Shown here piece after piece: positions 1 to 64,000 of a DNA stretch of 64,000 nucleotides (the first letter of the stretch is position 1; the number at the start of each line of letters is the position of its first letter). Source of the DNA: Terrisporobacter mayombei (GTDB lineage Bacteria > Bacillota > Clostridia > Peptostreptococcales > Peptostreptococcaceae); NCBI RefSeq assembly GCF_020748465.1, contig NZ_JAHZMP010000003.1, forward strand, positions 434,001 through 498,000, written 5' to 3'. The notes below the pieces were generated by a model, which was not told where the DNA came from, did no database searches, and saw only the letters and a program-made list of their open reading frames with translations. Position numbers and translations under genes: made by a program.

Positions 1-105
1 ATCACATATATAAACGTTAGGACCTGCAATTAATCTTCTTACTTGATCTTGTGTTTTCCCGCAGAATGAACATTTCAGTTGTCTTTTTTCTTCGTATTTT
101 GACAT
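1..105 (-). CDS. clpX: ATP-dependent Clp protease ATP-binding subunit ClpX, N-terminal part
   Basis: Only the first 35 codons are in the window; the gene runs off the left edge. The start ATG is at 105-103. The protein opens with the ClpX zinc-binding domain: the first pair of zinc cysteines (CSFC, residues 12-15) and the typical [12 protein letters not shown] stretch are present, and the window ends within the second pair (YIC, Cys34). ClpX is the AAA+ unfoldase that feeds substrates to ClpP in the cytoplasm. It lies 16 bp downstream of clpP in the order tig-clpP-clpX, a common Firmicute arrangement. The identification rests on the N-terminal motif and the gene order. Confidence 0.95.
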
Positions 106-121
106 AACAAGCACCTCTTTC

Positions 122-709
122 CTAACTATGGGCCTTTTCTATGACTTCGTCAACTAACCCATATTCCTTGGCTTCCATTGCACTCATAAAGTTGTCACGT
201 TCAGTGTCAGCCTTCACTCTCTCCAATGGTTGACCTGTTCTCTCAGAAAGAATTTGATTTAATCTTTCTTTTATTTGTAAAATCCATTTAGCATGAATCT
301 CTATATCTGTTGCTTGACCTTTTGCACCACCTAATGGTTGATGTATCATTATTGTACTGTTTGGAAGAGCATACCTTTTTCCTTTTGCTCCAGCGTTTAA
401 TAAAAATGCACCCATAGATGCTGCCATACCTATACATATTGTGCTTACATCAGGTTTAATATATTGCATAGTATCATATATAGCCATACCTGCTGTAACG
501 CTTCCACCTGGGGAATTTATATATAAATGTATGTCTTTATCTGGATCTTCAGCTTCTAAGAAAAGTAGTTGAGCCACTACAAGTCCAGCAGTTACATCAT
601 TTACTTCATCACCTAAAAATATTATTCTATCTTTTAATAATCTAGAATATATATCATAGGCTCTTTCTCCTCTTCCTGTTTGTTCTACTACTGTAGGTAC
701 TAATGCCAT
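122..709 (-). CDS. clpP: ATP-dependent Clp protease proteolytic subunit ClpP
   Basis: Serine peptidase of 195 residues, the usual ClpP length. The catalytic triad is visible as Ser98 (GMAASMG), His123 (MIHQP) and Asp172 (ERDNF). The substrate-binding strand INSPGGSV is at 64-71. Fourteen copies form the double-ring chamber that degrades proteins delivered by ClpX or another Clp ATPase. It begins with MALVP, the propeptide-type N-terminus of Firmicute ClpP, and has a GGGGG-type ribosome site just upstream. It follows tig, from which it is separated by a strong hairpin, and precedes clpX. Confidence 0.97.
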
Positions 710-742
710 AAATCATACCCCCTCTTAATGTTTAATATATAA

Positions 743-772
743 TTTACAGTAGTCCGAGGGGACTACTGTAAA
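743..772 (-). terminator. Hairpin in the tig-clpP intergenic gap (attenuator or processing site)
   Basis: Two perfect 13-base arms (TTTACAGTAGTCC at 743-755 and its complement at 760-772) flank a four-base loop. On the minus transcript the stem starts three bases after the tig stop codon. The downstream tract is AT-rich (ATTATATATTAAAC) rather than a clean U-run. It could be a leaky terminator, an mRNA-stabilising 3' end for tig, or a processing site. The stem is seen directly; its function is inferred. Confidence 0.6.
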
Positions 773-775
773 GAA

Positions 776-2071
776 TTAAGCTATTTTAGCACTATCAACT
801 AATAAATCTATAGTTTTTCTTATTTTTAATTGACCTTCCATGTCTTTTAAGTCAGTTGGTCTTAAAGCTTCTTTAACTTGCTCAACAGTCATATTATAAG
901 CTTCAGCCATTTTTTGTACTTCTGCATCAACTTCTTCTTCACTAACTTGAACATCTTCAGCTTTAGCTATCGCTTCTATAACTAATGAAGTTTTAACGTT
1001 TCTTACAGCTTCATCTCTTCTGTTAGCAGTAAATTCAGCTTTGAATTCTTCCATAGTTTTACCAGTCATTTGTAAGAATTGCTCCATTCCAAATCCTTGG
1101 TATTGTAATTGGTAGTTAAGCTCCATCATTTGGTTCTCTATTTCATTTTTAACCATAGCTTCTGGAACTTCTACTTCTGTATTAGCTACAACTTTTTCTA
1201 TAACTCTGTTTCTTAATTCGTTTTTAGCAGCTTCTGCAGCTTCTGCTTCAACTTTAGCTTTAACATCAGCTGTTAATTCTTCTAACGTGTTGAACTCAGT
1301 AGTATCAGCAGCAAATTCATCGTTTAGTTCTGGTAATTCTTTTACTTTAACATCATTTACTTTAACTTTGAAAACAACTGGTTTTCCAGCTAAGTTTTCA
1401 GCATGGTATTCTTCTGGGAAAGTAACATTAACTTCTAATTCTTCTCCAACTTTTTTACCAACTAATTGCTCTTCAAATCCTGGTATGAATGATGCTGAAC
1501 CTATAACTAAGTCATAGTTTTCACCTTTTCCACCTTCGAAAGCAACTTCTCCGTCAAATCCTTCGAAATCTATGTTAGCAGTATCTCCATTAGCTATTTC
1601 TCTTTCAACAGATACTAATCTTGATCCTTTTTCTCTCATTTCTTCTAATTTAGCAGTAACAGCATCTTCGTTTACAGTTTCTTCAACTTTTTCTACTTCA
1701 ACACCTTTGTACTCACCTAATTCAAAAGATGGCTTAACTTCTACATCAACTAATATAACTAATCCGTTATCTTTGCTTATTTCTTCTATATCTATTGATG
1801 GAGCATCGATTGGATCTATTTTTAATTCATCTATAGCAGATGGATATACCTCTGGGAATAGTATGTCTATTGCATCAGAATAGAATACACCTTTTCCGTA
1901 GTTAGTTTCTATTATTTTTCTAGGTGCTTTACCTTTTCTGAATCCTGGTATATTATATTTCCCTTTATTCTTATTGTAAGCCTTAACTATTGCTGATTCA
2001 AATTTATCGTTATCTACAGTTAATTTAAAACTTACTTTATTGCCTTCTGTTTTAATTAATTCTACTTTCAT
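776..2071 (-). CDS. tig: Trigger factor, ribosome-associated chaperone and peptidyl-prolyl isomerase
   Basis: The 431-residue product matches the usual trigger factor length and architecture. It has an N-terminal ribosome-binding domain carrying the signature GFRKGKAPRKII (about residues 43-54), a central FKBP-type PPIase domain (about 160-245, with GDTANIDFEG and the IPGFEEQLVGKKVGEE stretch) and a long helical C-terminal chaperone domain. It binds ribosomal protein L23 at the exit tunnel and shields nascent chains. The ribosome site (AGGAGG) is about eight bases before the ATG. It is the first gene of the tig-clpP-clpX cluster, with its own promoter near 2145-2174. Confidence 0.97.
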   Translation of the reverse strand: MKVELIKTEGNKVSFKLTVDNDKFESAIVKAYNKNKGKYNIPGFRKGKAPRKIIETNYGKGVFYSDAIDILFPEVYPSAIDELKIDPIDAPSIDIEEISKDNGLVILVDVEVKPSFELGEYKGVEVEKVEETVNEDAVTAKLEEMREKGSRLVSVEREIANGDTANIDFEGFDGEVAFEGGKGENYDLVIGSASFIPGFEEQLVGKKVGEELEVNVTFPEEYHAENLAGKPVVFKVKVNDVKVKELPELNDEFAADTTEFNTLEELTADVKAKVEAEAAEAAKNELRNRVIEKVVANTEVEVPEAMVKNEIENQMMELNYQLQYQGFGMEQFLQMTGKTMEEFKAEFTANRRDEAVRNVKTSLVIEAIAKAEDVQVSEEEVDAEVQKMAEAYNMTVEQVKEALRPTDLKDMEGQLKIRKTIDLLVDSAKIA

Positions 2072-2144
2072 TAACTTTATCCTCCTAAATATCTTATGTA
2101 ATGATTTCTATAAATTATAATTCTAATTTATAGGTAACTCTTTA

Positions 2145-2174
2145 ATTATATCATACAAGGTTTTTTATTTACAA
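2145..2174 (-). promoter_or_regulatory. Putative sigma-A promoter of tig
   Basis: On the minus strand a TTGTAA -35 element (2174-2169) is followed after 18 bases by a perfect TATAAT -10 element (2150-2145). This lies about 75 bp upstream of the tig ATG. It is recognised from consensus only. Confidence 0.6.
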
Positions 2175-2202
2175 GTGTTCCCTTAATTTCAACACTTCTT
2201 GT

Positions 2203-2676
2203 TTATATTTTTATTTCTTCATATGAAATATTATCATTTAATGTTAATATTCCAAAAGCTCTATCACTGCCACCTCTTGGATATGTAAGACTACCTGGGT
2301 TTATAAAAGTAATATTGTCTATTGTCTCATATATTGGAATATGAGTGTGTCCAAATACTACAAAGTCAATATTGTTATCTTTTGCAAATCTATATAATGA
2401 GTTAATACCCATTTTTACATCATGATGGTGGCCATGACATACAAAGAAATTTTTATTGTTAACTGAAAATTTTAATTCATAATGTCCATCCATATTATAT
2501 GAGTCACAATTTCCTTTTACACATTTAACTTTCACATCTGTTGAATAATATATGTATTCTGCATCATCAATATAATCACCAGCATGAATAATCAAATCGC
2601 ATTTATTTAAATATGGAATTGCTTTATCTATAGTTCTCATATCTCCATGAGTATCACTAATTATTCCTATTTTCAT
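2203..2676 (-). CDS. YfcE/MJ0936-family metallophosphoesterase
   Basis: Protein of 157 residues with all the metal-binding motifs of the small calcineurin-like phosphodiesterases: SDTHGD (7-12), HAGDYID (31-37), VKGNCD (53-58), CHGHHHD (80-86) and FGHTHIP (108-114). Members hydrolyse model phosphodiesters using Mn2+; the physiological substrate is not known. The gene starts 15 bp after the end of the rph-rdgB fusion on the same strand, and this rdgB/yfcE adjacency is common in clostridia, so the two are probably co-transcribed. No membrane segment or signal peptide is visible. Confidence 0.88.
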   Translation of the reverse strand: MKIGIISDTHGDMRTIDKAIPYLNKCDLIIHAGDYIDDAEYIYYSTDVKVKCVKGNCDSYNMDGHYELKFSVNNKNFFVCHGHHHDVKMGINSLYRFAKDNNIDFVVFGHTHIPIYETIDNITFINPGSLTYPRGGSDRAFGILTLNDNISYEEIKI

Positions 2677-2691
2677 ATATTTTATCCTTTA

Positions 2692-4041
2692 TTATCTTAT
2701 AACTCTTCTTGAAAGTTCTTCCTTCATAAGTTCTAAAGCTTTAGCTCTATGACTTATACCATTTTTAACAGCTGATGGTAATTCTGCAAAAGTTTTATTA
2801 TAATTATCAACTACGAATAAACTATCATATCCAAATCCATTTTTACCTTTTTCTTGGAAAGCTATAGTTCCTTCACAAGTTCCTCTAACTACAAATTCTT
2901 TACCATCTGGAAAAACTACTGCTATACAGCAAACAAATCTTCCAGTTCTATGACTTATTGGAGTATTTTTTAAAGCTTTTAATAATTTTTCTCTATTTTC
3001 TTCGTCTGTAGCATTTTCTCCAGCATATCTAGCTGAGTAAATTCCTGGCTTTTTACCTATGGCATCTACTTCTAATCCTGAATCATCCGCTATTGTTATC
3101 ATATTAGTAAGTTTAGCCACAGTTCTTGCTTTTATTAGTGCATTATGTTCAAATGTTTTTCCATTTTCTTCGATATCTAAATTATCTAAATTCACATCTT
3201 TAAGAGAATGTATATTATAATCTAAATCTTTTAGTATTGCACCTATTTCTTCTAGTTTGTGTGCATTTCCTGTAGAAATAACTATATCATTACCATAATC
3301 CATGCCTAATATTTCATCAGCAATTTTTCCTAATGCAGCTCTTTGTATTCTTATAAGTTCTTTATTCCCTTTTTCTCCTAGTTCTAACAATTTATTTAAA
3401 TCTTTTCTAGAAAAAGGTCTTTCTTCTCCAGTGCCTTGAACTTCTACAAACTCACATCTGTCAGTCATTATTATATTCATATCTACTTGTGCATTTGAAT
3501 CTTCTGCATAGCATATATCAAGTAAACACTCATCATTAACTATACCAACACTTATAGCAGATACAAAGTTTTGTATAGGCATTTTTTTGATTAAGCCATC
3601 ACTATATAATTTGTAAATTGCCTCAGCAACAGCTACAAATGCTCCTGTTATAGAAGCAGTTCTAGTCCCTCCGTCAGCTTGAATAACATCACAGTCAACC
3701 CAAATAGTTCTTTCGCCAAGTTTATTTAAATCTACAACAGATCTTATTGCTCTACCTATTAATCTTTGTATTTCTTGACTTCTTCCATCAATTTTACCTT
3801 TTGAAGAATCTCTAACTTTTCTTTGTTGAGTTGATCTCGGCAACATTGAATATTCTGCATTTATCCAACCTGTTCCAGTATTTCTTAAAAAAGGAGGCAC
3901 TTTTTCTTCTATTGAAGCTGTGCATAAAACTTTTGTTTCTCCCATTTCTATTAAAACAGAACCTTCTGCATACTTTGTGAAGTTTCTTGTAATTTTTACA
4001 TCTCTAATTTGATCAAATTTTCTCCCATCAATTCTAATCAT
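2692..4041 (-). CDS. rph: Bifunctional RNase PH / XTP-dITP pyrophosphatase (RdgB/HAM1) fusion
   Basis: Two enzymes are fused in one 449-residue chain. Residues 1 to about 245 are RNase PH: they begin [17 protein letters not shown] and contain [29 protein letters not shown] in pieces, plus the [15 protein letters not shown] core. This part is a phosphorolytic exoribonuclease that trims tRNA 3' ends. From about 252 ([14 protein letters not shown]) to the end is the HAM1/RdgB domain with [11 protein letters not shown] and [11 protein letters not shown], which removes XTP and dITP. I chose the ATG at 4041: it has a ribosome site (AAAGGA) seven bases upstream, whereas the longer frame to 4074 has none. 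The fusion is known in Firmicutes. Confidence 0.93.
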
Positions 4042-4226
4042 TGTTTTTCCTTTCTTGCAAAATTCGCTTAGCAAATTTCATTAGAATCTTATAGTTGTTT
4101 TTGAAAATGTCTATTATTTCAATACTTATTCTAATCTATTCATAGTTATAATTTTAGCACTATTCAATTTAATTTACTACAAAATAATAGTTCATTTATC
4201 CAAACACCACTTGTATTCTTTATTGA

Positions 4227-6640
<2,414 letters not shown>

Positions 6641-6677
6641 AAAAAAACAACTAGTACCAAATTTTATGGTACCAGCT
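6641..6677 (-). terminator. Rho-independent terminator after gadB
   Basis: An 11-bp stem (6649-6659 with 6667-6677, two G-U pairs on the minus transcript) with a seven-base loop is followed on the minus strand by seven Ts. It sits 16 bp after the gadB stop codon and ends the gadC-gadB transcript. Confidence 0.85.
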
Positions 6678-6692
6678 GCTTTTAGTTTTCTC

Positions 6693-8096
6693 CTAATGTG
6701 TAAATCCGTATGTTTTTTTATCTGTTTCTTTACCATGAACTAATACATTTGCATTATTTAAGTCTTTTATAGCTGTTTTAAGATCTCTTATGAATAATTC
6801 AGCCATGTCATGACTTAAATCAGCTCTACATACTATACGTTGTATTATAATATCTTGTAAGTTTTCTGGTAATGGATAAGCAGGTATTTGCCATCCTTTC
6901 ATTGCTAATCTGTCTGCTAAATCATATAGTGTCCATTCTACGTTAGCATCATCAACTAATCTATAACATACAATTGGTAAGTTTTCACCATTGTCATAAA
7001 TTTTAAATAAACCTATTTTTTCTATTTCATCTGATAAATACATAGCAACATCTTTCGTACGTTGATGTATTTCTCTATATCCCTCAAATCCAAGGCGTAA
7101 GAAGTTATAATATTGTCCTATAACTTGACTTGCTGATCTTGAGAAGTTTATTGCCATTGTTGGCATTGTTCCACCTAAGTAACTTACTTCAAATATTAGT
7201 TCTTTTGGTAAGTACTCTTCATCTTTCCAAATTACCCAACCTATACCTGGATAAACTAATCCATATTTATGCCCTGATGTACTAATTGATACTACATTTT
7301 TCAATCTAAAATCCCATTCCATATCTGGATCTATGAATGGAGTAAATAGTCCTCCTGATGCACCATCAACATGTATTGGAACACTTATTTTTGCTGTTTT
7401 ATTATATTTTTCTAGTAATGCATCTAATTTTTTTATGTCATCAAATTTTCCTGTGTAAGTTATACCTTGTAAGGCTACAACACCTATTGTGTATTCATCT
7501 ACATAGTCTAATACTTTATCTATATTTAAACTCATATGTTCTTCATCCATTGGTACTAAACGCATTTCTATATCCCAGTATACGCAGAATTTTTCCCAAC
7601 AAACTTGATATCCTGATGATATTACTAAGTTTGGTTTTCTCTTAGTTATGTCTATTCCTAATTTTTCAGCTCTGTTTCTCCATCTAAATTTCATAGCCAT
7701 ACCACCAAGCATACATGCTTCTGATGATCCAACTGTTGATGTTCCTAGATAATTCATATCTTTTGGAGCATTCCATAATTTAGCTATCATATTTACACAT
7801 CTGTTTTCCATTTCTGTTGTTTGTGGATATTCTGATTTATCTATAGCATTTTTTTCTAAAGTTTCTGCCATAAGTTTAGTTGCTTCATCTTCCATATATG
7901 TTTGACAGAATGTTGCTAAATTAAGTCTCGCATTCCCTTCATTCATTAACTCATCTTTGATTAATCTATACGCCGTTTTTGGGGCAATAGAATTTTTCCC
8001 TAATATATCCTTTGGTATACTAGAGCCAGATTCTGTTGATCCAAATACCGGTGTTTCATAACTATCTCCTAATTTATCATTTCTTCCAAATAACAT
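6693..8096 (-). CDS. gadB: Glutamate decarboxylase
   Basis: PLP-dependent group II decarboxylase of 467 residues. It converts glutamate plus a cytoplasmic proton to GABA and CO2. The PLP lysine is Lys277 in STSGHKYG; the cofactor-binding STVGSSEA (120-127) and HVDGASGG (242-249) motifs are intact. The C-terminus ends GFTH. In E. coli GadB a histidine next to the C-terminus closes the active site at neutral pH; the terminal His467 may do the same, but that is inference. The ribosome site AGGAGG is eight bases upstream. It lies 53 bp downstream of the antiporter gene gadC, so the two form the classic acid-resistance pair. Confidence 0.95.
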   Translation of the reverse strand: MLFGRNDKLGDSYETPVFGSTESGSSIPKDILGKNSIAPKTAYRLIKDELMNEGNARLNLATFCQTYMEDEATKLMAETLEKNAIDKSEYPQTTEMENRCVNMIAKLWNAPKDMNYLGTSTVGSSEACMLGGMAMKFRWRNRAEKLGIDITKRKPNLVISSGYQVCWEKFCVYWDIEMRLVPMDEEHMSLNIDKVLDYVDEYTIGVVALQGITYTGKFDDIKKLDALLEKYNKTAKISVPIHVDGASGGLFTPFIDPDMEWDFRLKNVVSISTSGHKYGLVYPGIGWVIWKDEEYLPKELIFEVSYLGGTMPTMAINFSRSASQVIGQYYNFLRLGFEGYREIHQRTKDVAMYLSDEIEKIGLFKIYDNGENLPIVCYRLVDDANVEWTLYDLADRLAMKGWQIPAYPLPENLQDIIIQRIVCRADLSHDMAELFIRDLKTAIKDLNNANVLVHGKETDKKTYGFTH

Positions 8097-8149
8097 GTTT
8101 AAAACCTCCTCTGTTTAAATAATTAATATATATATTTAAAACATGTTGC

Positions 8150-9580
8150 CTAATTTATTGTTTTTACATCTCTTTTTTTAGATGTAAATTGATATATTAC
8201 AAATGGTATTAAAACTGTAATAATAAAACTTATTATTAATATAGTTAAGTATTCATGAGCACTTTTGCCAGTTAATTGAGCTGGTGGCACAAATGAGATA
8301 ACTAATGCAAATATTGATGTTAATAAACCACATGCTGCAATTACTAATTTAAATGGTTTTCCTCCTGGAACGTGATAAGCACGTTTTAAATCAGTTTTTT
8401 TAAGGATTAATGCAAAATATCCTATGAAGAATAATAAGTATCCAACTAAATATATTACAACTGTTAGTGATATAGCTGTAAGGAATGATACGTTATTTCC
8501 TCCCCCACCAAATGTAAGAACGGCAGCCCATATTGTAACTACTACTCCTTGTACGAAAACCAAATTAATAGGAACATTATGTTCATTAGTTTTTGTTAAT
8601 TGTTTAGGTAAGATGCCTTGTTGTGCTGCAGCATACATACTTTTAGAAGGTCCTACAACCCATGCACTAACTTCACCCATCACACCTAATGCTAATAATA
8701 TAGCAATTATTTTTACAATCCATGTTCCATGAGGCATAAAGTGTAGTACTAATGCTTCAAATGTTTCAACAACGCCTGAACTTAAACTTAATTGACTTTG
8801 TGGAACTACAGCTGCAACTGTTAATCCACCAATAGTATTTAGAAGTATTGCAAGAATAACTAGTGTAATCATAGCTAATGGATAATTTTTCTTAGCATCT
8901 TGCAATTCATTTACATGAGAAGCTGAAGCTTCAACTCCCATATATGCAAGTATAAATGAAACAAATACAACTAATGTATTTACCTTAGAAAAATCAGGTA
9001 TGAAGTATTGTGCTCCTATTTTTACATTTACAGGATTACCTTGAAGTAAATATGTAATTGATAATCCAAATAATATTATCGCTGGTATTAAGATACCAAA
9101 TATAAATCCAGCCTTTGCTATTTTAGCTGTATTTTTAGTACCACCTAATTGTGAAAAAGTTAGGGCCCAGAAAATCACCAATACACCAATAAACTTAATT
9201 AGTGGAACATTATTTAGTGCATCCCAATTAAATATATATGAAATGCAACCTAAAATAAAATAAATCATGGTTACAAATCCAACTGTTATTTGAAACCATT
9301 GAAAGAATATTGCTGCAAACCCAAATTTTTCACCTAATGTGTTTCCAACCCAATCGAAAATACCTCCCTCTTGCCAACCGTCAACTGTCGCCATTTCTGC
9401 TGCACATAAAGCAACTGGTAGAAACCATAATATACCTCCAAGCAAAAGGAAGAATACCAAATGAAATCCTGATGTTGCGAATGTAGGATATTCATAAACA
9501 GTCATAACCATTGATGCAGTCATTGCAAAGAATGCAAACAATGTTAGTGAATGTTTTTGAGATGCTTGTGCATCATTCAT
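8150..9580 (-). CDS. gadC: Glutamate:GABA antiporter
   Basis: Integral membrane protein of 476 residues with about 12 hydrophobic segments, belonging to the amino acid-polyamine-organocation superfamily. It carries the GadC-like N-terminus (KHSLTLFAFFAMTASMVMTV) and the GYLLFFIGYFALILKK block near the C-terminus. It imports glutamate and exports GABA made by GadB, with net removal of protons from the cell. I chose the ATG at 9580: AGGAG lies nine bases upstream of it, whereas the ATG at 9589 overlaps that ribosome site. It is the first gene of the gadC-gadB operon, preceded by a leader of about 150 bp. Confidence 0.92.
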   Translation of the reverse strand: MNDAQASQKHSLTLFAFFAMTASMVMTVYEYPTFATSGFHLVFFLLLGGILWFLPVALCAAEMATVDGWQEGGIFDWVGNTLGEKFGFAAIFFQWFQITVGFVTMIYFILGCISYIFNWDALNNVPLIKFIGVLVIFWALTFSQLGGTKNTAKIAKAGFIFGILIPAIILFGLSITYLLQGNPVNVKIGAQYFIPDFSKVNTLVVFVSFILAYMGVEASASHVNELQDAKKNYPLAMITLVILAILLNTIGGLTVAAVVPQSQLSLSSGVVETFEALVLHFMPHGTWIVKIIAILLALGVMGEVSAWVVGPSKSMYAAAQQGILPKQLTKTNEHNVPINLVFVQGVVVTIWAAVLTFGGGGNNVSFLTAISLTVVIYLVGYLLFFIGYFALILKKTDLKRAYHVPGGKPFKLVIAACGLLTSIFALVISFVPPAQLTGKSAHEYLTILIISFIITVLIPFVIYQFTSKKRDVKTIN

Positions 9581-9892
9581 TCTAATCATCTCCTAATTAT
9601 TTATTTTTTATTTCATTACATCAAGAACATTTTATATTTATTATGTTCATGGTATTTAGTTACCCGCCAAATTTTCTTTAAAACACATATGATAAACTTC
9701 GTAAAATTGTTAAATTTCTTATTTTACTGACATTATAGTTTGCAAAAAATTAATATTACCTTATTTATTTTAACTATTTTTCATACATTATTTTTTTGTT
9801 GTTTTTTGTAATAATATAATATTTTTAAAGTATTTTATTATATTTTTTTAACAAAATAATCCACAAAAAAAATATATTAGTAGAAAAATAAA
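9581..9892 (-). promoter_or_regulatory. Leader and probable promoter region of gadC-gadB
   Basis: Gene-free region upstream of gadC. On the minus strand a perfect TATAAT is at 9737-9732, about 150 bp before the gadC start; its -35 region is poor, which would fit an activated promoter. The leader holds an inverted repeat GAACAT (9625-9630) with ATGTTC (9643-9648). No riboswitch class is recognised. Confidence 0.4.
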
Positions 9893-9930
9893 AAAATATC
9901 TACTTTTATAATTATAAAAGTAGATATTTT
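9893..9930 (-). terminator. Second terminator after the DUF1858 gene
   Basis: A perfect 38-base palindrome centred between 9911 and 9912, followed on the minus transcript by a T-rich tract. It stands directly behind the hairpin at 9943-9970, giving tandem insulation between the stress operon and the gad promoter. Confidence 0.75.
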
Positions 9931-9942
9931 CTAAAACACTAA

Positions 9943-9970
9943 AAACTCTTAGGATTTTTCCTAAGAGTTT
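9943..9970 (-). terminator. First terminator after the DUF1858 gene
   Basis: Perfect 11-bp stem (AAACTCTTAGG and its complement) with a six-base loop and a T5 tail on the minus transcript, about ten bases after the stop codon of the DUF1858 gene. Confidence 0.88.
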
Positions 9971-9980
9971 AATATTGTTA

Positions 9981-10163
9981 CTATGCATTTAATGCAGCTA
10001 ATAATTCTTCTAAATTTATTCCATGTACTTCAGAAGCTTGTTCTAAAGTTTCAACCTGAGCTGAAGGACAACCGATGCATCCCATTCCAAATCTCATTAG
10101 TATTTCAGCTGCTGCTGGATTCATTTGTATTATTTCACCAATTGTATTATTTTTAGTTATCAT
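9981..10163 (-). CDS. DUF1858 / hybrid-cluster-associated redox disulfide domain protein
   Basis: Protein of 60 residues that is a single DUF1858-type domain: TIGEIIQMNPAAAEILMRFG, then the CIGC motif (about residues 29-32) and the LEQASEVHGINLEELLAAL helix. The family is called hybrid-cluster-protein-associated redox disulfide domain and resembles the N-terminal domain of ScdA/YtfE iron-centre repair proteins. The CxxC pair could bind metal or act as a thiol redox switch. It is the last gene of a three-gene operon (with the 10750 and 10194 genes) that diverges from the HcpR-like regulator gene. Its ribosome site AAGGAG is correctly spaced. The role in nitrosative stress is inferred from context. 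Confidence 0.85.
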   Translation of the reverse strand: MITKNNTIGEIIQMNPAAAEILMRFGMGCIGCPSAQVETLEQASEVHGINLEELLAALNA

Positions 10164-10193
10164 AGTTTTAATCTCCTTATTATTTTAAATTTT

Positions 10194-10745
10194 TTATTTT
10201 ATATATTTTTCTTCTAGATTATTAAGTATACCAATATTTTCTTCTCGAGTGATAGAATTTTTTTCTTCATATTCAAAACATTCTTTATCTATTGATTTTA
10301 GTAATTTTTCATCTAATGTTCTCATCGCATAAGTAAATATTACGTTATCTTCTTTATGAATATGATTTTCTAATAAAGTTGTATAAGAAATAGCATTTGC
10401 TACAACATCTAATTTTGCTTCTTTATTTCCACCTTCTAATTGCTTTAAAGCTAATTCTAAATTTCTTATATAATTTCTGCCTAAGTCATGTTCTACTAGC
10501 ATACCGTGGGTAATTATATTTTTACCCGTTTCTCCTAAGTTTTCTACCATTTTATTAAACAAAAATATTTCTTCCTTTTTATGATGATGATTATCTGCAA
10601 AATTTTTCACAAAATTTATCATGCTTTTAAAATCGTCATAATTAATTTCTCCATCTTCTACTAATTTAAAACATGATTTTCTTATTACTAGAAGCATTCT
10701 TTTTACATATTTGTGTTCTTCTATTAATAACTCAATTCCGCTCAT
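10194..10745 (-). CDS. Hemerythrin HHE cation-binding domain protein
   Basis: All-helical protein of 183 residues with candidate di-iron ligands spaced as in HHE hemerythrins: EEH (His11), NHHHKKEE (His53-55, Glu58-59), EHD (His86) and NHIHKED (His128, His130, Glu132). Such proteins bind O2 or NO at a di-iron site; in YtfE/ScdA the same domain repairs damaged iron-sulfur clusters. Here the HHE domain and the ScdA-like small domain are separate neighbouring genes. It starts four bases after the upstream stop codon with a good AAAGGAG site, so translation is probably coupled. The exact function (O2 carrier, NO scavenger or iron donor) cannot be told from sequence. Confidence 0.88.
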   Translation of the reverse strand: MSGIELLIEEHKYVKRMLLVIRKSCFKLVEDGEINYDDFKSMINFVKNFADNHHHKKEEIFLFNKMVENLGETGKNIITHGMLVEHDLGRNYIRNLELALKQLEGGNKEAKLDVVANAISYTTLLENHIHKEDNVIFTYAMRTLDEKLLKSIDKECFEYEEKNSITREENIGILNNLEEKYIK

Positions 10746-10749
10746 TTAT

Positions 10750-11388
10750 TTATCTCCTTTTTATTGTTTTTGTATTTCCATCTTGTAAATCATATTCATA
10801 ATCATTATTTAGTTCATTTACAAAATATTTTATCCAAGCATTTCTTAGATCATAAAAATAATCTACTTTACATCCTACCTCTTTCCATATATCTTTATGA
10901 ACACAAATTCTTTGTACCCATTCTATTTTATCTTCATCTTTCAATATAACTTCATTCACCCTATCACAAGGCATTCCATCTAAAATATAGTCGTTTATAC
11001 AGTTAAATAATTCTTCTGGTGTAGATGGCAACTTCCCTTCTGATTTTATTTCATTAGCTGCTACTATTCCCTGTGATTTGTAAACTTCTTCTAATTTAGA
11101 ATAATTTTTTTCATCAGCTTCTATTAATAATTTTGTCCAAGCTGCCATTCTTCTTTCAGCACAGTGAATTTGATTTTGTAACCACCCATGAATGTTACTT
11201 GTGTCTATTAACTCTTCTAATGGTTTATTCGGTAGTTTTTCTCCATACTTATTTTGGATTTCAGCACTTAATTTCTCAACCTCAAATCCTTCTTCTTTTG
11301 CTAAATTTATTATTTCATTTTCTAGTTTCTCAAACCATAAAATTTTATTGAATAACCAGTAATGTATTTTTCCTAAAAATAAACTCAT
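10750..11388 (-). CDS. Uncharacterised Cys/His-containing protein, first gene of the stress operon
   Basis: I do not recognise this 212-residue protein. It is soluble and mostly helical, with potential metal or heme ligands: IHGWLQNQIHCAERR (about 67-81, giving His-x8-His-Cys), DGMPCDR (about 136-142) and RICVHKDIWKEVGC (about 159-172). The first 20 residues are hydrophobic/aromatic but lack a signal peptide. I chose the ATG at 11388 because AAAGGAG is eight bases upstream; the GTG six bases earlier sits too close to that site. It leads the operon with the hemerythrin and DUF1858 genes, and its promoter carries an HcpR-type operator, so a role in NO/O2 stress or iron handling is inferred. Confidence 0.75.
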   Translation of the reverse strand: MSLFLGKIHYWLFNKILWFEKLENEIINLAKEEGFEVEKLSAEIQNKYGEKLPNKPLEELIDTSNIHGWLQNQIHCAERRMAAWTKLLIEADEKNYSKLEEVYKSQGIVAANEIKSEGKLPSTPEELFNCINDYILDGMPCDRVNEVILKDEDKIEWVQRICVHKDIWKEVGCKVDYFYDLRNAWIKYFVNELNNDYEYDLQDGNTKTIKRR

Positions 11389-11441
11389 AAACACATCTCC
11401 TTTATCTTTTTTATTTCTTATCTTTTGTATTATTTGTACCT

Positions 11442-11447
11442 ATAATA
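11442..11447 (-). promoter_or_regulatory. -10 element of the divergent stress operon
   Basis: TATTAT on the minus strand. Its downstream edge (11442) is 34.5 bases from the centre of the palindrome at 11469-11484, the same spacing as at the hcpR and hcp promoters. The -35 position is covered by the palindrome, as in class II Crp/Fnr-activated promoters. Confidence 0.65.
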
Positions 11448-11468
11448 CCTTAATATTCACTTTCATTC

Positions 11469-11484
11469 TGTAACATATGTTACA
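11469..11484. promoter_or_regulatory. Perfect 16-bp palindromic operator between divergent promoters (HcpR-type site)
   Basis: TGTAACATATGTTACA, identical to the core palindrome upstream of hcp (14935-14950). Crp/Fnr-family regulators bind two-fold symmetric sites of this size. The site is centred about 41.5 bases from the predicted start points of both divergent transcripts, so one dimer could serve both promoters. The regulator gene itself is the plus-strand neighbour. Sequence and spacing are seen directly; the binding protein is inferred. Confidence 0.85.
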
Positions 11485-11505
11485 TCTACATAAAATTTAC
11501 ATTTT

Positions 11506-11511
11506 TATGAT
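11506..11511 (+). promoter_or_regulatory. -10 element of the hcpR-like gene
   Basis: TATGAT with its downstream edge 34.5 bases from the centre of the 11469-11484 palindrome, mirroring the minus-strand promoter. No good -35 element is present, which fits positive autoregulation. Confidence 0.6.
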
Positions 11512-11551
11512 AAAATCAATAGTAAGAAATTTATTATTTTAAGGAGTTAAA

Positions 11552-12193
11552 ATGTTTAGAGATAAAAGCGAAGAATATATTTTAGATCTTTTTAAAGATG
11601 CTAACTATACAATAAAAAACTATGCAAAAAATCATATAATCGCCATGGAAGGAGATACTTGCTCTTCTATAGGTTTAATTTTAGATGGAAGTATTGATAT
11701 AAAAAGAATATTAGGAACTAAGGTGATACACGTATCATCATTTGGTAAAGGTCATATTTTTGGAGAAGTTATTGCCTTTTCTGATATTAATTTATATCCA
11801 GCAACAGTTATGTCTTCTACTTATTCTAAAATAATGTTCATAAACAAGAATAATTTTATAAGATTTTGTACTTCTCACAGTGACTTTTTAGAAATGTTTT
11901 TAAATGATTTAAGTAACAAGATTTTTGTTTTAAATAATTCTATTACTAACTTAACATTTAATAGTATTAAACAAAAAATTTGTAACTTCTTAATTACTGA
12001 ATACAAGCTACAAAATAGCGAAAATATTAAGCTGAAAATGACTAAAGAAAAGATTGCTGAATCTTTAGGTATAACTAGACCTTCTCTTTCTCGTGAGTTG
12101 ATTAATATGAAAGATATGGGGCTTATTGATTATTCACGAAGTCATATTAAGATTTTAGACTTAGAGGAAATAGAAAATATTTTAGCCGAGTAA
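11552..12193 (+). CDS. Crp/Fnr-family transcriptional regulator, HcpR-like
   Basis: Protein of 213 residues with the Crp/Fnr layout: an N-terminal beta-barrel sensor domain (about 10-120, with IAMEGDTCSSIGLILDG-type strands in pieces and GHIFGEVIAFS), a long dimerisation helix, and a winged helix-turn-helix (about 150-205, recognition segment SLGITRPSLSRELINM). It lacks the N-terminal Cys cluster of Fnr, so it is unlikely to hold an Fnr-type iron-sulfur cluster; HcpR proteins elsewhere sense NO, some through heme. The assignment rests on an operator shared with hcp and the hemerythrin operon. The ribosome site AAGGAG is seven bases before the ATG. Its terminator is not evident. Confidence 0.85.
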   Translation: MFRDKSEEYILDLFKDANYTIKNYAKNHIIAMEGDTCSSIGLILDGSIDIKRILGTKVIHVSSFGKGHIFGEVIAFSDINLYPATVMSSTYSKIMFINKNNFIRFCTSHSDFLEMFLNDLSNKIFVLNNSITNLTFNSIKQKICNFLITEYKLQNSENIKLKMTKEKIAESLGITRPSLSRELINMKDMGLIDYSRSHIKILDLEEIENILAE

Positions 12194-12225
12194 ATAGACC
12201 TGACTTTACTAATTGCACAGTAAAA

Positions 12226-12253
12226 AGCTAGTGTAGTTTTATCTACACTAGCT
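12226..12253 (-). terminator. Terminator between convergent hcpR-like and 69-residue genes
   Basis: Perfect 11-bp stem (12226-12236 with 12243-12253), six-base loop. On the minus transcript it is followed by five Ts, so it mainly serves the minus-strand gene ending at 12264; plus-strand readthrough from hcpR may also stop here. Confidence 0.82.
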
Positions 12254-12263
12254 AACTCTTGTT

Positions 12264-12473
12264 TTAACTAAAAGTTAAATATTCATTTTCCAATTCATTT
12301 ACTATGTAATCGATTCCTTTTGAGTAAAAATCATTGTCACCACAAAGCTTCACATAAGTAGTAGATTTAAAGAATATATCTGTACTTTCTTGTAATGATA
12401 TATTTTTTAAACTTGCAAAATGATTAATAATCTGCGGAAAAAGTGATTTTAATAATTCGTCTTTAGCATTCAT
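12264..12473 (-). CDS. Small hypothetical protein (69 residues)
   Basis: I cannot assign a function. The pattern (amphipathic helix, ISLQESTDIFFKST, VKLCGDN, SKGIDYIVNEL) resembles a set of small clostridial proteins of unknown function with a helical N-terminus and an acidic C-terminus. It begins 29 bp after the PIN-like gene on the same strand, with a TAGGAG ribosome site, and is followed by a clear terminator, so the two probably form an operon. No signal peptide or membrane segment is seen. Confidence 0.65.
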   Translation of the reverse strand: MNAKDELLKSLFPQIINHFASLKNISLQESTDIFFKSTTYVKLCGDNDFYSKGIDYIVNELENEYLTFS

Positions 12474-12502
12474 TTTTTATCTCCTAATAATTTATTAATA
12501 GT

Positions 12503-13102
12503 TTATGCAGTTTCATTAATATTAGATTTTTCATTATAGTAGTCTTCTAATATATCTATGCATCTATATAGTACAGTGAAATTTCCACCAAACTCCATTA
12601 GAAATCTATCTTGAGCATCTAATAGAGATTTTGCTCCAGCTAATATAAGTGTCATTTTTATTGCTGTTTTTGATCTAAATCCTTTTTCTATAAACTTATC
12701 TATTATATTATCTACATCATCTTCTTTAAATAACTCTGAAATACTATTTATAAGCTCTATTTTATAATCAGTGCAGTTTTCTAAAAGATTTATAGAACTC
12801 AAAAATCCTCGATCTTTACTTACTATATAATAATGGTTAGCCTCATATCTATGTTGTCCTATTATGAACCCTAGATAAGATACTAATTGAAAATCCAAGC
12901 TATTTTTTACTCCTGTAGTAACATTTATTTTCAAAATATTTGCCTTTGTGTTTAAGCATTTTAATTTATCTCTTCCAAATTGAAATACGTTTGTTCTTTC
13001 TGTTACAAATAGTATTATTATATCTTCTTCATTTAATTTATTTGCACTGCTTAGAGCAGTAATATTCACATTCTCCGTATCAACTAAAAATATTCTTTTC
13101 AT
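12503..13102 (-). CDS. PIN-like (PIN7/NYN-type) domain protein, probable ribonuclease
   Basis: Protein of 199 residues. The first 120 residues show the PIN/NYN pattern: an acidic residue after the first strand (FLVDTENVN, Asp8 and Glu10), NSLDFQLVSYLGFIIG (second acidic site) and YYIVSKDRGFLSSI (third acidic site). Such folds cleave RNA using a metal bound by the acidic residues. The C-terminal part (about 125-199) is helical and unassigned. It lies between hcp and the hcpR-like gene but has no copy of their palindrome, so membership in that regulon is not supported. Proteins of this kind may act in RNA decay or in defence; the sequence does not decide. Confidence 0.72.
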   Translation of the reverse strand: MKRIFLVDTENVNITALSSANKLNEEDIIILFVTERTNVFQFGRDKLKCLNTKANILKINVTTGVKNSLDFQLVSYLGFIIGQHRYEANHYYIVSKDRGFLSSINLLENCTDYKIELINSISELFKEDDVDNIIDKFIEKGFRSKTAIKMTLILAGAKSLLDAQDRFLMEFGGNFTVLYRCIDILEDYYNEKSNINETA

Positions 13103-13181
13103 AATAAATACCCCCTAAAAACTTTTACTTATTTAGAGTGTGTCCAAAAGAAAAAAATATAAACCTCATTATTTAAACTAA

Positions 13182-13217
13182 AAAATATCCTATAGATTTA
13201 AATCTATAGGATATTTT
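13182..13217 (-). terminator. Terminator after hcp
   Basis: Perfect 36-base palindrome with central TTTAAA, followed by Ts on the minus transcript, ten bases after the hcp stop codon. Confidence 0.88.
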
Positions 13218-13226
13218 CTTATATTA

Positions 13227-14867
13227 TTATTGTTCCATGAACATTTTTATATCATCTTCTACGTTAGTTATTCCACCTATTCCAAAGTTTTCAACAAGAA
13301 CTTTAGCTACATTTGGTGATAAGAAAGCTGGAAGTGTTGGTCCTAGGTGTATGTTTTTTACTCCTAAGTATAGTAATGACAATAATACTATTACAGCTTT
13401 TTGCTCATACCAAGCTATATTGAAAGCTATTGGAAGTTCATTTATATCTTGTAATTCAAATACTTCTTTTAGTTTTAAAGCTATTAAAGCTAATGAGTAA
13501 GAGTCATTACATTGACCTGCATCTAAAACTCTTGGTATTCCGTTTATATCTCCAAGATTTAATTTGTTGTATTTGTATTTTGCACAACCTGCAGTTAATA
13601 TTACTGTGTCTTTTGGTAGAGCCTCTGCAAATTCAGTATAGTAGTTTCTTGATTTAACTCTTCCGTCACATCCTGCCATTACAAAGAATTTCTTAATTGC
13701 TCCAGATTTAACTGCATCTACTACAGCATCAGCTAAAGCAAATACTTGATTATGAGCAAATCCTCCTACTATTTCACCAGTTTCTATTTCTGTTGGCGGT
13801 TCACAAGTTTTTGCAAGTTCTATTATTTGAGAGAAGTCTTTATTATCTTCACTTTCTCCTTTTATATGTTTAACTCCTACAAATCCTGCTGCACCAGTAG
13901 TAAATATTCTATCTTTGTAGCTATCTTTTGGTGGTACTATACAGTTTGTAGTCATTAGTATTGGTCCATTGAAAGATTCAAATTCTTCTTTTTGTTTCCA
14001 CCAAGCATTTCCGTAGTTTCCTGCAAAGTGAGAATATTTTTTGAATGCTGGGTAGTAGTGAGCTGGTAACATTTCAGAGTGAGTGTAAACGTCAACACCA
14101 GAACCTTGCGTTTGTTGTAATAATAATTCTAAATCTTTTAAATCATGTCCTGATACTAGGATACCTGGATTATTTCTTACTCCTATATTAACTTTAGTTA
14201 TTTCTGGGTGTCCATAAGTTCCAGTATTTGCGCTGTCAAGTAGAGCCATTCCATCTACCCCTACTTTACCAGTTTCTAAAGTTAAAGCTACTAAATCATC
14301 AGCACTTAGAGTATTGTCTAAAGTTTTAGCTAATGTTGCTTGCATAAATGCATTTATAGCTTCATCATCATATCCTAAAGAATTCGCATGTTTCATATAT
14401 GCTGATAAACCTTTGATTCCATAGATTATTAATTCTCTTAAACTTCTTACATCTTCATTTTCTGTCGCTAATACACCAACAATTGGAGCTTTTGTATCCA
14501 TTTCTTCTTTAGTTGAAGCAGTCCATAAAGCAGCTTCACTTAAGTTTTCTGCATTATCTAATTTTGCTAATAATTCTTCCTTAGTATCTAAAGTAGTCTT
14601 TACTCTATCATAGAATATTGCATCATCAAAGTTTGCATTAGTTATAGTAGTGAATAGGTTTATAGTTACTAAGTGATTTACTTCACCACTAACTTCTTTT
14701 CCTTCTCCTCTAAGTCTAGTTGTAACTTCTGATAATCCTTTTGTTGTATATATTAATAGGTCTTGAATTTTTGCTAGATCTGGTGATTTTCCACATACTC
14801 CAAACTTAGTACATCCTGTACACCCTGCTGTTTCTTGACATTGAAAACAAAACATTTTATTATCCAT
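13227..14867 (-). CDS. hcp: Hybrid cluster protein (hydroxylamine reductase / NO-stress enzyme)
   Basis: Protein of 546 residues beginning [16 protein letters not shown]. The N-terminal cluster cysteines are Cys7, Cys10, Cys19 and Cys25 (Cx2Cx8Cx5C), the spacing of class I Hcp. Hybrid 4Fe-2O-2S cluster ligands appear downstream, for example [45 protein letters not shown] and [10 protein letters not shown]. The enzyme reduces NO to N2O (and hydroxylamine to ammonia in vitro) in the cytoplasm. The gene is monocistronic: it has a perfect TATAAT promoter at 14913-14908 under a palindrome identical to that of the regulator gene, and its own terminator. This is the best-supported member of the putative HcpR regulon. 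Confidence 0.96.
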
Positions 14868-14907
14868 TGTTATCCCTCCAAATTTTTAATGTTTATCTTA
14901 TATACAC

Positions 14908-14913
14908 ATTATA
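14908..14913 (-). promoter_or_regulatory. -10 element of hcp
   Basis: Perfect TATAAT on the minus strand, its downstream edge 34.5 bases from the palindrome centre, giving an operator at about -41.5. The -35 position is occupied by the operator. Confidence 0.78.
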
Positions 14914-14926
14914 TATACAACAATAA

Positions 14927-14958
14927 AAAGAATCTGTAACATATGTTACAGATTCTTT
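14927..14958 (-). promoter_or_regulatory. HcpR-type operator of hcp embedded in a 32-bp palindrome that also reads as a terminator
   Basis: The core TGTAACATATGTTACA (14935-14950) equals the hcpR-side operator. Here the symmetry extends eight bases further on each side (AAAGAATC / GATTCTTT), giving a perfect 32-base palindrome. On the minus transcript this forms a 14-16-bp stem followed by T5, directly downstream of the 14994 gene. One element may therefore end that gene's transcript and serve as the hcp activator site. Confidence 0.8.
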
Positions 14959-14993
14959 ATTTTTTTAATATATTTTCTTTATAACCTCAATTA

Positions 14994-15401
14994 CTATTCT
15001 AAACTCTCTAAGACAGCACAAAATTTCCTAAATTCATCTATATTCTTTATATCTTTTAAATTTCTAATATCAATCATACTGTTACTAGGTTTATGTTTTA
15101 AAAACTCCATATCATATATTTCACATTTACAAAAACCTTTTAAAAATACATACTTATGTGGTTCATATTTATCAATGTTGTTCTCAAAGTATTTTATCTT
15201 CGCATAACACAATCTATTAATATAAAACAATAATGCTAATGCTGATTCCTTTTGGGCAAATTTATGTGAAAAATACTTAACAGAATGATATTTATCATGC
15301 TTAAATTCCCATCTCAGATCATCTGAGCAAGTAAGGGAATATTTTTCTATCAGTTTTATTTTATCTAAACTTAGTTGTCTCTTTAATATTTCACCATTCA
15401 T
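14994..15401 (-). CDS. Hypothetical protein, 135 residues
   Basis: I do not recognise a family. The protein is basic and aromatic-rich, with several cysteines (for example FCKCEIYDMEF) and no membrane segment. The ATG at 15401 is preferred because a G-rich ribosome site (AGGGGTGGGG) ends just upstream; a longer frame to 15446 lacks one. It lies alone, upstream of hcp on the same strand, and its 3' end is 36 bp from the combined operator/terminator palindrome. Readthrough could therefore reach hcp. Base composition is like that of its neighbours. Confidence 0.6.
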   Translation of the reverse strand: MNGEILKRQLSLDKIKLIEKYSLTCSDDLRWEFKHDKYHSVKYFSHKFAQKESALALLFYINRLCYAKIKYFENNIDKYEPHKYVFLKGFCKCEIYDMEFLKHKPSNSMIDIRNLKDIKNIDEFRKFCAVLESLE

Positions 15402-15583
15402 GTCCCCACCCCTAAAAATATTAGTATTAATTAAATTATAATCCATGGATTATATAAATACTATTTAGGTTCACTAGTTTACATATTGAAGTTTTAGATA
15501 ATAAATAGCAATAAATAAAATTTTTAAATATATTATTATAAAAATTTGCTTTGTACAAGTTAATATACTAGAAATTATCTATA

Positions 15584-16378
15584 TTATATCAAATCATTTG
15601 CATATTCTTTTGTTGGAGCTTTCATTAATAATTTATTTCCCACAAATGAGAATATTCCTATACAAATTATATTAAGCAATATTATTAATACTGAATTTTC
15701 CACAAAATAAACTATAATGTTACAAATTACTACTCCTAAATCAATTATAAATTTATCCATTCTAAGAGCTGAGTTTATTATATATCCTATTAATACAACT
15801 GGTATAACAATAAATACTAGAATATTAGTTCTTTTTCTTAACCTATATCCAATAGCACCTATCATATATCCCAATGAAAATAGCATTAAACCATTCATAA
15901 ATCTACTAAATATAGTTTTTATAATCCAAATAAATGTTATATCAAGATTTTTCATTTCCATACCAGCTACTTCTGCCCACGGAAAATCAGTGATTAAAAC
16001 TACATCTCTATGTGTAATCACTTCTACTAATGTTTTTAAACCAATTTCTAAGGCCGTTGAAAATACAATCATAGATAATGACATTATAACTGCCCATACA
16101 GCTAAAGCCTTTAAGAAATTTTTTCTATCCCCTCTTATACTAATAGCACCAGAAAAATTCTTTAATATAAACATAATTCCAGCCATAAAACAAAATGTCA
16201 TACTGTAGATATTCGCTTGACTATACAACTCTATCTGTCTATTAAATCCTGGCTCTAATGCCATATATATATTAGATATGGCTGTAAGTCCTTGATTAAC
16301 AACTGCTATAAGTAAAAGTATTAGTATCATTTGTGTAGCATCTTTTTTTATAAAATTAAAATATGGATTATTTCTCAT
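15584..16378 (-). CDS. ABC-2-type transporter membrane subunit
   Basis: Hydrophobic protein of 264 residues with about six membrane segments (roughly 15-35, 50-72, 92-112, 150-175, 185-205 and 230-250). It overlaps the upstream ATPase gene by 11 bp, so it is almost certainly its permease partner. Substrate unknown; YtrA-controlled systems of this shape export cell-wall-active peptides or act in envelope stress in Bacillus. That role is family knowledge, not shown here. Confidence 0.8.
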   Translation of the reverse strand: MRNNPYFNFIKKDATQMILILLLIAVVNQGLTAISNIYMALEPGFNRQIELYSQANIYSMTFCFMAGIMFILKNFSGAISIRGDRKNFLKALAVWAVIMSLSMIVFSTALEIGLKTLVEVITHRDVVLITDFPWAEVAGMEMKNLDITFIWIIKTIFSRFMNGLMLFSLGYMIGAIGYRLRKRTNILVFIVIPVVLIGYIINSALRMDKFIIDLGVVICNIIVYFVENSVLIILLNIICIGIFSFVGNKLLMKAPTKEYANDLI

Positions 16379-17255
16379 ACAAAGCCTCCTCTTTTTTATT
16401 CATATTTATAAATAAATCTTGTAAACTCATTTTATCTAGCTCTATATCCGAATTTTCTATCATGATGAAATCTTCATTATTTATATCTCCATAATAAGCA
16501 CACATTTTATTATTTCCAAAAGATTTAGCTAAGATCATTTCTTGCAAGATAGATAATCTATTTAAATCTTCTCTTTTTCCACTTATATAATGTGATTTAT
16601 CCCTTACTTCATCTATATAGTCATCTACTTTTACCTTTCCATCTTTAATCATTAATACCTTTTCTAAAAGTTCTTCCACTTCATTTATTAAATGAGTTGA
16701 AATAATAATAGTTCTATTTTTATCCATGTAAGATTCCAATAATACATTATAAAATTCTTGTCTGTTAACAGCATCTAAACCTATGGTTGGTTCGTCAAAA
16801 ATAGTTATTGGTGCATTGGAGCAAATCCCAATTATATTTGATACTAAAGTTTTCATTCCTCTAGACAATTTTTTATAAACTAATTTTTTATTTATTTCAA
16901 ATAGTCTACATAGTTTATCTTGAAGTTTATAATCATAATCCTTATAAAAATAAGAATATGCTTTGAAAATATCTTTTACTTTATATGTTGCATCAAAGAA
17001 CTCTTTTTCCCTAACTACACAAACATCTTCTAAAACAGACACATCTTCTCTAGGATTTTTCCCAAATATCTTTACTTCTCCACTATCACAAATTAATTGA
17101 TTGGTAATTATATTGATTAATGTACTTTTTCCAGCTCCATTCTTTCCTAATAGTCCATATATTTTATCCTCTTCAAAGTCCATAGATATGTTATCACAAA
17201 CTACTTTATCTTTAAAATTATGACTTATATTCTTAACTTCTATAGCAATACTCAT
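16368..17255 (-). CDS. ABC transporter ATP-binding protein
   Basis: ATPase of 295 residues. Walker A is GKNGAGKST (about 37-45), the signature is LSRGMKTLV (about 135-143), Walker B is ITIFDEP (about 155-161) and the switch His is in ISTHLINE. The C-terminal about 80 residues are an accessory domain. It lies four bases after the GntR-type regulator gene and overlaps the permease gene, so the three form one operon repressed by the first product. Confidence 0.93.
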   Translation of the reverse strand: MSIAIEVKNISHNFKDKVVCDNISMDFEEDKIYGLLGKNGAGKSTLINIITNQLICDSGEVKIFGKNPREDVSVLEDVCVVREKEFFDATYKVKDIFKAYSYFYKDYDYKLQDKLCRLFEINKKLVYKKLSRGMKTLVSNIIGICSNAPITIFDEPTIGLDAVNRQEFYNVLLESYMDKNRTIIISTHLINEVEELLEKVLMIKDGKVKVDDYIDEVRDKSHYISGKREDLNRLSILQEMILAKSFGNNKMCAYYGDINNEDFIMIENSDIELDKMSLQDLFINMNKKEEALYEK

Positions 17256-17259
17256 TTTA

Positions 17260-17628
17260 TCACCCCTTAAAATTCTTAATCATATCTAATAATTCTTCTT
17301 TTTCTATATCTAACTTACTAGCCTCTTGAATTAAGTCTTTAATATATATGTTCTTGAAGTTTTCTTTTCTAGACTTCTTAATTACTTCTTTAGCTCCCTT
17401 AGAAACAAACATACCTATCCCTCTCTTTTTATATAAAACCCTATTATCTACTAAAATATTTATTCCTTTCAACACTGTAGCTGGGTTTATTTTATATAAC
17501 TTTGATAACTCTGTTGTAGAAGGTATTTGCATATCTTCATCAACACATCCAGAAAGTATTTCATCTTCTATTGCTTTTGAGATTTGAATAAATATGGGTT
17601 CATGGTCATTAAGTATTAACTTCAACAT
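17260..17628 (-). CDS. GntR-family transcriptional regulator, YtrA type
   Basis: Protein of 122 residues: an N-terminal GntR winged helix (ILNDHEPIFIQISKAIEDEI, then MQIPSTTELSKLYKINPATV, ending in VLYKKRGIGMFVS) followed by only about 40 residues. The short tail without an effector domain is typical of the YtrA subfamily, which pairs with ABC transporter genes. It heads the operon. A 10-bp inverted repeat lies between its promoter and its AGGAGG ribosome site, pointing to autorepression. Confidence 0.9.
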   Translation of the reverse strand: MLKLILNDHEPIFIQISKAIEDEILSGCVDEDMQIPSTTELSKLYKINPATVLKGINILVDNRVLYKKRGIGMFVSKGAKEVIKKSRKENFKNIYIKDLIQEASKLDIEKEELLDMIKNFKG

Positions 17629-17640
17629 TCCACCTCCTTA

Positions 17641-17670
17641 TATAGTTAATCACTCAAGTAATTAACTATA
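17641..17670. promoter_or_regulatory. Inverted-repeat operator in front of the GntR/ABC operon
   Basis: TATAGTTAAT (17641-17650) and its exact complement (17661-17670) with a ten-base spacer. It covers the predicted transcription start (about 17669), as expected for a YtrA-type repressor site. Confidence 0.72.
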
Positions 17671-17675
17671 TAAGT

Positions 17676-17704
17676 ATGATAATTCATTAATCATCATACG
17701 TCAA
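17676..17704 (-). promoter_or_regulatory. Promoter of the GntR/ABC operon
   Basis: TTGACG (-35, 17704-17699), 17-base spacer, TATCAT (-10, 17681-17676) on the minus strand, immediately upstream of the inverted-repeat operator. Confidence 0.72.
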
Positions 17705-17718
17705 CCATTTTTCCCCAC

Positions 17719-17747
17719 AAAAAAAAGAATCACCGGAATGATTCTTT
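17719..17747 (-). terminator. Terminator after the ricin-lectin gene
   Basis: Nine-bp stem (AAAGAATCA / TGATTCTTT) with a six-base loop; the minus transcript runs into eight Ts. It lies about 20 bp after the stop codon of the secreted protein gene. Confidence 0.88.
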
Positions 17748-17765
17748 GCATTATTATATTAACCT

Positions 17766-18869
17766 CTATTTATCAAAATGTATTGCTCCTATCGGTCCAC
17801 CATAATGATATGAGAAGTAATTTGTAAATTCAGAAACAGTTTTAACTATTACGCTACCTTCTGACATCCCGCAATATCTATAGTTATCTGAGTAATATAC
17901 TTTTCCATATATTATTGCATGTATAAATAAGACATGACCTGCTCCACCAGATCCATTATTATTTCCATCTACATAGCTATTTGGAAAAGATACAACTATA
18001 TCATATACATTTTCATTATTATTAGCATCTACTATTTTACTTAAACAAGACTTACCAGAGTATTTCTTCTGTGTATATCCTGTCTCAGTCACTGCGTTTG
18101 ACTTTAATTTAGAATACCATTGATTCCCGTTCCAATATGTATCTGGCGTCTGATATATTCCTAAAACTTTTAACTGACTGTATACATAAAGTGAACATTG
18201 CTTTTTAAAATCACTTCTTCCTGTGATTTCCCTACATTTTTTATATGCTTTAGTAATTTGTAATTTTATTTCTGAAACACTCTTTTCTTTGTTTGAACTA
18301 TTTAATTCTTCAGTAGTATTAGGTGATGAATTTTTAGATTCTAACTTCCATATTTGCTTTTTATTCCCCTTTTTGTATACTTGTACATTTACATTTGAAC
18401 CACTTTTACTATCTGTACATGTTAATACATATTTAGTATTATTTACTGATTTAAGTATATATCCACCTGAAACCTTCTCAAATATCCATCTTTGAGTAGA
18501 ATGACCTTTTCCACTTTTCTCATATAACATAACATTAGCATTTGCTTTTACTTTATCACCTTTTACATTAACTAATTTTTCACTAGAAGTACAAGTTGAG
18601 CTTAGAGCATAAGATGAATTAATTTTATATATTCTATACGTTTGACTCTTTTTCCCATTACCTTCATAAATATTAATATTTGTACCATTTGCTGTTTTTC
18701 CACCAGATACATTTAAGAATTTTCCACTATAATCATTTTTCAAAGTATAGTTTCCTTCTTTAATACTAGCACCTTCCATTGCATTTGCTATGACAGACAT
18801 TCCCAAATTCCCTACTAAAATACATGCCATTATTAAACTACATAATATTCTTCTAAAATACTTTTTCAT
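17766..18869 (-). CDS. Secreted protein: ricin-type beta-trefoil lectin plus papain-like C-terminal domain
   Basis: Protein of 367 residues with a signal peptide (MKKYFRRILCSL, then a hydrophobic core; likely cleavage after ANA, about residue 31). Residues about 38-175 are a RICIN-type trefoil with repeated YxLKNxxSGKxLNV and IWKLE/RWIFEK elements. After a Ser/Asn-rich linker, residues about 195-367 contain KKQCSLYVYSQL and, later, GAGHVLFIHAIIYGKVYYSDNY. A Cys followed by a His-strand is the order of a CHAP/NlpC-like papain fold, so a peptidoglycan amidase or protease is plausible but unproven. The ATG at 18869 is chosen because GGGGGAG lies just upstream and the signal peptide starts there. 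It has its own promoter and terminator. Confidence 0.8.
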   Translation of the reverse strand: MKKYFRRILCSLIMACILVGNLGMSVIANAMEGASIKEGNYTLKNDYSGKFLNVSGGKTANGTNINIYEGNGKKSQTYRIYKINSSYALSSTCTSSEKLVNVKGDKVKANANVMLYEKSGKGHSTQRWIFEKVSGGYILKSVNNTKYVLTCTDSKSGSNVNVQVYKKGNKKQIWKLESKNSSPNTTEELNSSNKEKSVSEIKLQITKAYKKCREITGRSDFKKQCSLYVYSQLKVLGIYQTPDTYWNGNQWYSKLKSNAVTETGYTQKKYSGKSCLSKIVDANNNENVYDIVVSFPNSYVDGNNNGSGGAGHVLFIHAIIYGKVYYSDNYRYCGMSEGSVIVKTVSEFTNYFSYHYGGPIGAIHFDK

Positions 18870-18907
18870 ACACTCCCCCACATTTCTCAATATTTTCCGA
18901 ATTATTT

Positions 18908-18955
18908 GTAACTTTTTGTTACCATAATAGTAGTTTAATTACCAAATAGTGTCAA
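18908..18955 (-). promoter_or_regulatory. Promoter with overlapping inverted repeat for the ricin-lectin gene
   Basis: On the minus strand TTGACA (18955-18950), 17 bases, TACTAT (18932-18927). An inverted repeat GTAAC-N5-GTTAC (18908-18922) covers the predicted start point, so it could be a repressor site. It resembles the HcpR-type half-sites but has one extra spacer base and a different position. Confidence 0.65.
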
Positions 18956-18971
18956 TAATGTAATCATTATA

Positions 18972-19007
18972 AAAAAATAAAGCATCTATATAGATGCTTT
19001 ATTTTTT
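18972..19007 (-). terminator. Terminator of the 2-hydroxyacid dehydrogenase gene
   Basis: Perfect 36-base palindrome flanked by A and T runs, beginning at the stop codon of the gene ending at 19006; able to work in both directions. Confidence 0.87.
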
Positions 19008-19845
19008 AATATCCTTTTTCTATTTCTACCTTATTTTCTAATTCTTTATTAGAAATAACTTTTCTCAAATTATTATAAAATAAATTAAAACTCCTTAATG
19101 AGTCTTGTTCTGATACCCATGAATTATGAGGCGTTATCATTATATTGTCTAAATCCCATAGTTTACTATTTTCACATAAAGGTTCTTCTTGAAAAACATC
19201 AAGAGCTATACACCTAAATTTATGAGCATATTCTATTAAATCATCTTCATCTACAATTTTTCCTCTTCCTACATTAATAAATGATGATCCTTCTTTCATA
19301 AGATTAAACTTTGATTTATTAATAAGTTTATATGTCTGTTTTGTAGATGGAATAGTGCTTATTACTATATCACAATTTTTAAATACCTCATCCATATCTT
19401 CTGTTGAAAAACATTTATCGAAATACTTTATGCTTCTTCCATCTGTATTACATCCCCATATTTCTACTCCAAAGGCTTTTAATCGTTTAGCACTCTCCGA
19501 TGCAATCGTTCCTGTTCCTAAAAATCCGATTCTCTTTCCATAAACTTCAGAAACACTATAATCAAATATCCATTGTCTTTTATACTGCTTATTATAAAAC
19601 TCTTTGGTATTTTTATATATTTGTAAAATCATTGATACAATCCATTCTGCAATAGGAATACTATAGCCACCTTTATTATTGCATAAAATGATATTTCTAT
19701 TCATGACTTTATCTATAGGTACTTGATCAAATCCTGTACTACCTAGCTGTATGTACTTTAAATTTTTCATTTTAGATATATCTAATTTTTCAAAGGAATT
19801 ATAAGTTACTAATACATCTATAGATTCTAACTCTTCATCTGTCAT
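19006..19845 (-). CDS. D-2-hydroxyacid dehydrogenase (NAD-dependent), start codon apparently lost
   Basis: From the first in-frame ATG the product has 279 residues. It holds the NAD-binding motif GKRIGFLGTGTIASE (about 104-118), the catalytic Arg region INVGRGKIVDEDDL, the Glu in LDVFQEEPLCE and the His in MITPHNSW. These are all the catalytic parts of the family, which reduces 2-oxoacids. The open frame continues 39 codons upstream to 19962, and those codons read like the missing first strand-helix unit (KALFTLKFSEEEFNRIRDLG, then YDVIF), but contain no ATG, GTG or TTG. A good ribosome site (AAGGGAG) precedes 19962. The gene is either started by a rare codon, damaged, or affected by a sequence error. 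It has its own terminator. Confidence 0.8.
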   Translation of the reverse strand: MTDEELESIDVLVTYNSFEKLDISKMKNLKYIQLGSTGFDQVPIDKVMNRNIILCNNKGGYSIPIAEWIVSMILQIYKNTKEFYNKQYKRQWIFDYSVSEVYGKRIGFLGTGTIASESAKRLKAFGVEIWGCNTDGRSIKYFDKCFSTEDMDEVFKNCDIVISTIPSTKQTYKLINKSKFNLMKEGSSFINVGRGKIVDEDDLIEYAHKFRCIALDVFQEEPLCENSKLWDLDNIMITPHNSWVSEQDSLRSFNLFYNNLRKVISNKELENKVEIEKGY

Positions 19846-20051
19846 TTTATCTAAAGTAGATTTTGAACCTTCACTATTAAAAATAACATCATATCCTAAA
19901 TCCCTTATTCTATTAAATTCTTCTTCACTAAATTTGAGTGTAAATAATGCTTTGATAACAACTCATCTCCCTTCAATTGAACTAAAAAAATTTCCACATA
20001 CTTATTATATATTCTACATATTTCAAAAAAATACCTTCGTTACACAATAAA

Positions 20052-20081
20052 AAATCCTTCAAAAATACTTTGAAGGATTAA
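20052..20081 (-). terminator. Terminator after the DUF3783/flippase-like gene pair
   Basis: AATCCTTCAAA and TTTGAAGGATT arms with a short loop; the minus transcript ends in six Ts. A second 12-base inverted repeat with a 19-base spacer (20090-20101 with 20121-20132) lies just upstream on the transcript. Confidence 0.82.
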
Positions 20082-20176
20082 TCTATATGAACAAATAAAT
20101 ACAAATCAAATCATAATTTATATTTATTTGTTACTATTATCTTGTCCATTTTAAAAATGATTATGTTATTTCTATT

Positions 20177-20596
20177 TTAGTGATTTAAAGTTTGACCTGA
20201 CTTTAAAGCCTGTCTTTCTTGGATTAAATTATAAACTAATTTGTTTAAAGTCCAGTCTATAGTTGTATCTGTCACAACTGCGCTTAAAGGTCTCGTAATT
20301 TTCATTTTCTTTAAACTGTCTAAAAATCCATTAATTTTTAATTGAGTAATATTATTAAAGATTACAGCCTTATTTGTCCAGACCTCTTCATTATCATCAA
20401 ATATATTATCATTTAATATGTCTTTTATAATAGTTTTTCCATTTTTGCTATCTACAAAAATACAATCTTTAATTCCTACTAGCCTTCCTATGTTTTTAAT
20501 CATACTACATTCCTTTTTATTAAAATTAACTATAATCATGCAACTTCTATCATGAATATCGCTTATTGAACTTTGGTTTAATTTTTCAAATGACAT
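20177..20596 (-). CDS. DUF3783 domain protein
   Basis: Protein of 139 residues. The second half shows the DUF3783 pattern (KAVIFNNITQLKINGFLDSL, then ITRPLSAVVTDTTIDWTLNKL). The family is common in clostridia and of unknown function. The first half is a Rossmann-like alternation of strands and helices without motif. It lies 24 bp after the membrane protein gene, likely co-transcribed, and is followed by a terminator. No signal peptide. Confidence 0.75.
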   Translation of the reverse strand: MSFEKLNQSSISDIHDRSCMIIVNFNKKECSMIKNIGRLVGIKDCIFVDSKNGKTIIKDILNDNIFDDNEEVWTNKAVIFNNITQLKINGFLDSLKKMKITRPLSAVVTDTTIDWTLNKLVYNLIQERQALKSGQTLNH

Positions 20597-20620
20597 TTTG
20601 CCTCCTATTTTTCGTAGTTT

Positions 20621-21664
20621 TTAAACTAATTTTACAGATTCCATTTTTTTATCCATTCTATAATGTGAGTATATAGTGAAAATTCCACATAGTATTAGTA
20701 TTAAATAATACATAAACCCACCATATAAGAATACAGCATATCCTAGCAATGTTTGTGGGAATACTCGATTGAAAATAGTAAAGAAAGCTAATTCATTAGC
20801 TCCAATATTCCCTGGAGTTGGTATTGGTGATATAGCCATATATAAATATACTTGAAGAGTCATTAGATAAATGAAACTATGTCCGTTTAAGTTAAATGCT
20901 CTATATATCCAATAGGAAACACTAAAATAGAATGATATTTGAATTATAGTTAAAGTTACAGTAGTAATAAGTAATTTCTTATTTTTCATAAAAAACTTAA
21001 CTGACTCTGTATATTCTTCTATAAATAAATCTATATTATCTTCTTTAGATTGTAAAAACTTAAATACTTTAAATTTTAATAAATATCTTACTACTTTGTG
21101 GCTTATTTCTTTTATTTTTGTTGTATTTATAATTGCTAAAAATCCAATTATAAATGTAAATAAGTTTACTGCCAATCCAAACATAACAAAAGGCATTACT
21201 GTTTTTAAATCATACTTTAATTTATTAGCATTCATAAAAATAAATATAGTGCAATAAATTGTAATTACTACTTGATAAAGTATAGTTTTATTAGTTATTA
21301 TTCCCGTTGCCTTACTTAATGGAACTTTATATTTATTTAGTACATATATTTGAATAGGTTGGCTACCAGATGCAAAAGGTGTTACTAAATTATAATAAAA
21401 CCCCATTATGGCTAGCTTAAAACCTATAAATGAACTCTTCAATTTATGTTGCTCATTAATTATCATTTGCAATATTATTCCTTCAAGAAAAATATAAAAT
21501 AAAATTGCTATTCCCCCTATTAATAAATACTCCTTATTTACCATAGTAATAACACTAGACAACATGCTTATGTCTAAACTTTTTAAAACTAGATATATAG
21601 TTCCCACCATTAAACATAGTAAAAATACATACCTTAGGAAAGTTTTCTTTCTTTTATTATCCAT
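20621..21664 (-). CDS. Lysylphosphatidylglycerol synthase transmembrane-domain (YbhN/UPF0104) family protein
   Basis: Membrane protein of 347 residues with about eight hydrophobic segments. The family marks are visible: YNLVTPFASGSQPIQIYVL (about 91-109) in the middle and PIPTPGNIGANELAFFTIF (about 285-303) near the end. This is the flippase-like membrane half of MprF without the catalytic lysyl-transferase half, so it may move a lipid but cannot be called a synthase. It starts the two-gene unit with the DUF3783 gene. Confidence 0.82.
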   Translation of the reverse strand: MDNKRKKTFLRYVFLLCLMVGTIYLVLKSLDISMLSSVITMVNKEYLLIGGIAILFYIFLEGIILQMIINEQHKLKSSFIGFKLAIMGFYYNLVTPFASGSQPIQIYVLNKYKVPLSKATGIITNKTILYQVVITIYCTIFIFMNANKLKYDLKTVMPFVMFGLAVNLFTFIIGFLAIINTTKIKEISHKVVRYLLKFKVFKFLQSKEDNIDLFIEEYTESVKFFMKNKKLLITTVTLTIIQISFYFSVSYWIYRAFNLNGHSFIYLMTLQVYLYMAISPIPTPGNIGANELAFFTIFNRVFPQTLLGYAVFLYGGFMYYLILILCGIFTIYSHYRMDKKMESVKLV

Positions 21665-21910
21665 AGTTATCTCCTAGTTTTTATTTTCTTATATTAATAA
21701 GTATACAACATAATTACAAATTAATAATATTAAGATTTTATTACATTATTGTCATGTGGAATATCATTCTATTCTAAATATATCTATATTATTTTTTTCT
21801 TTTTATGAAAATTGAATTCATCCATTTTTTTCTTGCATTCCCATCAATAACATGCTATTTTCTAATTATAAGAATTATTACAATAATTCCATTAAAAAGG
21901 GGGACTTTAA

Positions 21911-22690
21911 ATGTTAGATTGGAATCCAGATCTTTATTTAAAATTTGAAAAAGAAAGAACACTACCTGCTAAAGATTTAATATCAAGAATAGAGGTAATA
22001 AATCCAAAAAAAATACTAGATGTTGGATGCGGCTCAGGAAATAGTACTCACGAGCTAAAGAAAAGATGGCCTAATTCAGAGATAATAGGCATTGATAATT
22101 CAAAAGCTATGATTGAAAAGGCTAGAAGTTTATATGATGATACTAAATTTATTTTACAAGATGCAACTGATGATTTATCTGCCCTAGGTAAATTTGACAT
22201 CATATTTTCTAATGCTGCTATTCAACGTATTCCTGATCATGAAAATTTAATAAAATCTTTATATAATTCGCTTGAAGATAAAGGTGTACTTGCCATACAA
22301 TTACCTTTAGTTGATGAAGTGAAAGCTCAACAAGCATTGTATGAATTAGAACATGTAAAAAAATACAAGCAATATCTAGATAATAAAAGCTTAAGATTTA
22401 ATACTAAATCTAAAGAGTATTACTATGATATTTTATCTTCATTATTTAATCCAGAAAGCATCTATATTTGGTCTACTACATATACTCATGCCATGAATAG
22501 TTTAGATGATATCTTAAAATGGTATGAAAGTACAACTTTAGTCCCTTATTTGGATGCATTTCCAGATGAAGAAATAATTTCAAACTTTAAAAATAACTTC
22601 TATATTAAACTTAAGAATGTATATTTCCCAAGACCTAATGGTTCTGTCTTATTCAATTATGAAAGATTATTTTTAGTCGCTGCAAAATAG
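21911..22690 (+). CDS. Trans-aconitate 2-methyltransferase-like SAM-dependent methyltransferase
   Basis: Cytoplasmic protein of 259 residues. The N-terminus (MLDWNPDLYLKFEKERTLPA) and the SAM-binding motif KKILDVGCGSGNST (about 33-46), together with IIGIDNSKAMIEKA and FDIIFSNAAIQ, match the Tam family. Tam methyl-esterifies trans-aconitate, a by-product inhibitor of aconitase; here the substrate is inferred. It has a GGGGG ribosome site and a bidirectional terminator, and is monocistronic. Confidence 0.8.
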   Translation: MLDWNPDLYLKFEKERTLPAKDLISRIEVINPKKILDVGCGSGNSTHELKKRWPNSEIIGIDNSKAMIEKARSLYDDTKFILQDATDDLSALGKFDIIFSNAAIQRIPDHENLIKSLYNSLEDKGVLAIQLPLVDEVKAQQALYELEHVKKYKQYLDNKSLRFNTKSKEYYYDILSSLFNPESIYIWSTTYTHAMNSLDDILKWYESTTLVPYLDAFPDEEIISNFKNNFYIKLKNVYFPRPNGSVLFNYERLFLVAAK

Positions 22691-22692
22691 AT

Positions 22693-22730
22693 AAAAAATA
22701 AGGTATATATTAACATATACCTTATTTTTT
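22693..22730. terminator. Bidirectional terminator between convergent genes
   Basis: Sixteen-bp perfect stem (22693-22708 with 22715-22730), A6 on the left and T6 on the right, between the Tam-like gene and the HAD gene. Confidence 0.9.
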
Positions 22731-22748
22731 AGGCTTAAAACAAATTTA

Positions 22749-23390
22749 CTATATTATTTCCTTGAAATCATATATATATTTATCACTTATTTTTTTTATC
22801 TCTTTAATCTCAGAATCTGCATATTTATCATATACACCTATAGCTTTAAAACCAGCTTTTTTCAAGGTATTTATTGCTACTAAAATATCCTCAAAACCAA
22901 CACAATCTTGTGGATTAAAATCTAATTTTTCTGCAGCTAATAAATATATATCTGGATAATTTTTATCACGTTTTACATCTTCTAAAGAAGTCAGTGCATC
23001 AAAATACTCATATATATGATTATTCTTTAATACAGGTTCATAAAGTATCCTTGGCGATGATGTTGATAATGCTATTCTAATATTATCCTCTTTTAGTTTC
23101 TTTAAATATTCTTTTACATTTGGCTTTAGTTTAATATTATTAGAATACTCATATATAGCCATTTCATTCCATTCTTTTATAAGTTGTTCTTCACTTTCTT
23201 TCAAATTAAACCTTTCTATGGTGTATTGTGCTACTTTCTCAAAACTCATGGAATTTATTTTTTCTATGTAATCAGATGGAATATCTATGTTTCGCTTTTC
23301 CAAAAATTCTTTGTCTATTTTCTCCCATACCCCCATAGAATCAATTAAAGTTCCATCTAAATCAAATATGGCTCCCTTAAAATCAAACAT
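22749..23390 (-). CDS. HAD-superfamily phosphatase, beta-phosphoglucomutase-like
   Basis: Protein of 213 residues with the HAD motifs: FDLDGTLIDS (motif I, nucleophile Asp near residue 10), ALSTSSPR (motif II), the conserved Lys in VKRDKNYPDIY, and GFEDILVAI (motif IV). The helical cap inserted after motif I is the subclass I type of sugar-phosphate phosphatases and phosphoglucomutases. The ATG at 23390 is chosen because GAGG lies six bases upstream; the ATG 18 bases earlier has no such site. Substrate unknown. Confidence 0.88.
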   Translation of the reverse strand: MFDFKGAIFDLDGTLIDSMGVWEKIDKEFLEKRNIDIPSDYIEKINSMSFEKVAQYTIERFNLKESEEQLIKEWNEMAIYEYSNNIKLKPNVKEYLKKLKEDNIRIALSTSSPRILYEPVLKNNHIYEYFDALTSLEDVKRDKNYPDIYLLAAEKLDFNPQDCVGFEDILVAINTLKKAGFKAIGVYDKYADSEIKEIKKISDKYIYDFKEII

Positions 23391-23536
23391 ACTTATCCTC
23401 TTGTTCATTAAATACTATTTATTTTATTCTATAAATTATTTTTTAATTTTTCAAATTTAATAGAACATAATTATATTATATACATATTATAATTATTACT
23501 TAACCTTCTTTTATACTTTATTTGAAGTTTTATTAT

Positions 23537-23569
23537 AAAAACCTCTGAGTCATTATAACTTAGAGGTTT
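23537..23569 (-). terminator. Terminator after the flavodiiron gene
   Basis: Eleven-bp stem with one G-U pair around a nine-base loop; T5 on the minus transcript. Confidence 0.8.
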
Positions 23570-23587
23570 CCTCTTTGCATATAATTT

Positions 23588-26122
23588 TTATTTAAATATT
23601 TTGCTGAACAATCTATTTTCTTCTACTGCTATAGCCAAATCCACTAATTTACTAGTATCACCTATTAGTATAACTCCACTTAAACGGTTATTTATAAAAT
23701 AGTATTTTTCATAAGTTTGTTTCTGGTCATCTGCAAATTCTACTGTTTTGTACTTTTTATTTGGATCTTTTCCATTGTCTCCTACAGCAAATAAAGAAGT
23801 ATCCATTCCATTAAAAGTAAGTCCCGCACTAACTGTTTCATATGTTAATGAATCTCCAGCTGCATTTGCACCTGCAACTTTACCCATCTCCACAGCTTGT
23901 GGCCATATAGCATAATTTATGTTTTCAAATTCCGCACAATCTCCACATGCATATATACCTGATTTATTTGTTTCCATTTTTTCATTTACTATTACTGCTT
24001 TATTTACATTTATTCCACAAGTTGATGCCAATGATGTATTAGTTCTAACACCACAAGACACTACTACTAAGTCTGCTGGTATTGTTTCTCCATCACCAAG
24101 TTTTACTCCTGTAACACTGTCTTCGCCTTCAATACTATCAATTTTAACATTTAATTTTAAGTCTATTCCTGTTCCTTTAATTATATTAGCTAAAAAGTCT
24201 CCTGATTTTTCATCTAATTGACGAGGCATTAAAGCAGGTGCATGTTCTAAAACAGTTACGTTGCATTTAGCTTTACAAAGTTCCCAAGCTGCTTCTAATC
24301 CTAGTACTCCTCCACCAATTACTACTGCATTTTTAACATTTGGAAGTACTTCATTTATCTTATCAGTATCATATATTCTTCTAATTGCTATTACTCCTTC
24401 TTTCTCATTACCCGCAATTGATGGTATAAATGATTCTGCACCTAATGCATAAATACATTTATCGTATTTAAGTTTCATATCACCATCTAAAGTTACTATT
24501 TTCTCTTCCGTATATATATCTATTACATTTTTATCTAATATGTTAGTTATATTATTTTCCTTGTACCATTCTTCATTATAAATAGCCAATTGGTTGGCAT
24601 CAAATTTAGCGATCATACTCTTAGTAAGCATTGGCCTATTATAACTTAATACATTTTCATTTGATATCATAACTATATTACAAGTATTGTTTCTTTCTCT
24701 TATAGCTTTCGCAGCATTTATACCCGCAGCACCATTACCAAGAATTAAGAATATCTCATTTGTATTATTCTTAAGATTGCTTTCTTCCACATTAACAGGT
24801 ATAAAGTTTTCTCTTCCCACACCACATACTGGGCATATATTTAAGCTAGCATCAAATATTTCTCCACAAACTACACATTTTACTAATGGAGTTTCTGTTA
24901 CTTTATTTTTAGCTTTTTTATTTTCTTTGTTTAATAATATACATCCAAAATTAAATCCATATTCATAAGCATCTTTCAAATCTTTTTTACCTGGTTTAAA
25001 CTTAACTCTAAATCCATCTACCACTTTCATTTTAAGTTGTTTTAATCTTTCTAAAATATGAGGAACTCCTTCTCCACTCCAGCCGTAGCTACCAAAAGCA
25101 CTGGCAAGTTTTCCTCCATGAGTTCCAGCAAATATTGAAGTTGTTAGATCCCAAATAGGTTTTAATGCTTCACCAACAATTGTTGGTGTTCCAAATAACA
25201 ATCCATCTGCAAAACCTATTTCTTCTAAAACCTTAGCTGTATCACTTTCAACTAAGTCATAAATTCTAACATCTATATCTCCACTATCTTTTATCCCTTT
25301 TTCTATTTCATCCGCCAATTCTTTTGTATATCCATAAGCGCTAACATAAGGTATTATTACTGTTTTTCTTGAATTCGGATTTATAACTGTACACCATTTT
25401 TTATAAGTTTCTTTTATTTCATCAATTCTACAATCTATTACAGGTCCATGTCCTGTACAAATCATATTTACTTTTAAATCTTTTATTTTGTCTAAAGCTT
25501 TTAACATATGTGGTTTAAATGGACCTATTATATTATCAAAGTAATATTTTGCAGCTTTCATATATCCTTCATTATCAGTTACTTTACTTAATACCACATC
25601 GTCTAAACAGTAATGAGATCCAAATGAATCACACGTAATTAAAGTTTCGTCTTCTTCTATATAAGTATACATAGTGTCTGGCCAATGTAAGTGTGGTACA
25701 GAAATAAATCTTAGGGTTTTGTCTCCAACCTTTAAGATGTCGTTATCCTTGACAGTTAAGCTATAGAAGTCATGATTAACTATATTTTTTAAGAAGTTTA
25801 TTGCTACTGTGCTTCCAACTACTTTTATATTTGGATTTACGTCTATTAATTTTTCCACACTACCTGCGTGATCCGGTTCAGTATGATTAACTATAATATA
25901 ATCAATCTCACTTATGTCTACTATTTCCTTTAATCTTTCTAAGTAAGAATCGAAAAATTTAGCTTTAGCTGTCTCAAATAATACAACTTTATCATTTGTT
26001 TTTAACACATAAGAATTATAAGTAGTACCGAACTCTGTTTCCATAATAATGTCAAAAACCCTTAAATCCTTATCTAATACTCCTGCCCAATAAAAACCTT
26101 TTTTTAACTCTTTAAAATCCAT
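23588..26122 (-). CDS. Flavodiiron protein fused to rubredoxin and NADH:rubredoxin oxidoreductase (FdpF type)
   Basis: Protein of 844 residues combining a complete electron chain. Residues 1 to about 250 are the metallo-beta-lactamase-like di-iron domain with ligands His80, Glu82, Asp84, His85, a His in PHLHWPD, Asp165 and a His in TGHGP. About 250-400 is a flavodoxin domain (VIIPYVSAYGYTKELA). About 415-440 is a rubredoxin-like centre (CVVCG, CPVCG). From about 453 to the end is an FAD/NADH oxidoreductase (FLILGNGAAGINAAKAI and a second GGGVLGLEAAWEL). Class F flavodiiron proteins take electrons from NADH and reduce O2 to water (sometimes NO). The gene is monocistronic and distant from the HcpR-type sites. 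Confidence 0.93.
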   Translation of the reverse strand: MDFKELKKGFYWAGVLDKDLRVFDIIMETEFGTTYNSYVLKTNDKVVLFETAKAKFFDSYLERLKEIVDISEIDYIIVNHTEPDHAGSVEKLIDVNPNIKVVGSTVAINFLKNIVNHDFYSLTVKDNDILKVGDKTLRFISVPHLHWPDTMYTYIEEDETLITCDSFGSHYCLDDVVLSKVTDNEGYMKAAKYYFDNIIGPFKPHMLKALDKIKDLKVNMICTGHGPVIDCRIDEIKETYKKWCTVINPNSRKTVIIPYVSAYGYTKELADEIEKGIKDSGDIDVRIYDLVESDTAKVLEEIGFADGLLFGTPTIVGEALKPIWDLTTSIFAGTHGGKLASAFGSYGWSGEGVPHILERLKQLKMKVVDGFRVKFKPGKKDLKDAYEYGFNFGCILLNKENKKAKNKVTETPLVKCVVCGEIFDASLNICPVCGVGRENFIPVNVEESNLKNNTNEIFLILGNGAAGINAAKAIRERNNTCNIVMISNENVLSYNRPMLTKSMIAKFDANQLAIYNEEWYKENNITNILDKNVIDIYTEEKIVTLDGDMKLKYDKCIYALGAESFIPSIAGNEKEGVIAIRRIYDTDKINEVLPNVKNAVVIGGGVLGLEAAWELCKAKCNVTVLEHAPALMPRQLDEKSGDFLANIIKGTGIDLKLNVKIDSIEGEDSVTGVKLGDGETIPADLVVVSCGVRTNTSLASTCGINVNKAVIVNEKMETNKSGIYACGDCAEFENINYAIWPQAVEMGKVAGANAAGDSLTYETVSAGLTFNGMDTSLFAVGDNGKDPNKKYKTVEFADDQKQTYEKYYFINNRLSGVILIGDTSKLVDLAIAVEENRLFSKIFK

Positions 26123-26273
26123 AATTGGCCTCCCTTTATATATATATAATAATTAAATTTTTTGTATATATTTCATCATTGTTAATTTTTTATCATATGT
26201 ATTATATATACGTTACCCCTATATTGTAGTTTGTAAACTTATTAATAATATTATATACTAAATTCAATGTAAA

Positions 26274-26305
26274 AAATAAACTCCTTTTATAAAAGGAGTT
26301 TATTT
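26274..26305 (-). terminator. Terminator after the zinc-ribbon gene
   Basis: Perfect 32-base palindrome built on ACTCCTTTT, about 35 bp after the stop codon of the 26341 gene. Flanking A and T runs allow action in both directions. Confidence 0.8.
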
Positions 26306-26340
26306 CTAATTTATCTATGCTTAATATATATTGTTATGAT

Positions 26341-26535
26341 TTAAAGTATGTTTTTGCATTCATTGCAAGTTTTATTTACTATTGAGTTTTTTGCCCCACA
26401 AACTTCACAAAATACATGAGTAAAATCCTTTAACATACCGCCACAGTCTTGACAGAAATTAACATTATCATAGTTAACTTCTCCACACTTATTACAAACT
26501 TGAACTTCACTACTATCTTTTTTTATCTCCACCAT
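26341..26535 (-). CDS. Small double zinc-ribbon protein
   Basis: Protein of 64 residues with four CxxC knuckles: CNKC, CQDC, CEVC and CNEC. This is a tandem zinc ribbon. It may bind nucleic acid or protein; nothing narrows the role. It diverges from the ornithine cyclodeaminase family gene. Confidence 0.8.
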   Translation of the reverse strand: MVEIKKDSSEVQVCNKCGEVNYDNVNFCQDCGGMLKDFTHVFCEVCGAKNSIVNKTCNECKNIL

Positions 26536-26600
26536 GCTTACTAGCCTCCCATTTTTTTAATCCATTGACTATCATGCACACTATTCACTATATATTATAG

Positions 26601-26681
26601 TACAATTTTATACAATTAACAATATTGTGTATCATATTTATCAATAATAATATCATTAGTGTACAACATTTCAATTGTATA
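26601..26681. repeat. Cluster of ATACAA/TTGTAT-like half-sites in the divergent gap
   Basis: Between the zinc-ribbon and cyclodeaminase genes, TACAA and TTGTA elements recur: TACAATTTTATACAATT, AATATTGTGTAT, then GTACAACATTTCAATTGTAT. This could be an operator array, but in such AT-rich DNA it may be chance. Confidence 0.35.
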
Positions 26682-26727
26682 ACTCTACTCTAATACATTC
26701 TTATATTCTTTTTAATGTAAATATCAA

Positions 26728-26756
26728 TTTACTTTAGATTTTTTTACAATTATAAT
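26728..26756 (+). promoter_or_regulatory. Promoter of the ornithine cyclodeaminase family gene
   Basis: TTTACT (26728-26733), 17 bases, perfect TATAAT (26751-26756). The expected start point (about 26763) lies after the ATG at 26760, which therefore cannot be the translation start. Confidence 0.7.
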
Positions 26757-26792
26757 TAAATGAGAGTACAAATTAAGGGGGAACAAAAATAT

Positions 26793-27761
26793 ATGTTAAT
26801 CATCAATGAAAAATACATGGAGCAAAATATAACAATGGAGGATGTATTAGGTTCTATAGAAAAAGCATTATTAATTCAAGAGTCTGGCAACTTTAGCCAA
26901 CCAGATCGTATCCACTTAGGTGAAGACGAAAATCCATTTCTATTAATGCCTTGTTTTAAAGAAGATTATTTTTCTACCAAATTAATAACTGTATATCCTA
27001 AAAATAGTGAAATAGGCGAAGCTGTAACGCAAGGTGTTACTTTATTAAATGACATTAATACTGGCAAACCTTTAGCTTTATTAAATGGTACATATTTAAC
27101 AGCATTACGAACAGGATGTGTTGGTGGCGTGTCTGCAAAATATTTAGCAAAAAGAGATGCTTCATCTATAGCCATAATTGGATCTGGAGTTCAGTCAGTA
27201 TTCCAAGTGTTAGCCACATGTGCAGTTAGACCAATAAAAGACGTGTATGTATATAGTAGAACAGAGTCAAAAGTAAACTCTTTCATAGAAAAGTTACAGC
27301 TATTACTTCCTAATGTGAACTTCCACAGATGTAATTCTAGTAAAGATGCTGTAGAGAAAAGTGACATAATAATATGTGCTACTACATCAGCAAATCCTGT
27401 TATTCCTGATGAAGTTGGTTTATATAAAGGAAAACATATAATTGGAATAGGTTCTTATCAACCACATACTAGGGAGCTTTCTAGTTCTGTAATTAAAGCA
27501 GCTGATCATATTTATACTGATACTTTATTTGCCATAGAAGAAAGTGGTGATCTAGGGATCCCTGTTAAAGAAAATTTAATAAAAAAAGAAGATGTTCAAA
27601 CTTTAGGTAAAGTTCTTAAACTTAATGAATTAAATGATAATTTGTTAAATTCTACTACTGTTTTCAAATCTGTTGGAATTGGTTTATTTGATTTATGTGC
27701 TGCTGAAGCCATATATAAACACGCTCTTGAAAATGGCGGTTCTATGAATATAGATTTATAA
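26793..27761 (+). CDS. Ornithine cyclodeaminase / mu-crystallin family protein
   Basis: Protein of 322 residues. It shows the family NAD-binding segment IAIIGSGVQSVFQVLAT (about 123-139) and the substrate region LTALRTGCVGGVSAKYLA, with FKSVGIGLFDLCAAEAIY near the end. The family includes ornithine cyclodeaminase, alanine dehydrogenase and imine reductases; the sequence alone does not say which. The start at 26793 is chosen because the promoter's -10 element ends at 26756, and GGGGGA precedes it at a rather long spacing of about 11 bases. Monocistronic, with a bidirectional terminator. Confidence 0.86.
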   Translation: MLIINEKYMEQNITMEDVLGSIEKALLIQESGNFSQPDRIHLGEDENPFLLMPCFKEDYFSTKLITVYPKNSEIGEAVTQGVTLLNDINTGKPLALLNGTYLTALRTGCVGGVSAKYLAKRDASSIAIIGSGVQSVFQVLATCAVRPIKDVYVYSRTESKVNSFIEKLQLLLPNVNFHRCNSSKDAVEKSDIIICATTSANPVIPDEVGLYKGKHIIGIGSYQPHTRELSSSVIKAADHIYTDTLFAIEESGDLGIPVKENLIKKEDVQTLGKVLKLNELNDNLLNSTTVFKSVGIGLFDLCAAEAIYKHALENGGSMNIDL

Positions 27762-27774
27762 TACATTAGTATAT

Positions 27775-27818
27775 AAAAATAAAAAGTAGGGAAATTAATC
27801 TCCCTACTTTTTATTTTT
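27775..27818. terminator. Bidirectional terminator between convergent genes
   Basis: Eighteen-bp perfect stem (27775-27792 with 27801-27818) built on AAAAAGTAGGGA, eight-base loop; it overlaps the last codons of the rRNA methyltransferase gene. Confidence 0.9.
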
Positions 27819-29172
27819 TCTTAACTATAAGAGCTACATTTTCGATATGAACACTATGAGGGAACATATCTACCGGTTGTACCTCTAAGCATTTATATCC
27901 TCTTTCGTCTAGATAATTTAAGTCTCTAGCTAAAGTTGATGGGTTACACGAAACATAAACTACTCTGTCTGGTTCCATAGATACAATTGTATCTAATACC
28001 TTTTCATCACAACCTTTTCTAGGTGGGTCAACAACAACTACATTAGCATGTTTCCCTTGTTTATACATCTTTGGAACAACCTCTTCAGCTTTTCCCACAT
28101 AGAATTCTACATTATCTAAATTATTTATCTTTGCATTTATCTTTGCATCTTTTATTGCTTCTCCTACAATCTCTATTCCATACACCTTTTTAGCTTTTTG
28201 TGCTAAGAATAATGAAATAGTCCCGATTCCACAGTATATATCAAATACGGTATCATTTTCTCCTAAGTTAGCATATTCTAATGCTTTATTATATAGTACT
28301 TCTGTTTGAACAGGATTAACTTGGAAGAATGATAAAGGCGATATTTCAAATATTAAATCTCCTATATTATCATTAATCTTTCCATCTCCATAAATTACTC
28401 TATTTTCGTTTCCTAATATTACATTAGTTTTTTCTCTATTCACGTTAACTACTAAAGTTTTAAATCCTGGAATATTTTCTTTCAATACAGATGCTAATTC
28501 ATTTAAATATGGCAATTTTCTTCCGTTGGCAACTAATACTACCATAACTTCTTTAGTAGTAAAACCTACCTTTGTTACTAAGTGCCTTAAAACTCCTGTA
28601 TGAGTTTTTTCATCATATATACTAACTTTATAAGCTCTTATATAAGTTTTAATTATTTTAATTATTTTATCATTTACATCGTGTTGTATAATACATTGGT
28701 TTGTAGGTATAATATCATGGCTCTTCTTTTTATAAAAACCAATTACAGGTACTCCATCTACTTTTTGAATAGGGAATTGAGCCTTATTTCTATATCTAAA
28801 AGGTTCTTCCATTCCTAAAGCATTATGAATTACCACATCATCAAGTTTTCCAATTCTGCTTATAACTTGTTTAACTTCATTAGTTTTTACATTAAGTTGT
28901 TCTTTGTAATCTAATTCTTGAATTTGACATCCACCACATTCTTTAAGCTCTTTGCTACATTTTCTTTCAACTCTATATGGTGATGGTTCCAGTATTTCTA
29001 CTATTTCTCCAACGGCATAGTTCTTTTTTGATTTAGTTATCTTAACTTTAATCTTGTCTTTTACTAATCCGCCATCTACAAAAACTGTGAATCCTTCGAA
29101 TTTACCAATTCCAACTCCACCTTGACCTATATCAACTATCTCTACAACGTACATTTTATCTCTTGACAACAT
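27811..29172 (-). CDS. 23S rRNA (uracil-5-)-methyltransferase, RlmD/RumA family
   Basis: Protein of 453 residues. It has an N-terminal TRAM domain (to about 60), a four-cysteine iron-sulfur site (CSKELKECGGC and a later Cys), and a C-terminal methyltransferase with DIYCGIGTISLFLA (SAM motif), VVVDPPRKGCD and the catalytic Cys in YVSCNPSTLARD. In Bacillus the equivalent enzyme modifies two uridines of 23S rRNA (RlmCD). The ATG at 29172 is preferred: CGGAGG lies seven bases upstream, while the TTG at 29190 falls before it. It diverges in function from neighbours and is monocistronic. Confidence 0.93.
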   Translation of the reverse strand: MLSRDKMYVVEIVDIGQGGVGIGKFEGFTVFVDGGLVKDKIKVKITKSKKNYAVGEIVEILEPSPYRVERKCSKELKECGGCQIQELDYKEQLNVKTNEVKQVISRIGKLDDVVIHNALGMEEPFRYRNKAQFPIQKVDGVPVIGFYKKKSHDIIPTNQCIIQHDVNDKIIKIIKTYIRAYKVSIYDEKTHTGVLRHLVTKVGFTTKEVMVVLVANGRKLPYLNELASVLKENIPGFKTLVVNVNREKTNVILGNENRVIYGDGKINDNIGDLIFEISPLSFFQVNPVQTEVLYNKALEYANLGENDTVFDIYCGIGTISLFLAQKAKKVYGIEIVGEAIKDAKINAKINNLDNVEFYVGKAEEVVPKMYKQGKHANVVVVDPPRKGCDEKVLDTIVSMEPDRVVYVSCNPSTLARDLNYLDERGYKCLEVQPVDMFPHSVHIENVALIVKKK

Positions 29173-29227
29173 AGGCTTTCCTCCGAACAATTAAATTTAG
29201 ACTTCAAACATTTATTTTATCAAAAAA

Positions 29228-29250
29228 ATAAGGACTATTAAAGTCCTTAT
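29228..29250 (-). terminator. Terminator after the 29247 membrane protein gene
   Basis: Nine-bp stem ATAAGGACT / AGTCCTTAT followed by seven Ts on the minus transcript; it overlaps the last codon. Confidence 0.85.
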
Positions 29251-29939
29251 ATAAATAAATCTCTATTTTTTAATCCTAAATAAAATTGTGTACATGCAAG
29301 TATAAATAAAATAATTCCTCCTATAGAGCCTACGTACACTAGCTTTTCTGCTAAACCTTGTGATAATCCACTACTTACAATTTTCCCAACATAATAATTA
29401 AAGTTTTGCATTGCTTGGTATCCATATCTCATCCATGTAATTGCTGTCATAATCCCCATAGGAACTATACTCATACTCATATAAAATCCATTTATTGATC
29501 TTTGTTTACTACCTTTAACTCCCAATACAATTGGTACTAAAAATAATAAGGGTAACATATATCCATAAAATTGAGGTGTTAAAGCTAAAAATAATGCTGC
29601 AGTTAAATAAAATGCTAACAAATAATTTTTTAGTACATTTGTTTCACCTTTAAAATCTCTTAAAGATGCCTTTAAATATCTTATATATATTGGTAAATCA
29701 TTTTCAATGCCTTGAGTATCTCTACCCATTCTCATATCCTTAATTAATTCTTTACCTTTTCCATTAAGCTGATTATATTGTTTACTAAAATATTCTGGTA
29801 CTTCTACCTGCTCATATTCAGATTTTAACTTTTCTAAATCAGACAAATATTTTTGTATTTTTCTTTCTTTTATGCCCTTGAACTTCTTCGTTTCAGAGAT
29901 TAATTGGCTAATTGTCATAACTACTAATCCTGTACTCAT
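29247..29939 (-). CDS. Hypothetical membrane protein with N-terminal coiled coil
   Basis: Protein of 230 residues, not recognised. Residues about 15-100 are charged and helical (coiled-coil-like, including KLKSEYEQVEVPEYFSKQ); from about 105 there are four hydrophobic segments (about 105-122, 128-143, 152-172, 205-224). It has a GGGGGG ribosome site and its own terminator. A membrane role is clear, a function is not. Confidence 0.65.
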   Translation of the reverse strand: MSTGLVVMTISQLISETKKFKGIKERKIQKYLSDLEKLKSEYEQVEVPEYFSKQYNQLNGKGKELIKDMRMGRDTQGIENDLPIYIRYLKASLRDFKGETNVLKNYLLAFYLTAALFLALTPQFYGYMLPLLFLVPIVLGVKGSKQRSINGFYMSMSIVPMGIMTAITWMRYGYQAMQNFNYYVGKIVSSGLSQGLAEKLVYVGSIGGIILFILACTQFYLGLKNRDLFI

Positions 29940-30044
29940 ACAAGCACCCCCCTTTATATTTATGATACTATATAGGTATTGTTACTTCTACATTTTTATA
30001 ATATTATTTATAAGTTCTTTTTTGTATATCTTCATTATTTATAT

Positions 30045-30080
30045 AAAGAACCCTACGTTTTGTAGGGTTCTTTTTGTTTT
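30045..30080. terminator. Terminator-like hairpin after the NSS small-subunit gene
   Basis: Perfect 12-bp stem AAAGAACCCTAC / GTAGGGTTCTTT, five-base loop. The T-tail is better on the plus strand, but the only gene ending nearby is on the minus strand (30104), where the tail is TTTATAT. Confidence 0.7.
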
Positions 30081-30103
30081 AATTACTTCGTACTATTAAA
30101 AAT

Positions 30104-30202
30104 CTATTTACCGTGGCTTACTATTTTATTTAATGCTATTCCAGCACAACCTAATATAATAACCCAAGCTATTGACAGAAAAGTCCAAGCAAATCCTGTC
30201 AT
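30104..30202 (-). CDS. Small single-pass subunit of an NSS amino-acid transporter (MetS-like)
   Basis: A 32-residue protein: MTGFAWTFLSIAWVIILG opens it, followed by a Cys-Ala-Gly-rich end of the helix and a short basic tail ending SHGK. It has one membrane helix. It sits 37 bp after the NSS transporter stop codon on the same strand, with an AGGATGGTG ribosome site. The small subunit MetS is required with the NSS protein MetP for methionine and alanine uptake in Corynebacterium, and tiny genes of this pattern are widespread next to NSS genes. The assignment follows from that pairing and the helix. It is short enough to be missed by ordinary gene calling. Confidence 0.8.
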   Translation of the reverse strand: MTGFAWTFLSIAWVIILGCAGIALNKIVSHGK

Positions 30203-30239
30203 TATATTCACCATCCTTTAAAATTAATCTATAATTTTA

Positions 30240-31805
30240 TTAAGCTTCTACTTTATTATTAGCTATTTCAGAAGTATATTTAGATTTAATAGATTTATAT
30301 GTTTGTATAAATCCAACTATCAATATACATACTACTACAGCTCTAGCAAGATTCACCCAGACAACAAACTGCTCATTACCAGCCATATAAGATGGTATTG
30401 CTTTAAAGTTACCAGCTAGGGCATAATCTTTAGTAAATATTGCTAAGAATACGATTATACAAACCGGTGTTAAGAATTGATGGAATAATCTAAAGAACCA
30501 TTTTGGTACTTTCCATAATCCACCTTTATTCATTTCTTCTAATGCAGGGTCTCTAACTAACCAGGCTACAACTATAATTTCTATTAATCCAAGAACAATT
30601 AACAAGTAGTTACCTATCCAGTTATCAACTTCTGTGAAGTAGAATAAGTTAGCAGTTCCTGTCATTATTGATTCTAACGCTATTGGAGCACCAACTATTA
30701 AATACGCTACGAATATGATAAGAGCACCTTTCTTTCTTTGTATTCCCATGTCTTCTTCTAGTAATGCAACTAAGTAGTTGTACATTGCTATAGCTGAAGT
30801 AAATCCAGCAAAGAATAATAAGAAGAACCAAACAGCACCAAATATTCTACCACCAGTCATATCAGCAAATACATTTGGCAATGCCATAAATGCAAGTCCT
30901 ATACTACCTTTTATGCCTTCTGGTCCAAGGAACGCATAAGAAATAGGTATAACAGAAGTACCAGCAAGTATAACTTCAGCAAATTCATTTAATGATACTG
31001 TAGCAACAGAAGCAGCTACTATATCTTCGTCTGCCTGTAAGTAAGATGCATAGTTACAAATAATACCCATACCTAAAGATAATGTGAAGAATATTTGTCC
31101 TGTTGCAGTTACTACTGAAGCAGAGTTCAATTTACTTAAATCTGGATTCCATACGAAATTTAATCCATTCATTGATGACCAATCAGGATTAACTGGAGCA
31201 CCTAATGTTAACGCTCTTATAGCAAGTATAATACCAAATACATATATTGTTGGCATCATTACTTTAGCCCAAGCTTCTATACCTTCAGATACACCTTTCA
31301 TAACTGCCCATCCAAGTAATGCTAGTGATATTACCCAGAATACCAACATCTTAGGATCAGTTACATAATTTACGAAGAATGTAGAACCATCTACACCTAC
31401 ATAGCCACCTGTTAATGATTGTACTGCATATCCTAGTGACCAACCTATTATATGAGTATAATAAGAGTTAACTAATAATGTAACTCCAAATGCTATAGCT
31501 CCAGCAAGAGCCCCAAGTATAATTGCAGTTTTTGGTTTTACAGCTTTTTTAGCTTGTAAATAAATCATCGGACCTACCGTTCCATGTCCATGTGCTCCAC
31601 CATAACGTCCTATACTCCACTCTATTAACATTACAGGTATACCTATAACTATTAGAGCAAAGAAATATGGTATCATAAATGCGCCACCACCATTTGTAGC
31701 AGCTATATACGGGAATCTCCAGAAATTCCCTAATCCAACAGCATTTCCTGCCATTGCTAAGATAAGACCTATCTTAGAACCCCACTGTTCTCTGTTTTCT
31801 GCCAT
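30240..31805 (-). CDS. Sodium-dependent amino-acid transporter, NSS (SNF) family
   Basis: Membrane protein of 521 residues with about 12 hydrophobic segments. The sodium-site signature AMAGNAVGLGNFWRFPYI (about 16-33) and the GGGAFMIPYF unwound-helix motif are intact. Together with the 32-residue gene directly downstream this matches the MetP-MetS type of importer for methionine, alanine or branched-chain amino acids; the exact substrate is unknown. AGGAGGGAG precedes the ATG. Confidence 0.92.
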   Translation of the reverse strand: MAENREQWGSKIGLILAMAGNAVGLGNFWRFPYIAATNGGGAFMIPYFFALIVIGIPVMLIEWSIGRYGGAHGHGTVGPMIYLQAKKAVKPKTAIILGALAGAIAFGVTLLVNSYYTHIIGWSLGYAVQSLTGGYVGVDGSTFFVNYVTDPKMLVFWVISLALLGWAVMKGVSEGIEAWAKVMMPTIYVFGIILAIRALTLGAPVNPDWSSMNGLNFVWNPDLSKLNSASVVTATGQIFFTLSLGMGIICNYASYLQADEDIVAASVATVSLNEFAEVILAGTSVIPISYAFLGPEGIKGSIGLAFMALPNVFADMTGGRIFGAVWFFLLFFAGFTSAIAMYNYLVALLEEDMGIQRKKGALIIFVAYLIVGAPIALESIMTGTANLFYFTEVDNWIGNYLLIVLGLIEIIVVAWLVRDPALEEMNKGGLWKVPKWFFRLFHQFLTPVCIIVFLAIFTKDYALAGNFKAIPSYMAGNEQFVVWVNLARAVVVCILIVGFIQTYKSIKSKYTSEIANNKVEA

Positions 31806-31931
31806 TTACTACTCCCTCCTTTTTATTTTTAGTATGACGGAAAATAAAACCCAAAAGAAATAACCAGACTAAAACCCCTTATTTTGTCAATATATTCACA
31901 TTTTTGTAAATATTCTGATTATTCAGTTTAT

Positions 31932-31975
31932 AAAAATAACCACTAAGACTTTGGTATTATCTGAGTGGTCATTTT
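31932..31975 (-). terminator. Terminator of the pfkA-pyk operon
   Basis: Imperfect stem of about 14 bp (AACCACTAAGA / TCTGAGTGGT core, two mismatches) with T5 on the minus transcript, about 130 bp after pyk. The rest of the 300-base gap to 32107 shows no gene. Confidence 0.7.
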
Positions 31976-32107
31976 ATATAATAGTACCATCATTTACTAT
32001 AACATGCAATAATTCTCTTGTAATTTATTTCCATTCATATAAATCATGCTTTAGTAAAATATTAATGTACTATATTAAAATATATTAATTATTTTTTTAT
32101 TTTATTC

Positions 32108-33868
32108 CTATAAAACTCTACTTGAACCTCTGTATACAGCACCTCTTGTAGTATCAACCGTTATTATTTCACCATCTTCAACATTTGATAATATATTTGT
32201 AGCAGATACGATAACTGGTTTTCCTAAGTTTATTCCAACTATTGCAGCATGAGAAGTCATTCCACCATCTTCTGTTACAATTGCAGCAGCTTTTTCTATA
32301 TATGGATTCATTTCTTTATCAGTCATGCTAGTAACTAATATATCTCCTTCGTTGAAATTCTCACAAGTTTGTCCACTTTTTACTATACGTACGTTACCTT
32401 CAATTGTAGTTCTTCCTATACCTATACCTTGGCATATTTCTTCACTTACAACATGTACTTTTATTAAGTTAGTTGTTCCGCTTACTCCAGTTGGAACTCC
32501 AGCAGTTATAACAACTAACTCTCCATCGTGGATAAATCCTTCGTTTTTACTTGCTTCTATTGAGTTATCTATAAGATCATCTGTATTTCCTGCTTGTTGA
32601 CAATTTACTGTATAAACACCCCAACTTAATGATAGCTGTCTACTAGTTCTCTCGTTAGGAGTAGCTGCTATAATTGGAGTATTCGGTCTAAATTTAGAAA
32701 CCATTCTAGCTGTATGTCCTGAAGATGTTGATGTAACTATTCCTGAAGCAGTTAAACTTTTAGCTGTTGTGCAAGTAGCATAACTTATTGCATCTGTAAC
32801 ATTTGTATTGTTTAATCCTTTGCTTCTTAGAACATTATCATAATCTAAAGTTTCTTCTATTCTTTTAGCTATTGTAGCCATTGTTTTAACTGCTTCAACT
32901 GGATATTTACCTGCAGCAGTTTCTCCAGATAACATTATCGCATCTGTTCCATCATATATAGCATTGGCAACGTCAGTTACTTCAGCTCTTGTAGGTCTTG
33001 GGTTTCTTATCATAGAATCAAGCATTTGAGTAGCTGTTATAACTGGTTTACCTAACTCGTTACATTTTTTAATCATCTCTTTTTGTACTATTGGCATTTC
33101 TTCAGTTGGTATTTCAACACCTAAGTCACCTCTAGCAACCATTAAACCATCAGAAACTTGTAGTATTTCATCTAAATTATCTACACCTTCTTGGTTTTCT
33201 ATTTTTGATATTATTTGTATATAAGTAGCATCATTATTTTCCAGAACTTCTCTTATAGCAAGAACATCAGATGCCTTTCTAACAAATGAAGCTGCTATGA
33301 AATCTATTCCTTGAGTTATACCAAATTCTATATCTGATATATCTTTAGGAGTTAATGCTGGTAAGTTTATTTTTACACCGGGAACGTTTACGCCTTTGTG
33401 GTTTTTAACTATACCTGAGTTTTCAACTATACAGTGAATTTCTTCACCAGCAACTTCTTCAACTCTTAATCCAACAAGGCCATCATCTATTAATATTAAG
33501 TCGCCTTTTACAACGTCATCAGCTAATCCTTTGTAACTAACTGTACAAATTTGTTTTGTCCCCATAACATCTGCCATAGTAATTGTAAATTTACTTCCTT
33601 CTTCAAGGAAAACTTCTGGATCTGCAAAGTTTCCAGTTCTTATTTCTGGACCCTTAGTATCTAGTAATATTGCAACTGATTTGTTAAGTTTTTCTCTAAC
33701 TTTTTTTACAACATCCATTCTTTCCTTATGCTCTTCATGAGAACCGTGAGAGAAGTTAAATCTACAAACATTAAGACCATTTTCCATTAATTTTATTAAT
33801 GTTTCTTCACTTTGAGAAGCTGGTCCTAAAGTACAAACTATTTTTGTTTTCTTAGCATTCTTAAGCAT
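32108..33868 (-). CDS. pyk: Pyruvate kinase with C-terminal PEP-utilizing domain
   Basis: Protein of 586 residues. The TIM barrel holds KIVCTLGPAS (8-17), NFSHGSHEEH, LLDTKGPEIRTG and MVARGDLGVEIP. The PK C-terminal domain follows (about 355-470), then an extra PEP-utilizing (phosphohistidine-like) domain with GGMTSHAAIVGINLGKPVIV (about 531-550). It makes pyruvate and ATP from PEP and ADP. The longer form with the extra domain is typical of many Firmicutes. It lies 23 bp after pfkA in one operon. Confidence 0.97.
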   Translation of the reverse strand: MLKNAKKTKIVCTLGPASQSEETLIKLMENGLNVCRFNFSHGSHEEHKERMDVVKKVREKLNKSVAILLDTKGPEIRTGNFADPEVFLEEGSKFTITMADVMGTKQICTVSYKGLADDVVKGDLILIDDGLVGLRVEEVAGEEIHCIVENSGIVKNHKGVNVPGVKINLPALTPKDISDIEFGITQGIDFIAASFVRKASDVLAIREVLENNDATYIQIISKIENQEGVDNLDEILQVSDGLMVARGDLGVEIPTEEMPIVQKEMIKKCNELGKPVITATQMLDSMIRNPRPTRAEVTDVANAIYDGTDAIMLSGETAAGKYPVEAVKTMATIAKRIEETLDYDNVLRSKGLNNTNVTDAISYATCTTAKSLTASGIVTSTSSGHTARMVSKFRPNTPIIAATPNERTSRQLSLSWGVYTVNCQQAGNTDDLIDNSIEASKNEGFIHDGELVVITAGVPTGVSGTTNLIKVHVVSEEICQGIGIGRTTIEGNVRIVKSGQTCENFNEGDILVTSMTDKEMNPYIEKAAAIVTEDGGMTSHAAIVGINLGKPVIVSATNILSNVEDGEIITVDTTRGAVYRGSSRVL

Positions 33869-33891
33869 TATATTATATCCTCCTAAATGTA

Positions 33892-34902
<1,011 letters not shown>

Positions 34903-35007
34903 CTAGGTATACATGTTCTTATTATTTTACAAAAACATTTTCACCTTTATATATTGTGTATTATATCACAAATTTCCACCTGTTTTTATATAAAACATCA
35001 ATTTGTA

Positions 35008-38000
35008 CTAATTTTTAACTTTGACGTTTTCCACGCCTAATAGTTCTTGTAATTTAGATTGTAAGTCTGAGTTTATACTAACTTCCATATCAGTCCACTT
35101 GAACATTCTTCGAGGGTGTTCTGTACATATGTAAACACCTTCATTTCCTTCATGTTGAAGTAATATTTTTTCTATAGAGTTAATGAGTTGTTGGTTCTTC
35201 ATATCATCTACTTTTATAAAAATACCTGTAGTTTGTGGCCTTTTGTTTTTTGTGTATACACTATTTTGATTGTTAATTTTAAAATTATCACGATCACTTA
35301 TATCCTTAATTTCTCTAGCTATAAGTTTTGCACTTTCTTCTTCTTTTATACTAAGCTTACCTTTTATATAAATAATATTATCTTCATTTAAAATAGTATT
35401 ATATTGTTTCAATACTTGAGGAAATACAATAATTTCAATAGTACCATATAAATCTTCCAACTCTAAAAATGCCATTATGTCATTTCTCTTAGTTGTTTGA
35501 ATTCTCTTATTAACAATCATTCCACCTAATATGACTTCTTTTTCATCTAAATTTAGATATGCTTCCATATCTTCTTTTAAAGCATTAATTTTACCATTGT
35601 CTATAGATGTATTATTTTTTAATTCTTTTTCATATTCTCCAAGAGGGTGACCGCTAACATACATTCCTAGAACTTCTTTTTCTAATGCTAGTCTTTCCCT
35701 CTCTTCAAATTCATTTATCTTAGGTATAGAGCTAACTTCTTGCTCAACTTCTACAGTTTCGCCTCCCATTTGAAGTCCATCAAATAAAGAAATTTGACCC
35801 TTAACATTTTTCTTTCTATCCATTGATACACTTTCTAATAATCTTTCATAACCCATCATTAGACTTGCCCTATTGTCACTTATATTATCAAAGGCTCCAC
35901 ATTTAATTAAGCTCTCTAATACCCTTTTATTTAAATCCTTTGAATCTAATCTTTTTACTAAATCCGCAAAATCTTTAAAATCTCCGTTTGCTTCTCTTTC
36001 TTTAATAATATTATTTATTACATTTATTCCTACGTTTTTCACTGCTGCTAAACCAAATCTTATATTGTGACCTTCAACAGAGAATTTTCCGAAACTTTTA
36101 TTAATGTCTGGTTTTAATATTTCTATTTCTAAAGCACTACATTCCCTTATATATTCAACAACTTTATCAGTATTACCCATAACACTTGTAATTAATGCAG
36201 CCATAAATTCAACTGGATAATATGCTTTTAAATAAGCTGTTTCATAAGATACAACTCCATATGCCGCTGCATGAGATTTATTAAATGCATATTTTGCAAA
36301 GTCAATCATATCATCAAATATTTTATTTGCTATATCTTCTGGAACACCATTTCTTACACATCCTGCTATTTCAATATTTCCATTTTCATCTTCTTTACCA
36401 TGTATAAAATACTGTCTCTCTTCTTCCATGACATCCATTTTCTTTTTCCCCATGGCTCTTCTTACTAAGTCACTACGGCCATAACTATATCCAGCTAAAT
36501 CCCTAACAACTTGCATAACTTGTTCCTGATAAACCAAACACCCATAAGAAACTTCCATTATTGGCCTTAAACTTTCATGAATATATGTTATTTTGTCTGT
36601 GTTGTGTTTATTTTCTATATAAGTTGGAATAGAATCCATAGGACCTGGTCTATACAATGATATCCCCGCAACTATATCTTCAAAGTTACTTGGTTTAAGC
36701 TGTTTCATAAAATTTCTCATCCCAGAACTTTCTAGCTGGAATATTCCTAAAGTGTTTCCTGAAGAAAGTAACTCATAAACCTTTGAATCATCATAATCCA
36801 TAGATGAAAAATCTATTCTTTTTCCATATTTATTTTCTATTAAATCAAGAGCATCTCTTATAACTGTAAGAGTTCTAAGTCCTAAAAAGTCCATTTTTAA
36901 AAGCCCTAATTCCTCTAGTGTAGTCATTGTAAACTGGGTACTTATAGACTCTTGATGTTTGTATAGTGGTACATATTCATCTACAGGATTTTTTGATATA
37001 ACTACACCTGCTGCATGGGTAGATGCATGACGTAACATTCCTTCCATCTGCTTGGAAATATCTATTACTTCTTTAGTTTCAGCATCTTGCTCATATAAAT
37101 TTCTTAGTTCTGGATTAACTTCCAAGGCTTTATCTATTGTCATACCTAAATCAAAAGGTATTTCTTTTGCTATTTTATCAACTTTATTGTAAGGAATATC
37201 TAATACCCTGCCAACATCTCTTATGGCCGCTTTTGCCTTCATAGTTCCGAAAGTTATAATCTGAGCAACATGGTCATCACCATATTTTCTCTTAACATAA
37301 TCTATAACTTCTTCTCTTCTTTCATAGCAAAAGTCTATATCTATATCTGGCATAGATACACGTTCCGGGTTCAGGAAACGTTCAAATAAAAGTGAATATT
37401 TGATTGGATCTATATCAGTTATTCTCAAAGTATATGCAACTATAGAACCTGCCGCACTACCTCTTCCTGGACCAACCATTATATTATTTTCTTTTGCATA
37501 ATTTATAAAATCCCAAGTAATCAAGAAATATTCTATATATCCCATTTTTGAAATCACATCAATTTCATAATTTAATCGGTCTATTGTTTCCTGTGTAGGA
37601 TTATTATATCTTTCTTCTAGTCCTTTAAAACATAATTCTCTTAGGTAACTTTCTGTTGTGTAACCTTCTGGTACATCGTATTTTGGTAAATGATAAGTAT
37701 TAAAATCAAACTCAACATTGCACCTTTCTGCGATTTTAACTGTATTATCTAAAGCTTCTATTGCATAAGGGAAAAGTTCTTCCATGTCTTCTCTTGATTT
37801 TAAATAAAATTCATCACTACCAAATTTCATTCTACTTGGATCATTTAAAGTTTTACCCATTTGTATACACATAAGTACATCATGAGTTTTTGAGTCCTCT
37901 TTATTTACATAATGCAAGTCGTTTGTAGCAACAAGAGGTATGCCCGTCTCCTTAGATAATTTGACTAATCCTGCATTTACCTCCTTTTGTTCTGGTAAAT

Positions 38001-38538
38001 GATGATCTTGTATCTCTAAATAAAAATTATTTTCTCCAAATATTTCTCTGTATAATAAAGCAAATCTTTTGGCTTCTTCATAGTTTCTATTTAAAATATT
38101 ATTTGATACATCCCCGGCTAAACAAGCTGATAATGCTATAATTCCTTCACTATGTTTTCTTAATTCTTCTATATCAACTCTTGGCTTGTAATAAAATCCT
38201 TCAACATAAGATGTTGAAACTAATTTTATTAAATTCTTGTATCCCGTCATATTTTCAGCCAATAAAACTAAATGACCATATCTTTTATCATAGTTTGGGT
38301 CTTTATCCCTTAGGCCACGAGATGCTGTGTATACTTCACATCCTATAACTGGCTTTATTCCTGCCTTTTTTGCTTTTTTATAAAAATCTATAGCTCCAAA
38401 CATACAACCATGGTCTGTTATAGCTATAGCTTTCATATTTAGTTCTTTTGCTCGTCCTATTAATTTATCTAGTCTGGAAAATCCATCTAATAAACTGTAC
38501 TCCGTATGCACATGAAGATGAATAAAATCTTTATTCAT
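35008..38538 (-). CDS. dnaE: DNA polymerase III subunit alpha, DnaE type
   Basis: Protein of 1176 residues. It has an N-terminal PHP domain (HLHVHTEYSLLDG at 7-19), polymerase palm with PGRGSAAGS and the catalytic aspartates in MPDIDIDF, then fingers, a helix-hairpin-helix region (LIKCGAFD), and an OB fold (EVILGGMIV to KGKLSIKEEESAKLIA). It lacks the proofreading exonuclease of PolC. In Firmicutes DnaE extends primers on the lagging strand. It stands between pfkA and the whiA cluster. Confidence 0.97.
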   Translation of the reverse strand: MNKDFIHLHVHTEYSLLDGFSRLDKLIGRAKELNMKAIAITDHGCMFGAIDFYKKAKKAGIKPVIGCEVYTASRGLRDKDPNYDKRYGHLVLLAENMTGYKNLIKLVSTSYVEGFYYKPRVDIEELRKHSEGIIALSACLAGDVSNNILNRNYEEAKRFALLYREIFGENNFYLEIQDHHLPEQKEVNAGLVKLSKETGIPLVATNDLHYVNKEDSKTHDVLMCIQMGKTLNDPSRMKFGSDEFYLKSREDMEELFPYAIEALDNTVKIAERCNVEFDFNTYHLPKYDVPEGYTTESYLRELCFKGLEERYNNPTQETIDRLNYEIDVISKMGYIEYFLITWDFINYAKENNIMVGPGRGSAAGSIVAYTLRITDIDPIKYSLLFERFLNPERVSMPDIDIDFCYERREEVIDYVKRKYGDDHVAQIITFGTMKAKAAIRDVGRVLDIPYNKVDKIAKEIPFDLGMTIDKALEVNPELRNLYEQDAETKEVIDISKQMEGMLRHASTHAAGVVISKNPVDEYVPLYKHQESISTQFTMTTLEELGLLKMDFLGLRTLTVIRDALDLIENKYGKRIDFSSMDYDDSKVYELLSSGNTLGIFQLESSGMRNFMKQLKPSNFEDIVAGISLYRPGPMDSIPTYIENKHNTDKITYIHESLRPIMEVSYGCLVYQEQVMQVVRDLAGYSYGRSDLVRRAMGKKKMDVMEEERQYFIHGKEDENGNIEIAGCVRNGVPEDIANKIFDDMIDFAKYAFNKSHAAAYGVVSYETAYLKAYYPVEFMAALITSVMGNTDKVVEYIRECSALEIEILKPDINKSFGKFSVEGHNIRFGLAAVKNVGINVINNIIKEREANGDFKDFADLVKRLDSKDLNKRVLESLIKCGAFDNISDNRASLMMGYERLLESVSMDRKKNVKGQISLFDGLQMGGETVEVEQEVSSIPKINEFEERERLALEKEVLGMYVSGHPLGEYEKELKNNTSIDNGKINALKEDMEAYLNLDEKEVILGGMIVNKRIQTTKRNDIMAFLELEDLYGTIEIIVFPQVLKQYNTILNEDNIIYIKGKLSIKEEESAKLIAREIKDISDRDNFKINNQNSVYTKNKRPQTTGIFIKVDDMKNQQLINSIEKILLQHEGNEGVYICTEHPRRMFKWTDMEVSINSDLQSKLQELLGVENVKVKN

Positions 38539-38590
38539 TATCTCACCTCCTAAATTTATAAACTTATTTTATTTTATCATATTATGTAAT

Positions 38591-38618
38591 TAAAAAAGAG
38601 GTTATATATTATAACCCC
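38591..38618 (-). terminator. Terminator at the end of the murB-whiA cluster
   Basis: GGTTATA / TATAACC stem followed by TCTTTTTT on the minus transcript, ten bases after whiA. Confidence 0.78.
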
Positions 38619-38626
38619 CTTAATAA

Positions 38627-39601
38627 TTAATTTTCATCATTATATTCGCTATTAAACTCTTTATTTCTCAATTCATTAGCTATTTCTTCTAATTTTTTTA
38701 ATCTGTGATTTACACCTGATTTACTAATTTGAGGAGTTAATAATTCTCCCAACTCTTTTAATGTTAAATCTTCATTCTCTACTCTTAATAATGCAATTTG
38801 CTGTAAGCTTTGTGGCAATTTACTTATACCCATTTTTCGTTCAATTAATTTTATATTTTCTACTTGCCTTACTGCTGCATTAACTGTCTTAGAAAGATTA
38901 GCTGTTTCACAGTTTACTATTCTATTTACATCATTTCTCATTTGTTTTAATATTTTTGTGTTTTGAAGACTTAAAAGAGCTTGAAAACCTCCTATAAGAC
39001 TTAATAAATCCGATATTTGTTCACTTTCTTTCAAATATACAACATAAGAATTTTTTCTACACACTATTTTTGAATTTAACCCTAAAGAGTTGATTAAATT
39101 CATTAATGACTCTGCAAATTCTTCGCTATTAGCAACAAATTCTAGATGATAATTTTTTTCCGGATCACTTATTGAACCTCCACCTAGAAATGCACCTCTA
39201 AGAAATGCTTTTTTACATTCCTCATCTTCATATACCCAAGATGGTATTGTATGAGAAGGTAAAAAATTTTCATTTTTATCTAATAGACCTAAAGTTTTCA
39301 TTAACTCTTCAGATCCCATATCACTTTTTATCGTTAGCACATAACTATTATTTCTCTTTAACATTTGGTTTTTATTAACTACAATAGTTGTATTTATATT
39401 AAAATCAGATTTTAATATTTTAAAAACTTTTCTAGCTACTGAATTTAATTCTGTAGAAATTTTCAAGTTAATCTTTTTATATCCAGCAATTTGAATAGTA
39501 CCAGCTAGTTTTGCTATTCCTGATAATTCAGCTTTTTTATAACATAAGCTTTCCGGCATCAATCTTGCCAGTTCATTTTTCGTTTCTGTAGAAAAAGACA
39601 T
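38627..39601 (-). CDS. whiA: DNA-binding protein WhiA
   Basis: Protein of 324 residues: two LAGLIDADG-homing-endonuclease-like repeats (the second around [19 protein letters not shown]) followed by a C-terminal helix-turn-helix ([26 protein letters not shown]). WhiA affects division and chromosome segregation in Bacillus and controls sporulation in Streptomyces. The ATG at 39601 is preferred to the GTG at 39610 because AGGTGG is then well spaced. It ends the canonical rapZ-yvcK-whiA order, here with a Nudix gene inserted between yvcK and whiA. Confidence 0.94.
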
Positions 39602-39618
39602 ACATACCACCTATTATT

Positions 39619-40044
39619 CTAGCTCTTCTTTAATCTTTTTTTTATTTCTTTTAAAGCCACCTTTATAATTTCCTTCTCATCATCATATCTTGCCAAATCA
39701 ACAACTCTATCTATATGAATAAACTTTGCATCCACAAATCCTTCTTCTTTTTGTGGTACTGTGTCCATATTCTTAGACTGCATCAAATACCAAAATACAG
39801 TTTTATGAACAGCTCTATTTTCATCCCAATTTTCTTTGAAAGTATAATGTATTTCTCCAAGATATTTTAACGTTTCGGCTTTTACTCCTGTTTCTTCTGA
39901 CACTTCTCTTAATGCAGCTTCTTCGTTATTTTCACCTTCTTCTACTTTTCCTTTGGGCAAGACCCAGTCGCCGTTAAACTTCCTCAGTAGAAGAATAGCA
40001 TTTCCAAATAACACCACCCCACCGGCACTAATTTCTTCTCTCAT
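39619..40044 (-). CDS. Nudix hydrolase
   Basis: Protein of 141 residues containing a complete Nudix box, GKVEEGENNEEAALREVSEETGV (written here in pieces: GKVEEGE, then REVSEETGV), at about residues 32-54. Substrates of this family are nucleoside diphosphates linked to another group; nothing narrows it. It sits between yvcK and whiA in one transcription unit. Confidence 0.92.
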   Translation of the reverse strand: MREEISAGGVVLFGNAILLLRKFNGDWVLPKGKVEEGENNEEAALREVSEETGVKAETLKYLGEIHYTFKENWDENRAVHKTVFWYLMQSKNMDTVPQKEEGFVDAKFIHIDRVVDLARYDDEKEIIKVALKEIKKRLKKS

Positions 40045-40109
40045 AGATGTTCACTCCTTAAAACTAACATAATAATAAGGATTTCTACATAAAAATCTAA
40101 AATCCTTTT

Positions 40110-41219
40110 TTACCTTGCTCTGTCATAATCATGACTTAGTGCCAAATTATTAATTACTTCACATATAGAATCTGCGTGATGTCTAATATAGTCGTTTTTA
40201 ATTTCTATCAAATCTCCCTCGACTATTTTGATACCCATATTCTTTAGTGTTATTCTTTGTTCCTTATCTAATAATACCTGGTTTGCTCCATCTTTTTTAT
40301 ATTTTTCAAATTGATTATCAGGTATTATTTCGTCGTTGGCTATAACATAGTCAATCAAGTTCTCTTTTGTATGTTTGTTTATAGCTTTAACGTGGTCTAA
40401 TACATCATATCCATCAGTTTCTCCTGGTTGAGTCATTACATTAGGAATATATATTTTTGTAGCCTTACTTCCCTTTATAGCTTCAACCACACCTTCTACT
40501 AATAAATTTGGTATTATACTAGTATATAAACTTCCTGGACCCATTATAATGTAATCAGCCTCATAAATAGAATTAATCACTTCATTTAAAGGTTTTGCGT
40601 CTTTAGGCTCCAAATATACTTCTTCAATTTTACTTTTTTGTTTTCTTACTTCCCTAGGAATTTTAGACTCCCCTTTTATTACATTTCCATTATTTAATTT
40701 AGCAATTAAGTCGATACTTTCTAATGTAACTGGTAAAACTCTACCTGTTATATTAAAAATCTCACTTAATTTATAAACAGCTGTTTCAAAATTTCCATAT
40801 AATCCATTCATAGCTGCTAAAAAAAGATTTCCAAAGCTCTGTCCTTTTAGACCACCTTCTTCAAATCTATATTGCATTACTTCTTGCATGGTAGGTTCAG
40901 TATTAGCTAGAGCTAGCAAACAGTTCCTAATGTCTCCTGGTGGTAACATTCCTAAATCTGATCTTAAAACCCCAGATCCTCCGCCATCGTCTGCAACAGT
41001 AACAACAGCTGTTATATTAGGTGTAATCTTTTTAAGACCTCTTAAAAAAATTGATTGACCTGTACCTCCACCAATAACTACTACATGAGCTTTATCAACC
41101 TCTATAGTCTTTTTTGCACTATCTTTTTTTACTTGTTTTTTTGCTTTTATAAAAAAAGCTATACCTAGAACTAAGGTTACCATGCCTAGAATATCTATAA
41201 TGTAAGCCAAATATTTCAT
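40110..41219 (-). CDS. yvcK: YvcK/CofD-like gluconeogenesis factor
   Basis: Protein of 369 residues with an N-terminal membrane helix (about 4-25), then a CofD-like nucleotide-sugar-binding domain: HVVVIGGGTGQSIFLRGLKK (46-65), VTVADDGGGSGVLR and MGPGSLYTSIIPNLLV. YvcK binds UDP-GlcNAc and links carbon metabolism to cell-wall synthesis in Bacillus. The membrane helix is an extension not present in the shorter Bacillus protein. It follows rapZ by 12 bp. Confidence 0.93.
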   Translation of the reverse strand: MKYLAYIIDILGMVTLVLGIAFFIKAKKQVKKDSAKKTIEVDKAHVVVIGGGTGQSIFLRGLKKITPNITAVVTVADDGGGSGVLRSDLGMLPPGDIRNCLLALANTEPTMQEVMQYRFEEGGLKGQSFGNLFLAAMNGLYGNFETAVYKLSEIFNITGRVLPVTLESIDLIAKLNNGNVIKGESKIPREVRKQKSKIEEVYLEPKDAKPLNEVINSIYEADYIIMGPGSLYTSIIPNLLVEGVVEAIKGSKATKIYIPNVMTQPGETDGYDVLDHVKAINKHTKENLIDYVIANDEIIPDNQFEKYKKDGANQVLLDKEQRITLKNMGIKIVEGDLIEIKNDYIRHHADSICEVINNLALSHDYDRAR

Positions 41220-41231
41220 AGCTGCCTCCGC

Positions 41232-42089
41232 CTATCTTAGCATAAAATCTCTATGCTTCTTAACTACTCTGTATCCCTGTTTCATTAGTTCATCGCTTAT
41301 TAAGTTAGATATTGTTACAGATCTATGTCTTCCGCCTGTACATCCTATACTTATAACTAGATGATGTTTTCCTTCTTCTATATATTGAGGAACTAAAAAG
41401 TTAATCATATCTAATAATTTTTCATAAAATTGATTGCTTATATCAGAGTTCATAACATAATCTCTAACATCTTGCTCTTCACCTGTTTTACTTCTTAACT
41501 CATCAACATAATAAGGATTTGGTAAAAATCTCACATCAAAAACTAAATCAGAATCTGAAGGTATTCCATGTTTAAATCCAAATGAAACTACCGATATAGT
41601 TAAGTTGTTATTAACCTCTCCATTCGCATATATCTTACTTATTTCTTCTTTAAGATCTTTAGGTTTCATATTGGATGTATCTATTATACAATCAGCAATT
41701 TCTTTCAATGGCTCTAGGATTGTTCTTTCCATCTTTATACCTTCTGGTATCTGCCTGTTAATTGCTAGAGGATGATTTCTTCTAGTCATTTTGTATCTTT
41801 TTAATAAAATATCATCAGCACAATCTAGATATAGTACTTCAAAAGGATATTTATCCTTTCTTAAAGTGTTTAAACTTTCATGTAACGCTTCAAAAAATTT
41901 CCTTCCTCTTACATCTATTCCTAATGCTACCTTATCTATAGTTGAGTTAGATTGATAGCATAATTCAGCAAACTTAGGAATTAAAGTAGGTGGTAAATTA
42001 TCTACGCAATAAAATCCCATATCTTCTAGAGATCTCATTGCTTCACTTTTTCCAGATCCAGAAAGTCCAGTAACTATTATAAACTTCAT
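41232..42089 (-). CDS. rapZ: RNase adapter / nucleotide-binding protein RapZ (YvcJ)
   Basis: Protein of 285 residues with Walker A GLSGSGKSE (8-16), the ENMGFYCVDNLPP-type segment (here EDMGFYCVDNLPP), and the C-terminal IGCTGGRHRSV motif. In E. coli RapZ delivers small RNAs to RNase E to control glmS; in Bacillus YvcJ affects competence. Gene order rapZ-yvcK-whiA is conserved. Confidence 0.95.
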   Translation of the reverse strand: MKFIIVTGLSGSGKSEAMRSLEDMGFYCVDNLPPTLIPKFAELCYQSNSTIDKVALGIDVRGRKFFEALHESLNTLRKDKYPFEVLYLDCADDILLKRYKMTRRNHPLAINRQIPEGIKMERTILEPLKEIADCIIDTSNMKPKDLKEEISKIYANGEVNNNLTISVVSFGFKHGIPSDSDLVFDVRFLPNPYYVDELRSKTGEEQDVRDYVMNSDISNQFYEKLLDMINFLVPQYIEEGKHHLVISIGCTGGRHRSVTISNLISDELMKQGYRVVKKHRDFMLR

Positions 42090-42107
42090 TTATAAACTCC
42101 CTTTTTA

Positions 42108-42824
42108 TTAAAATTTAATATTTTCTATCAGTGATAAATCAATCTTCGCTTCCTTAATAGTGTTTAATGCCAGGTCAAAGTTACCAACATTTTGCGGAAT
42201 ATGAGCATCAGATCCAACTATAAAAGTATTCTCTATATGCTCAATTTTTTTTAGTTGTTCTACATTTAAAAATTTGTGACTACTATTTATTTCTAATCTA
42301 GTATTTGTTTTTTTTGCAACTTTTGCAATTTCTTCTATATATACATCACCCTTATCTCCTGGATGAGTAATCACAAATATATCATTATTTTTCATAGCAT
42401 TAATTATGGCTAAAGTATTATATTCTTTTGATTTATTTGCTTTGAAAATATAATTATTAGCATGATTAAGTAGACCTTTTAAGTTTGTTGGCTTCGATCC
42501 AAAATGATAACCAGCCATAACATAATCTAAAACTTCTCCTATTTTATCATCGTAATCAATATTTCCTTTATCATCTAATATATTACTTTCAACTCCCAAT
42601 AGAATTTTTATCTTGTCTTTATATTTTTCATTGAGAAAATCTATTTCTTCCCTCATTTTAAATATATCATTTTTCTTAATGCCATAGGTTAAGTGATCAT
42701 AGCTATGATCTGATATTCCAAGAGTTTCAATACCTTTTGAAATAGCTACTTTCACATTCTCTTCTATTGTTCCTTTACCATGACTGTATATGGTATGTGT
42801 ATGATAATCAGCTAGAATTTTCAT
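42108..42824 (-). CDS. PHP-domain phosphoesterase
   Basis: Protein of 238 residues with PHP metal motifs: ADYHTHTIYSHGKG (5-18), SDHSYDH (39-45), a His in AGYHFGS, THPGDKGD and SDAHIP. Similar proteins include histidinol phosphatase and YcdX-type phosphatases; its substrate is not evident. It lies between murB and rapZ with short gaps, so it is co-transcribed. Confidence 0.9.
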   Translation of the reverse strand: MKILADYHTHTIYSHGKGTIEENVKVAISKGIETLGISDHSYDHLTYGIKKNDIFKMREEIDFLNEKYKDKIKILLGVESNILDDKGNIDYDDKIGEVLDYVMAGYHFGSKPTNLKGLLNHANNYIFKANKSKEYNTLAIINAMKNNDIFVITHPGDKGDVYIEEIAKVAKKTNTRLEINSSHKFLNVEQLKKIEHIENTFIVGSDAHIPQNVGNFDLALNTIKEAKIDLSLIENIKF

Positions 42825-42827
42825 TTA

Positions 42828-43742
42828 TTAATCCTCTCCTAGAATCTTCACTTCTTCCTCTAACATTATACCAAATTTTGCATTTACTGTGCTTTTAACT
42901 ATAAACATTAAGTCTAATATATCTTTTGCACTAGCTCCTCCAGGGTTTATAACAAAACCACAATGTTTATCTGAAACTTGTGCTCCTCTTAAGCTAAGTC
43001 CTCTAAGTCCACAGTCATCAATTAGTTTTGCTGCAAAATATCCTTCTGGTCTCTTAAATGTACTTCCTGCACTTGGGAAGTTTAGAGGTTGTTTAGTTGA
43101 TCTTCTATTTGCATAGTCTGACATAGTTTCTTTTATTTCATCAGCATTACCTAGTTGTAATTCTATTACAGCAGATAAACCTATATAATCATTAGTTGTT
43201 AATATACTTCTTCTATACTCAAATTTCATTTCTTCATTAGATAACTCAAATATATTACCTTCTCTATCCATAAGTCTTACAGCTTTTACAATTTGTTTCA
43301 TTTCTCCACCATAAGCTCCTGCATTCATGGCTAATGCTCCACCTAAAGTTCCTGGTATTCCAGCTGCAAATTCAAATCCTGTTAAAGAACTTTTAAGAGC
43401 ATTTCTACCTAGTATAGATAACAAAGCCCCACTTTGTGCTTTTATTATATTTCCTTCTATTTCATAATTATTGAAGTTATCTAATAACTCTATAACTATT
43501 CCTCTTATTCCGCCATCTTTTACAAGAAGATTTGAACCATTACCTATAACTATAAAAGGTATGTTTTCTTCCTTAGCAAATTTTATTACTTTACTTAATT
43601 CTTCCTCAGTCTTAGGTTTAAGTAAAAAATCTACTGGTCCTCCAACTCTAAAAGATATATGCTTTTTCATTGGTTCATCAACCTTTATGCTTTCTTCATC
43701 TAATATATTTAATAATTGTTTATATATAAATTCCTTTTTCAT
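42828..43742 (-). CDS. murB: UDP-N-acetylenolpyruvoylglucosamine reductase
   Basis: Protein of 304 residues. The FAD-binding part holds HISFRVGGPVDFLL, IPFIVIGNGSNLLV and FAAGIPGTLGGALAMNAGAYGGEM (in pieces). The C-terminal domain has the catalytic Ser in SAGSTFKRP and a terminal EEEVKILGE with the catalytic Glu. It makes UDP-MurNAc for peptidoglycan. The ATG at 43742 is chosen because GGGAGG lies eight bases upstream; the earlier ATG at 43763 does not have one. It is the first gene of the murB-PHP-rapZ-yvcK-Nudix-whiA cluster. Confidence 0.96.
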   Translation of the reverse strand: MKKEFIYKQLLNILDEESIKVDEPMKKHISFRVGGPVDFLLKPKTEEELSKVIKFAKEENIPFIVIGNGSNLLVKDGGIRGIVIELLDNFNNYEIEGNIIKAQSGALLSILGRNALKSSLTGFEFAAGIPGTLGGALAMNAGAYGGEMKQIVKAVRLMDREGNIFELSNEEMKFEYRRSILTTNDYIGLSAVIELQLGNADEIKETMSDYANRRSTKQPLNFPSAGSTFKRPEGYFAAKLIDDCGLRGLSLRGAQVSDKHCGFVINPGGASAKDILDLMFIVKSTVNAKFGIMLEEEVKILGED

Positions 43743-44051
43743 TATATTTTCCTCCCAGATCATTCTCTTTATTAATTAATAATCAAATTTATATTGTAAA
43801 TGTTTTTCATACTTTCAAATTATACGTTTTATCTTTACTTTTAGTATATGCTTTTACTTTAAAAAGGATAAATTTTAATCATAAAATGATTTTACCACAT
43901 ATTTTTATAATATTTAATGAAAATTTCTCAAATCCTTAGACCTATACAAATGTATTAATTATCTATTACATATGTATTTTTATTTCATAAAAATGTAAAT
44001 TATGGACTAACTTAAAGATATAAATATAAAATTATTATATTTTAACTCAAG

Positions 44052-44080
44052 TTGAATATGAAAATAAGAGATGATATAAT
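44052..44080 (+). promoter_or_regulatory. Promoter of the formate dehydrogenase-hydrogenase operon
   Basis: TTGAAT (44052-44057), 17 bases, perfect TATAAT (44075-44080). It predicts a 5' leader of about 185 bases. The rest of the 530-base gap to murB shows no gene. Confidence 0.7.
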
Positions 44081-44193
44081 AAAATTAGTATATTTTAACA
44101 TTTTTATGTTTAAGACTAACTGACCAATAATTTTTAATTCAATTTTTATAAGAAGTCTTCATCATCATTTTATTTAATATTTAAGCTTACTCT

Positions 44194-44225
44194 TTTGCTC
44201 AATATTTCCATTAATATTGAGCAAA
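44194..44225 (+). promoter_or_regulatory. Hairpin in the fdhF leader
   Basis: Perfect 13-bp arms (TTTGCTCAATATT at 44194-44206 and its complement at 44213-44225) around a six-base loop, with no U-tract after it. It lies in the transcribed leader 47 bases before the fdhF ATG. Regulatory or stabilising role is possible; no known RNA class is matched. Confidence 0.55.
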
Positions 44226-44271
44226 TATTATATTTATCAGTAAAGTATTTTAAAATAAGGGGGATAAACTC

Positions 44272-46422
44272 ATGGAAAAAGAAGTTTTAACCACTTGTCC
44301 TTACTGTGGTGCTGGATGTCAGTTTTATCTAGTAGTTGATGAAGAAAAAAATCAAATCATAAAAAGCAAACCTGCCCAAGGAAGAACAAATGAAGGTACA
44401 TTATGCCTTAAAGGTCATTATGGATGGGATTTCCTAAATGATCCGCAAATTTTAACTCCAAGACTTACTAAACCTTTAATCAGAAAAAATGGAACCTTAG
44501 AAGAAGTTGAGTGGGATGAAGCAATCTCTTATACAGCTTCTAGACTAAATGAAATCAAAGAAAAATATGGACCAGATTCAATAATGGGAACTGGCTCTGC
44601 CAGAGGCCCAGGAAATGAAGCTAACTATATTATGCAAAAATTTATGAGAGCTGCAGTAGGTACTAATAATGTTGACCACTGCGCCCGTGTTTGACATGCC
44701 CCATCTGTAGCCGGTTTGGCTTACTCATTAGGTAGTGGTGCAATGTCTAACTCTATACCTGAAATTGAAAATGCAAATTTATTACTTGTATTTGGATATA
44801 ACGGTGCCGATTCTCACCCTATAGTTGCAAGAAGAATTGTTAAAGCAAAAGAAAAAGGAGCTAAAATAATAACTGTTGACCCTAGAGTTACAGAAACTGC
44901 AAGAATTTCTGATATGCATTTAGCTTTAAAAGGTGGAACTAATATGATTTTAGTTAATGCCTTCGGTAATGTTTTAATAAATGAAAATCTATATGACAAA
45001 GACTTCGTAGCAAATCATGCTGACAATTTTGAAGAATATAAGAAAATTGTTGAACCTTATACTCCTGAATATGCAGAAAAATACACTCATATACCAGCCG
45101 ACTCCATAAGACAAGCAATGAGAGAATATGCCAAGGCAAGAGATTCTATGATTCTATACGGCATGGGTGTTTGCCAATTCTCACAAGCTGTTGATGTAGT
45201 TAAAGGTTTGGCTTCTTTAGCTTTACTTACAGGCAACTTAGGAAGACCTAATGTTGGTATTGGACCAGTACGTGGTCAAAACAATGTTCAAGGTGCTTGT
45301 GATATGGGCGCCCTTCCAGATGTTTATCCAGGCTATCAAAAAGTTACTAATCCTCAAATTAGAGAAAAATTCGAAAAAGCTTGGGGTGTTACTCTTCCAT
45401 CTGAAATAGGCGTTAAAATCACAGAAGTTCCTCATGCTGTTTTAGAAGAAAATAAAATAAAAGCTTACTATATATTTGGTGAAGACCCAGTTCAAAGTGA
45501 CCCAGATGCTTCTGAGGTAAGAGAAACTTTAGACGCTTGTGAATTTGTTGTTGTACAAGATATATTCATGAACAAAACTGCTCTTCATGCTGATGTTATT
45601 TTACCTGCAACATCTTGGGGTGAACATGATGGTGTTTATTCTTGCGCTGACAGAGGTTTTCAAAGAATCAGAAAAGCTGTTGAGCCTAAAGGTGATGTAA
45701 AAACTGACTGGGATATAATTTGTAAAGTTTCTACTGCTATAGGATATCCTATGCAATATAATAGCACAAAAGAAATTTGGGATGAGATGAGAAGTTTAAC
45801 TCCTAGTTTCTTTGGTGCGACTTATGAAAAAATAGAAAAATTAGGTTGTGTTCAATGGCCATGTAGAAGTGAGTCTGATGAGGATAAAGGCTCTATATTC
45901 CTTCACAAAGATGGCAATTTCTCTACTGATAATGGTAGAGGTAAGTTATTCGCTGCTGAATGGAGACCTCCTTATGAGATTGAAGATGATGAATATCCTT
46001 TCAGTTTATCAACTGTAAGAGAAGTTGGACATTATTCTGTTAGAACAATGACTGGTAACTGTAGAACTCTTTCTCAATTGGAGGATGAACCTGGTTATTT
46101 ACAAATGAATTATAAAGATGCACAGAAGCTTGATATTGAAGATAATGAAATAATTAGAGTAAGTTCTAGAAGAGGTAGCGTATTAACAAGGGCCCTAGTA
46201 ACAGATAGAGTTCAAGAAGGCGCTACTTATATGACTTATCAATGGTGGGTAGGTGCTTGTAATGAACTTACAGTAGCTAGTCTTGACCCTATTTCTAAAA
46301 CTCCAGAATACAAATATTGTGCTGTTAAAGTTGAAAAAATTGATGATCAAAACTATGCCGAAGAATGCGTAAAAAATACTTATAAAGATCTACGAATCAA
46401 AATGGGTGTTAAAAATATCTAA
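44272..46422 (+). CDS. fdhF: Selenocysteine-containing formate dehydrogenase, FdhF/HDCR type
   Basis: One 716-residue protein read through an in-frame TGA at 44692-44694 (Sec141, context CARV-U-HAPSV), the same place as Sec140 of E. coli FdhF. The N-terminus has the 4Fe-4S site CPYCGAGCQFYLVV and a later Cys in EGTLCLKGHYGWDF. Molybdopterin-binding segments include TGSARGPGNEANYIMQKF, VFGYNGADSHPIV and VRGQNNVQGACDMGALPD. It interconverts formate and CO2. No signal peptide, so it is cytoplasmic. Operon mates are two poly-ferredoxin subunits and an [FeFe]-hydrogenase, so it probably belongs to a hydrogen-dependent CO2 reductase-like or formate-hydrogen lyase-like complex. Without UGA decoding it would look like two separate genes. 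Confidence 0.95.
44692..44735 (+). promoter_or_regulatory. Selenocysteine codon and bacterial SECIS element
   Basis: The TGA at 44692 is followed by a potential stem whose upper part is GTAGCC-GGTTT-GGCTTAC (about 44705-44723). A stem of this kind directly after the UGA, with a GU-containing apical loop, is what SelB needs in bacteria. The codon and stem are visible; recognition by SelB is inferred. Confidence 0.75.
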
Positions 46423-46482
46423 TCAAGGAGACATTCAATCTAATTTTTATGAATTAATTATATTAAAGAAAGGTGAAATTGT

Positions 46483-47037
46483 ATGAAAAATAAATTAGGT
46501 TCATTTGTAATTGCTGACTCTAGTAAGTGTACTGGTTGCAGAGCTTGTGAAGTGGCTTGCTTCGCTACTCACAACAAGAAAAGTAACTCTGTCAGCTATA
46601 CAGTTGGTACTGTAGAAGTTCCTATAATTCCAAGACTTTACTTAGTAAAAGATGAAGATATTTGTATGCCTATACAATGTAGACATTGTGAGGATGCTCC
46701 TTGTTTAAATACTTGCGCTGTAAAAGCAATCTCAAGAATTGATGGTATGGTAATTGTTGATGATGATAAATGTATAGGATGTAAAACTTGCTTACTAGCC
46801 TGTCCTTTTGGAGCTATCGACTTATTAACTCAGTTTAAAGATAAAAAACCTGTTGAACAAATTGCAATAAATGAAAGCAAAAAAATAGCTTATAAATGTG
46901 ATTTATGCAAAGATAATGATAAAATAGCTTGCGTAAATGCATGCCCTAATGAAGCTTTAAGACTTGTTACTCCTCTTGAAGATAAAAAAGAGAAAAACAT
47001 AAAAGCTGCTTTGAATTTATTGTCAGCAACTAAATAG
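46483..47037 (+). CDS. Four-cluster ferredoxin subunit (HydN/HycB type)
   Basis: Protein of 184 residues with cysteine sets for four [4Fe-4S] clusters: CTGCRACEVAC, CRHCEDAPCLNTC, CIGCKTCLLACPFG and CDLC...CVNACP. It is the electron-transfer subunit type found with FdhF and hydrogenases. Located 60 bp after fdhF and 18 bp before hydA. A paralogue follows at 48433. Confidence 0.93.
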   Translation: MKNKLGSFVIADSSKCTGCRACEVACFATHNKKSNSVSYTVGTVEVPIIPRLYLVKDEDICMPIQCRHCEDAPCLNTCAVKAISRIDGMVIVDDDKCIGCKTCLLACPFGAIDLLTQFKDKKPVEQIAINESKKIAYKCDLCKDNDKIACVNACPNEALRLVTPLEDKKEKNIKAALNLLSATK

Positions 47038-47055
47038 GATAAGGGGGATAAAAGT

Positions 47056-48432
47056 ATGATAGTTAGTATAGATAAAGATTTATGCACAGGATGTCAAGAA
47101 TGCGTAAAAGTATGTCCTGCCTTTGCAATTGAAGGAGAAGCTGGTAAACCACAAGAAATAAATGAAGATCGTTGTGTAGTCTGTGGTCAATGTGTTCAAG
47201 TTTGTAAGTCATATGCATCTATTATTGATCATGGTGAAGAACTTATAGAAAATAAAAAATCTAAAAGAAAATTACCTGATGTAATTAGTGAGCCTCTATT
47301 TGCTGCTAATCATGTTTGTGATGTGGATAGAGTAAAAGAAGCTTTAAAAGACCCTAGTAAAATAACTATGGTTCAATGTGCCCCTGCTGTTAGAGTTGCT
47401 CTTGGTGAAGACTTTGGAATGGAATTAGGATCTCTAGCTCCAGGTAAAATGGCTGCTGCATTGAAGGCTCTTAAGTTTGATAAAGTTTATGATACAAACT
47501 TTGCAGCAGATTTGACTATTATGGAAGAAGGAAATGAGTTAATTAAAAGAGTTACAACTGGCGGGACTTTACCAATGTTCACATCTTGTTGTCCAGCTTG
47601 GGTTAAATTTTTAGAAGATAATTATCCTGAATTAACAGACCATCTATCTACTTGTAAATCACCACAGCAAATGGCTGGTGCTGTTTTCAAAACTTATGGA
47701 GCGGAAATTAATAATATTGAGGCAAAAGATATTTATAGTGTTTCTATTATGCCTTGTACATGTAAGAAATTTGAATGTGATAGACCTGAGATGAAATCTA
47801 GCGGATATAGAGATGTGGATGTGGTTTTAACTACTAGAGAATTAGCTTACTTAATAAAAGATGCTAACATCGATTTTGATACACTTGAAGACAGTGAGTT
47901 TGAAAGTCCTTTAGGAATATATACTGGTGCTGGTACTATATTTGGAGTTACTGGTGGTGTTATGGAAGCTGCTCTTCGTACTAGTTATGAAGTTATAACT
48001 GGAGAAAAAATACCTAGTATAGATCTACCTGCTGTTAGAGGCTCCGAAGGTTTTAGAACTGCCCAAATAAAAGTTGGAGATTTAACATTAAAAATTGGTA
48101 TTGTAACAGGTCTTAAAAATATAGTTCCTATTTTAGAAGACTTAAAATCAGGCAAACTAAATTTAGATTTTATTGAGGTTATGACTTGTCCTGTTGGATG
48201 TGTAAGTGGTGGTGGTCAGCCTAAGTTATTACTAGAAGAGTATAGAGAATTAGCTTACAATAATAGAACTGAAGCTACTTATATTCATGATAAAAACTTA
48301 CCACTAAGAAAATCACATGAAAATCCTGAAATAACTAAGATATATGAAGAGTTCTTAAAAGAACCTTTAGGAAATGTATCTCATCATTTATTACACACTA
48401 AATATTGTATAGGAAAGGAAGTGACTAACTAA
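47056..48432 (+). CDS. [FeFe]-hydrogenase, HydA2 (HDCR) type
   Basis: Protein of 458 residues: two N-terminal [4Fe-4S] sites (CTGCQECVKVC at 10-20; CVVCGQCVQVC at 40-50) and the H-cluster domain. The three H-cluster signatures are FTSCCPAW (Cys178 proton relay, Cys179 ligand), MPCTCKKFE (Cys234) and VMTCPVGCVSGGGQP (Cys378, Cys382). It lacks the [2Fe-2S] domain and NADH-linked partners of bifurcating hydrogenases, which fits direct coupling to the formate dehydrogenase through the ferredoxin-like subunits. It evolves or oxidises H2 in the cytoplasm. The stop codon is immediately followed by the ATG of the next gene. Confidence 0.94.
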   Translation: MIVSIDKDLCTGCQECVKVCPAFAIEGEAGKPQEINEDRCVVCGQCVQVCKSYASIIDHGEELIENKKSKRKLPDVISEPLFAANHVCDVDRVKEALKDPSKITMVQCAPAVRVALGEDFGMELGSLAPGKMAAALKALKFDKVYDTNFAADLTIMEEGNELIKRVTTGGTLPMFTSCCPAWVKFLEDNYPELTDHLSTCKSPQQMAGAVFKTYGAEINNIEAKDIYSVSIMPCTCKKFECDRPEMKSSGYRDVDVVLTTRELAYLIKDANIDFDTLEDSEFESPLGIYTGAGTIFGVTGGVMEAALRTSYEVITGEKIPSIDLPAVRGSEGFRTAQIKVGDLTLKIGIVTGLKNIVPILEDLKSGKLNLDFIEVMTCPVGCVSGGGQPKLLLEEYRELAYNNRTEATYIHDKNLPLRKSHENPEITKIYEEFLKEPLGNVSHHLLHTKYCIGKEVTN

Positions 48433-48978
48433 ATGAATTATTTTGTTATAGCTGATCCATTAAAATGTATCGGATGTAGGACTTGTATGGTAGCTTGTGT
48501 CGTTGAACATAGTAAAGAAGATATATTCTATCAAGATCCGAAAGATATAAATTTTAATCCTAAGTTAGAAGTTGTAAAAAACGCTCAAGTTAGTGCTCCT
48601 ATACAATGTAGACATTGTGAAGATGCTCCTTGTGCAAAGTCATGTCCTCATAATGCTCTTACAAAAGAAGGTAATTCTATAGTTGTTAATGAAGAAAAAT
48701 GTATAGGATGTAAAAACTGTATGCTTGCCTGTCCTTTTGGTGCTATTAATTTAAACGATACAGAAAAAGGAAAACTTATTAACTTAGAAAATATTCCAAC
48801 TGATAAACTATTTTGTATAGAAAAAATGGTGGCTAATAAATGTGATCTTTGTAGTGATGCAGATGAAGGCCCTGCTTGCATAAGAGTATGCCCTACTTCT
48901 GCATTTAGAATTGTAACAGAAGAAGATTTGTCTACATCTATAAAAAATAAAAGAAAATCTGCTACTGTGAGACTATAG
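48433..48978 (+). CDS. Second four-cluster ferredoxin subunit (HydN/HycB type)
   Basis: Protein of 181 residues with the same four cysteine sets as the 46483 product (CIGCRTCMVAC, CRHCEDAPCAKSC, CIGCKNCMLACPFG, CDLC...CIRVCP). Its ATG directly abuts the hydA stop, so the two are translationally coupled. Two such subunits, one for each catalytic protein, is the composition of the Acetobacterium and Thermoanaerobacter CO2 reductases. Confidence 0.93.
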   Translation: MNYFVIADPLKCIGCRTCMVACVVEHSKEDIFYQDPKDINFNPKLEVVKNAQVSAPIQCRHCEDAPCAKSCPHNALTKEGNSIVVNEEKCIGCKNCMLACPFGAINLNDTEKGKLINLENIPTDKLFCIEKMVANKCDLCSDADEGPACIRVCPTSAFRIVTEEDLSTSIKNKRKSATVRL

Positions 48979-49020
48979 TTTCATTACTTTATAACGTAAA
49001 ACTAATTTTATAACTAAAAA

Positions 49021-49051
49021 ATACTACCTTTTATTAAACTAAAGGTAGTAT
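49021..49051. terminator. Bidirectional terminator between the FDH-hydrogenase operon and the formate channel gene
   Basis: Perfect 11-bp arms ATACTACCTTT / AAAGGTAGTAT with T5 on the plus and T6 on the minus transcript. Confidence 0.9.
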
Positions 49052-49077
49052 TTTTATATCTACAATTATATTTTTAA

Positions 49078-49872
49078 TTATGACTCTTGTTTAGAAACTT
49101 TAGGCTCATCTTTTAAATACGCATAATTATACAAGAAAGGTATTATTATACCTCCTCCAATTATATTACCAATTGTTACAAATACTAAATTTTTTATTAA
49201 TGCTGCCATAGTAACCTTAGCACCTAATAACATTCCCATTGGGATAAAGAACATATTTGCCACACTATGCTCAAATCCACATAGTACAAATAACATTATT
49301 GGGAACCAACAAGCGAATATTTTTGACACGATATCTTGAGCAGATGTTGCAAGCCATACACCCAAAACAACTAAAATATTACACATTATTCCTCTAAGTA
49401 TTAATGTCATAACATCTAAGGACGCTTTACCTTCAGCTATTGCTATAGCCTTTGTACCTGCATCTCCTCCTAAAACTCCCCCATAAAATACTATTAGTGC
49501 TAAAAATACAGATCCAACTAGGTTAGCTATCCATACAACTCCCCAGTTTCTAAACATTTGTGATAAAGTAATTTTTTTGTTCATAACAGCTAATGTCATT
49601 AAGTTATTACCAGTAAATAATTCTGCACCTCCAACAACTACCAACATAAGTCCAACAGGGAAGACAACTGCTCCCGCAAATTTAGCCAAACCCGGGTCTA
49701 TATTCCCTAGAGTTTGGCTTATTATTGTATTAGCTAATCCACCGAATCCAATATACATACCTGCTAGAATTCCTAAATAAATCATTGGTGATGTTTTTAA
49801 GTTAGCTTTTCCCACGCCAACATTTATCATCGTATTAGCTATTTCCTTGGGTGTCAAAAATCTCTTTTCCAT
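49078..49872 (-). CDS. Formate/nitrite transporter family channel
   Basis: Membrane protein of 264 residues with about six hydrophobic segments. The FNT signatures are present: LGILAGMYIGFGGLANTI (about 28-45) and GAELFTGNNLMTL (about 82-94), plus the CGFEHSVANMFFIPMG segment. It passes formate (or nitrite) through the membrane. Its position, facing the FDH-hydrogenase operon and next to fdhD, indicates formate import or export for that complex. Confidence 0.93.
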   Translation of the reverse strand: MEKRFLTPKEIANTMINVGVGKANLKTSPMIYLGILAGMYIGFGGLANTIISQTLGNIDPGLAKFAGAVVFPVGLMLVVVGGAELFTGNNLMTLAVMNKKITLSQMFRNWGVVWIANLVGSVFLALIVFYGGVLGGDAGTKAIAIAEGKASLDVMTLILRGIMCNILVVLGVWLATSAQDIVSKIFACWFPIMLFVLCGFEHSVANMFFIPMGMLLGAKVTMAALIKNLVFVTIGNIIGGGIIIPFLYNYAYLKDEPKVSKQES

Positions 49873-50116
49873 AAAATTAACCCCCTCTTACAAGTTTATT
49901 ACCTTTACATTAATTATAGCAATGTTTCAATAAAATTGTTATTTTTCTAACATGTATACATTATTCTTAATGCCAAAATACTTGTCTATTTTTTGTAATA
50001 TGAACCTATATCAAAAATAAAAATGATACAATTAAAGTATTATATAGGCATCTCAATATAATTTTATCTACATTCAGTTATCTCCTATATTTATTATTTT
50101 ATTTGGAGGTTTTTAA

Positions 50117-50914
50117 ATGGCAAATTTTAATGTGAAAGACGATGATTATTTAGCTAATTATGAATACGACTATTCTTTTCAATTTCCTTTGATAAAGGTA
50201 AATAATTTCGATAGCATTTATGATGATGATGTAGTTGTTGCAGAGTTCCCCCTTGGGTTAGTTGTTAACGGTAAATATGAAAATACATTTTTATGTACCC
50301 CTTTTAAACTTAAAGAGTTGGTTGTTGGATATTTATGCTATAAAAATTTAATTAGTTGCAAAGATGATATTTTAAGTTTTGAAATAAATCATGATAGGAA
50401 TGTGGCTTATGTATGTATTAATGAATCTAATATTAATCTTTATGAAAATATTCTTTATCTGAATGATTATGATTTCCTAAAAGCTAATCCTATTTGTAAT
50501 GATAGCTTGAAAATTAATGCTAGTGATATATATAAAACAATGGAAAATAATTTAAACTTATCCCAATTATTTAAGAACACTGCTGGTGTCCATTGCATTA
50601 GCATTTATGGTAATAATCAACTGATTATTGCTTGTGAAGATGTGGCAAGACATAATGCTCTGGATAAAGCCATAGGTCACTGCATACTAAATGATATTCC
50701 ACTAAATGATAAAATCATATTTGTAAGTGGAAGACTTTCATTTGAAATGATAAAAAAAGCTGCAATGGTCAAAGTTCCCATAGTTGTTGCTAAGTCTGCC
50801 ACTACAAGTTTAGTAATAGAGACTGCGCAAAAATTAAATATCACTTTAATTGGTTTTGTACGTGATAAAAAAATGAATATTTATACTAATCCACATAGAA
50901 TATTATTAAAATAA
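50117..50914 (+). CDS. fdhD: Formate dehydrogenase accessory sulfurtransferase FdhD
   Basis: Protein of 265 residues matching FdhD over its length: VVAEFPLGLVVNGK, PFKLKELVVGYL, NTAGVHCISIY, EDVARHNALDKAIGHCI and VSGRLSFEMIKKAA. FdhD moves sulfur from a cysteine desulfurase to the molybdenum cofactor of formate dehydrogenase. The usual sulfur-carrying CxxC loop seems reduced to a single Cys127 (ANPICNDS). The gene lies close to fdhF and the formate channel, on the same strand as fdhF but in its own unit. Confidence 0.9.
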   Translation: MANFNVKDDDYLANYEYDYSFQFPLIKVNNFDSIYDDDVVVAEFPLGLVVNGKYENTFLCTPFKLKELVVGYLCYKNLISCKDDILSFEINHDRNVAYVCINESNINLYENILYLNDYDFLKANPICNDSLKINASDIYKTMENNLNLSQLFKNTAGVHCISIYGNNQLIIACEDVARHNALDKAIGHCILNDIPLNDKIIFVSGRLSFEMIKKAAMVKVPIVVAKSATTSLVIETAQKLNITLIGFVRDKKMNIYTNPHRILLK

Positions 50915-50959
50915 TTAAAAAGGACTGAATTCATATAGAATTGCAGTCCTTTTTAATTA
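50913..50959. terminator. Bidirectional terminator between fdhD and mog
   Basis: Long stem AATTAAAAAGGACTG pairing with CAGTCCTTTTTAATT, with an inner AATTC/GAATT pair and one bulged base, at the meeting point of the convergent units; it overlaps the stop codons of both. Confidence 0.88.
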
Positions 50960-51448
50960 TTTTCTTCCACACTCATTTGCAGAACCTTTTAATATATCAA
51001 TACCATGATTTAAGGCAGGCATTATACACTCCATACTTTCTTTTACAGCTTTCGGGCTTCCTGGCATATTTATTATTAAAGTTTCTTTTCTTATAACAGA
51101 TACTCCTCTGCTAAGCATAGCTTTTGGAGTAAACTGCATACTATAGCTTCTTATAGCTTCTGATATACCTGGTACAAGTTTTTCAGCTATTTCTAAAGTA
51201 GCTTCAGGAGTATTATCCCTTTTAGAAAAACCTGTTCCTCCAGTAGTTAAAATCAAATCTACTACATTTTCATCACATAGTTGTTTCATTTCACTTGAAA
51301 TCATATCTTTATCATCAGGTAAAACCTTATAATAAACTACTTCATATCCAAAACTAGACACTATTTCTTTTATTTTTGGACCACTTTCGTCTACTCTTTC
51401 TCCCTTTGATCCTTTATCACTAGCTGTTATTATTCCTACTCTATACAT
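50957..51448 (-). CDS. mog: Molybdopterin adenylyltransferase (MogA/MoaB family)
   Basis: Protein of 163 residues, single MoCF domain: VGIITASDKGSKGERVDESGP (in pieces), LILTTGGTGFSKRDNTPEAT and the PGSPKAVKE segment. It adenylates molybdopterin before metal insertion. Last gene of the minus-strand cofactor operon, one base from the MOSC gene. Confidence 0.92.
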   Translation of the reverse strand: MYRVGIITASDKGSKGERVDESGPKIKEIVSSFGYEVVYYKVLPDDKDMISSEMKQLCDENVVDLILTTGGTGFSKRDNTPEATLEIAEKLVPGISEAIRSYSMQFTPKAMLSRGVSVIRKETLIINMPGSPKAVKESMECIMPALNHGIDILKGSANECGRK

Positions 51449-51449
51449 A

Positions 51450-51884
51450 TTATTCTCCCTTAATTACAATTTCATCGCCTGATTTTATTGTTCCACCATT
51501 CAGGACTCTTGCAAATATACCTTCTCTTGGCATTATGCAATCGCCCATTTTTTTAAATATTTCACATCCATTGTGACATTTTTTACCTATTTGAGTAATT
51601 TCTAAAACTACATCATTACACTTAAATACCGTTCCAACTGGAATATTTTTAAGGTCATAACCTTCCACGATTAAATTTTCTCCAAAAGCACCTGACTCTA
51701 CACCAGCACCCAATTCATTAAAAGCTACAACCTTTTCATGTGATAATAAACTTACTTGTCTATGCCATTTTCCTGCATGGGCATCCCCTTGTATGCCAAA
51801 GTCTTCAATGAATATTCCTTCATCTACACTTTTCTTTTGTACACCCTTTCTTTCACTTATACATACAGCAATGATTTTTCCCAT
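51450..51884 (-). CDS. MOSC domain protein
   Basis: Protein of 144 residues: KIIAVCISERKGVQKK, GDAHAGKWHRQVSLLS, ESGAFGENLIVEGYDL and the conserved Cys in GKKCHNGCEIFKK. MOSC domains bind and transfer sulfur for molybdenum enzymes or deliver the cofactor. The ATG at 51884 with GGAG ten bases upstream is preferred over the TTG at 51908, which lies inside moaA. It sits between moaA and mog. Confidence 0.87.
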   Translation of the reverse strand: MGKIIAVCISERKGVQKKSVDEGIFIEDFGIQGDAHAGKWHRQVSLLSHEKVVAFNELGAGVESGAFGENLIVEGYDLKNIPVGTVFKCNDVVLEITQIGKKCHNGCEIFKKMGDCIMPREGIFARVLNGGTIKSGDEIVIKGE

Positions 51885-51897
51885 TGTTAATCTCTCC

Positions 51898-52875
51898 TTA
51901 TCCCCCAATTTGTACCATATTTTTATTTTCTACGTTTTCTATATTGCTATCATGATAAAAGTTATGTCCTAATGGCTTGTTTCTTATGGCATGATATATC
52001 ATATTTTCTAAGTCTTTATCTGTAATATTATTTCTTATTGGCATTTTTAAATCTATACCTTTATTATAATGTAAGCATAATTTCAAAAATCCATTAGCTG
52101 TAAGTCTTACTCTATTACAAGTTTCACAAAATTCATTGCTAATAGCACTGATTAAACCTATACAACCCTTAAAGTCATCATTTTTATAATATACTGCCGG
52201 CCCATTTCCCCTCTTTTCTTTTACTTTTTTAAATGTACCGTATTCATTTTCCAATAGATCTAGTATTACTTCATTTGAAATTCCTGTATAGCTTTTACCA
52301 TGACCTATAGGCATTAGCTCAATAAATCTTACGTCTATATTGTTATTTTTAGAATAAGCTGCTATCTTAACTATTTCATCTAAATTATGTTCTTTTATAG
52401 CTAAACAATTTATTTTCACCCTTATACCTAAATCAATAAGCTTATTTATTGCCATAAATACATTTTCATGCTTATCACGTCTTGTTATCTTAAAAAATTT
52501 ATCTCTATATAAAGTGTCTAAGCTTATATTAACTGCATCTATTCCTGCTTCACATAATTGATCTACCATTTCGTATAATAATACTCCATTTGTAGTTATA
52601 GTTACTTCATCTATACCATCAATTTCCTTTATATCTTTAATTAAATTAATTATATCTTTTCTTACTAAAGGTTCTCCCCCTGTAATTTTAATTTTTTTAA
52701 TTCCTAAATTTGCAACACATTTACAAATTCTAATAATTTCATCATAAGATAAAATTTCTTCATGAGAAACATTTTCTATACCTTCTTCTGGCATGCAATA
52801 AACACATCTAAGATTACACCTATCTGTAACTGATATTCTCATATATTCTATTTTTCTATTCAGTTTATCTATCAT
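51898..52875 (-). CDS. moaA: GTP 3',8-cyclase MoaA
   Basis: Radical SAM protein of 325 residues. The N-terminal cluster is Cys20, Cys24, Cys27 (CNLRCVYC); the C-terminal cluster uses CETC and LCLHY cysteines. The protein ends in GG, the catalytic tail conserved in MoaA. It makes the first cofactor intermediate from GTP. The partner MoaC gene is not in the window. The ATG at 52875 follows GGGGGATGTTT; the ATG six bases earlier is too close to the ribosome site. Confidence 0.95.
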   Translation of the reverse strand: MIDKLNRKIEYMRISVTDRCNLRCVYCMPEEGIENVSHEEILSYDEIIRICKCVANLGIKKIKITGGEPLVRKDIINLIKDIKEIDGIDEVTITTNGVLLYEMVDQLCEAGIDAVNISLDTLYRDKFFKITRRDKHENVFMAINKLIDLGIRVKINCLAIKEHNLDEIVKIAAYSKNNNIDVRFIELMPIGHGKSYTGISNEVILDLLENEYGTFKKVKEKRGNGPAVYYKNDDFKGCIGLISAISNEFCETCNRVRLTANGFLKLCLHYNKGIDLKMPIRNNITDKDLENMIYHAIRNKPLGHNFYHDSNIENVENKNMVQIGG

Positions 52876-52925
52876 AAACATCCCCCATTTATAAATTAAA
52901 AATCTTTATTTGTAAATCTGTATTA

Positions 52926-53426
52926 TTACTCATAATTTTTCATATAGTTTAATATTTTTTCAACTATTAAGTCTATATTATTTAAATCTATCATATTGTA
53001 ATTTCCTTCTACAACATTTATATCTGATAATATACCTATTAAGTTTTTTTCATTACATATGGGTCTATTTGAATTTCCTTTTCTTACAATTTCTAATTTA
53101 GGATAGTCAGAAGATTTAAATCCCTCTAAGAAAATAATATCTGCTTCTGGAAATAGCTTAATAAAATATGTTTCATCAATAAATTTCTCTTCTTTTATCA
53201 CCATGAATTTATTATTAGAAAATATGGCAGTCCCATAGGCGCCAGCATTTTTGTGCTTATATGTATCCGTTCCAACTACATCACATTTAAAATCATGCCC
53301 ATCATGCTTTATAGTTGCAATCTTATATCCTTTTTCACAAAACTTAGGTATAAGTTTCGTAATTAATGTGGTTTTGCCAGAATTTTTACATCCGCTGATT
53401 GCCATTAAAAATGGTCTTTTAGTCAT
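52926..53426 (-). CDS. mobB: Molybdopterin-guanine dinucleotide biosynthesis protein MobB
   Basis: Protein of 166 residues with the P-loop GCKNSGKTTL (about 11-20) and the conserved KHDGHDF and FLEGFK motifs. It binds GTP and assists MobA. The ATG at 53426 has AGGAG nine bases upstream; an open frame reaching 53516 inside moeA is rejected. Gap to moeA is 11 bp. Confidence 0.92.
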   Translation of the reverse strand: MTKRPFLMAISGCKNSGKTTLITKLIPKFCEKGYKIATIKHDGHDFKCDVVGTDTYKHKNAGAYGTAIFSNNKFMVIKEEKFIDETYFIKLFPEADIIFLEGFKSSDYPKLEIVRKGNSNRPICNEKNLIGILSDINVVEGNYNMIDLNNIDLIVEKILNYMKNYE

Positions 53427-53437
53427 GTTAATCTCTC

Positions 53438-54643
53438 CTATATAAGTATAATTTCTACTTCCTCTCCTTTTAGAAGCTGTTTTGTTCCAGGTTTTATATC
53501 TATTAAACAGTTGCATCCTAGCATGGATGACATCATACCTGAAGAGTGCCCCCCCTGTGGAAGATATACTTTATTATTCTTATAAATTCCTCTTATGATT
53601 CTTCTGCCTTTGCTCTCTTTTAAGAAATCCTCTTCCATAACTGATTTTATTCTAACTTGGTTTAAATCTTCATCTCCACTTAAATTATAAATAAGTTCTT
53701 TGCCCATTATTTCAAATGTAGCTATTGCTGCAAAAGGATTCCCAGATAAAGAAAGTATTGGTTTGTTTTTATATATGGAATATATTGCAGGTGTTCCTGG
53801 CTTCATTCTTACTCTCCAGAACAATCTCTTGGCATTTATTTCTTTTATAACTTCATGCATTATATCCTTTTTACCAACAGATACTCCTCCTGTAGTTATT
53901 ATGGCATCTATTTTGCCTGTCAAATTATCTATTTCTTCACTTACACCATAGACTTCATCCCCCATAATCTTAGAACTTACTATTTCACATCCAAAGTCCA
54001 AAAGCCTCATTGAAATAGTAATTCTGTTACTATCATAAATTTTCCCCTTAGTTAGAGTTTGACCAGCACTAATAACTTCATCTCCTGTACTAATTATTCC
54101 TATTCTAGGTTTTCTTTTTACCAATACTTCTGTAATTCCCATGATAGCCAATAATCCAATATGTATGTATGTTAATTTTTCACCTTTAGAAATTAACTTA
54201 CTTCCTTTTTTTACATCCTCGCCAGCAAAACAGTAATTTTCATATTTTTTTAGTTCAGAATAAATTTCCACCTGTTCCATATTGTAATTAGTATTTTCTT
54301 GTCTAATTACACAATCTGCACCTTCAGGTATTTCTGCTCCTGTCATTATTCTTATGGCCTCATTGTTTTTAACTGAAGTACTTATATCTCCTCCAGCAAA
54401 AACTTCATCTACAACTTTTAGTTTTATAGGATTGCTTTTACTTGCACCTACAGTATCTTCTGCTATCATTGCGTATCCATCAAGAGGGGATCTGTTGAAA
54501 GGAGGTTGATTTATTGGCGCATAAATATCTTCTCCTATTATTCTTCCTCGTGCTTCCTCTATATTAATTTTTTCTGTACTACTTATTCTATTTACTGACT
54601 CTCCTATAATTTGCAAAGCAAACTCTAATTCAATATTTTCCAT
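53438..54643 (-). CDS. moeA: Molybdopterin molybdenumtransferase MoeA
   Basis: Protein of 401 residues with the MoeA layout: PINQPPFNRSPLDGYAM (about 37-53), IMTGAEIPEGADCVIRQE (about 98-115), VGIISTGDE-type MoCF start (here RIGIISTGDEV), TTGGVSVGKKD and SLSGNPFAA, then domain IV. It inserts molybdate into adenylated molybdopterin. Expression of this gene and those after it should depend on the riboswitch-like leader at 54714-54904. Confidence 0.95.
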   Translation of the reverse strand: MENIELEFALQIIGESVNRISSTEKINIEEARGRIIGEDIYAPINQPPFNRSPLDGYAMIAEDTVGASKSNPIKLKVVDEVFAGGDISTSVKNNEAIRIMTGAEIPEGADCVIRQENTNYNMEQVEIYSELKKYENYCFAGEDVKKGSKLISKGEKLTYIHIGLLAIMGITEVLVKRKPRIGIISTGDEVISAGQTLTKGKIYDSNRITISMRLLDFGCEIVSSKIMGDEVYGVSEEIDNLTGKIDAIITTGGVSVGKKDIMHEVIKEINAKRLFWRVRMKPGTPAIYSIYKNKPILSLSGNPFAAIATFEIMGKELIYNLSGDEDLNQVRIKSVMEEDFLKESKGRRIIRGIYKNNKVYLPQGGHSSGMMSSMLGCNCLIDIKPGTKQLLKGEEVEIILI

Positions 54644-54713
54644 AGATAATCTCCTTTTGATATTTACTTATTATACAATCTATTATATTTAATATATTTT
54701 TTAGATGATTATA

Positions 54714-54904
54714 ATAAAAAAACTATGTCTCTTTTTATTAAAAAGAAAACATAGTTAAATAAAGCTAAAGGTATAAACATCCCTTAACTAATAATAGATT
54801 CTCTTTTCAAATAATGGAAGGCCAACATGTTTCCATATTAACCCGAGGTAATATAAATTACCTGGCTAGGTATCATAGATTATTATCCTTAGATACGTTA
54901 GCTT
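54714..54904 (-). ncRNA. Moco (molybdenum cofactor) riboswitch-like leader with terminator, upstream of moeA
   Basis: The 264-base gap between mobA and moeA holds a structured RNA on the minus strand. Closing helix: AAGCTAA (54904-54898) with TTAGCTT (54768-54762). Inside are the hairpins GTATC/GATAC, AGGTAA/TTACCT and ATGGAA/TTCCAT. The order of conserved words (ACC..AGCCAGG, ACCTCGGGTTA, ATGGAAACATGT, TGGCC) parallels the Moco motif of the E. coli moaA leader as I recall it. Directly after the aptamer is a terminator, AACTATGT...ACATAGTT with T7 (54756-54714). A metal-cofactor aptamer ending in a terminator would switch moeA-mobB-moaA-MOSC-mog off when cofactor is plentiful. Confidence 0.72.
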
Positions 54905-54918
54905 GAGAATATTATATT

Positions 54919-55518
54919 TTACTTATTGTAACACCTTATTAATTGCTCATATTCCTCTATTGTATTAATATTTTTTAAAATATCATCTGATAAATCTGTA
55001 TTTTCTAATGGTAATTCAATAAAATTACTATTTCGAATTAGCTTTAAAAGCTTATACTCTTTGTTACTTATTAACTCTTCCATATAATGAATCATATTTT
55101 TTGAATATATAGCTCCTATTGGGTATAATAATTTATTCTTTGAAAAAAGTACTGCATCTATGTTTTGTTTCATATTTAACTGCAATTCGCCTATTGAATT
55201 CTTATTTATAAAAGGCATATCACATGCTGTGATAAATAGGTAATCTTCTTTGCAGTTTTTAAGCGCTGAACAAATCCCTCCCATAGGACCAATATCATCA
55301 TAGATATCAACTACAACTGATAATCCCATTTCTTTATATTTTTTTATTTCTTCTGAAGAAAATTTTTTATTTACCGACAAGTATATAGTAGGAAAATCTT
55401 CTAAAACACTTATTATTCGTTCTAGAAAAGTTACCTCATTTATTTTTAAAAGACCTTTTATCATTCCTCCCATACGACTGTTTTGTCCACCCATAAGTAT
55501 TAAGGCTCCTATGTTCAC
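54919..55518 (-). CDS. mobA: Molybdenum cofactor guanylyltransferase MobA
   Basis: Protein of 199 residues, nucleotidyltransferase fold: LILMGGQNSRMGGMIKGLL (a slightly degenerate LAGGxSxRMGxxK signature), GPMGGICSAL and FITACDMPFI. It attaches GMP to the cofactor to give the guanine dinucleotide form used by formate dehydrogenase. It lies 31 bp after the MoeA-like gene and just upstream of the riboswitch-like leader, so mobA itself is not under that switch. Confidence 0.9.
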   Translation of the reverse strand: MNIGALILMGGQNSRMGGMIKGLLKINEVTFLERIISVLEDFPTIYLSVNKKFSSEEIKKYKEMGLSVVVDIYDDIGPMGGICSALKNCKEDYLFITACDMPFINKNSIGELQLNMKQNIDAVLFSKNKLLYPIGAIYSKNMIHYMEELISNKEYKLLKLIRNSNFIELPLENTDLSDDILKNINTIEEYEQLIRCYNK

Positions 55519-55549
55519 AGTATCACCTCTATATTTCTATTAAGAATCT

Positions 55550-56584
55550 TTATACTCCTTTCCCAAATCCACAATTTGGATAATGACAAACATCACAATT
55601 TAAACATAAACCACCTAATCCTAGTTTACTTAAATCATCTTTAGTAATTTTTTCATCTGCCATAATACGTGGTAGAATCAAATCAAATATTGTTCTTTTA
55701 GCATACATAACACATCCTGGGAGTCCCATAATTGGTATTAGTTTATCATTATTTTTATAGTATGACACTAACATCATTGCCCCTGGTAGTACTGGTGATC
55801 CATAGCTAACAATATCTGCACCCGTATCTTTTATTGCTTTAGGAGTTTTATCATCAGGATCAACGCTCATTCCTCCTGTACATAGAACCATTTCTGCACC
55901 TTTTTCAATAAACTCTAAAATTGAATTTGTTATATTTTTAGGGTCATCACTTACGATACTTTGTCCAAGTACTTCCACATCAAATTCTTTTACTTTTTCA
56001 ATAATTACAGGTCCAAAAGTATCTTTTATTCTTCCGTAATATACCTCATTACCTGTTGTTACGATTCCAACTTTCTTATGTACAAAGGGTTTGATACTAA
56101 GTATAGGGCCATTACTACATAATTCTTTTGCTTTTTTCATTTTTTCTTCTTCTATTATTAATGGTATTATTCTTGTCCCAACTAATTTGTCTCCTTTTTT
56201 CACAGGAAAATTTTGATGTCTTGTTGCTATCATCATTTCACCAAGAGAATTTACTTCCCTAAGCTTATCGATATCTATTTTTAATAAACCATCTATACTC
56301 GCAGAAAGCTCTATTTTTCCTTCTTTTACATCTGATTCTTCCATATATTCATTTTTACATATATCTCTTAATATGATTGCTGCCTCATTTTCATGAAGCA
56401 TCCCCTCTTTCTTCTCCCAAACATATAAATGATCTTTACCTAGAGATAATAAAATATCTATATCCTCTTCTTTTACTACATGACCTTTTTTAAAAGCAAC
56501 CCCCTTTACCTTATCCTTAACTATCTGAGTTATATCATGACATAAAGCATGTCCTATTGCGTCTTCAGTATTTATTTCTTTCAT
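55550..56584 (-). CDS. MoeA-like molybdopterin-binding protein with C-terminal cysteine cluster
   Basis: Protein of 344 residues. Residues about 170-310 form a MoCF (MoaB/MoeA-like) domain: KVGIVTTGNEVYYG, VLCTGGMSVDPDDKTP, VLPGAMML and IMGLPGCVMYAKRT. The N-terminal about 160 residues differ from true MoeA. The tail has GGLCLNCDVCHYPNCGFG (Cys-x2-Cys-x2-Cys-x4-Cys spacing), which could bind an iron-sulfur cluster or metal. Such proteins occur next to formate dehydrogenase or xanthine dehydrogenase genes in clostridia; the function is not settled. It heads the cofactor operon. Confidence 0.82.
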   Translation of the reverse strand: MKEINTEDAIGHALCHDITQIVKDKVKGVAFKKGHVVKEEDIDILLSLGKDHLYVWEKKEGMLHENEAAIILRDICKNEYMEESDVKEGKIELSASIDGLLKIDIDKLREVNSLGEMMIATRHQNFPVKKGDKLVGTRIIPLIIEEEKMKKAKELCSNGPILSIKPFVHKKVGIVTTGNEVYYGRIKDTFGPVIIEKVKEFDVEVLGQSIVSDDPKNITNSILEFIEKGAEMVLCTGGMSVDPDDKTPKAIKDTGADIVSYGSPVLPGAMMLVSYYKNNDKLIPIMGLPGCVMYAKRTIFDLILPRIMADEKITKDDLSKLGLGGLCLNCDVCHYPNCGFGKGV

Positions 56585-56624
56585 TAATCTTCATTCCCCT
56601 CTGTTAATTCATAATTTTTCGTAT

Positions 56625-56696
56625 AAAAAAAGACAGATTGTTACTTCATATTTTATATATACTAAGCAGGATATATAGAATATTTATAATCTGTCT
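56625..56696 (-). terminator. Long hairpin with U-tract upstream of the cofactor operon
   Basis: AGACAGATT (56631-56639) pairs with AATCTGTCT (56688-56696); further AT pairs inside (TATATA) leave a TCCTGCTTAG loop on the minus transcript, and seven Ts follow. It lies between the 56854 gene and the MoeA-like gene, so it is either a terminator of the former or an attenuator of the latter. Confidence 0.62.
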
Positions 56697-56853
56697 AAAT
56701 TTTACTTTTCTAAAAGTGTCTTTTAGGTTCTTATTAAAAATAGTCTTCCTAAATAAATTGTAATTATTACAATTTTCATTGTCAATTTAATAATTTAAGT
56801 TTGTAAAAATAAGCAAAACTATCTAAATCATTATATAAAAACTATTATTTATA

Positions 56854-57339
56854 TTAACAGTAGAACTTAGATGCCCCTGCTAATTGTCTTTTTGAAACAA
56901 TTTTAGCCAAATTTTCTAAAACAGCAATAGTTGTTTCTTTAAAGCTAACAACAAATACAAACTTAAAGTCTGTAAATTCATCATTAATGCTATAAATATC
57001 AGAACAACATCTTATATTATCTACTAAATATATTTCTTGCAGTTCTGCCTCAATTTCATCAGTCGTATCTTTTAAGAAGGCTCTGACATCTTCGAAGAAT
57101 AACTCAAAGAATGATTCATCTATTTCACCAACTGATTCTTCAATGAGTTGTTGTGCTAACTCTTTTGAAAATATGCTCTCAGCAAGTTTACAGTCAAATA
57201 CCATTATATTTTTTTGATTTATAGTATTTGATATATCCTGTACAAAATCTATATCTTGTCTAATTCCTAGTATATCTTTAACTTCCTTACTATTAACATT
57301 AAACTGACCTTTTTTATTCTTTAATTTAAGTTGTATCAT
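56854..57339 (-). CDS. Hypothetical protein, 161 residues
   Basis: Not recognised. Acidic, soluble, helical in the middle (ELAQQLIEESVGEIDESFFELFFEDVRAFL, in pieces) with a strand-rich end (FKFVFVVSFKETTIAVLENLA). Ends in FYC. It has a clear AGGAGG site seven to eight bases upstream and no partner gene close by. Confidence 0.62.
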   Translation of the reverse strand: MIQLKLKNKKGQFNVNSKEVKDILGIRQDIDFVQDISNTINQKNIMVFDCKLAESIFSKELAQQLIEESVGEIDESFFELFFEDVRAFLKDTTDEIEAELQEIYLVDNIRCCSDIYSINDEFTDFKFVFVVSFKETTIAVLENLAKIVSKRQLAGASKFYC

Positions 57340-57743
57340 AATCTTCGCCTCCTTTTCTAATAATTAAAACTTGATTACATACTATTAATTATATTTTAGA
57401 TGTCCCAATTTTTAATCTTAGTTCTAGTGTCATATTTTGTGTCTTTATTATAATTATACCATTACCACTTCTTAATTTAACTACAGGTTATTATAAGAGT
57501 CATCCTTTATAAATATATCATATTTTAACTCTTTTACCTTATCTATTTTATAATCAATATCTAACATGCAAATTTTTATGTTAGTTGATAATCTTATATT
57601 TATGAAAAAATAATTATATCATATAAATAAGTATAAATCAAAAGACCAGTAATAACTATCTTATTTGGGCAAAAATTTAGGAACCTTAATCCACGGTCTT
57701 TTAGTAATATGTTTTTAAATCCTTTTAATATGCTACTTTACAA
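57340..57743. other. Gene-free gap with a long-range inverted repeat
   Basis: About 400 bases with no credible gene. It contains AAAAGACC (57640-57647) and its exact complement (57695-57702), 47 bases apart, enclosing a less AT-rich segment (GGGCAAAAATTTAGGAACC). This could be a small structured RNA or operator; no known class fits. Confidence 0.4.
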
Positions 57744-57783
57744 AAAAATCCTATGGTTATTTCTATATAACCATAGGATTTTT
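57744..57783 (-). terminator. Terminator after the 57786 gene
   Basis: Perfect 17-bp stem (57744-57760 with 57767-57783) on AATCCTATGGTTAT, followed by T7 on the minus transcript, starting at the stop codon. Confidence 0.9.
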
Positions 57784-57785
57784 GA

Positions 57786-58478
57786 TTATTCTTCTTTAAT
57801 TGTTTCTTTTAATTCATCGATTTTATTTTTGAAATTTGTAATTTCTTTATCTGATAATTTTAGATATTCAGTTATCTTATTAATATAAATAGGGTTTTTT
57901 GTATCTATTAAGTTTACTGAATTTTCCATAGCTAGAGTTCTTAGTTCATAAGTTTTCTTTACATTTACTTTTGCTCTATCTAAAACTTGAGTATATTCAT
58001 CTTTAGATAAGTTTGGAACTTTCATATTATCGTATATTTCTACCACATCTTCACACATTTCTTTTGCATAAACCAAATCGTCTTTTATTTGTGTTAAATT
58101 TTCCAAGCTTTTTTGCAAATTATTAGTGTAAGGAAGACATTCTCTCATAGGTATTAAAGCAGCTCTTTCAATTGAATAAATATCTTTTTTAAATTCATCT
58201 ATTTTTTGCAAATCTGACTTTTTTATATTTTCTTCATAATACACAGTTTGTGTATTATGTTGATCTAAATAAGTTTCCAATACTAAATCATTTTCAAAAT
58301 CTAAAGTATCCTCTAAAACTCTAAGACCGCTTAAATATATATTTGTAATTACCATAGTCGTCGATAAAACAATATAAATACTTCCATAAATACAGGCTCT
58401 TTTAAAACTTTTATAATTTTTAAATAGCACTGTAAGTGGTATAAAATATAAAAGTATTAATACTAATATCCATCTCAT
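57786..58478 (-). CDS. Hypothetical membrane-anchored coiled-coil protein
   Basis: Protein of 230 residues. Two hydrophobic segments at the N-terminus (about 2-17 and 28-50) anchor it; the remaining about 175 residues are charged, helical and probably extracytoplasmic if both segments span the membrane, or cytoplasmic if they form a hairpin. No enzyme motif is visible. It stands alone with its own terminator. Confidence 0.62.
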   Translation of the reverse strand: MRWILVLILLYFIPLTVLFKNYKSFKRACIYGSIYIVLSTTMVITNIYLSGLRVLEDTLDFENDLVLETYLDQHNTQTVYYEENIKKSDLQKIDEFKKDIYSIERAALIPMRECLPYTNNLQKSLENLTQIKDDLVYAKEMCEDVVEIYDNMKVPNLSKDEYTQVLDRAKVNVKKTYELRTLAMENSVNLIDTKNPIYINKITEYLKLSDKEITNFKNKIDELKETIKEE

Positions 58479-58577
58479 TTATTAACACTCCTTCTTGAAT
58501 TAAGTAAAATTGCTAATATTCCCCACTTATTTATTTCTTGACATTATATTTTATAGTATTTACATTTTTTTAATTTC

Positions 58578-59270
58578 TTACTCCATTATTTTTATTGGTT
58601 TAAAATCTATATAATCACTTGAAGCCAATATATACTCCACATTATTTCTTTCTCCTTTTAGGCCCATTTCAAAAGACTCTTTTCCGTGAAGATGACCATA
58701 TACAACCTTTTTAACATTATATTTTTCAAAAATCTTTGTGAATTCTGATTCCTCAAGCTTATCATTAGTAGGTGGATAGTGAGTTATTACTACTAGTTCT
58801 TCACAACCATCTTTTATAGCTGCTTCTAAAGACATTTTCAATCTCAGTTGCTCTCTTTTATATATTTTTTCATCATCTTCATCAAATTTTACTTCATTGG
58901 GACAAAGCCAACCCCTAGCTCCACAAATCCCAATATTTCCGTATTTGTAATAACTATTTTGTAAAAAAGTAATTTCTTTATAAGCTGATTTCAATTTACT
59001 TAGTGATGACCACCAAAAATCATGATTTCCTTTTATGAACACTTTCTTACCTAGTAAATTGTCAATTATATCCAAATCTTCTTTTGCCTCTTTCATATTC
59101 ATAGCCCAAGAAGTATCTCCTAACACTAATACTGTGTCATCTTCTTTTATAATTTCTTTCCAATTGTTTATTATTTTATTTTGGTGATTGTCCCAGTTAT
59201 CTCCAAATATATCCATAGGTTTATTTACCGATGTGGAGAAATGTAAGTCACCTATTGCATATAAACTCAT
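58578..59270 (-). CDS. Calcineurin-like metallophosphoesterase
   Basis: Protein of 230 residues with GDLHFS (6-11), LGDTSWA, IKGNHDFWWSS, ITHYPP and VYGHLHGKES metal-ligand motifs. It belongs to the bacterial phosphohydrolase group of that superfamily; substrate unknown. The ATG at 59270 is preferred: GGAAGG lies eight bases upstream, while the frame to 59327 overlaps the preceding gene. Confidence 0.88.
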   Translation of the reverse strand: MSLYAIGDLHFSTSVNKPMDIFGDNWDNHQNKIINNWKEIIKEDDTVLVLGDTSWAMNMKEAKEDLDIIDNLLGKKVFIKGNHDFWWSSLSKLKSAYKEITFLQNSYYKYGNIGICGARGWLCPNEVKFDEDDEKIYKREQLRLKMSLEAAIKDGCEELVVITHYPPTNDKLEESEFTKIFEKYNVKKVVYGHLHGKESFEMGLKGERNNVEYILASSDYIDFKPIKIME

Positions 59271-59326
59271 ACTTTCATCCTTCCTTATTTTAAAAAGCTG
59301 CCTTAAATTAATTAAGACAGCCCCCA

Positions 59327-60127
59327 CTAATTATTTCTTTTTTTATTTTTATAATACTGTAGTATTTCTTCTATTTCTTCTTTTAATGCTACAATTTCCT
59401 TAATATCTTTTTGACTATCTATTCTATCAAGCCTTCTTTGATAATTTATAGCTCTACTGATTTCACCTAAATCATATAGTTCTTGTATCTTGCATAAAAC
59501 TTCTCTAATTGTAAGTGATTTGGCTTGATACATAACTTGAGCTTTCATTATCTCTTCTCGAATTTCGCTCATTTCTTGGTCTAATAAAAATGCAGCATCT
59601 GCAGCTCTTCTAAGTCTGTTTGCTACATCTTCTGGTATGTAATGTTCATATTTATATTTTAAAGAGTGCTCTATAGTCGCCCAAAAATTCATAGCTAATG
59701 TTCTTATTTGAATCTCGCATAATATTTCTTTATATCCTGCTATAGAGTTAATCGGATAATTAATTATAACATGATAACTTCTGTATCCACTATCTTTAAA
59801 GTTAGTAATATAATCTTTTTCGTATACTACAGTCATATCAGTTCTTGATTTTATTAAATCTACTAAAGTATATATGTCTTCTACAAACTGACACATAATC
59901 CTTATTCCAGCTATATCTTCAATTTCTCTTTCAATATCTTCAGCTTCTAATCTATTTGCCTTAGATATTATGGATGATATTTTTTTTGTTCTACCTGTAA
60001 CAAACTCTATAGGAGAATATTCACCCTTTGTAAGAAACTCTTTTCTTATATTTTTAAATTTTACTTTTAGTTCTTCAACTGCATGTTCGTAAGGAGCTAA
60101 TACTTCATCCCATTTTTCATACTTCAT
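59327..60127 (-). CDS. Small alarmone synthetase, RelQ/YjbM-like (GTP pyrophosphokinase)
   Basis: Protein of 266 residues with the synthetase motifs of RelA/SpoT and no hydrolase, TGS or ACT domain: TGRTKKISSIISK, DIAGIRIMC, DYITNFKDSGYRSYH and CEIQIRTLAMNFWATIEHSLKYKY (in pieces). It makes (p)ppGpp from GTP/GDP and ATP. The start at 60127 is chosen because the GTG nine bases earlier overlaps the AAAGGG ribosome site. It is followed by the phosphoesterase gene after 56 bp. Confidence 0.92.
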   Translation of the reverse strand: MKYEKWDEVLAPYEHAVEELKVKFKNIRKEFLTKGEYSPIEFVTGRTKKISSIISKANRLEAEDIEREIEDIAGIRIMCQFVEDIYTLVDLIKSRTDMTVVYEKDYITNFKDSGYRSYHVIINYPINSIAGYKEILCEIQIRTLAMNFWATIEHSLKYKYEHYIPEDVANRLRRAADAAFLLDQEMSEIREEIMKAQVMYQAKSLTIREVLCKIQELYDLGEISRAINYQRRLDRIDSQKDIKEIVALKEEIEEILQYYKNKKRNN

Positions 60128-60176
60128 ATTATTCACCCTTTATACTAGTTTCAAATCATATATATTTTAACATAAT

Positions 60177-61088
60177 TTATTCTTTTTTAGAATAATAAAG
60201 CATTTCTCCCAATTCTATACTATAACTTACCTGATCCAAATCGCATAGATAACTAATTATAGATACTATACTACTTCTAAAAAAGTGATATTCTGTATAA
60301 TTACAACTTAAATTATTATTGATTATTATATTTTTTAATATGTTATCTATAGTTGTAGGTGATTTTAACAAGTCTTTCACTTGACTCACATATTTATCAA
60401 TTGCGCTTATATGATTATCTATAATACTCTGGCTATCTGATTTTGAATAAGCTTCTTTGCCATGACCTAAAATCATAAATTCAAAATCCATATTTTCTAT
60501 TTTATCAATAGAATTTAAATATTCTTTTACATCATATAATAAAAGTAATTCGAATTTGTTTAATATGTGACTTCCTACAAATAAATCCCCCACAAATAAA
60601 ACCTTATCTTGTGTTAAAACTCCAATACTTCCTTCACTATGTCCTCTTAGTTTAATTATCTCAATTTTTTTATTATTTAATACTATATTACCTTCTTCAA
60701 TTGTATCATCCACTTTAGTTAAATTGTTTTTCTCTTCAGATACTTTGAATTTCCAAAATTTATTAGTTTTTCCCCCTACAGTATAATCTGAAAATTTACT
60801 AGGATTATCTATAAATATCTTAGCTTCTGAAGATGATAATATTTGTATATTTTTATCAAGTTCTTTTAGTTTGCTACATCCACCATAATGATCACCATGC
60901 TCATGGGTATTAATAATATATTTTATATCCATATTCTTTGCCTTTAGCAGGTCCATCATCTTTCTTGGTCTTATTCCCCCAAGACCTGGGTCTATTATCA
61001 AGGCCTTATTATCATCTAGTCTAATTACACCTGTATTTGTCCCACCTTTAATGTAATAAGTGTTTCCTTTTATATTTGTTAATTTCAC
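60177..61088 (-). CDS. MBL-fold metallohydrolase
   Basis: Protein of 303 residues with NTHEHGDHYGG (HxHxDH motif, about 60-70), LRGHSEGSIGVL, LFVGDLFVGS and LGHGKEAYS, the zinc-binding set of metallo-beta-lactamase-fold hydrolases. The C-terminal 90 residues are helical and may recognise the substrate. Function unknown. It lies 21 bp after the YkgJ-like gene. Confidence 0.87.
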   Translation of the reverse strand: MKLTNIKGNTYYIKGGTNTGVIRLDDNKALIIDPGLGGIRPRKMMDLLKAKNMDIKYIINTHEHGDHYGGCSKLKELDKNIQILSSSEAKIFIDNPSKFSDYTVGGKTNKFWKFKVSEEKNNLTKVDDTIEEGNIVLNNKKIEIIKLRGHSEGSIGVLTQDKVLFVGDLFVGSHILNKFELLLLYDVKEYLNSIDKIENMDFEFMILGHGKEAYSKSDSQSIIDNHISAIDKYVSQVKDLLKSPTTIDNILKNIIINNNLSCNYTEYHFFRSSIVSIISYLCDLDQVSYSIELGEMLYYSKKE

Positions 61089-61109
61089 TTATCCCACCTG
61101 CCAATTCTT

Positions 61110-61841
61110 CTATTTAATTAACATTCTTTTTAGTCTACTTATTGTTCTTTTTGATATGTTTCTTCCCTTAGAAATCCTCACTTTAATATTATAAGACATA
61201 TTTTGATCTAATAGTGAATCAATAAAATATTCTACAATTCCTCTATCTCTAAATTCTATATCAATTACTCTCTTTGAAAAAAGCCTAGAGTCTAACACCA
61301 TTATATTATCAGCAAAGTTTAATCTTTCACTTTTAGATAAATATCTATTTTCTGGTATAAATTCTTCGCAATATTTTATCTTGTAATTTACTACTTCATC
61401 ACTTATATCAAACCCATATTTAATTTTCATAATATTTTTGTACTGTTTGTTTTTATCTGTTACATCTTTTAAGTTTTTATTATAATCTTCCTTTTTCCAA
61501 TGACCAAATAGCCTGCAATTTAATGGTCTTACTTCATAAATTTCACATCTATTGTTTTCATCTTTGAAAGGACAACTTTTCTTTTCCATAAACTCCATAA
61601 AATAATAATCTATTATGCTATCAAGAGATTTTTTTCTTAGTTCATCCTTATCTTGTAAATAGTTAAATATATTCAAAAATTCTATTAAATTAATTCCCAC
61701 AGATTCCATACAACAGTTTCCACAACCTGTACACTCACCCTTTGGCAAAGTATCATATATATTATTAAGCTTTTCAAATAGTTGATTTTTTTTAGCATAA
61801 TCTATGCTTTTTAAAATATCTGTATTATTTATACTAGCCAT
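61110..61841 (-). CDS. YkgJ-family cysteine-cluster protein
   Basis: Protein of 243 residues. The family cysteines are present: GECTGCGNCCMES (about 36-48), SCPFKDENNRCEIYEVRP and LNCRLFGHW. These probably bind zinc or an iron-sulfur cluster; the role is unknown. The C-terminal part is basic. It precedes the MBL-fold gene in one unit. Confidence 0.85.
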   Translation of the reverse strand: MASINNTDILKSIDYAKKNQLFEKLNNIYDTLPKGECTGCGNCCMESVGINLIEFLNIFNYLQDKDELRKKSLDSIIDYYFMEFMEKKSCPFKDENNRCEIYEVRPLNCRLFGHWKKEDYNKNLKDVTDKNKQYKNIMKIKYGFDISDEVVNYKIKYCEEFIPENRYLSKSERLNFADNIMVLDSRLFSKRVIDIEFRDRGIVEYFIDSLLDQNMSYNIKVRISKGRNISKRTISRLKRMLIK

Positions 61842-61931
61842 TGTACATTCTCCTTGTTATAATTATTAGGTTAATACAAAAACTTATTATATCACATTTA
61901 TTACTATAAATTGTAGGAGGTATCTTACTAA

Positions 61932-62183
61932 ATGAACAGATATACAAAATTTATCAATATGATGGAAAGTTATTTCACTAAGGATTTTGATAAAGCTAAA
62001 AAAGGAATAACTAAAACTAGAGAAGTAAAAGAAGAAACTGTTAAAAAAGCTTTCTTAAAAGGAAATACTGAAGTTTTAGTTATATTGGAAGATTCTGGGC
62101 GCGAAATACTTATCGACGATTTTTCTTCAGATGAAGATATAAAAAAATATTTAGGAGCTTCGTTTATAAATCCTAAAAGATAA
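61932..62183 (+). CDS. Hypothetical protein, 83 residues
   Basis: Unrecognised small basic/charged protein: a helical first half (KFINMMESYFTKDFDKAKKG) and a strand-like second half (TEVLVILEDSGREILIDDF). GTAGGAGG lies just upstream. It diverges from the YkgJ-like gene and ends in a terminator. Confidence 0.7.
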   Translation: MNRYTKFINMMESYFTKDFDKAKKGITKTREVKEETVKKAFLKGNTEVLVILEDSGREILIDDFSSDEDIKKYLGASFINPKR

Positions 62184-62189
62184 TAAAAT

Positions 62190-62222
62190 TTCCGAGAGTT
62201 ATAAGACTTTCGGAATTTTTAA
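62190..62222 (+). terminator. Terminator after the 83-residue gene
   Basis: Ten-bp stem TTCCGAGAGT / ACTTTCGGAA with one G-U pair, T5 tail. Confidence 0.8.
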
Positions 62223-62371
62223 TTTAAAAAACAAAATTATCTGTAATATCAAAGTGAATAACCCCTTAGCCATATGATTAAATAGATTTTTTATTTTTTA
62301 TGTATAAATTTTCATTCCAAGGACAATAATACTAATGTAATTTAAATATTTAACTCAATCTCCCCCAATAT

Positions 62372-62406
62372 AAGCTTTCATTTCCCCAGTGGAAGCTACG
62401 TTTTTT
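62372..62406 (+). terminator. Orphan terminator hairpin (first of two)
   Basis: AGCTTTC (62373-62379) pairs with GGAAGCT (62391-62397), followed by T6 at 62401. No open reading frame ends here on the plus strand; the transcript it ends would be non-coding, from about 62225 onward. Confidence 0.5.
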
Positions 62407-62409
62407 GCT

Positions 62410-62447
62410 AAATAGAGAAGAATAAATTTATTCTTCTCTATTTTTTT
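62410..62447 (+). terminator. Orphan terminator hairpin (second of two)
   Basis: Perfect 34-base palindrome on AATAGAGAAGAATAAA, followed by seven Ts on the plus strand. Together with the hairpin at 62372 it marks the end of an unseen plus-strand transcript. Confidence 0.75.
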
Positions 62448-62506
62448 ATTAAAATAGTTCTATGTTATTATTTTAGCAATTATCAAGTACATAAATTAAA
62501 TTTTTA

Positions 62507-62536
62507 TTGATAAATTATGGTAACATAACTTATATT
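62507..62536 (+). promoter_or_regulatory. Promoter of the 109-residue gene
   Basis: TTGATA (62507-62512), 18 bases, TATATT (62531-62536). The implied start point near 62543 excludes the ATG at 62535 as a translation start. Confidence 0.65.
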
Positions 62537-62582
62537 GTATACTAAGCATATGAATATAAATACTTATTTAAGAGGTGAAATA

Positions 62583-62912
62583 ATGATTGAAATAGGAAAA
62601 TTAAAATTAGATAGTGATTTTGATTACAGAATAATAAGAGAAGAAGACAATGATGTAGATTTATATATAGATATAAATTATAGATGTGTAGATATAAATG
62701 TTGGAGAATCAGAAATATTTAATTCTAGAATTCAATTTCCATACGTTAGATCCATTCTTTTAAGAATTAATAAAGAAGACCACTTAATGACTGTACATCT
62801 TATGAGGGATATCGACTTATTTTCTGCTTTTGCAAACTTTGAAGTAGATTTTTTTAATAGTATTTTTAAAATTAAAAACCTTCAAGAGAAAGTTATTATA
62901 AGTAAAAATTAA
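62583..62912 (+). CDS. Hypothetical protein, 109 residues
   Basis: Unrecognised acidic protein, mostly beta-strand in pattern (LDSDFDYRIIREEDNDVDLY, then FPYVRSILLRINKEDHLMTV). The ATG at 62583 is supported by AGAGGTG upstream and by the promoter position. Monocistronic, with a terminator at 62919-62955. Confidence 0.68.
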   Translation: MIEIGKLKLDSDFDYRIIREEDNDVDLYIDINYRCVDINVGESEIFNSRIQFPYVRSILLRINKEDHLMTVHLMRDIDLFSAFANFEVDFFNSIFKIKNLQEKVIISKN

Positions 62913-62918
62913 TCTTCA

Positions 62919-62955
62919 AAAAAATTAAGGGGGCCTTAACAGGCCCCAATTTTTA
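62919..62955 (+). terminator. Terminator after the 109-residue gene
   Basis: GC-rich stem (GGGGCC / GGCCCC) extended by AATT pairs, six-base loop, T5 tail. The remaining gap to ppaC (62956-63283) holds only the ppaC promoter. Confidence 0.88.
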
Positions 62956-63134
62956 TTTATTTCTTTATTTATAATTCAATTGTAATACCAAAATTTTCTC
63001 GTGTCAAGGAATTTTCTGAATATTTTAAATTTTTTGTTTTATATACATTATTTTTTATATATATTGATAAATTTTTAACGTTTAAATCTACATTTACTAT
63101 TTATTCCTTTTTTGTTATTACATCTAGAATAATA

Positions 63135-63180
63135 GACAATAATAAGATTATTGTCACTCTTACCAAGATTTTGATATAAT
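63135..63180 (+). promoter_or_regulatory. ppaC promoter with overlapping inverted repeat
   Basis: TTGTCA (63151-63156), 18 bases, perfect TATAAT (63175-63180). An inverted repeat GACAATAAT (63135-63143) / ATTATTGTC (63147-63155) with a three-base spacer covers the -35 element and could be a regulator site. Confidence 0.72.
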
Positions 63181-63283
63181 TATTGTTATATAAAATAATA
63201 TTACATATTAATTTTCATATGTAGTTTTAATAAAAATACAATAAATTAATTACTATTAGTAATTTACGAGAGGAGTTTTACAT

Positions 63284-64000
63284 ATGAGTTTATTTGTTTT
63301 CGGACATAAAAGCCCTGACACTGATTCAATATGCTCAGCAGTATCATTAGCATATTTAAAAAAACAATTAGGAGTTGACGCTAAAGCTTATGCTTTAGAA
63401 GAGCCTAGAAAAGAAGCTAAGTTTGTTTTAGACTACTTTAAAGTAGATACACCAGAAGTTTTACAAGTTGGAGCAATAAAAGGACAAGACGTTGTTTTAG
63501 TAGATCACAACGAAATCGCACAAACTGCTGATGAAATAGCAGAAGCTAATTTAGTAGAAGTAATAGACCACCACAAAATAGGATGCCTTTCTACTGATCT
63601 TCCAATATCAGTAAGAATAATGCCTGTTGGATGTACTTGCACAATAATATACAACTTATATAAAGAAAATAATGTGGAAATACCTTATGAAATAGCTGGA
63701 TTATTATTATCTGCAATATTATCAGATACTTTAATATTCAAATCTCCAACTACTACTGAAAAAGATAAGGAAGCTGCTTTAGCATTAGCTGAAATAGCTA
63801 AGGTTGACTACGAAAAATATGGAATGGAAATGTTTAAAGCTGGTACTTCTTTAGATGGGTTCTCTATAGAAGAAATAGTAAACATGGATTTCAAAGAATT
63901 TGATATGAGTGGTAAAAAAGTTGGTATAGGACAAGTTATGACTTTAGATATAGATGCTGTTTTATCTAAAAAAGAAGAATTCTTAGCTTATATAAATGCA
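63284..64000 (+). CDS. ppaC: Manganese-dependent inorganic pyrophosphatase, N-terminal part
   Basis: The first 239 codons are present; the gene continues past the right edge. It begins MSLFVFGHKSPDTDSICSAV, with the metal ligands of family II pyrophosphatases in GHKSPDTDS (His8, Asp12, Asp14), VLVDHNE and the DHHK motif, in the DHH phosphoesterase fold. Family II enzymes hydrolyse pyrophosphate with Mn2+ or Co2+. AGAGGAG lies eight bases before the ATG. No CBS insert is seen in the part present. Confidence 0.95.
   Translation, partial: MSLFVFGHKSPDTDSICSAVSLAYLKKQLGVDAKAYALEEPRKEAKFVLDYFKVDTPEVLQVGAIKGQDVVLVDHNEIAQTADEIAEANLVEVIDHHKIGCLSTDLPISVRIMPVGCTCTIIYNLYKENNVEIPYEIAGLLLSAILSDTLIFKSPTTTEKDKEAALALAEIAKVDYEKYGMEMFKAGTSLDGFSIEEIVNMDFKEFDMSGKKVGIGQVMTLDIDAVLSKKEEFLAYINA

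Follow-up and report, generated by a model that had tools for sequence, protein, structure and literature searches.

Genetic Organization of the hcpR Region

The window analyzed, a 64,000-nucleotide stretch of the Terrisporobacter mayombei genome, contains hcpR, encoding a transcriptional regulator, a divergently oriented operon for a conserved 212-aa protein, a hemerythrin-domain protein and a small DUF1858 protein, and the gene for the hybrid cluster protein, hcp, which lies end to end with hcpR (Table 1). The DUF1858/ScdA_N-like and hemerythrin-domain genes adjoin each other (9981–10745, minus strand) as if the iron-centre repair protein ScdA had been split in two; matches of the two proteins to ScdA-type models are weak or partial. 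Genes for a glutamate decarboxylase and a glutamate/GABA antiporter, resembling the acid-resistance pair gadB/gadC, are located directly downstream of the operon (6693–9589, minus strand). Between hcpR and hcp, positions 12264–13102 (minus strand) code for a 69-aa protein assigned to no family and a PIN7-domain protein.

Table 1. Genes and putative regulatory elements around hcpR (positions within the window).
Feature	Position	Strand	Remarks
DUF1858 / hybrid-cluster-protein-associated redox disulfide domain protein, 60 aa	9981–10163	-	PF08984 and TIGR03980 above cut-off
Hemerythrin-domain protein, 183 aa	10194–10745	-	PF01814 above cut-off
First operon gene, conserved protein, 212 aa	10750–11388	-	No Pfam family; invariant His9, His67, Cys141 and His164
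Predicted operon transcript start	11435	-	From spacing, 7 bases past the -10
Operon -10-like element TATTAT	11442–11447	-	Ends 34.5 bases from the operator centre; invariant in 5 genus genomes
HcpR2-type operator TGTAACATATGTTACA	11469–11484	strandless	Between hcpR and the divergent operon; perfect palindrome, invariant in 5 genus genomes
hcpR -10-like element TATGAT	11506–11511	+	Ends 34.5 bases from the operator centre; invariant in 5 genus genomes
Predicted hcpR transcript start	11518	+	From spacing, 7 bases past the -10
hcpR, Crp/Fnr regulator of the HcpR2 kind, 213 aa	11552–12193	+	PF00027 and PF13545 above cut-off
hcp, hybrid cluster protein / hydroxylamine reductase, 546 aa	13227–14867	-	PF03063, NF003658, TIGR01703
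hcp -10-like element TATAAT	14908–14913	-	Ends 34.5 bases from the centre of the second operator
Second, identical HcpR2-type operator	14935–14950	strandless	Upstream of hcp

The HcpR Regulator

The product of hcpR comprises a sensor domain (PF00027, 45.3 bits) and a Crp-type helix-turn-helix (PF13545, 54.9 bits), and its residues Arg176-Pro177 occupy the positions equivalent to CRP 180 and 181, which bears out an initial sequence-only reading that had called the gene HcpR-like. It is 96% identical to its counterpart in Terrisporobacter petrolearius, the nearest named genome. The best solved relatives found by profile search are 9day, whose Met-Val-Gly-Pro stretch and whose Arg-Gln helix lead us to take it for Porphyromonas gingivalis HcpR, and 1o5l, a regulator of the Crp family that is presumably a Thermotoga protein. 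For comparative analysis the best 80 of 314 named loci encoding HcpR relatives were used. The Arg-Pro pair is present in 80/80 of these relatives, a count biased by a retrieval pattern that favours Pro.

In Clostridium and other anaerobes, regulators of the HcpR2 group have been associated with the consensus GTAACnnnnGTTAC, tied to a Pro at position 181 (Rodionov et al., 2005, PMC1274295). Consistently, a GTAACnnnnGTTAC site lies upstream of hcp, and hcpR and hcp are about 1 kb apart, end to end; the end-to-end arrangement is also found in Asaccharospora (L068).

An Fnr-type N-terminal cysteine cluster is absent from HcpR, the first cysteine being residue 37; this Cys37 is kept in 70/80 relatives. 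In P. gingivalis HcpR, haem is bound by Met68 (PMC12750200). The corresponding residue here is Arg52, and Lys or Arg stands at this place in 79/80 relatives, so that the ligand of P. gingivalis-type haem sensing is missing. These substitutions suggest that clostridial HcpR2 may sense by a chemistry other than haem ligation of the P. gingivalis type. By analogy with the family, the signal would be nitric oxide. A distant HcpR relative (33–35% identity) is also encoded in two Terrisporobacter genomes (G004 and G005), where the palindrome in front of it, AGTTACATATGTAACT, has its half-sites in the opposite order.

An Operator Facing Two Promoter-like Elements

The operator TGTAACATATGTTACA is its own reverse complement over 16 bases, centred at 11476.5, and agrees with the published HcpR2 consensus GTAACnnnnGTTAC. 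The sequence-only reading had placed one palindrome between the HcpR-like gene and the operon, with the downstream edges of TATTAT (11447–11442) and TATGAT (11506–11511) equally distant from its centre, and both the sequence and these coordinates proved exact, as did the distance of 34.5 bases on either side. With starts predicted 7 bases past each -10, the two transcripts would begin 83 bp apart and the palindrome would stand at -41.5 of both, which agrees with the two-sided class II geometry claimed earlier. Both AAGGAG at 11541–11546, before hcpR, and AAAGGAG, directly in front of the ATG of the operon, are located downstream of the predicted starts.

A promoter scan found no TTGACA-type -35 partner for either of the divergent -10 elements, and both therefore display the poor -35 region of class II promoters. 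There is a weak promoter-like TTTACA-16-AATAGT pair at 11496–11523, one such pair being found against a mean of 1.7 in shuffled sequences. The palindrome at 11469 is not merely the stem of a terminator: it stops at 16 bp, and no terminator was called there.

Palindromes with up to three mismatches are expected about once per window, and it is the exact copy that counts. To estimate how often the flanking elements would arise by chance, both 60-base flanks were shuffled 20,000 times with dinucleotides preserved. Hexamers of the TA...T type with at least 5/6 matches appeared at 34.5 on both sides at a rate of 0.0005, or 0.0057 when one base either way was allowed. For the plus-strand flank alone, the rates were 0.029 at 34.5 and 0.085 within one base; in such an AT-rich region a hexamer of at least 5/6 occurs at a fixed place about 2–3% of the time.

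Across the assembly, which comprises 325 contigs and 4,158,146 bases, GTAACnnnnGTTAC-N22-TAnnnT has three exact matches, namely the two sides of the 11469–11484 site and the hcp site. With one mismatch there are four matches, one of them inside a long coding frame. The sequence TGTAACnnnnGTTACA occurs exactly at three places, the third (C325:48894) being within a coding frame of 603 aa, in its 5' end; this copy has no -10 of at least 5/6 within 3 bases of the 34.5 spacing.

Conservation within the genus was followed in the five genomes that carry hcpR out of six (G000–G005); in the sixth (G003), the contig starts just 26 nt ahead of the first gene of the operon. All 16 positions of the palindrome and all 6 of each hexamer are invariant in the five genomes, against 15/21 and 17/21 columns in the two spacers. 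In one of the five (G005), the spacing on the hcpR side is 33.5. The hcpR leader has kept its length, with 74–75 bases from the operator centre to the ATG. A TATAAT on the opposite (plus) strand at 11441–11446 has become CATAAT in two of the five genomes, while both -10 hexamers are unchanged. The two-sided arrangement at class II spacing is thus genuine and specific, and it is preserved across the genus.

The Second Operator Upstream of hcp

The 16-base operator has one further exact copy in the window, upstream of hcp, which the sequence-only reading had overlooked. The -10 element of hcp, like those of the divergent pair, has no TTGACA-type partner according to the promoter scan. The second operator is embedded in a 32-bp perfect palindrome (14927–14958) that could form a two-way terminator-like hairpin (-17.4 kcal/mol). 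Since this hairpin is located just past the end of the gene at 14994–15446, one element may both end that gene and control hcp. A role as a mere terminator was rejected, as the spacing to the -10 and the core in common with the first site argue for an operator as well.

Among other genome sites, 12 stretches around 16-base matches with no or one mismatch were examined. An exact HcpR2 core was found upstream of a gene similar to SagB-type dehydrogenases (G000:C221:227707). The SagB-like gene is present in 3/6 genus genomes, with the core kept in all three and a -10-like hexamer at 33.5 or 34.5, and is a possible fourth HcpR target promoter.

The Unannotated First Gene of the Divergent Operon

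The 212-aa protein matches no Pfam family above cut-off. Its predicted fold appears to resemble that of H-NOX/TRAPP/V4R proteins. In H-NOX domains, His101 ligates haem and a Tyr-x-Ser-x-Arg motif is characteristic; His101 and Tyr130/Ser132/Arg134 were invariant in 15 H-NOX domains. In 35 aligned members of the 212-aa family, the helix that precedes the strands (124–134) has no conserved His, and the Tyr-x-Ser-x-Arg motif is absent. Profile comparison gave an hhalign probability of 0.7%, and 2/6 column-shuffled controls scored higher. Homology of the protein to H-NOX was not found at the sequence level; the Pfam H-NOX model had no match in G000.

In a set of 71 genomes, the family has 43 matches in 42 genomes, and 30 of these matches became loci. 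Seventeen of these 30 loci (5 from Terrisporobacter and 12 from other genera) have an exact HcpR2 core with a strong -10 at 34.5; the remainder comprise one with a -10 at 33.5, seven weaker ones and five with none, one of the latter cut by a contig end. With presence defined as E<=1e-30 for HcpR (43/71 genomes) and E<=1e-10 for the 212-aa gene (42/71), 32 genomes carry both genes, 18 neither, 11 only HcpR and 10 only the 212-aa gene, an association between the two genes (Fisher p 0.0015, kinship ignored). The family can be pointed to as a recurrent part of a likely nitrosative-stress response.

Comparison of the Target and hcpR Sides in Related Genomes

In 29 of the 80 relative loci, no exact palindrome was present in the stretch examined. 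Palindromes on the hcp side (n=29, two of them from Terrisporobacter) are followed by a -10 (TA...T) of at least 5/6 at 34.5 in 20 cases and at 35.5 in 8. For palindromes facing frdX (n=20), the -10 is at 34.5 in 19 cases and at 35.5 in one, against a hexamer rate of 2.6% per position at other offsets. These sites of relatives indicate that class II spacing characterizes the regulon itself, independently of the window.

Within 300 nt upstream of hcpR, 33 palindromes were found, including two pairs with the same hcpR-side flank. The divergent target side has a class II -10 within one base of the expected place in 33/33. On the hcpR side, start codons being chosen by a simple ribosome-site rule, such an element is present in 3/3 Terrisporobacter loci (L065, L066 and L067, corresponding to G002, G004 and G005; offsets 0, 0 and -1) versus 1/30 of the others. 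This single case cannot serve as a promoter because the start codon is only 32 nt away, and a usable hcpR-side -10 is thus found in 0/30 palindromes outside Terrisporobacter. For 24 of these 30, at most 56 nt separate the centre from the start codon, too few to accommodate a class II promoter together with a leader.

A looser search for two-sided TAnnnT patterns gave 14/393 genomes of the order, 4 of them of the genus, a control pattern having none among the matches listed, and 6/391 genomes of the class, G000 included, the control pattern having one (G450). None of the 19 loci examined provided a second hcpR case with two strong hexamers outside the genus. Four candidates were rejected: hcpR is only 21 nt away in G167 and G131, it is 92 nt away in G574 but the hexamer is only TAAGTT, and in G032 TATAAT is present on both sides, yet one side runs into a gene end. 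Sites with genes on both sides and hexamers of 4/6 on at least one side occur in G713 and G532. Their flanking genes are presumably hcp and a transporter-like gene in G713, and hcp and an ATPase-like gene in G532. These two genomes count against the uniqueness of two-faced sites as such.

Proposed Mechanism and Alternative Explanations

The binding of the palindrome by the neighbouring HcpR and the activation of the operon are well-founded predictions, since an HcpR-like regulator, a matching pair of recognition helix and palindrome, and the class II position in relatives all point to them. Activation of hcpR itself is less well supported than that of the operon, because a usable hcpR-side -10 is restricted to Terrisporobacter and the case is built on five related genomes.

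The arrangement that we consider rather probable is as follows. HcpR would bind the operator at 11469–11484 and activate both the divergent operon, predicted to function in nitric oxide defence, and its own gene; the second, identical operator would serve hcp from the same distance. With the hcp promoter included, a single regulator is thus likely to drive three promoters at this locus. In related genera a usable class II -10 was found on the target side only, and hence the hcpR-side promoter is probably a Terrisporobacter addition. The most parsimonious evolutionary explanation is that hcpR came to adjoin a first operon gene already driven by HcpR, with a leader long enough to supply the second -10. 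The best reading of these comparisons is that a one-sided HcpR promoter became two-faced in Terrisporobacter, likely adding positive autoregulation.

Alternatively, the site may work in one direction, with HcpR activating the operon and hcp and being neutral or repressing at hcpR. The latter gene would then use another promoter, such as one at the plus-strand TATAAT (11441–11446) reading through the operator. Such a reading is consistent with the one-sided state of all 30 palindromes outside Terrisporobacter, which have a target-side class II -10 and no usable one towards hcpR, and with the repression of divergent acsP1 by FNR bound at -41.5 of nrf (PMC5434802). It is nevertheless somewhat unlikely, as the hcpR-side hexamer is invariant in the five Terrisporobacter genomes while the plus-strand TATAAT has changed in two, and hexamers at 34.5 on both sides are as rare in shuffles as given above.

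The hcpR-side match could also be a product of AT-rich DNA, with hcpR transcribed from an unrelated promoter and the site having no effect on it. Between 2 and 9% of shuffled plus-strand flanks do give such a hexamer at the same place, and the weak TTTACA-16-AATAGT pair is at hand, although only at the level expected from shuffles. The invariance of the hexamer and the preserved leader length make a coincidence improbable. Still less credible is the use of the palindrome by another Crp/Fnr protein instead of the neighbouring HcpR. The distant HcpR relative in G004 and G005 would be a candidate, but it is preceded by its own, differently ordered palindrome; moreover, G000 has a single HcpR match at E<=1e-20, the recognition residues of HcpR fit this type of site, and the sites are located at hcpR and hcp.

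If the two-sided operator operates as proposed, with the same bound dimer used in both directions, the two polymerases would probably compete for it, since the common site would be occupied in either class II complex. The 83-bp distance between the predicted starts suggests that one dimer would serve the two sides in turn. Self-amplification of HcpR and induction by NO would follow as inferred properties of the circuit. A further, tentative and rather doubtful step is a self-amplifying switch, in which one bound HcpR dimer would support two polymerases by turns, each excluding the other, and so couple the output of the defence operon, headed by the new protein of H-NOX-like fold, to the rise of its activator.

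The region would represent a natural case of positive autoregulation probably gained through spacing alone, with a clear one-sided state for comparison and a single hexamer that can be tested. An operator common to two promoters is also a small system in which to ask whether one activator dimer can serve two class II complexes simultaneously. For Clostridia in general, the comparison yields a sharp rule for HcpR targets: GTAACnnnnGTTAC, 22 bases, and a -10.

Comparison with Known Systems

El-Robh and Busby reportedly described, in 2002, a single CRP target activating divergent promoters, in work that by its title deals with promoter-probe plasmids. The arrangement in Terrisporobacter differs in being natural and in including the regulator's own gene.

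The kind of system to which the locus belongs, an HcpR2 regulon with class II activation, is already known: the site has the HcpR2 motif described in 2005, with matching recognition residues in the neighbouring regulator. As in the HcpR2 regulon of PMC1274295, an Arg-Pro recognition helix is combined with GTAACnnnnGTTAC, the gene lies beside hcp, and hcp is a target. Unlike the proposal made here, the available text of that paper describes no -41.5 spacing, two-promoter site or autoregulation for HcpR2; its mention of autoregulation concerns NorR2. An HcpR site common to two promoters, or work on Terrisporobacter HcpR, was not found in the portions of the literature that were searched. The proposed two-faced use, with hcpR itself on one side, is a variant at the genus level of which no description was found there.

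In Clostridioides difficile, expression of hcp and frdX falls in an hcpR mutant (PMC12915319). HcpR is thus needed there for expression of hcp, the putative target here, and of frdX. At position 181 the C. difficile regulator has Ser in place of Pro, its motif differs as well (PMC1274295), and its gene sits with hcp-frdX rather than facing the divergent operon found in Terrisporobacter. For Desulfovibrio, activation was predicted from sites located upstream of or touching the -35 (PMC545781).

In E. coli, the FNR site lies within 4 nt of -41.5 in 19/23 activated promoters with known starts (PMC3688515). The promoters predicted here resemble such class II Crp/Fnr promoters in the predicted position of the site at -41.5 and in their poor -35, but differ in that a single site faces a class II -10 on both sides. 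In the nrf/acsP1 region of E. coli, FNR likewise acts at -41.5 of one of two neighbouring divergent promoters; in that system the other promoter is repressed, whereas in Terrisporobacter a -10 at the class II distance is present on both sides of the operator (PMC5434802).
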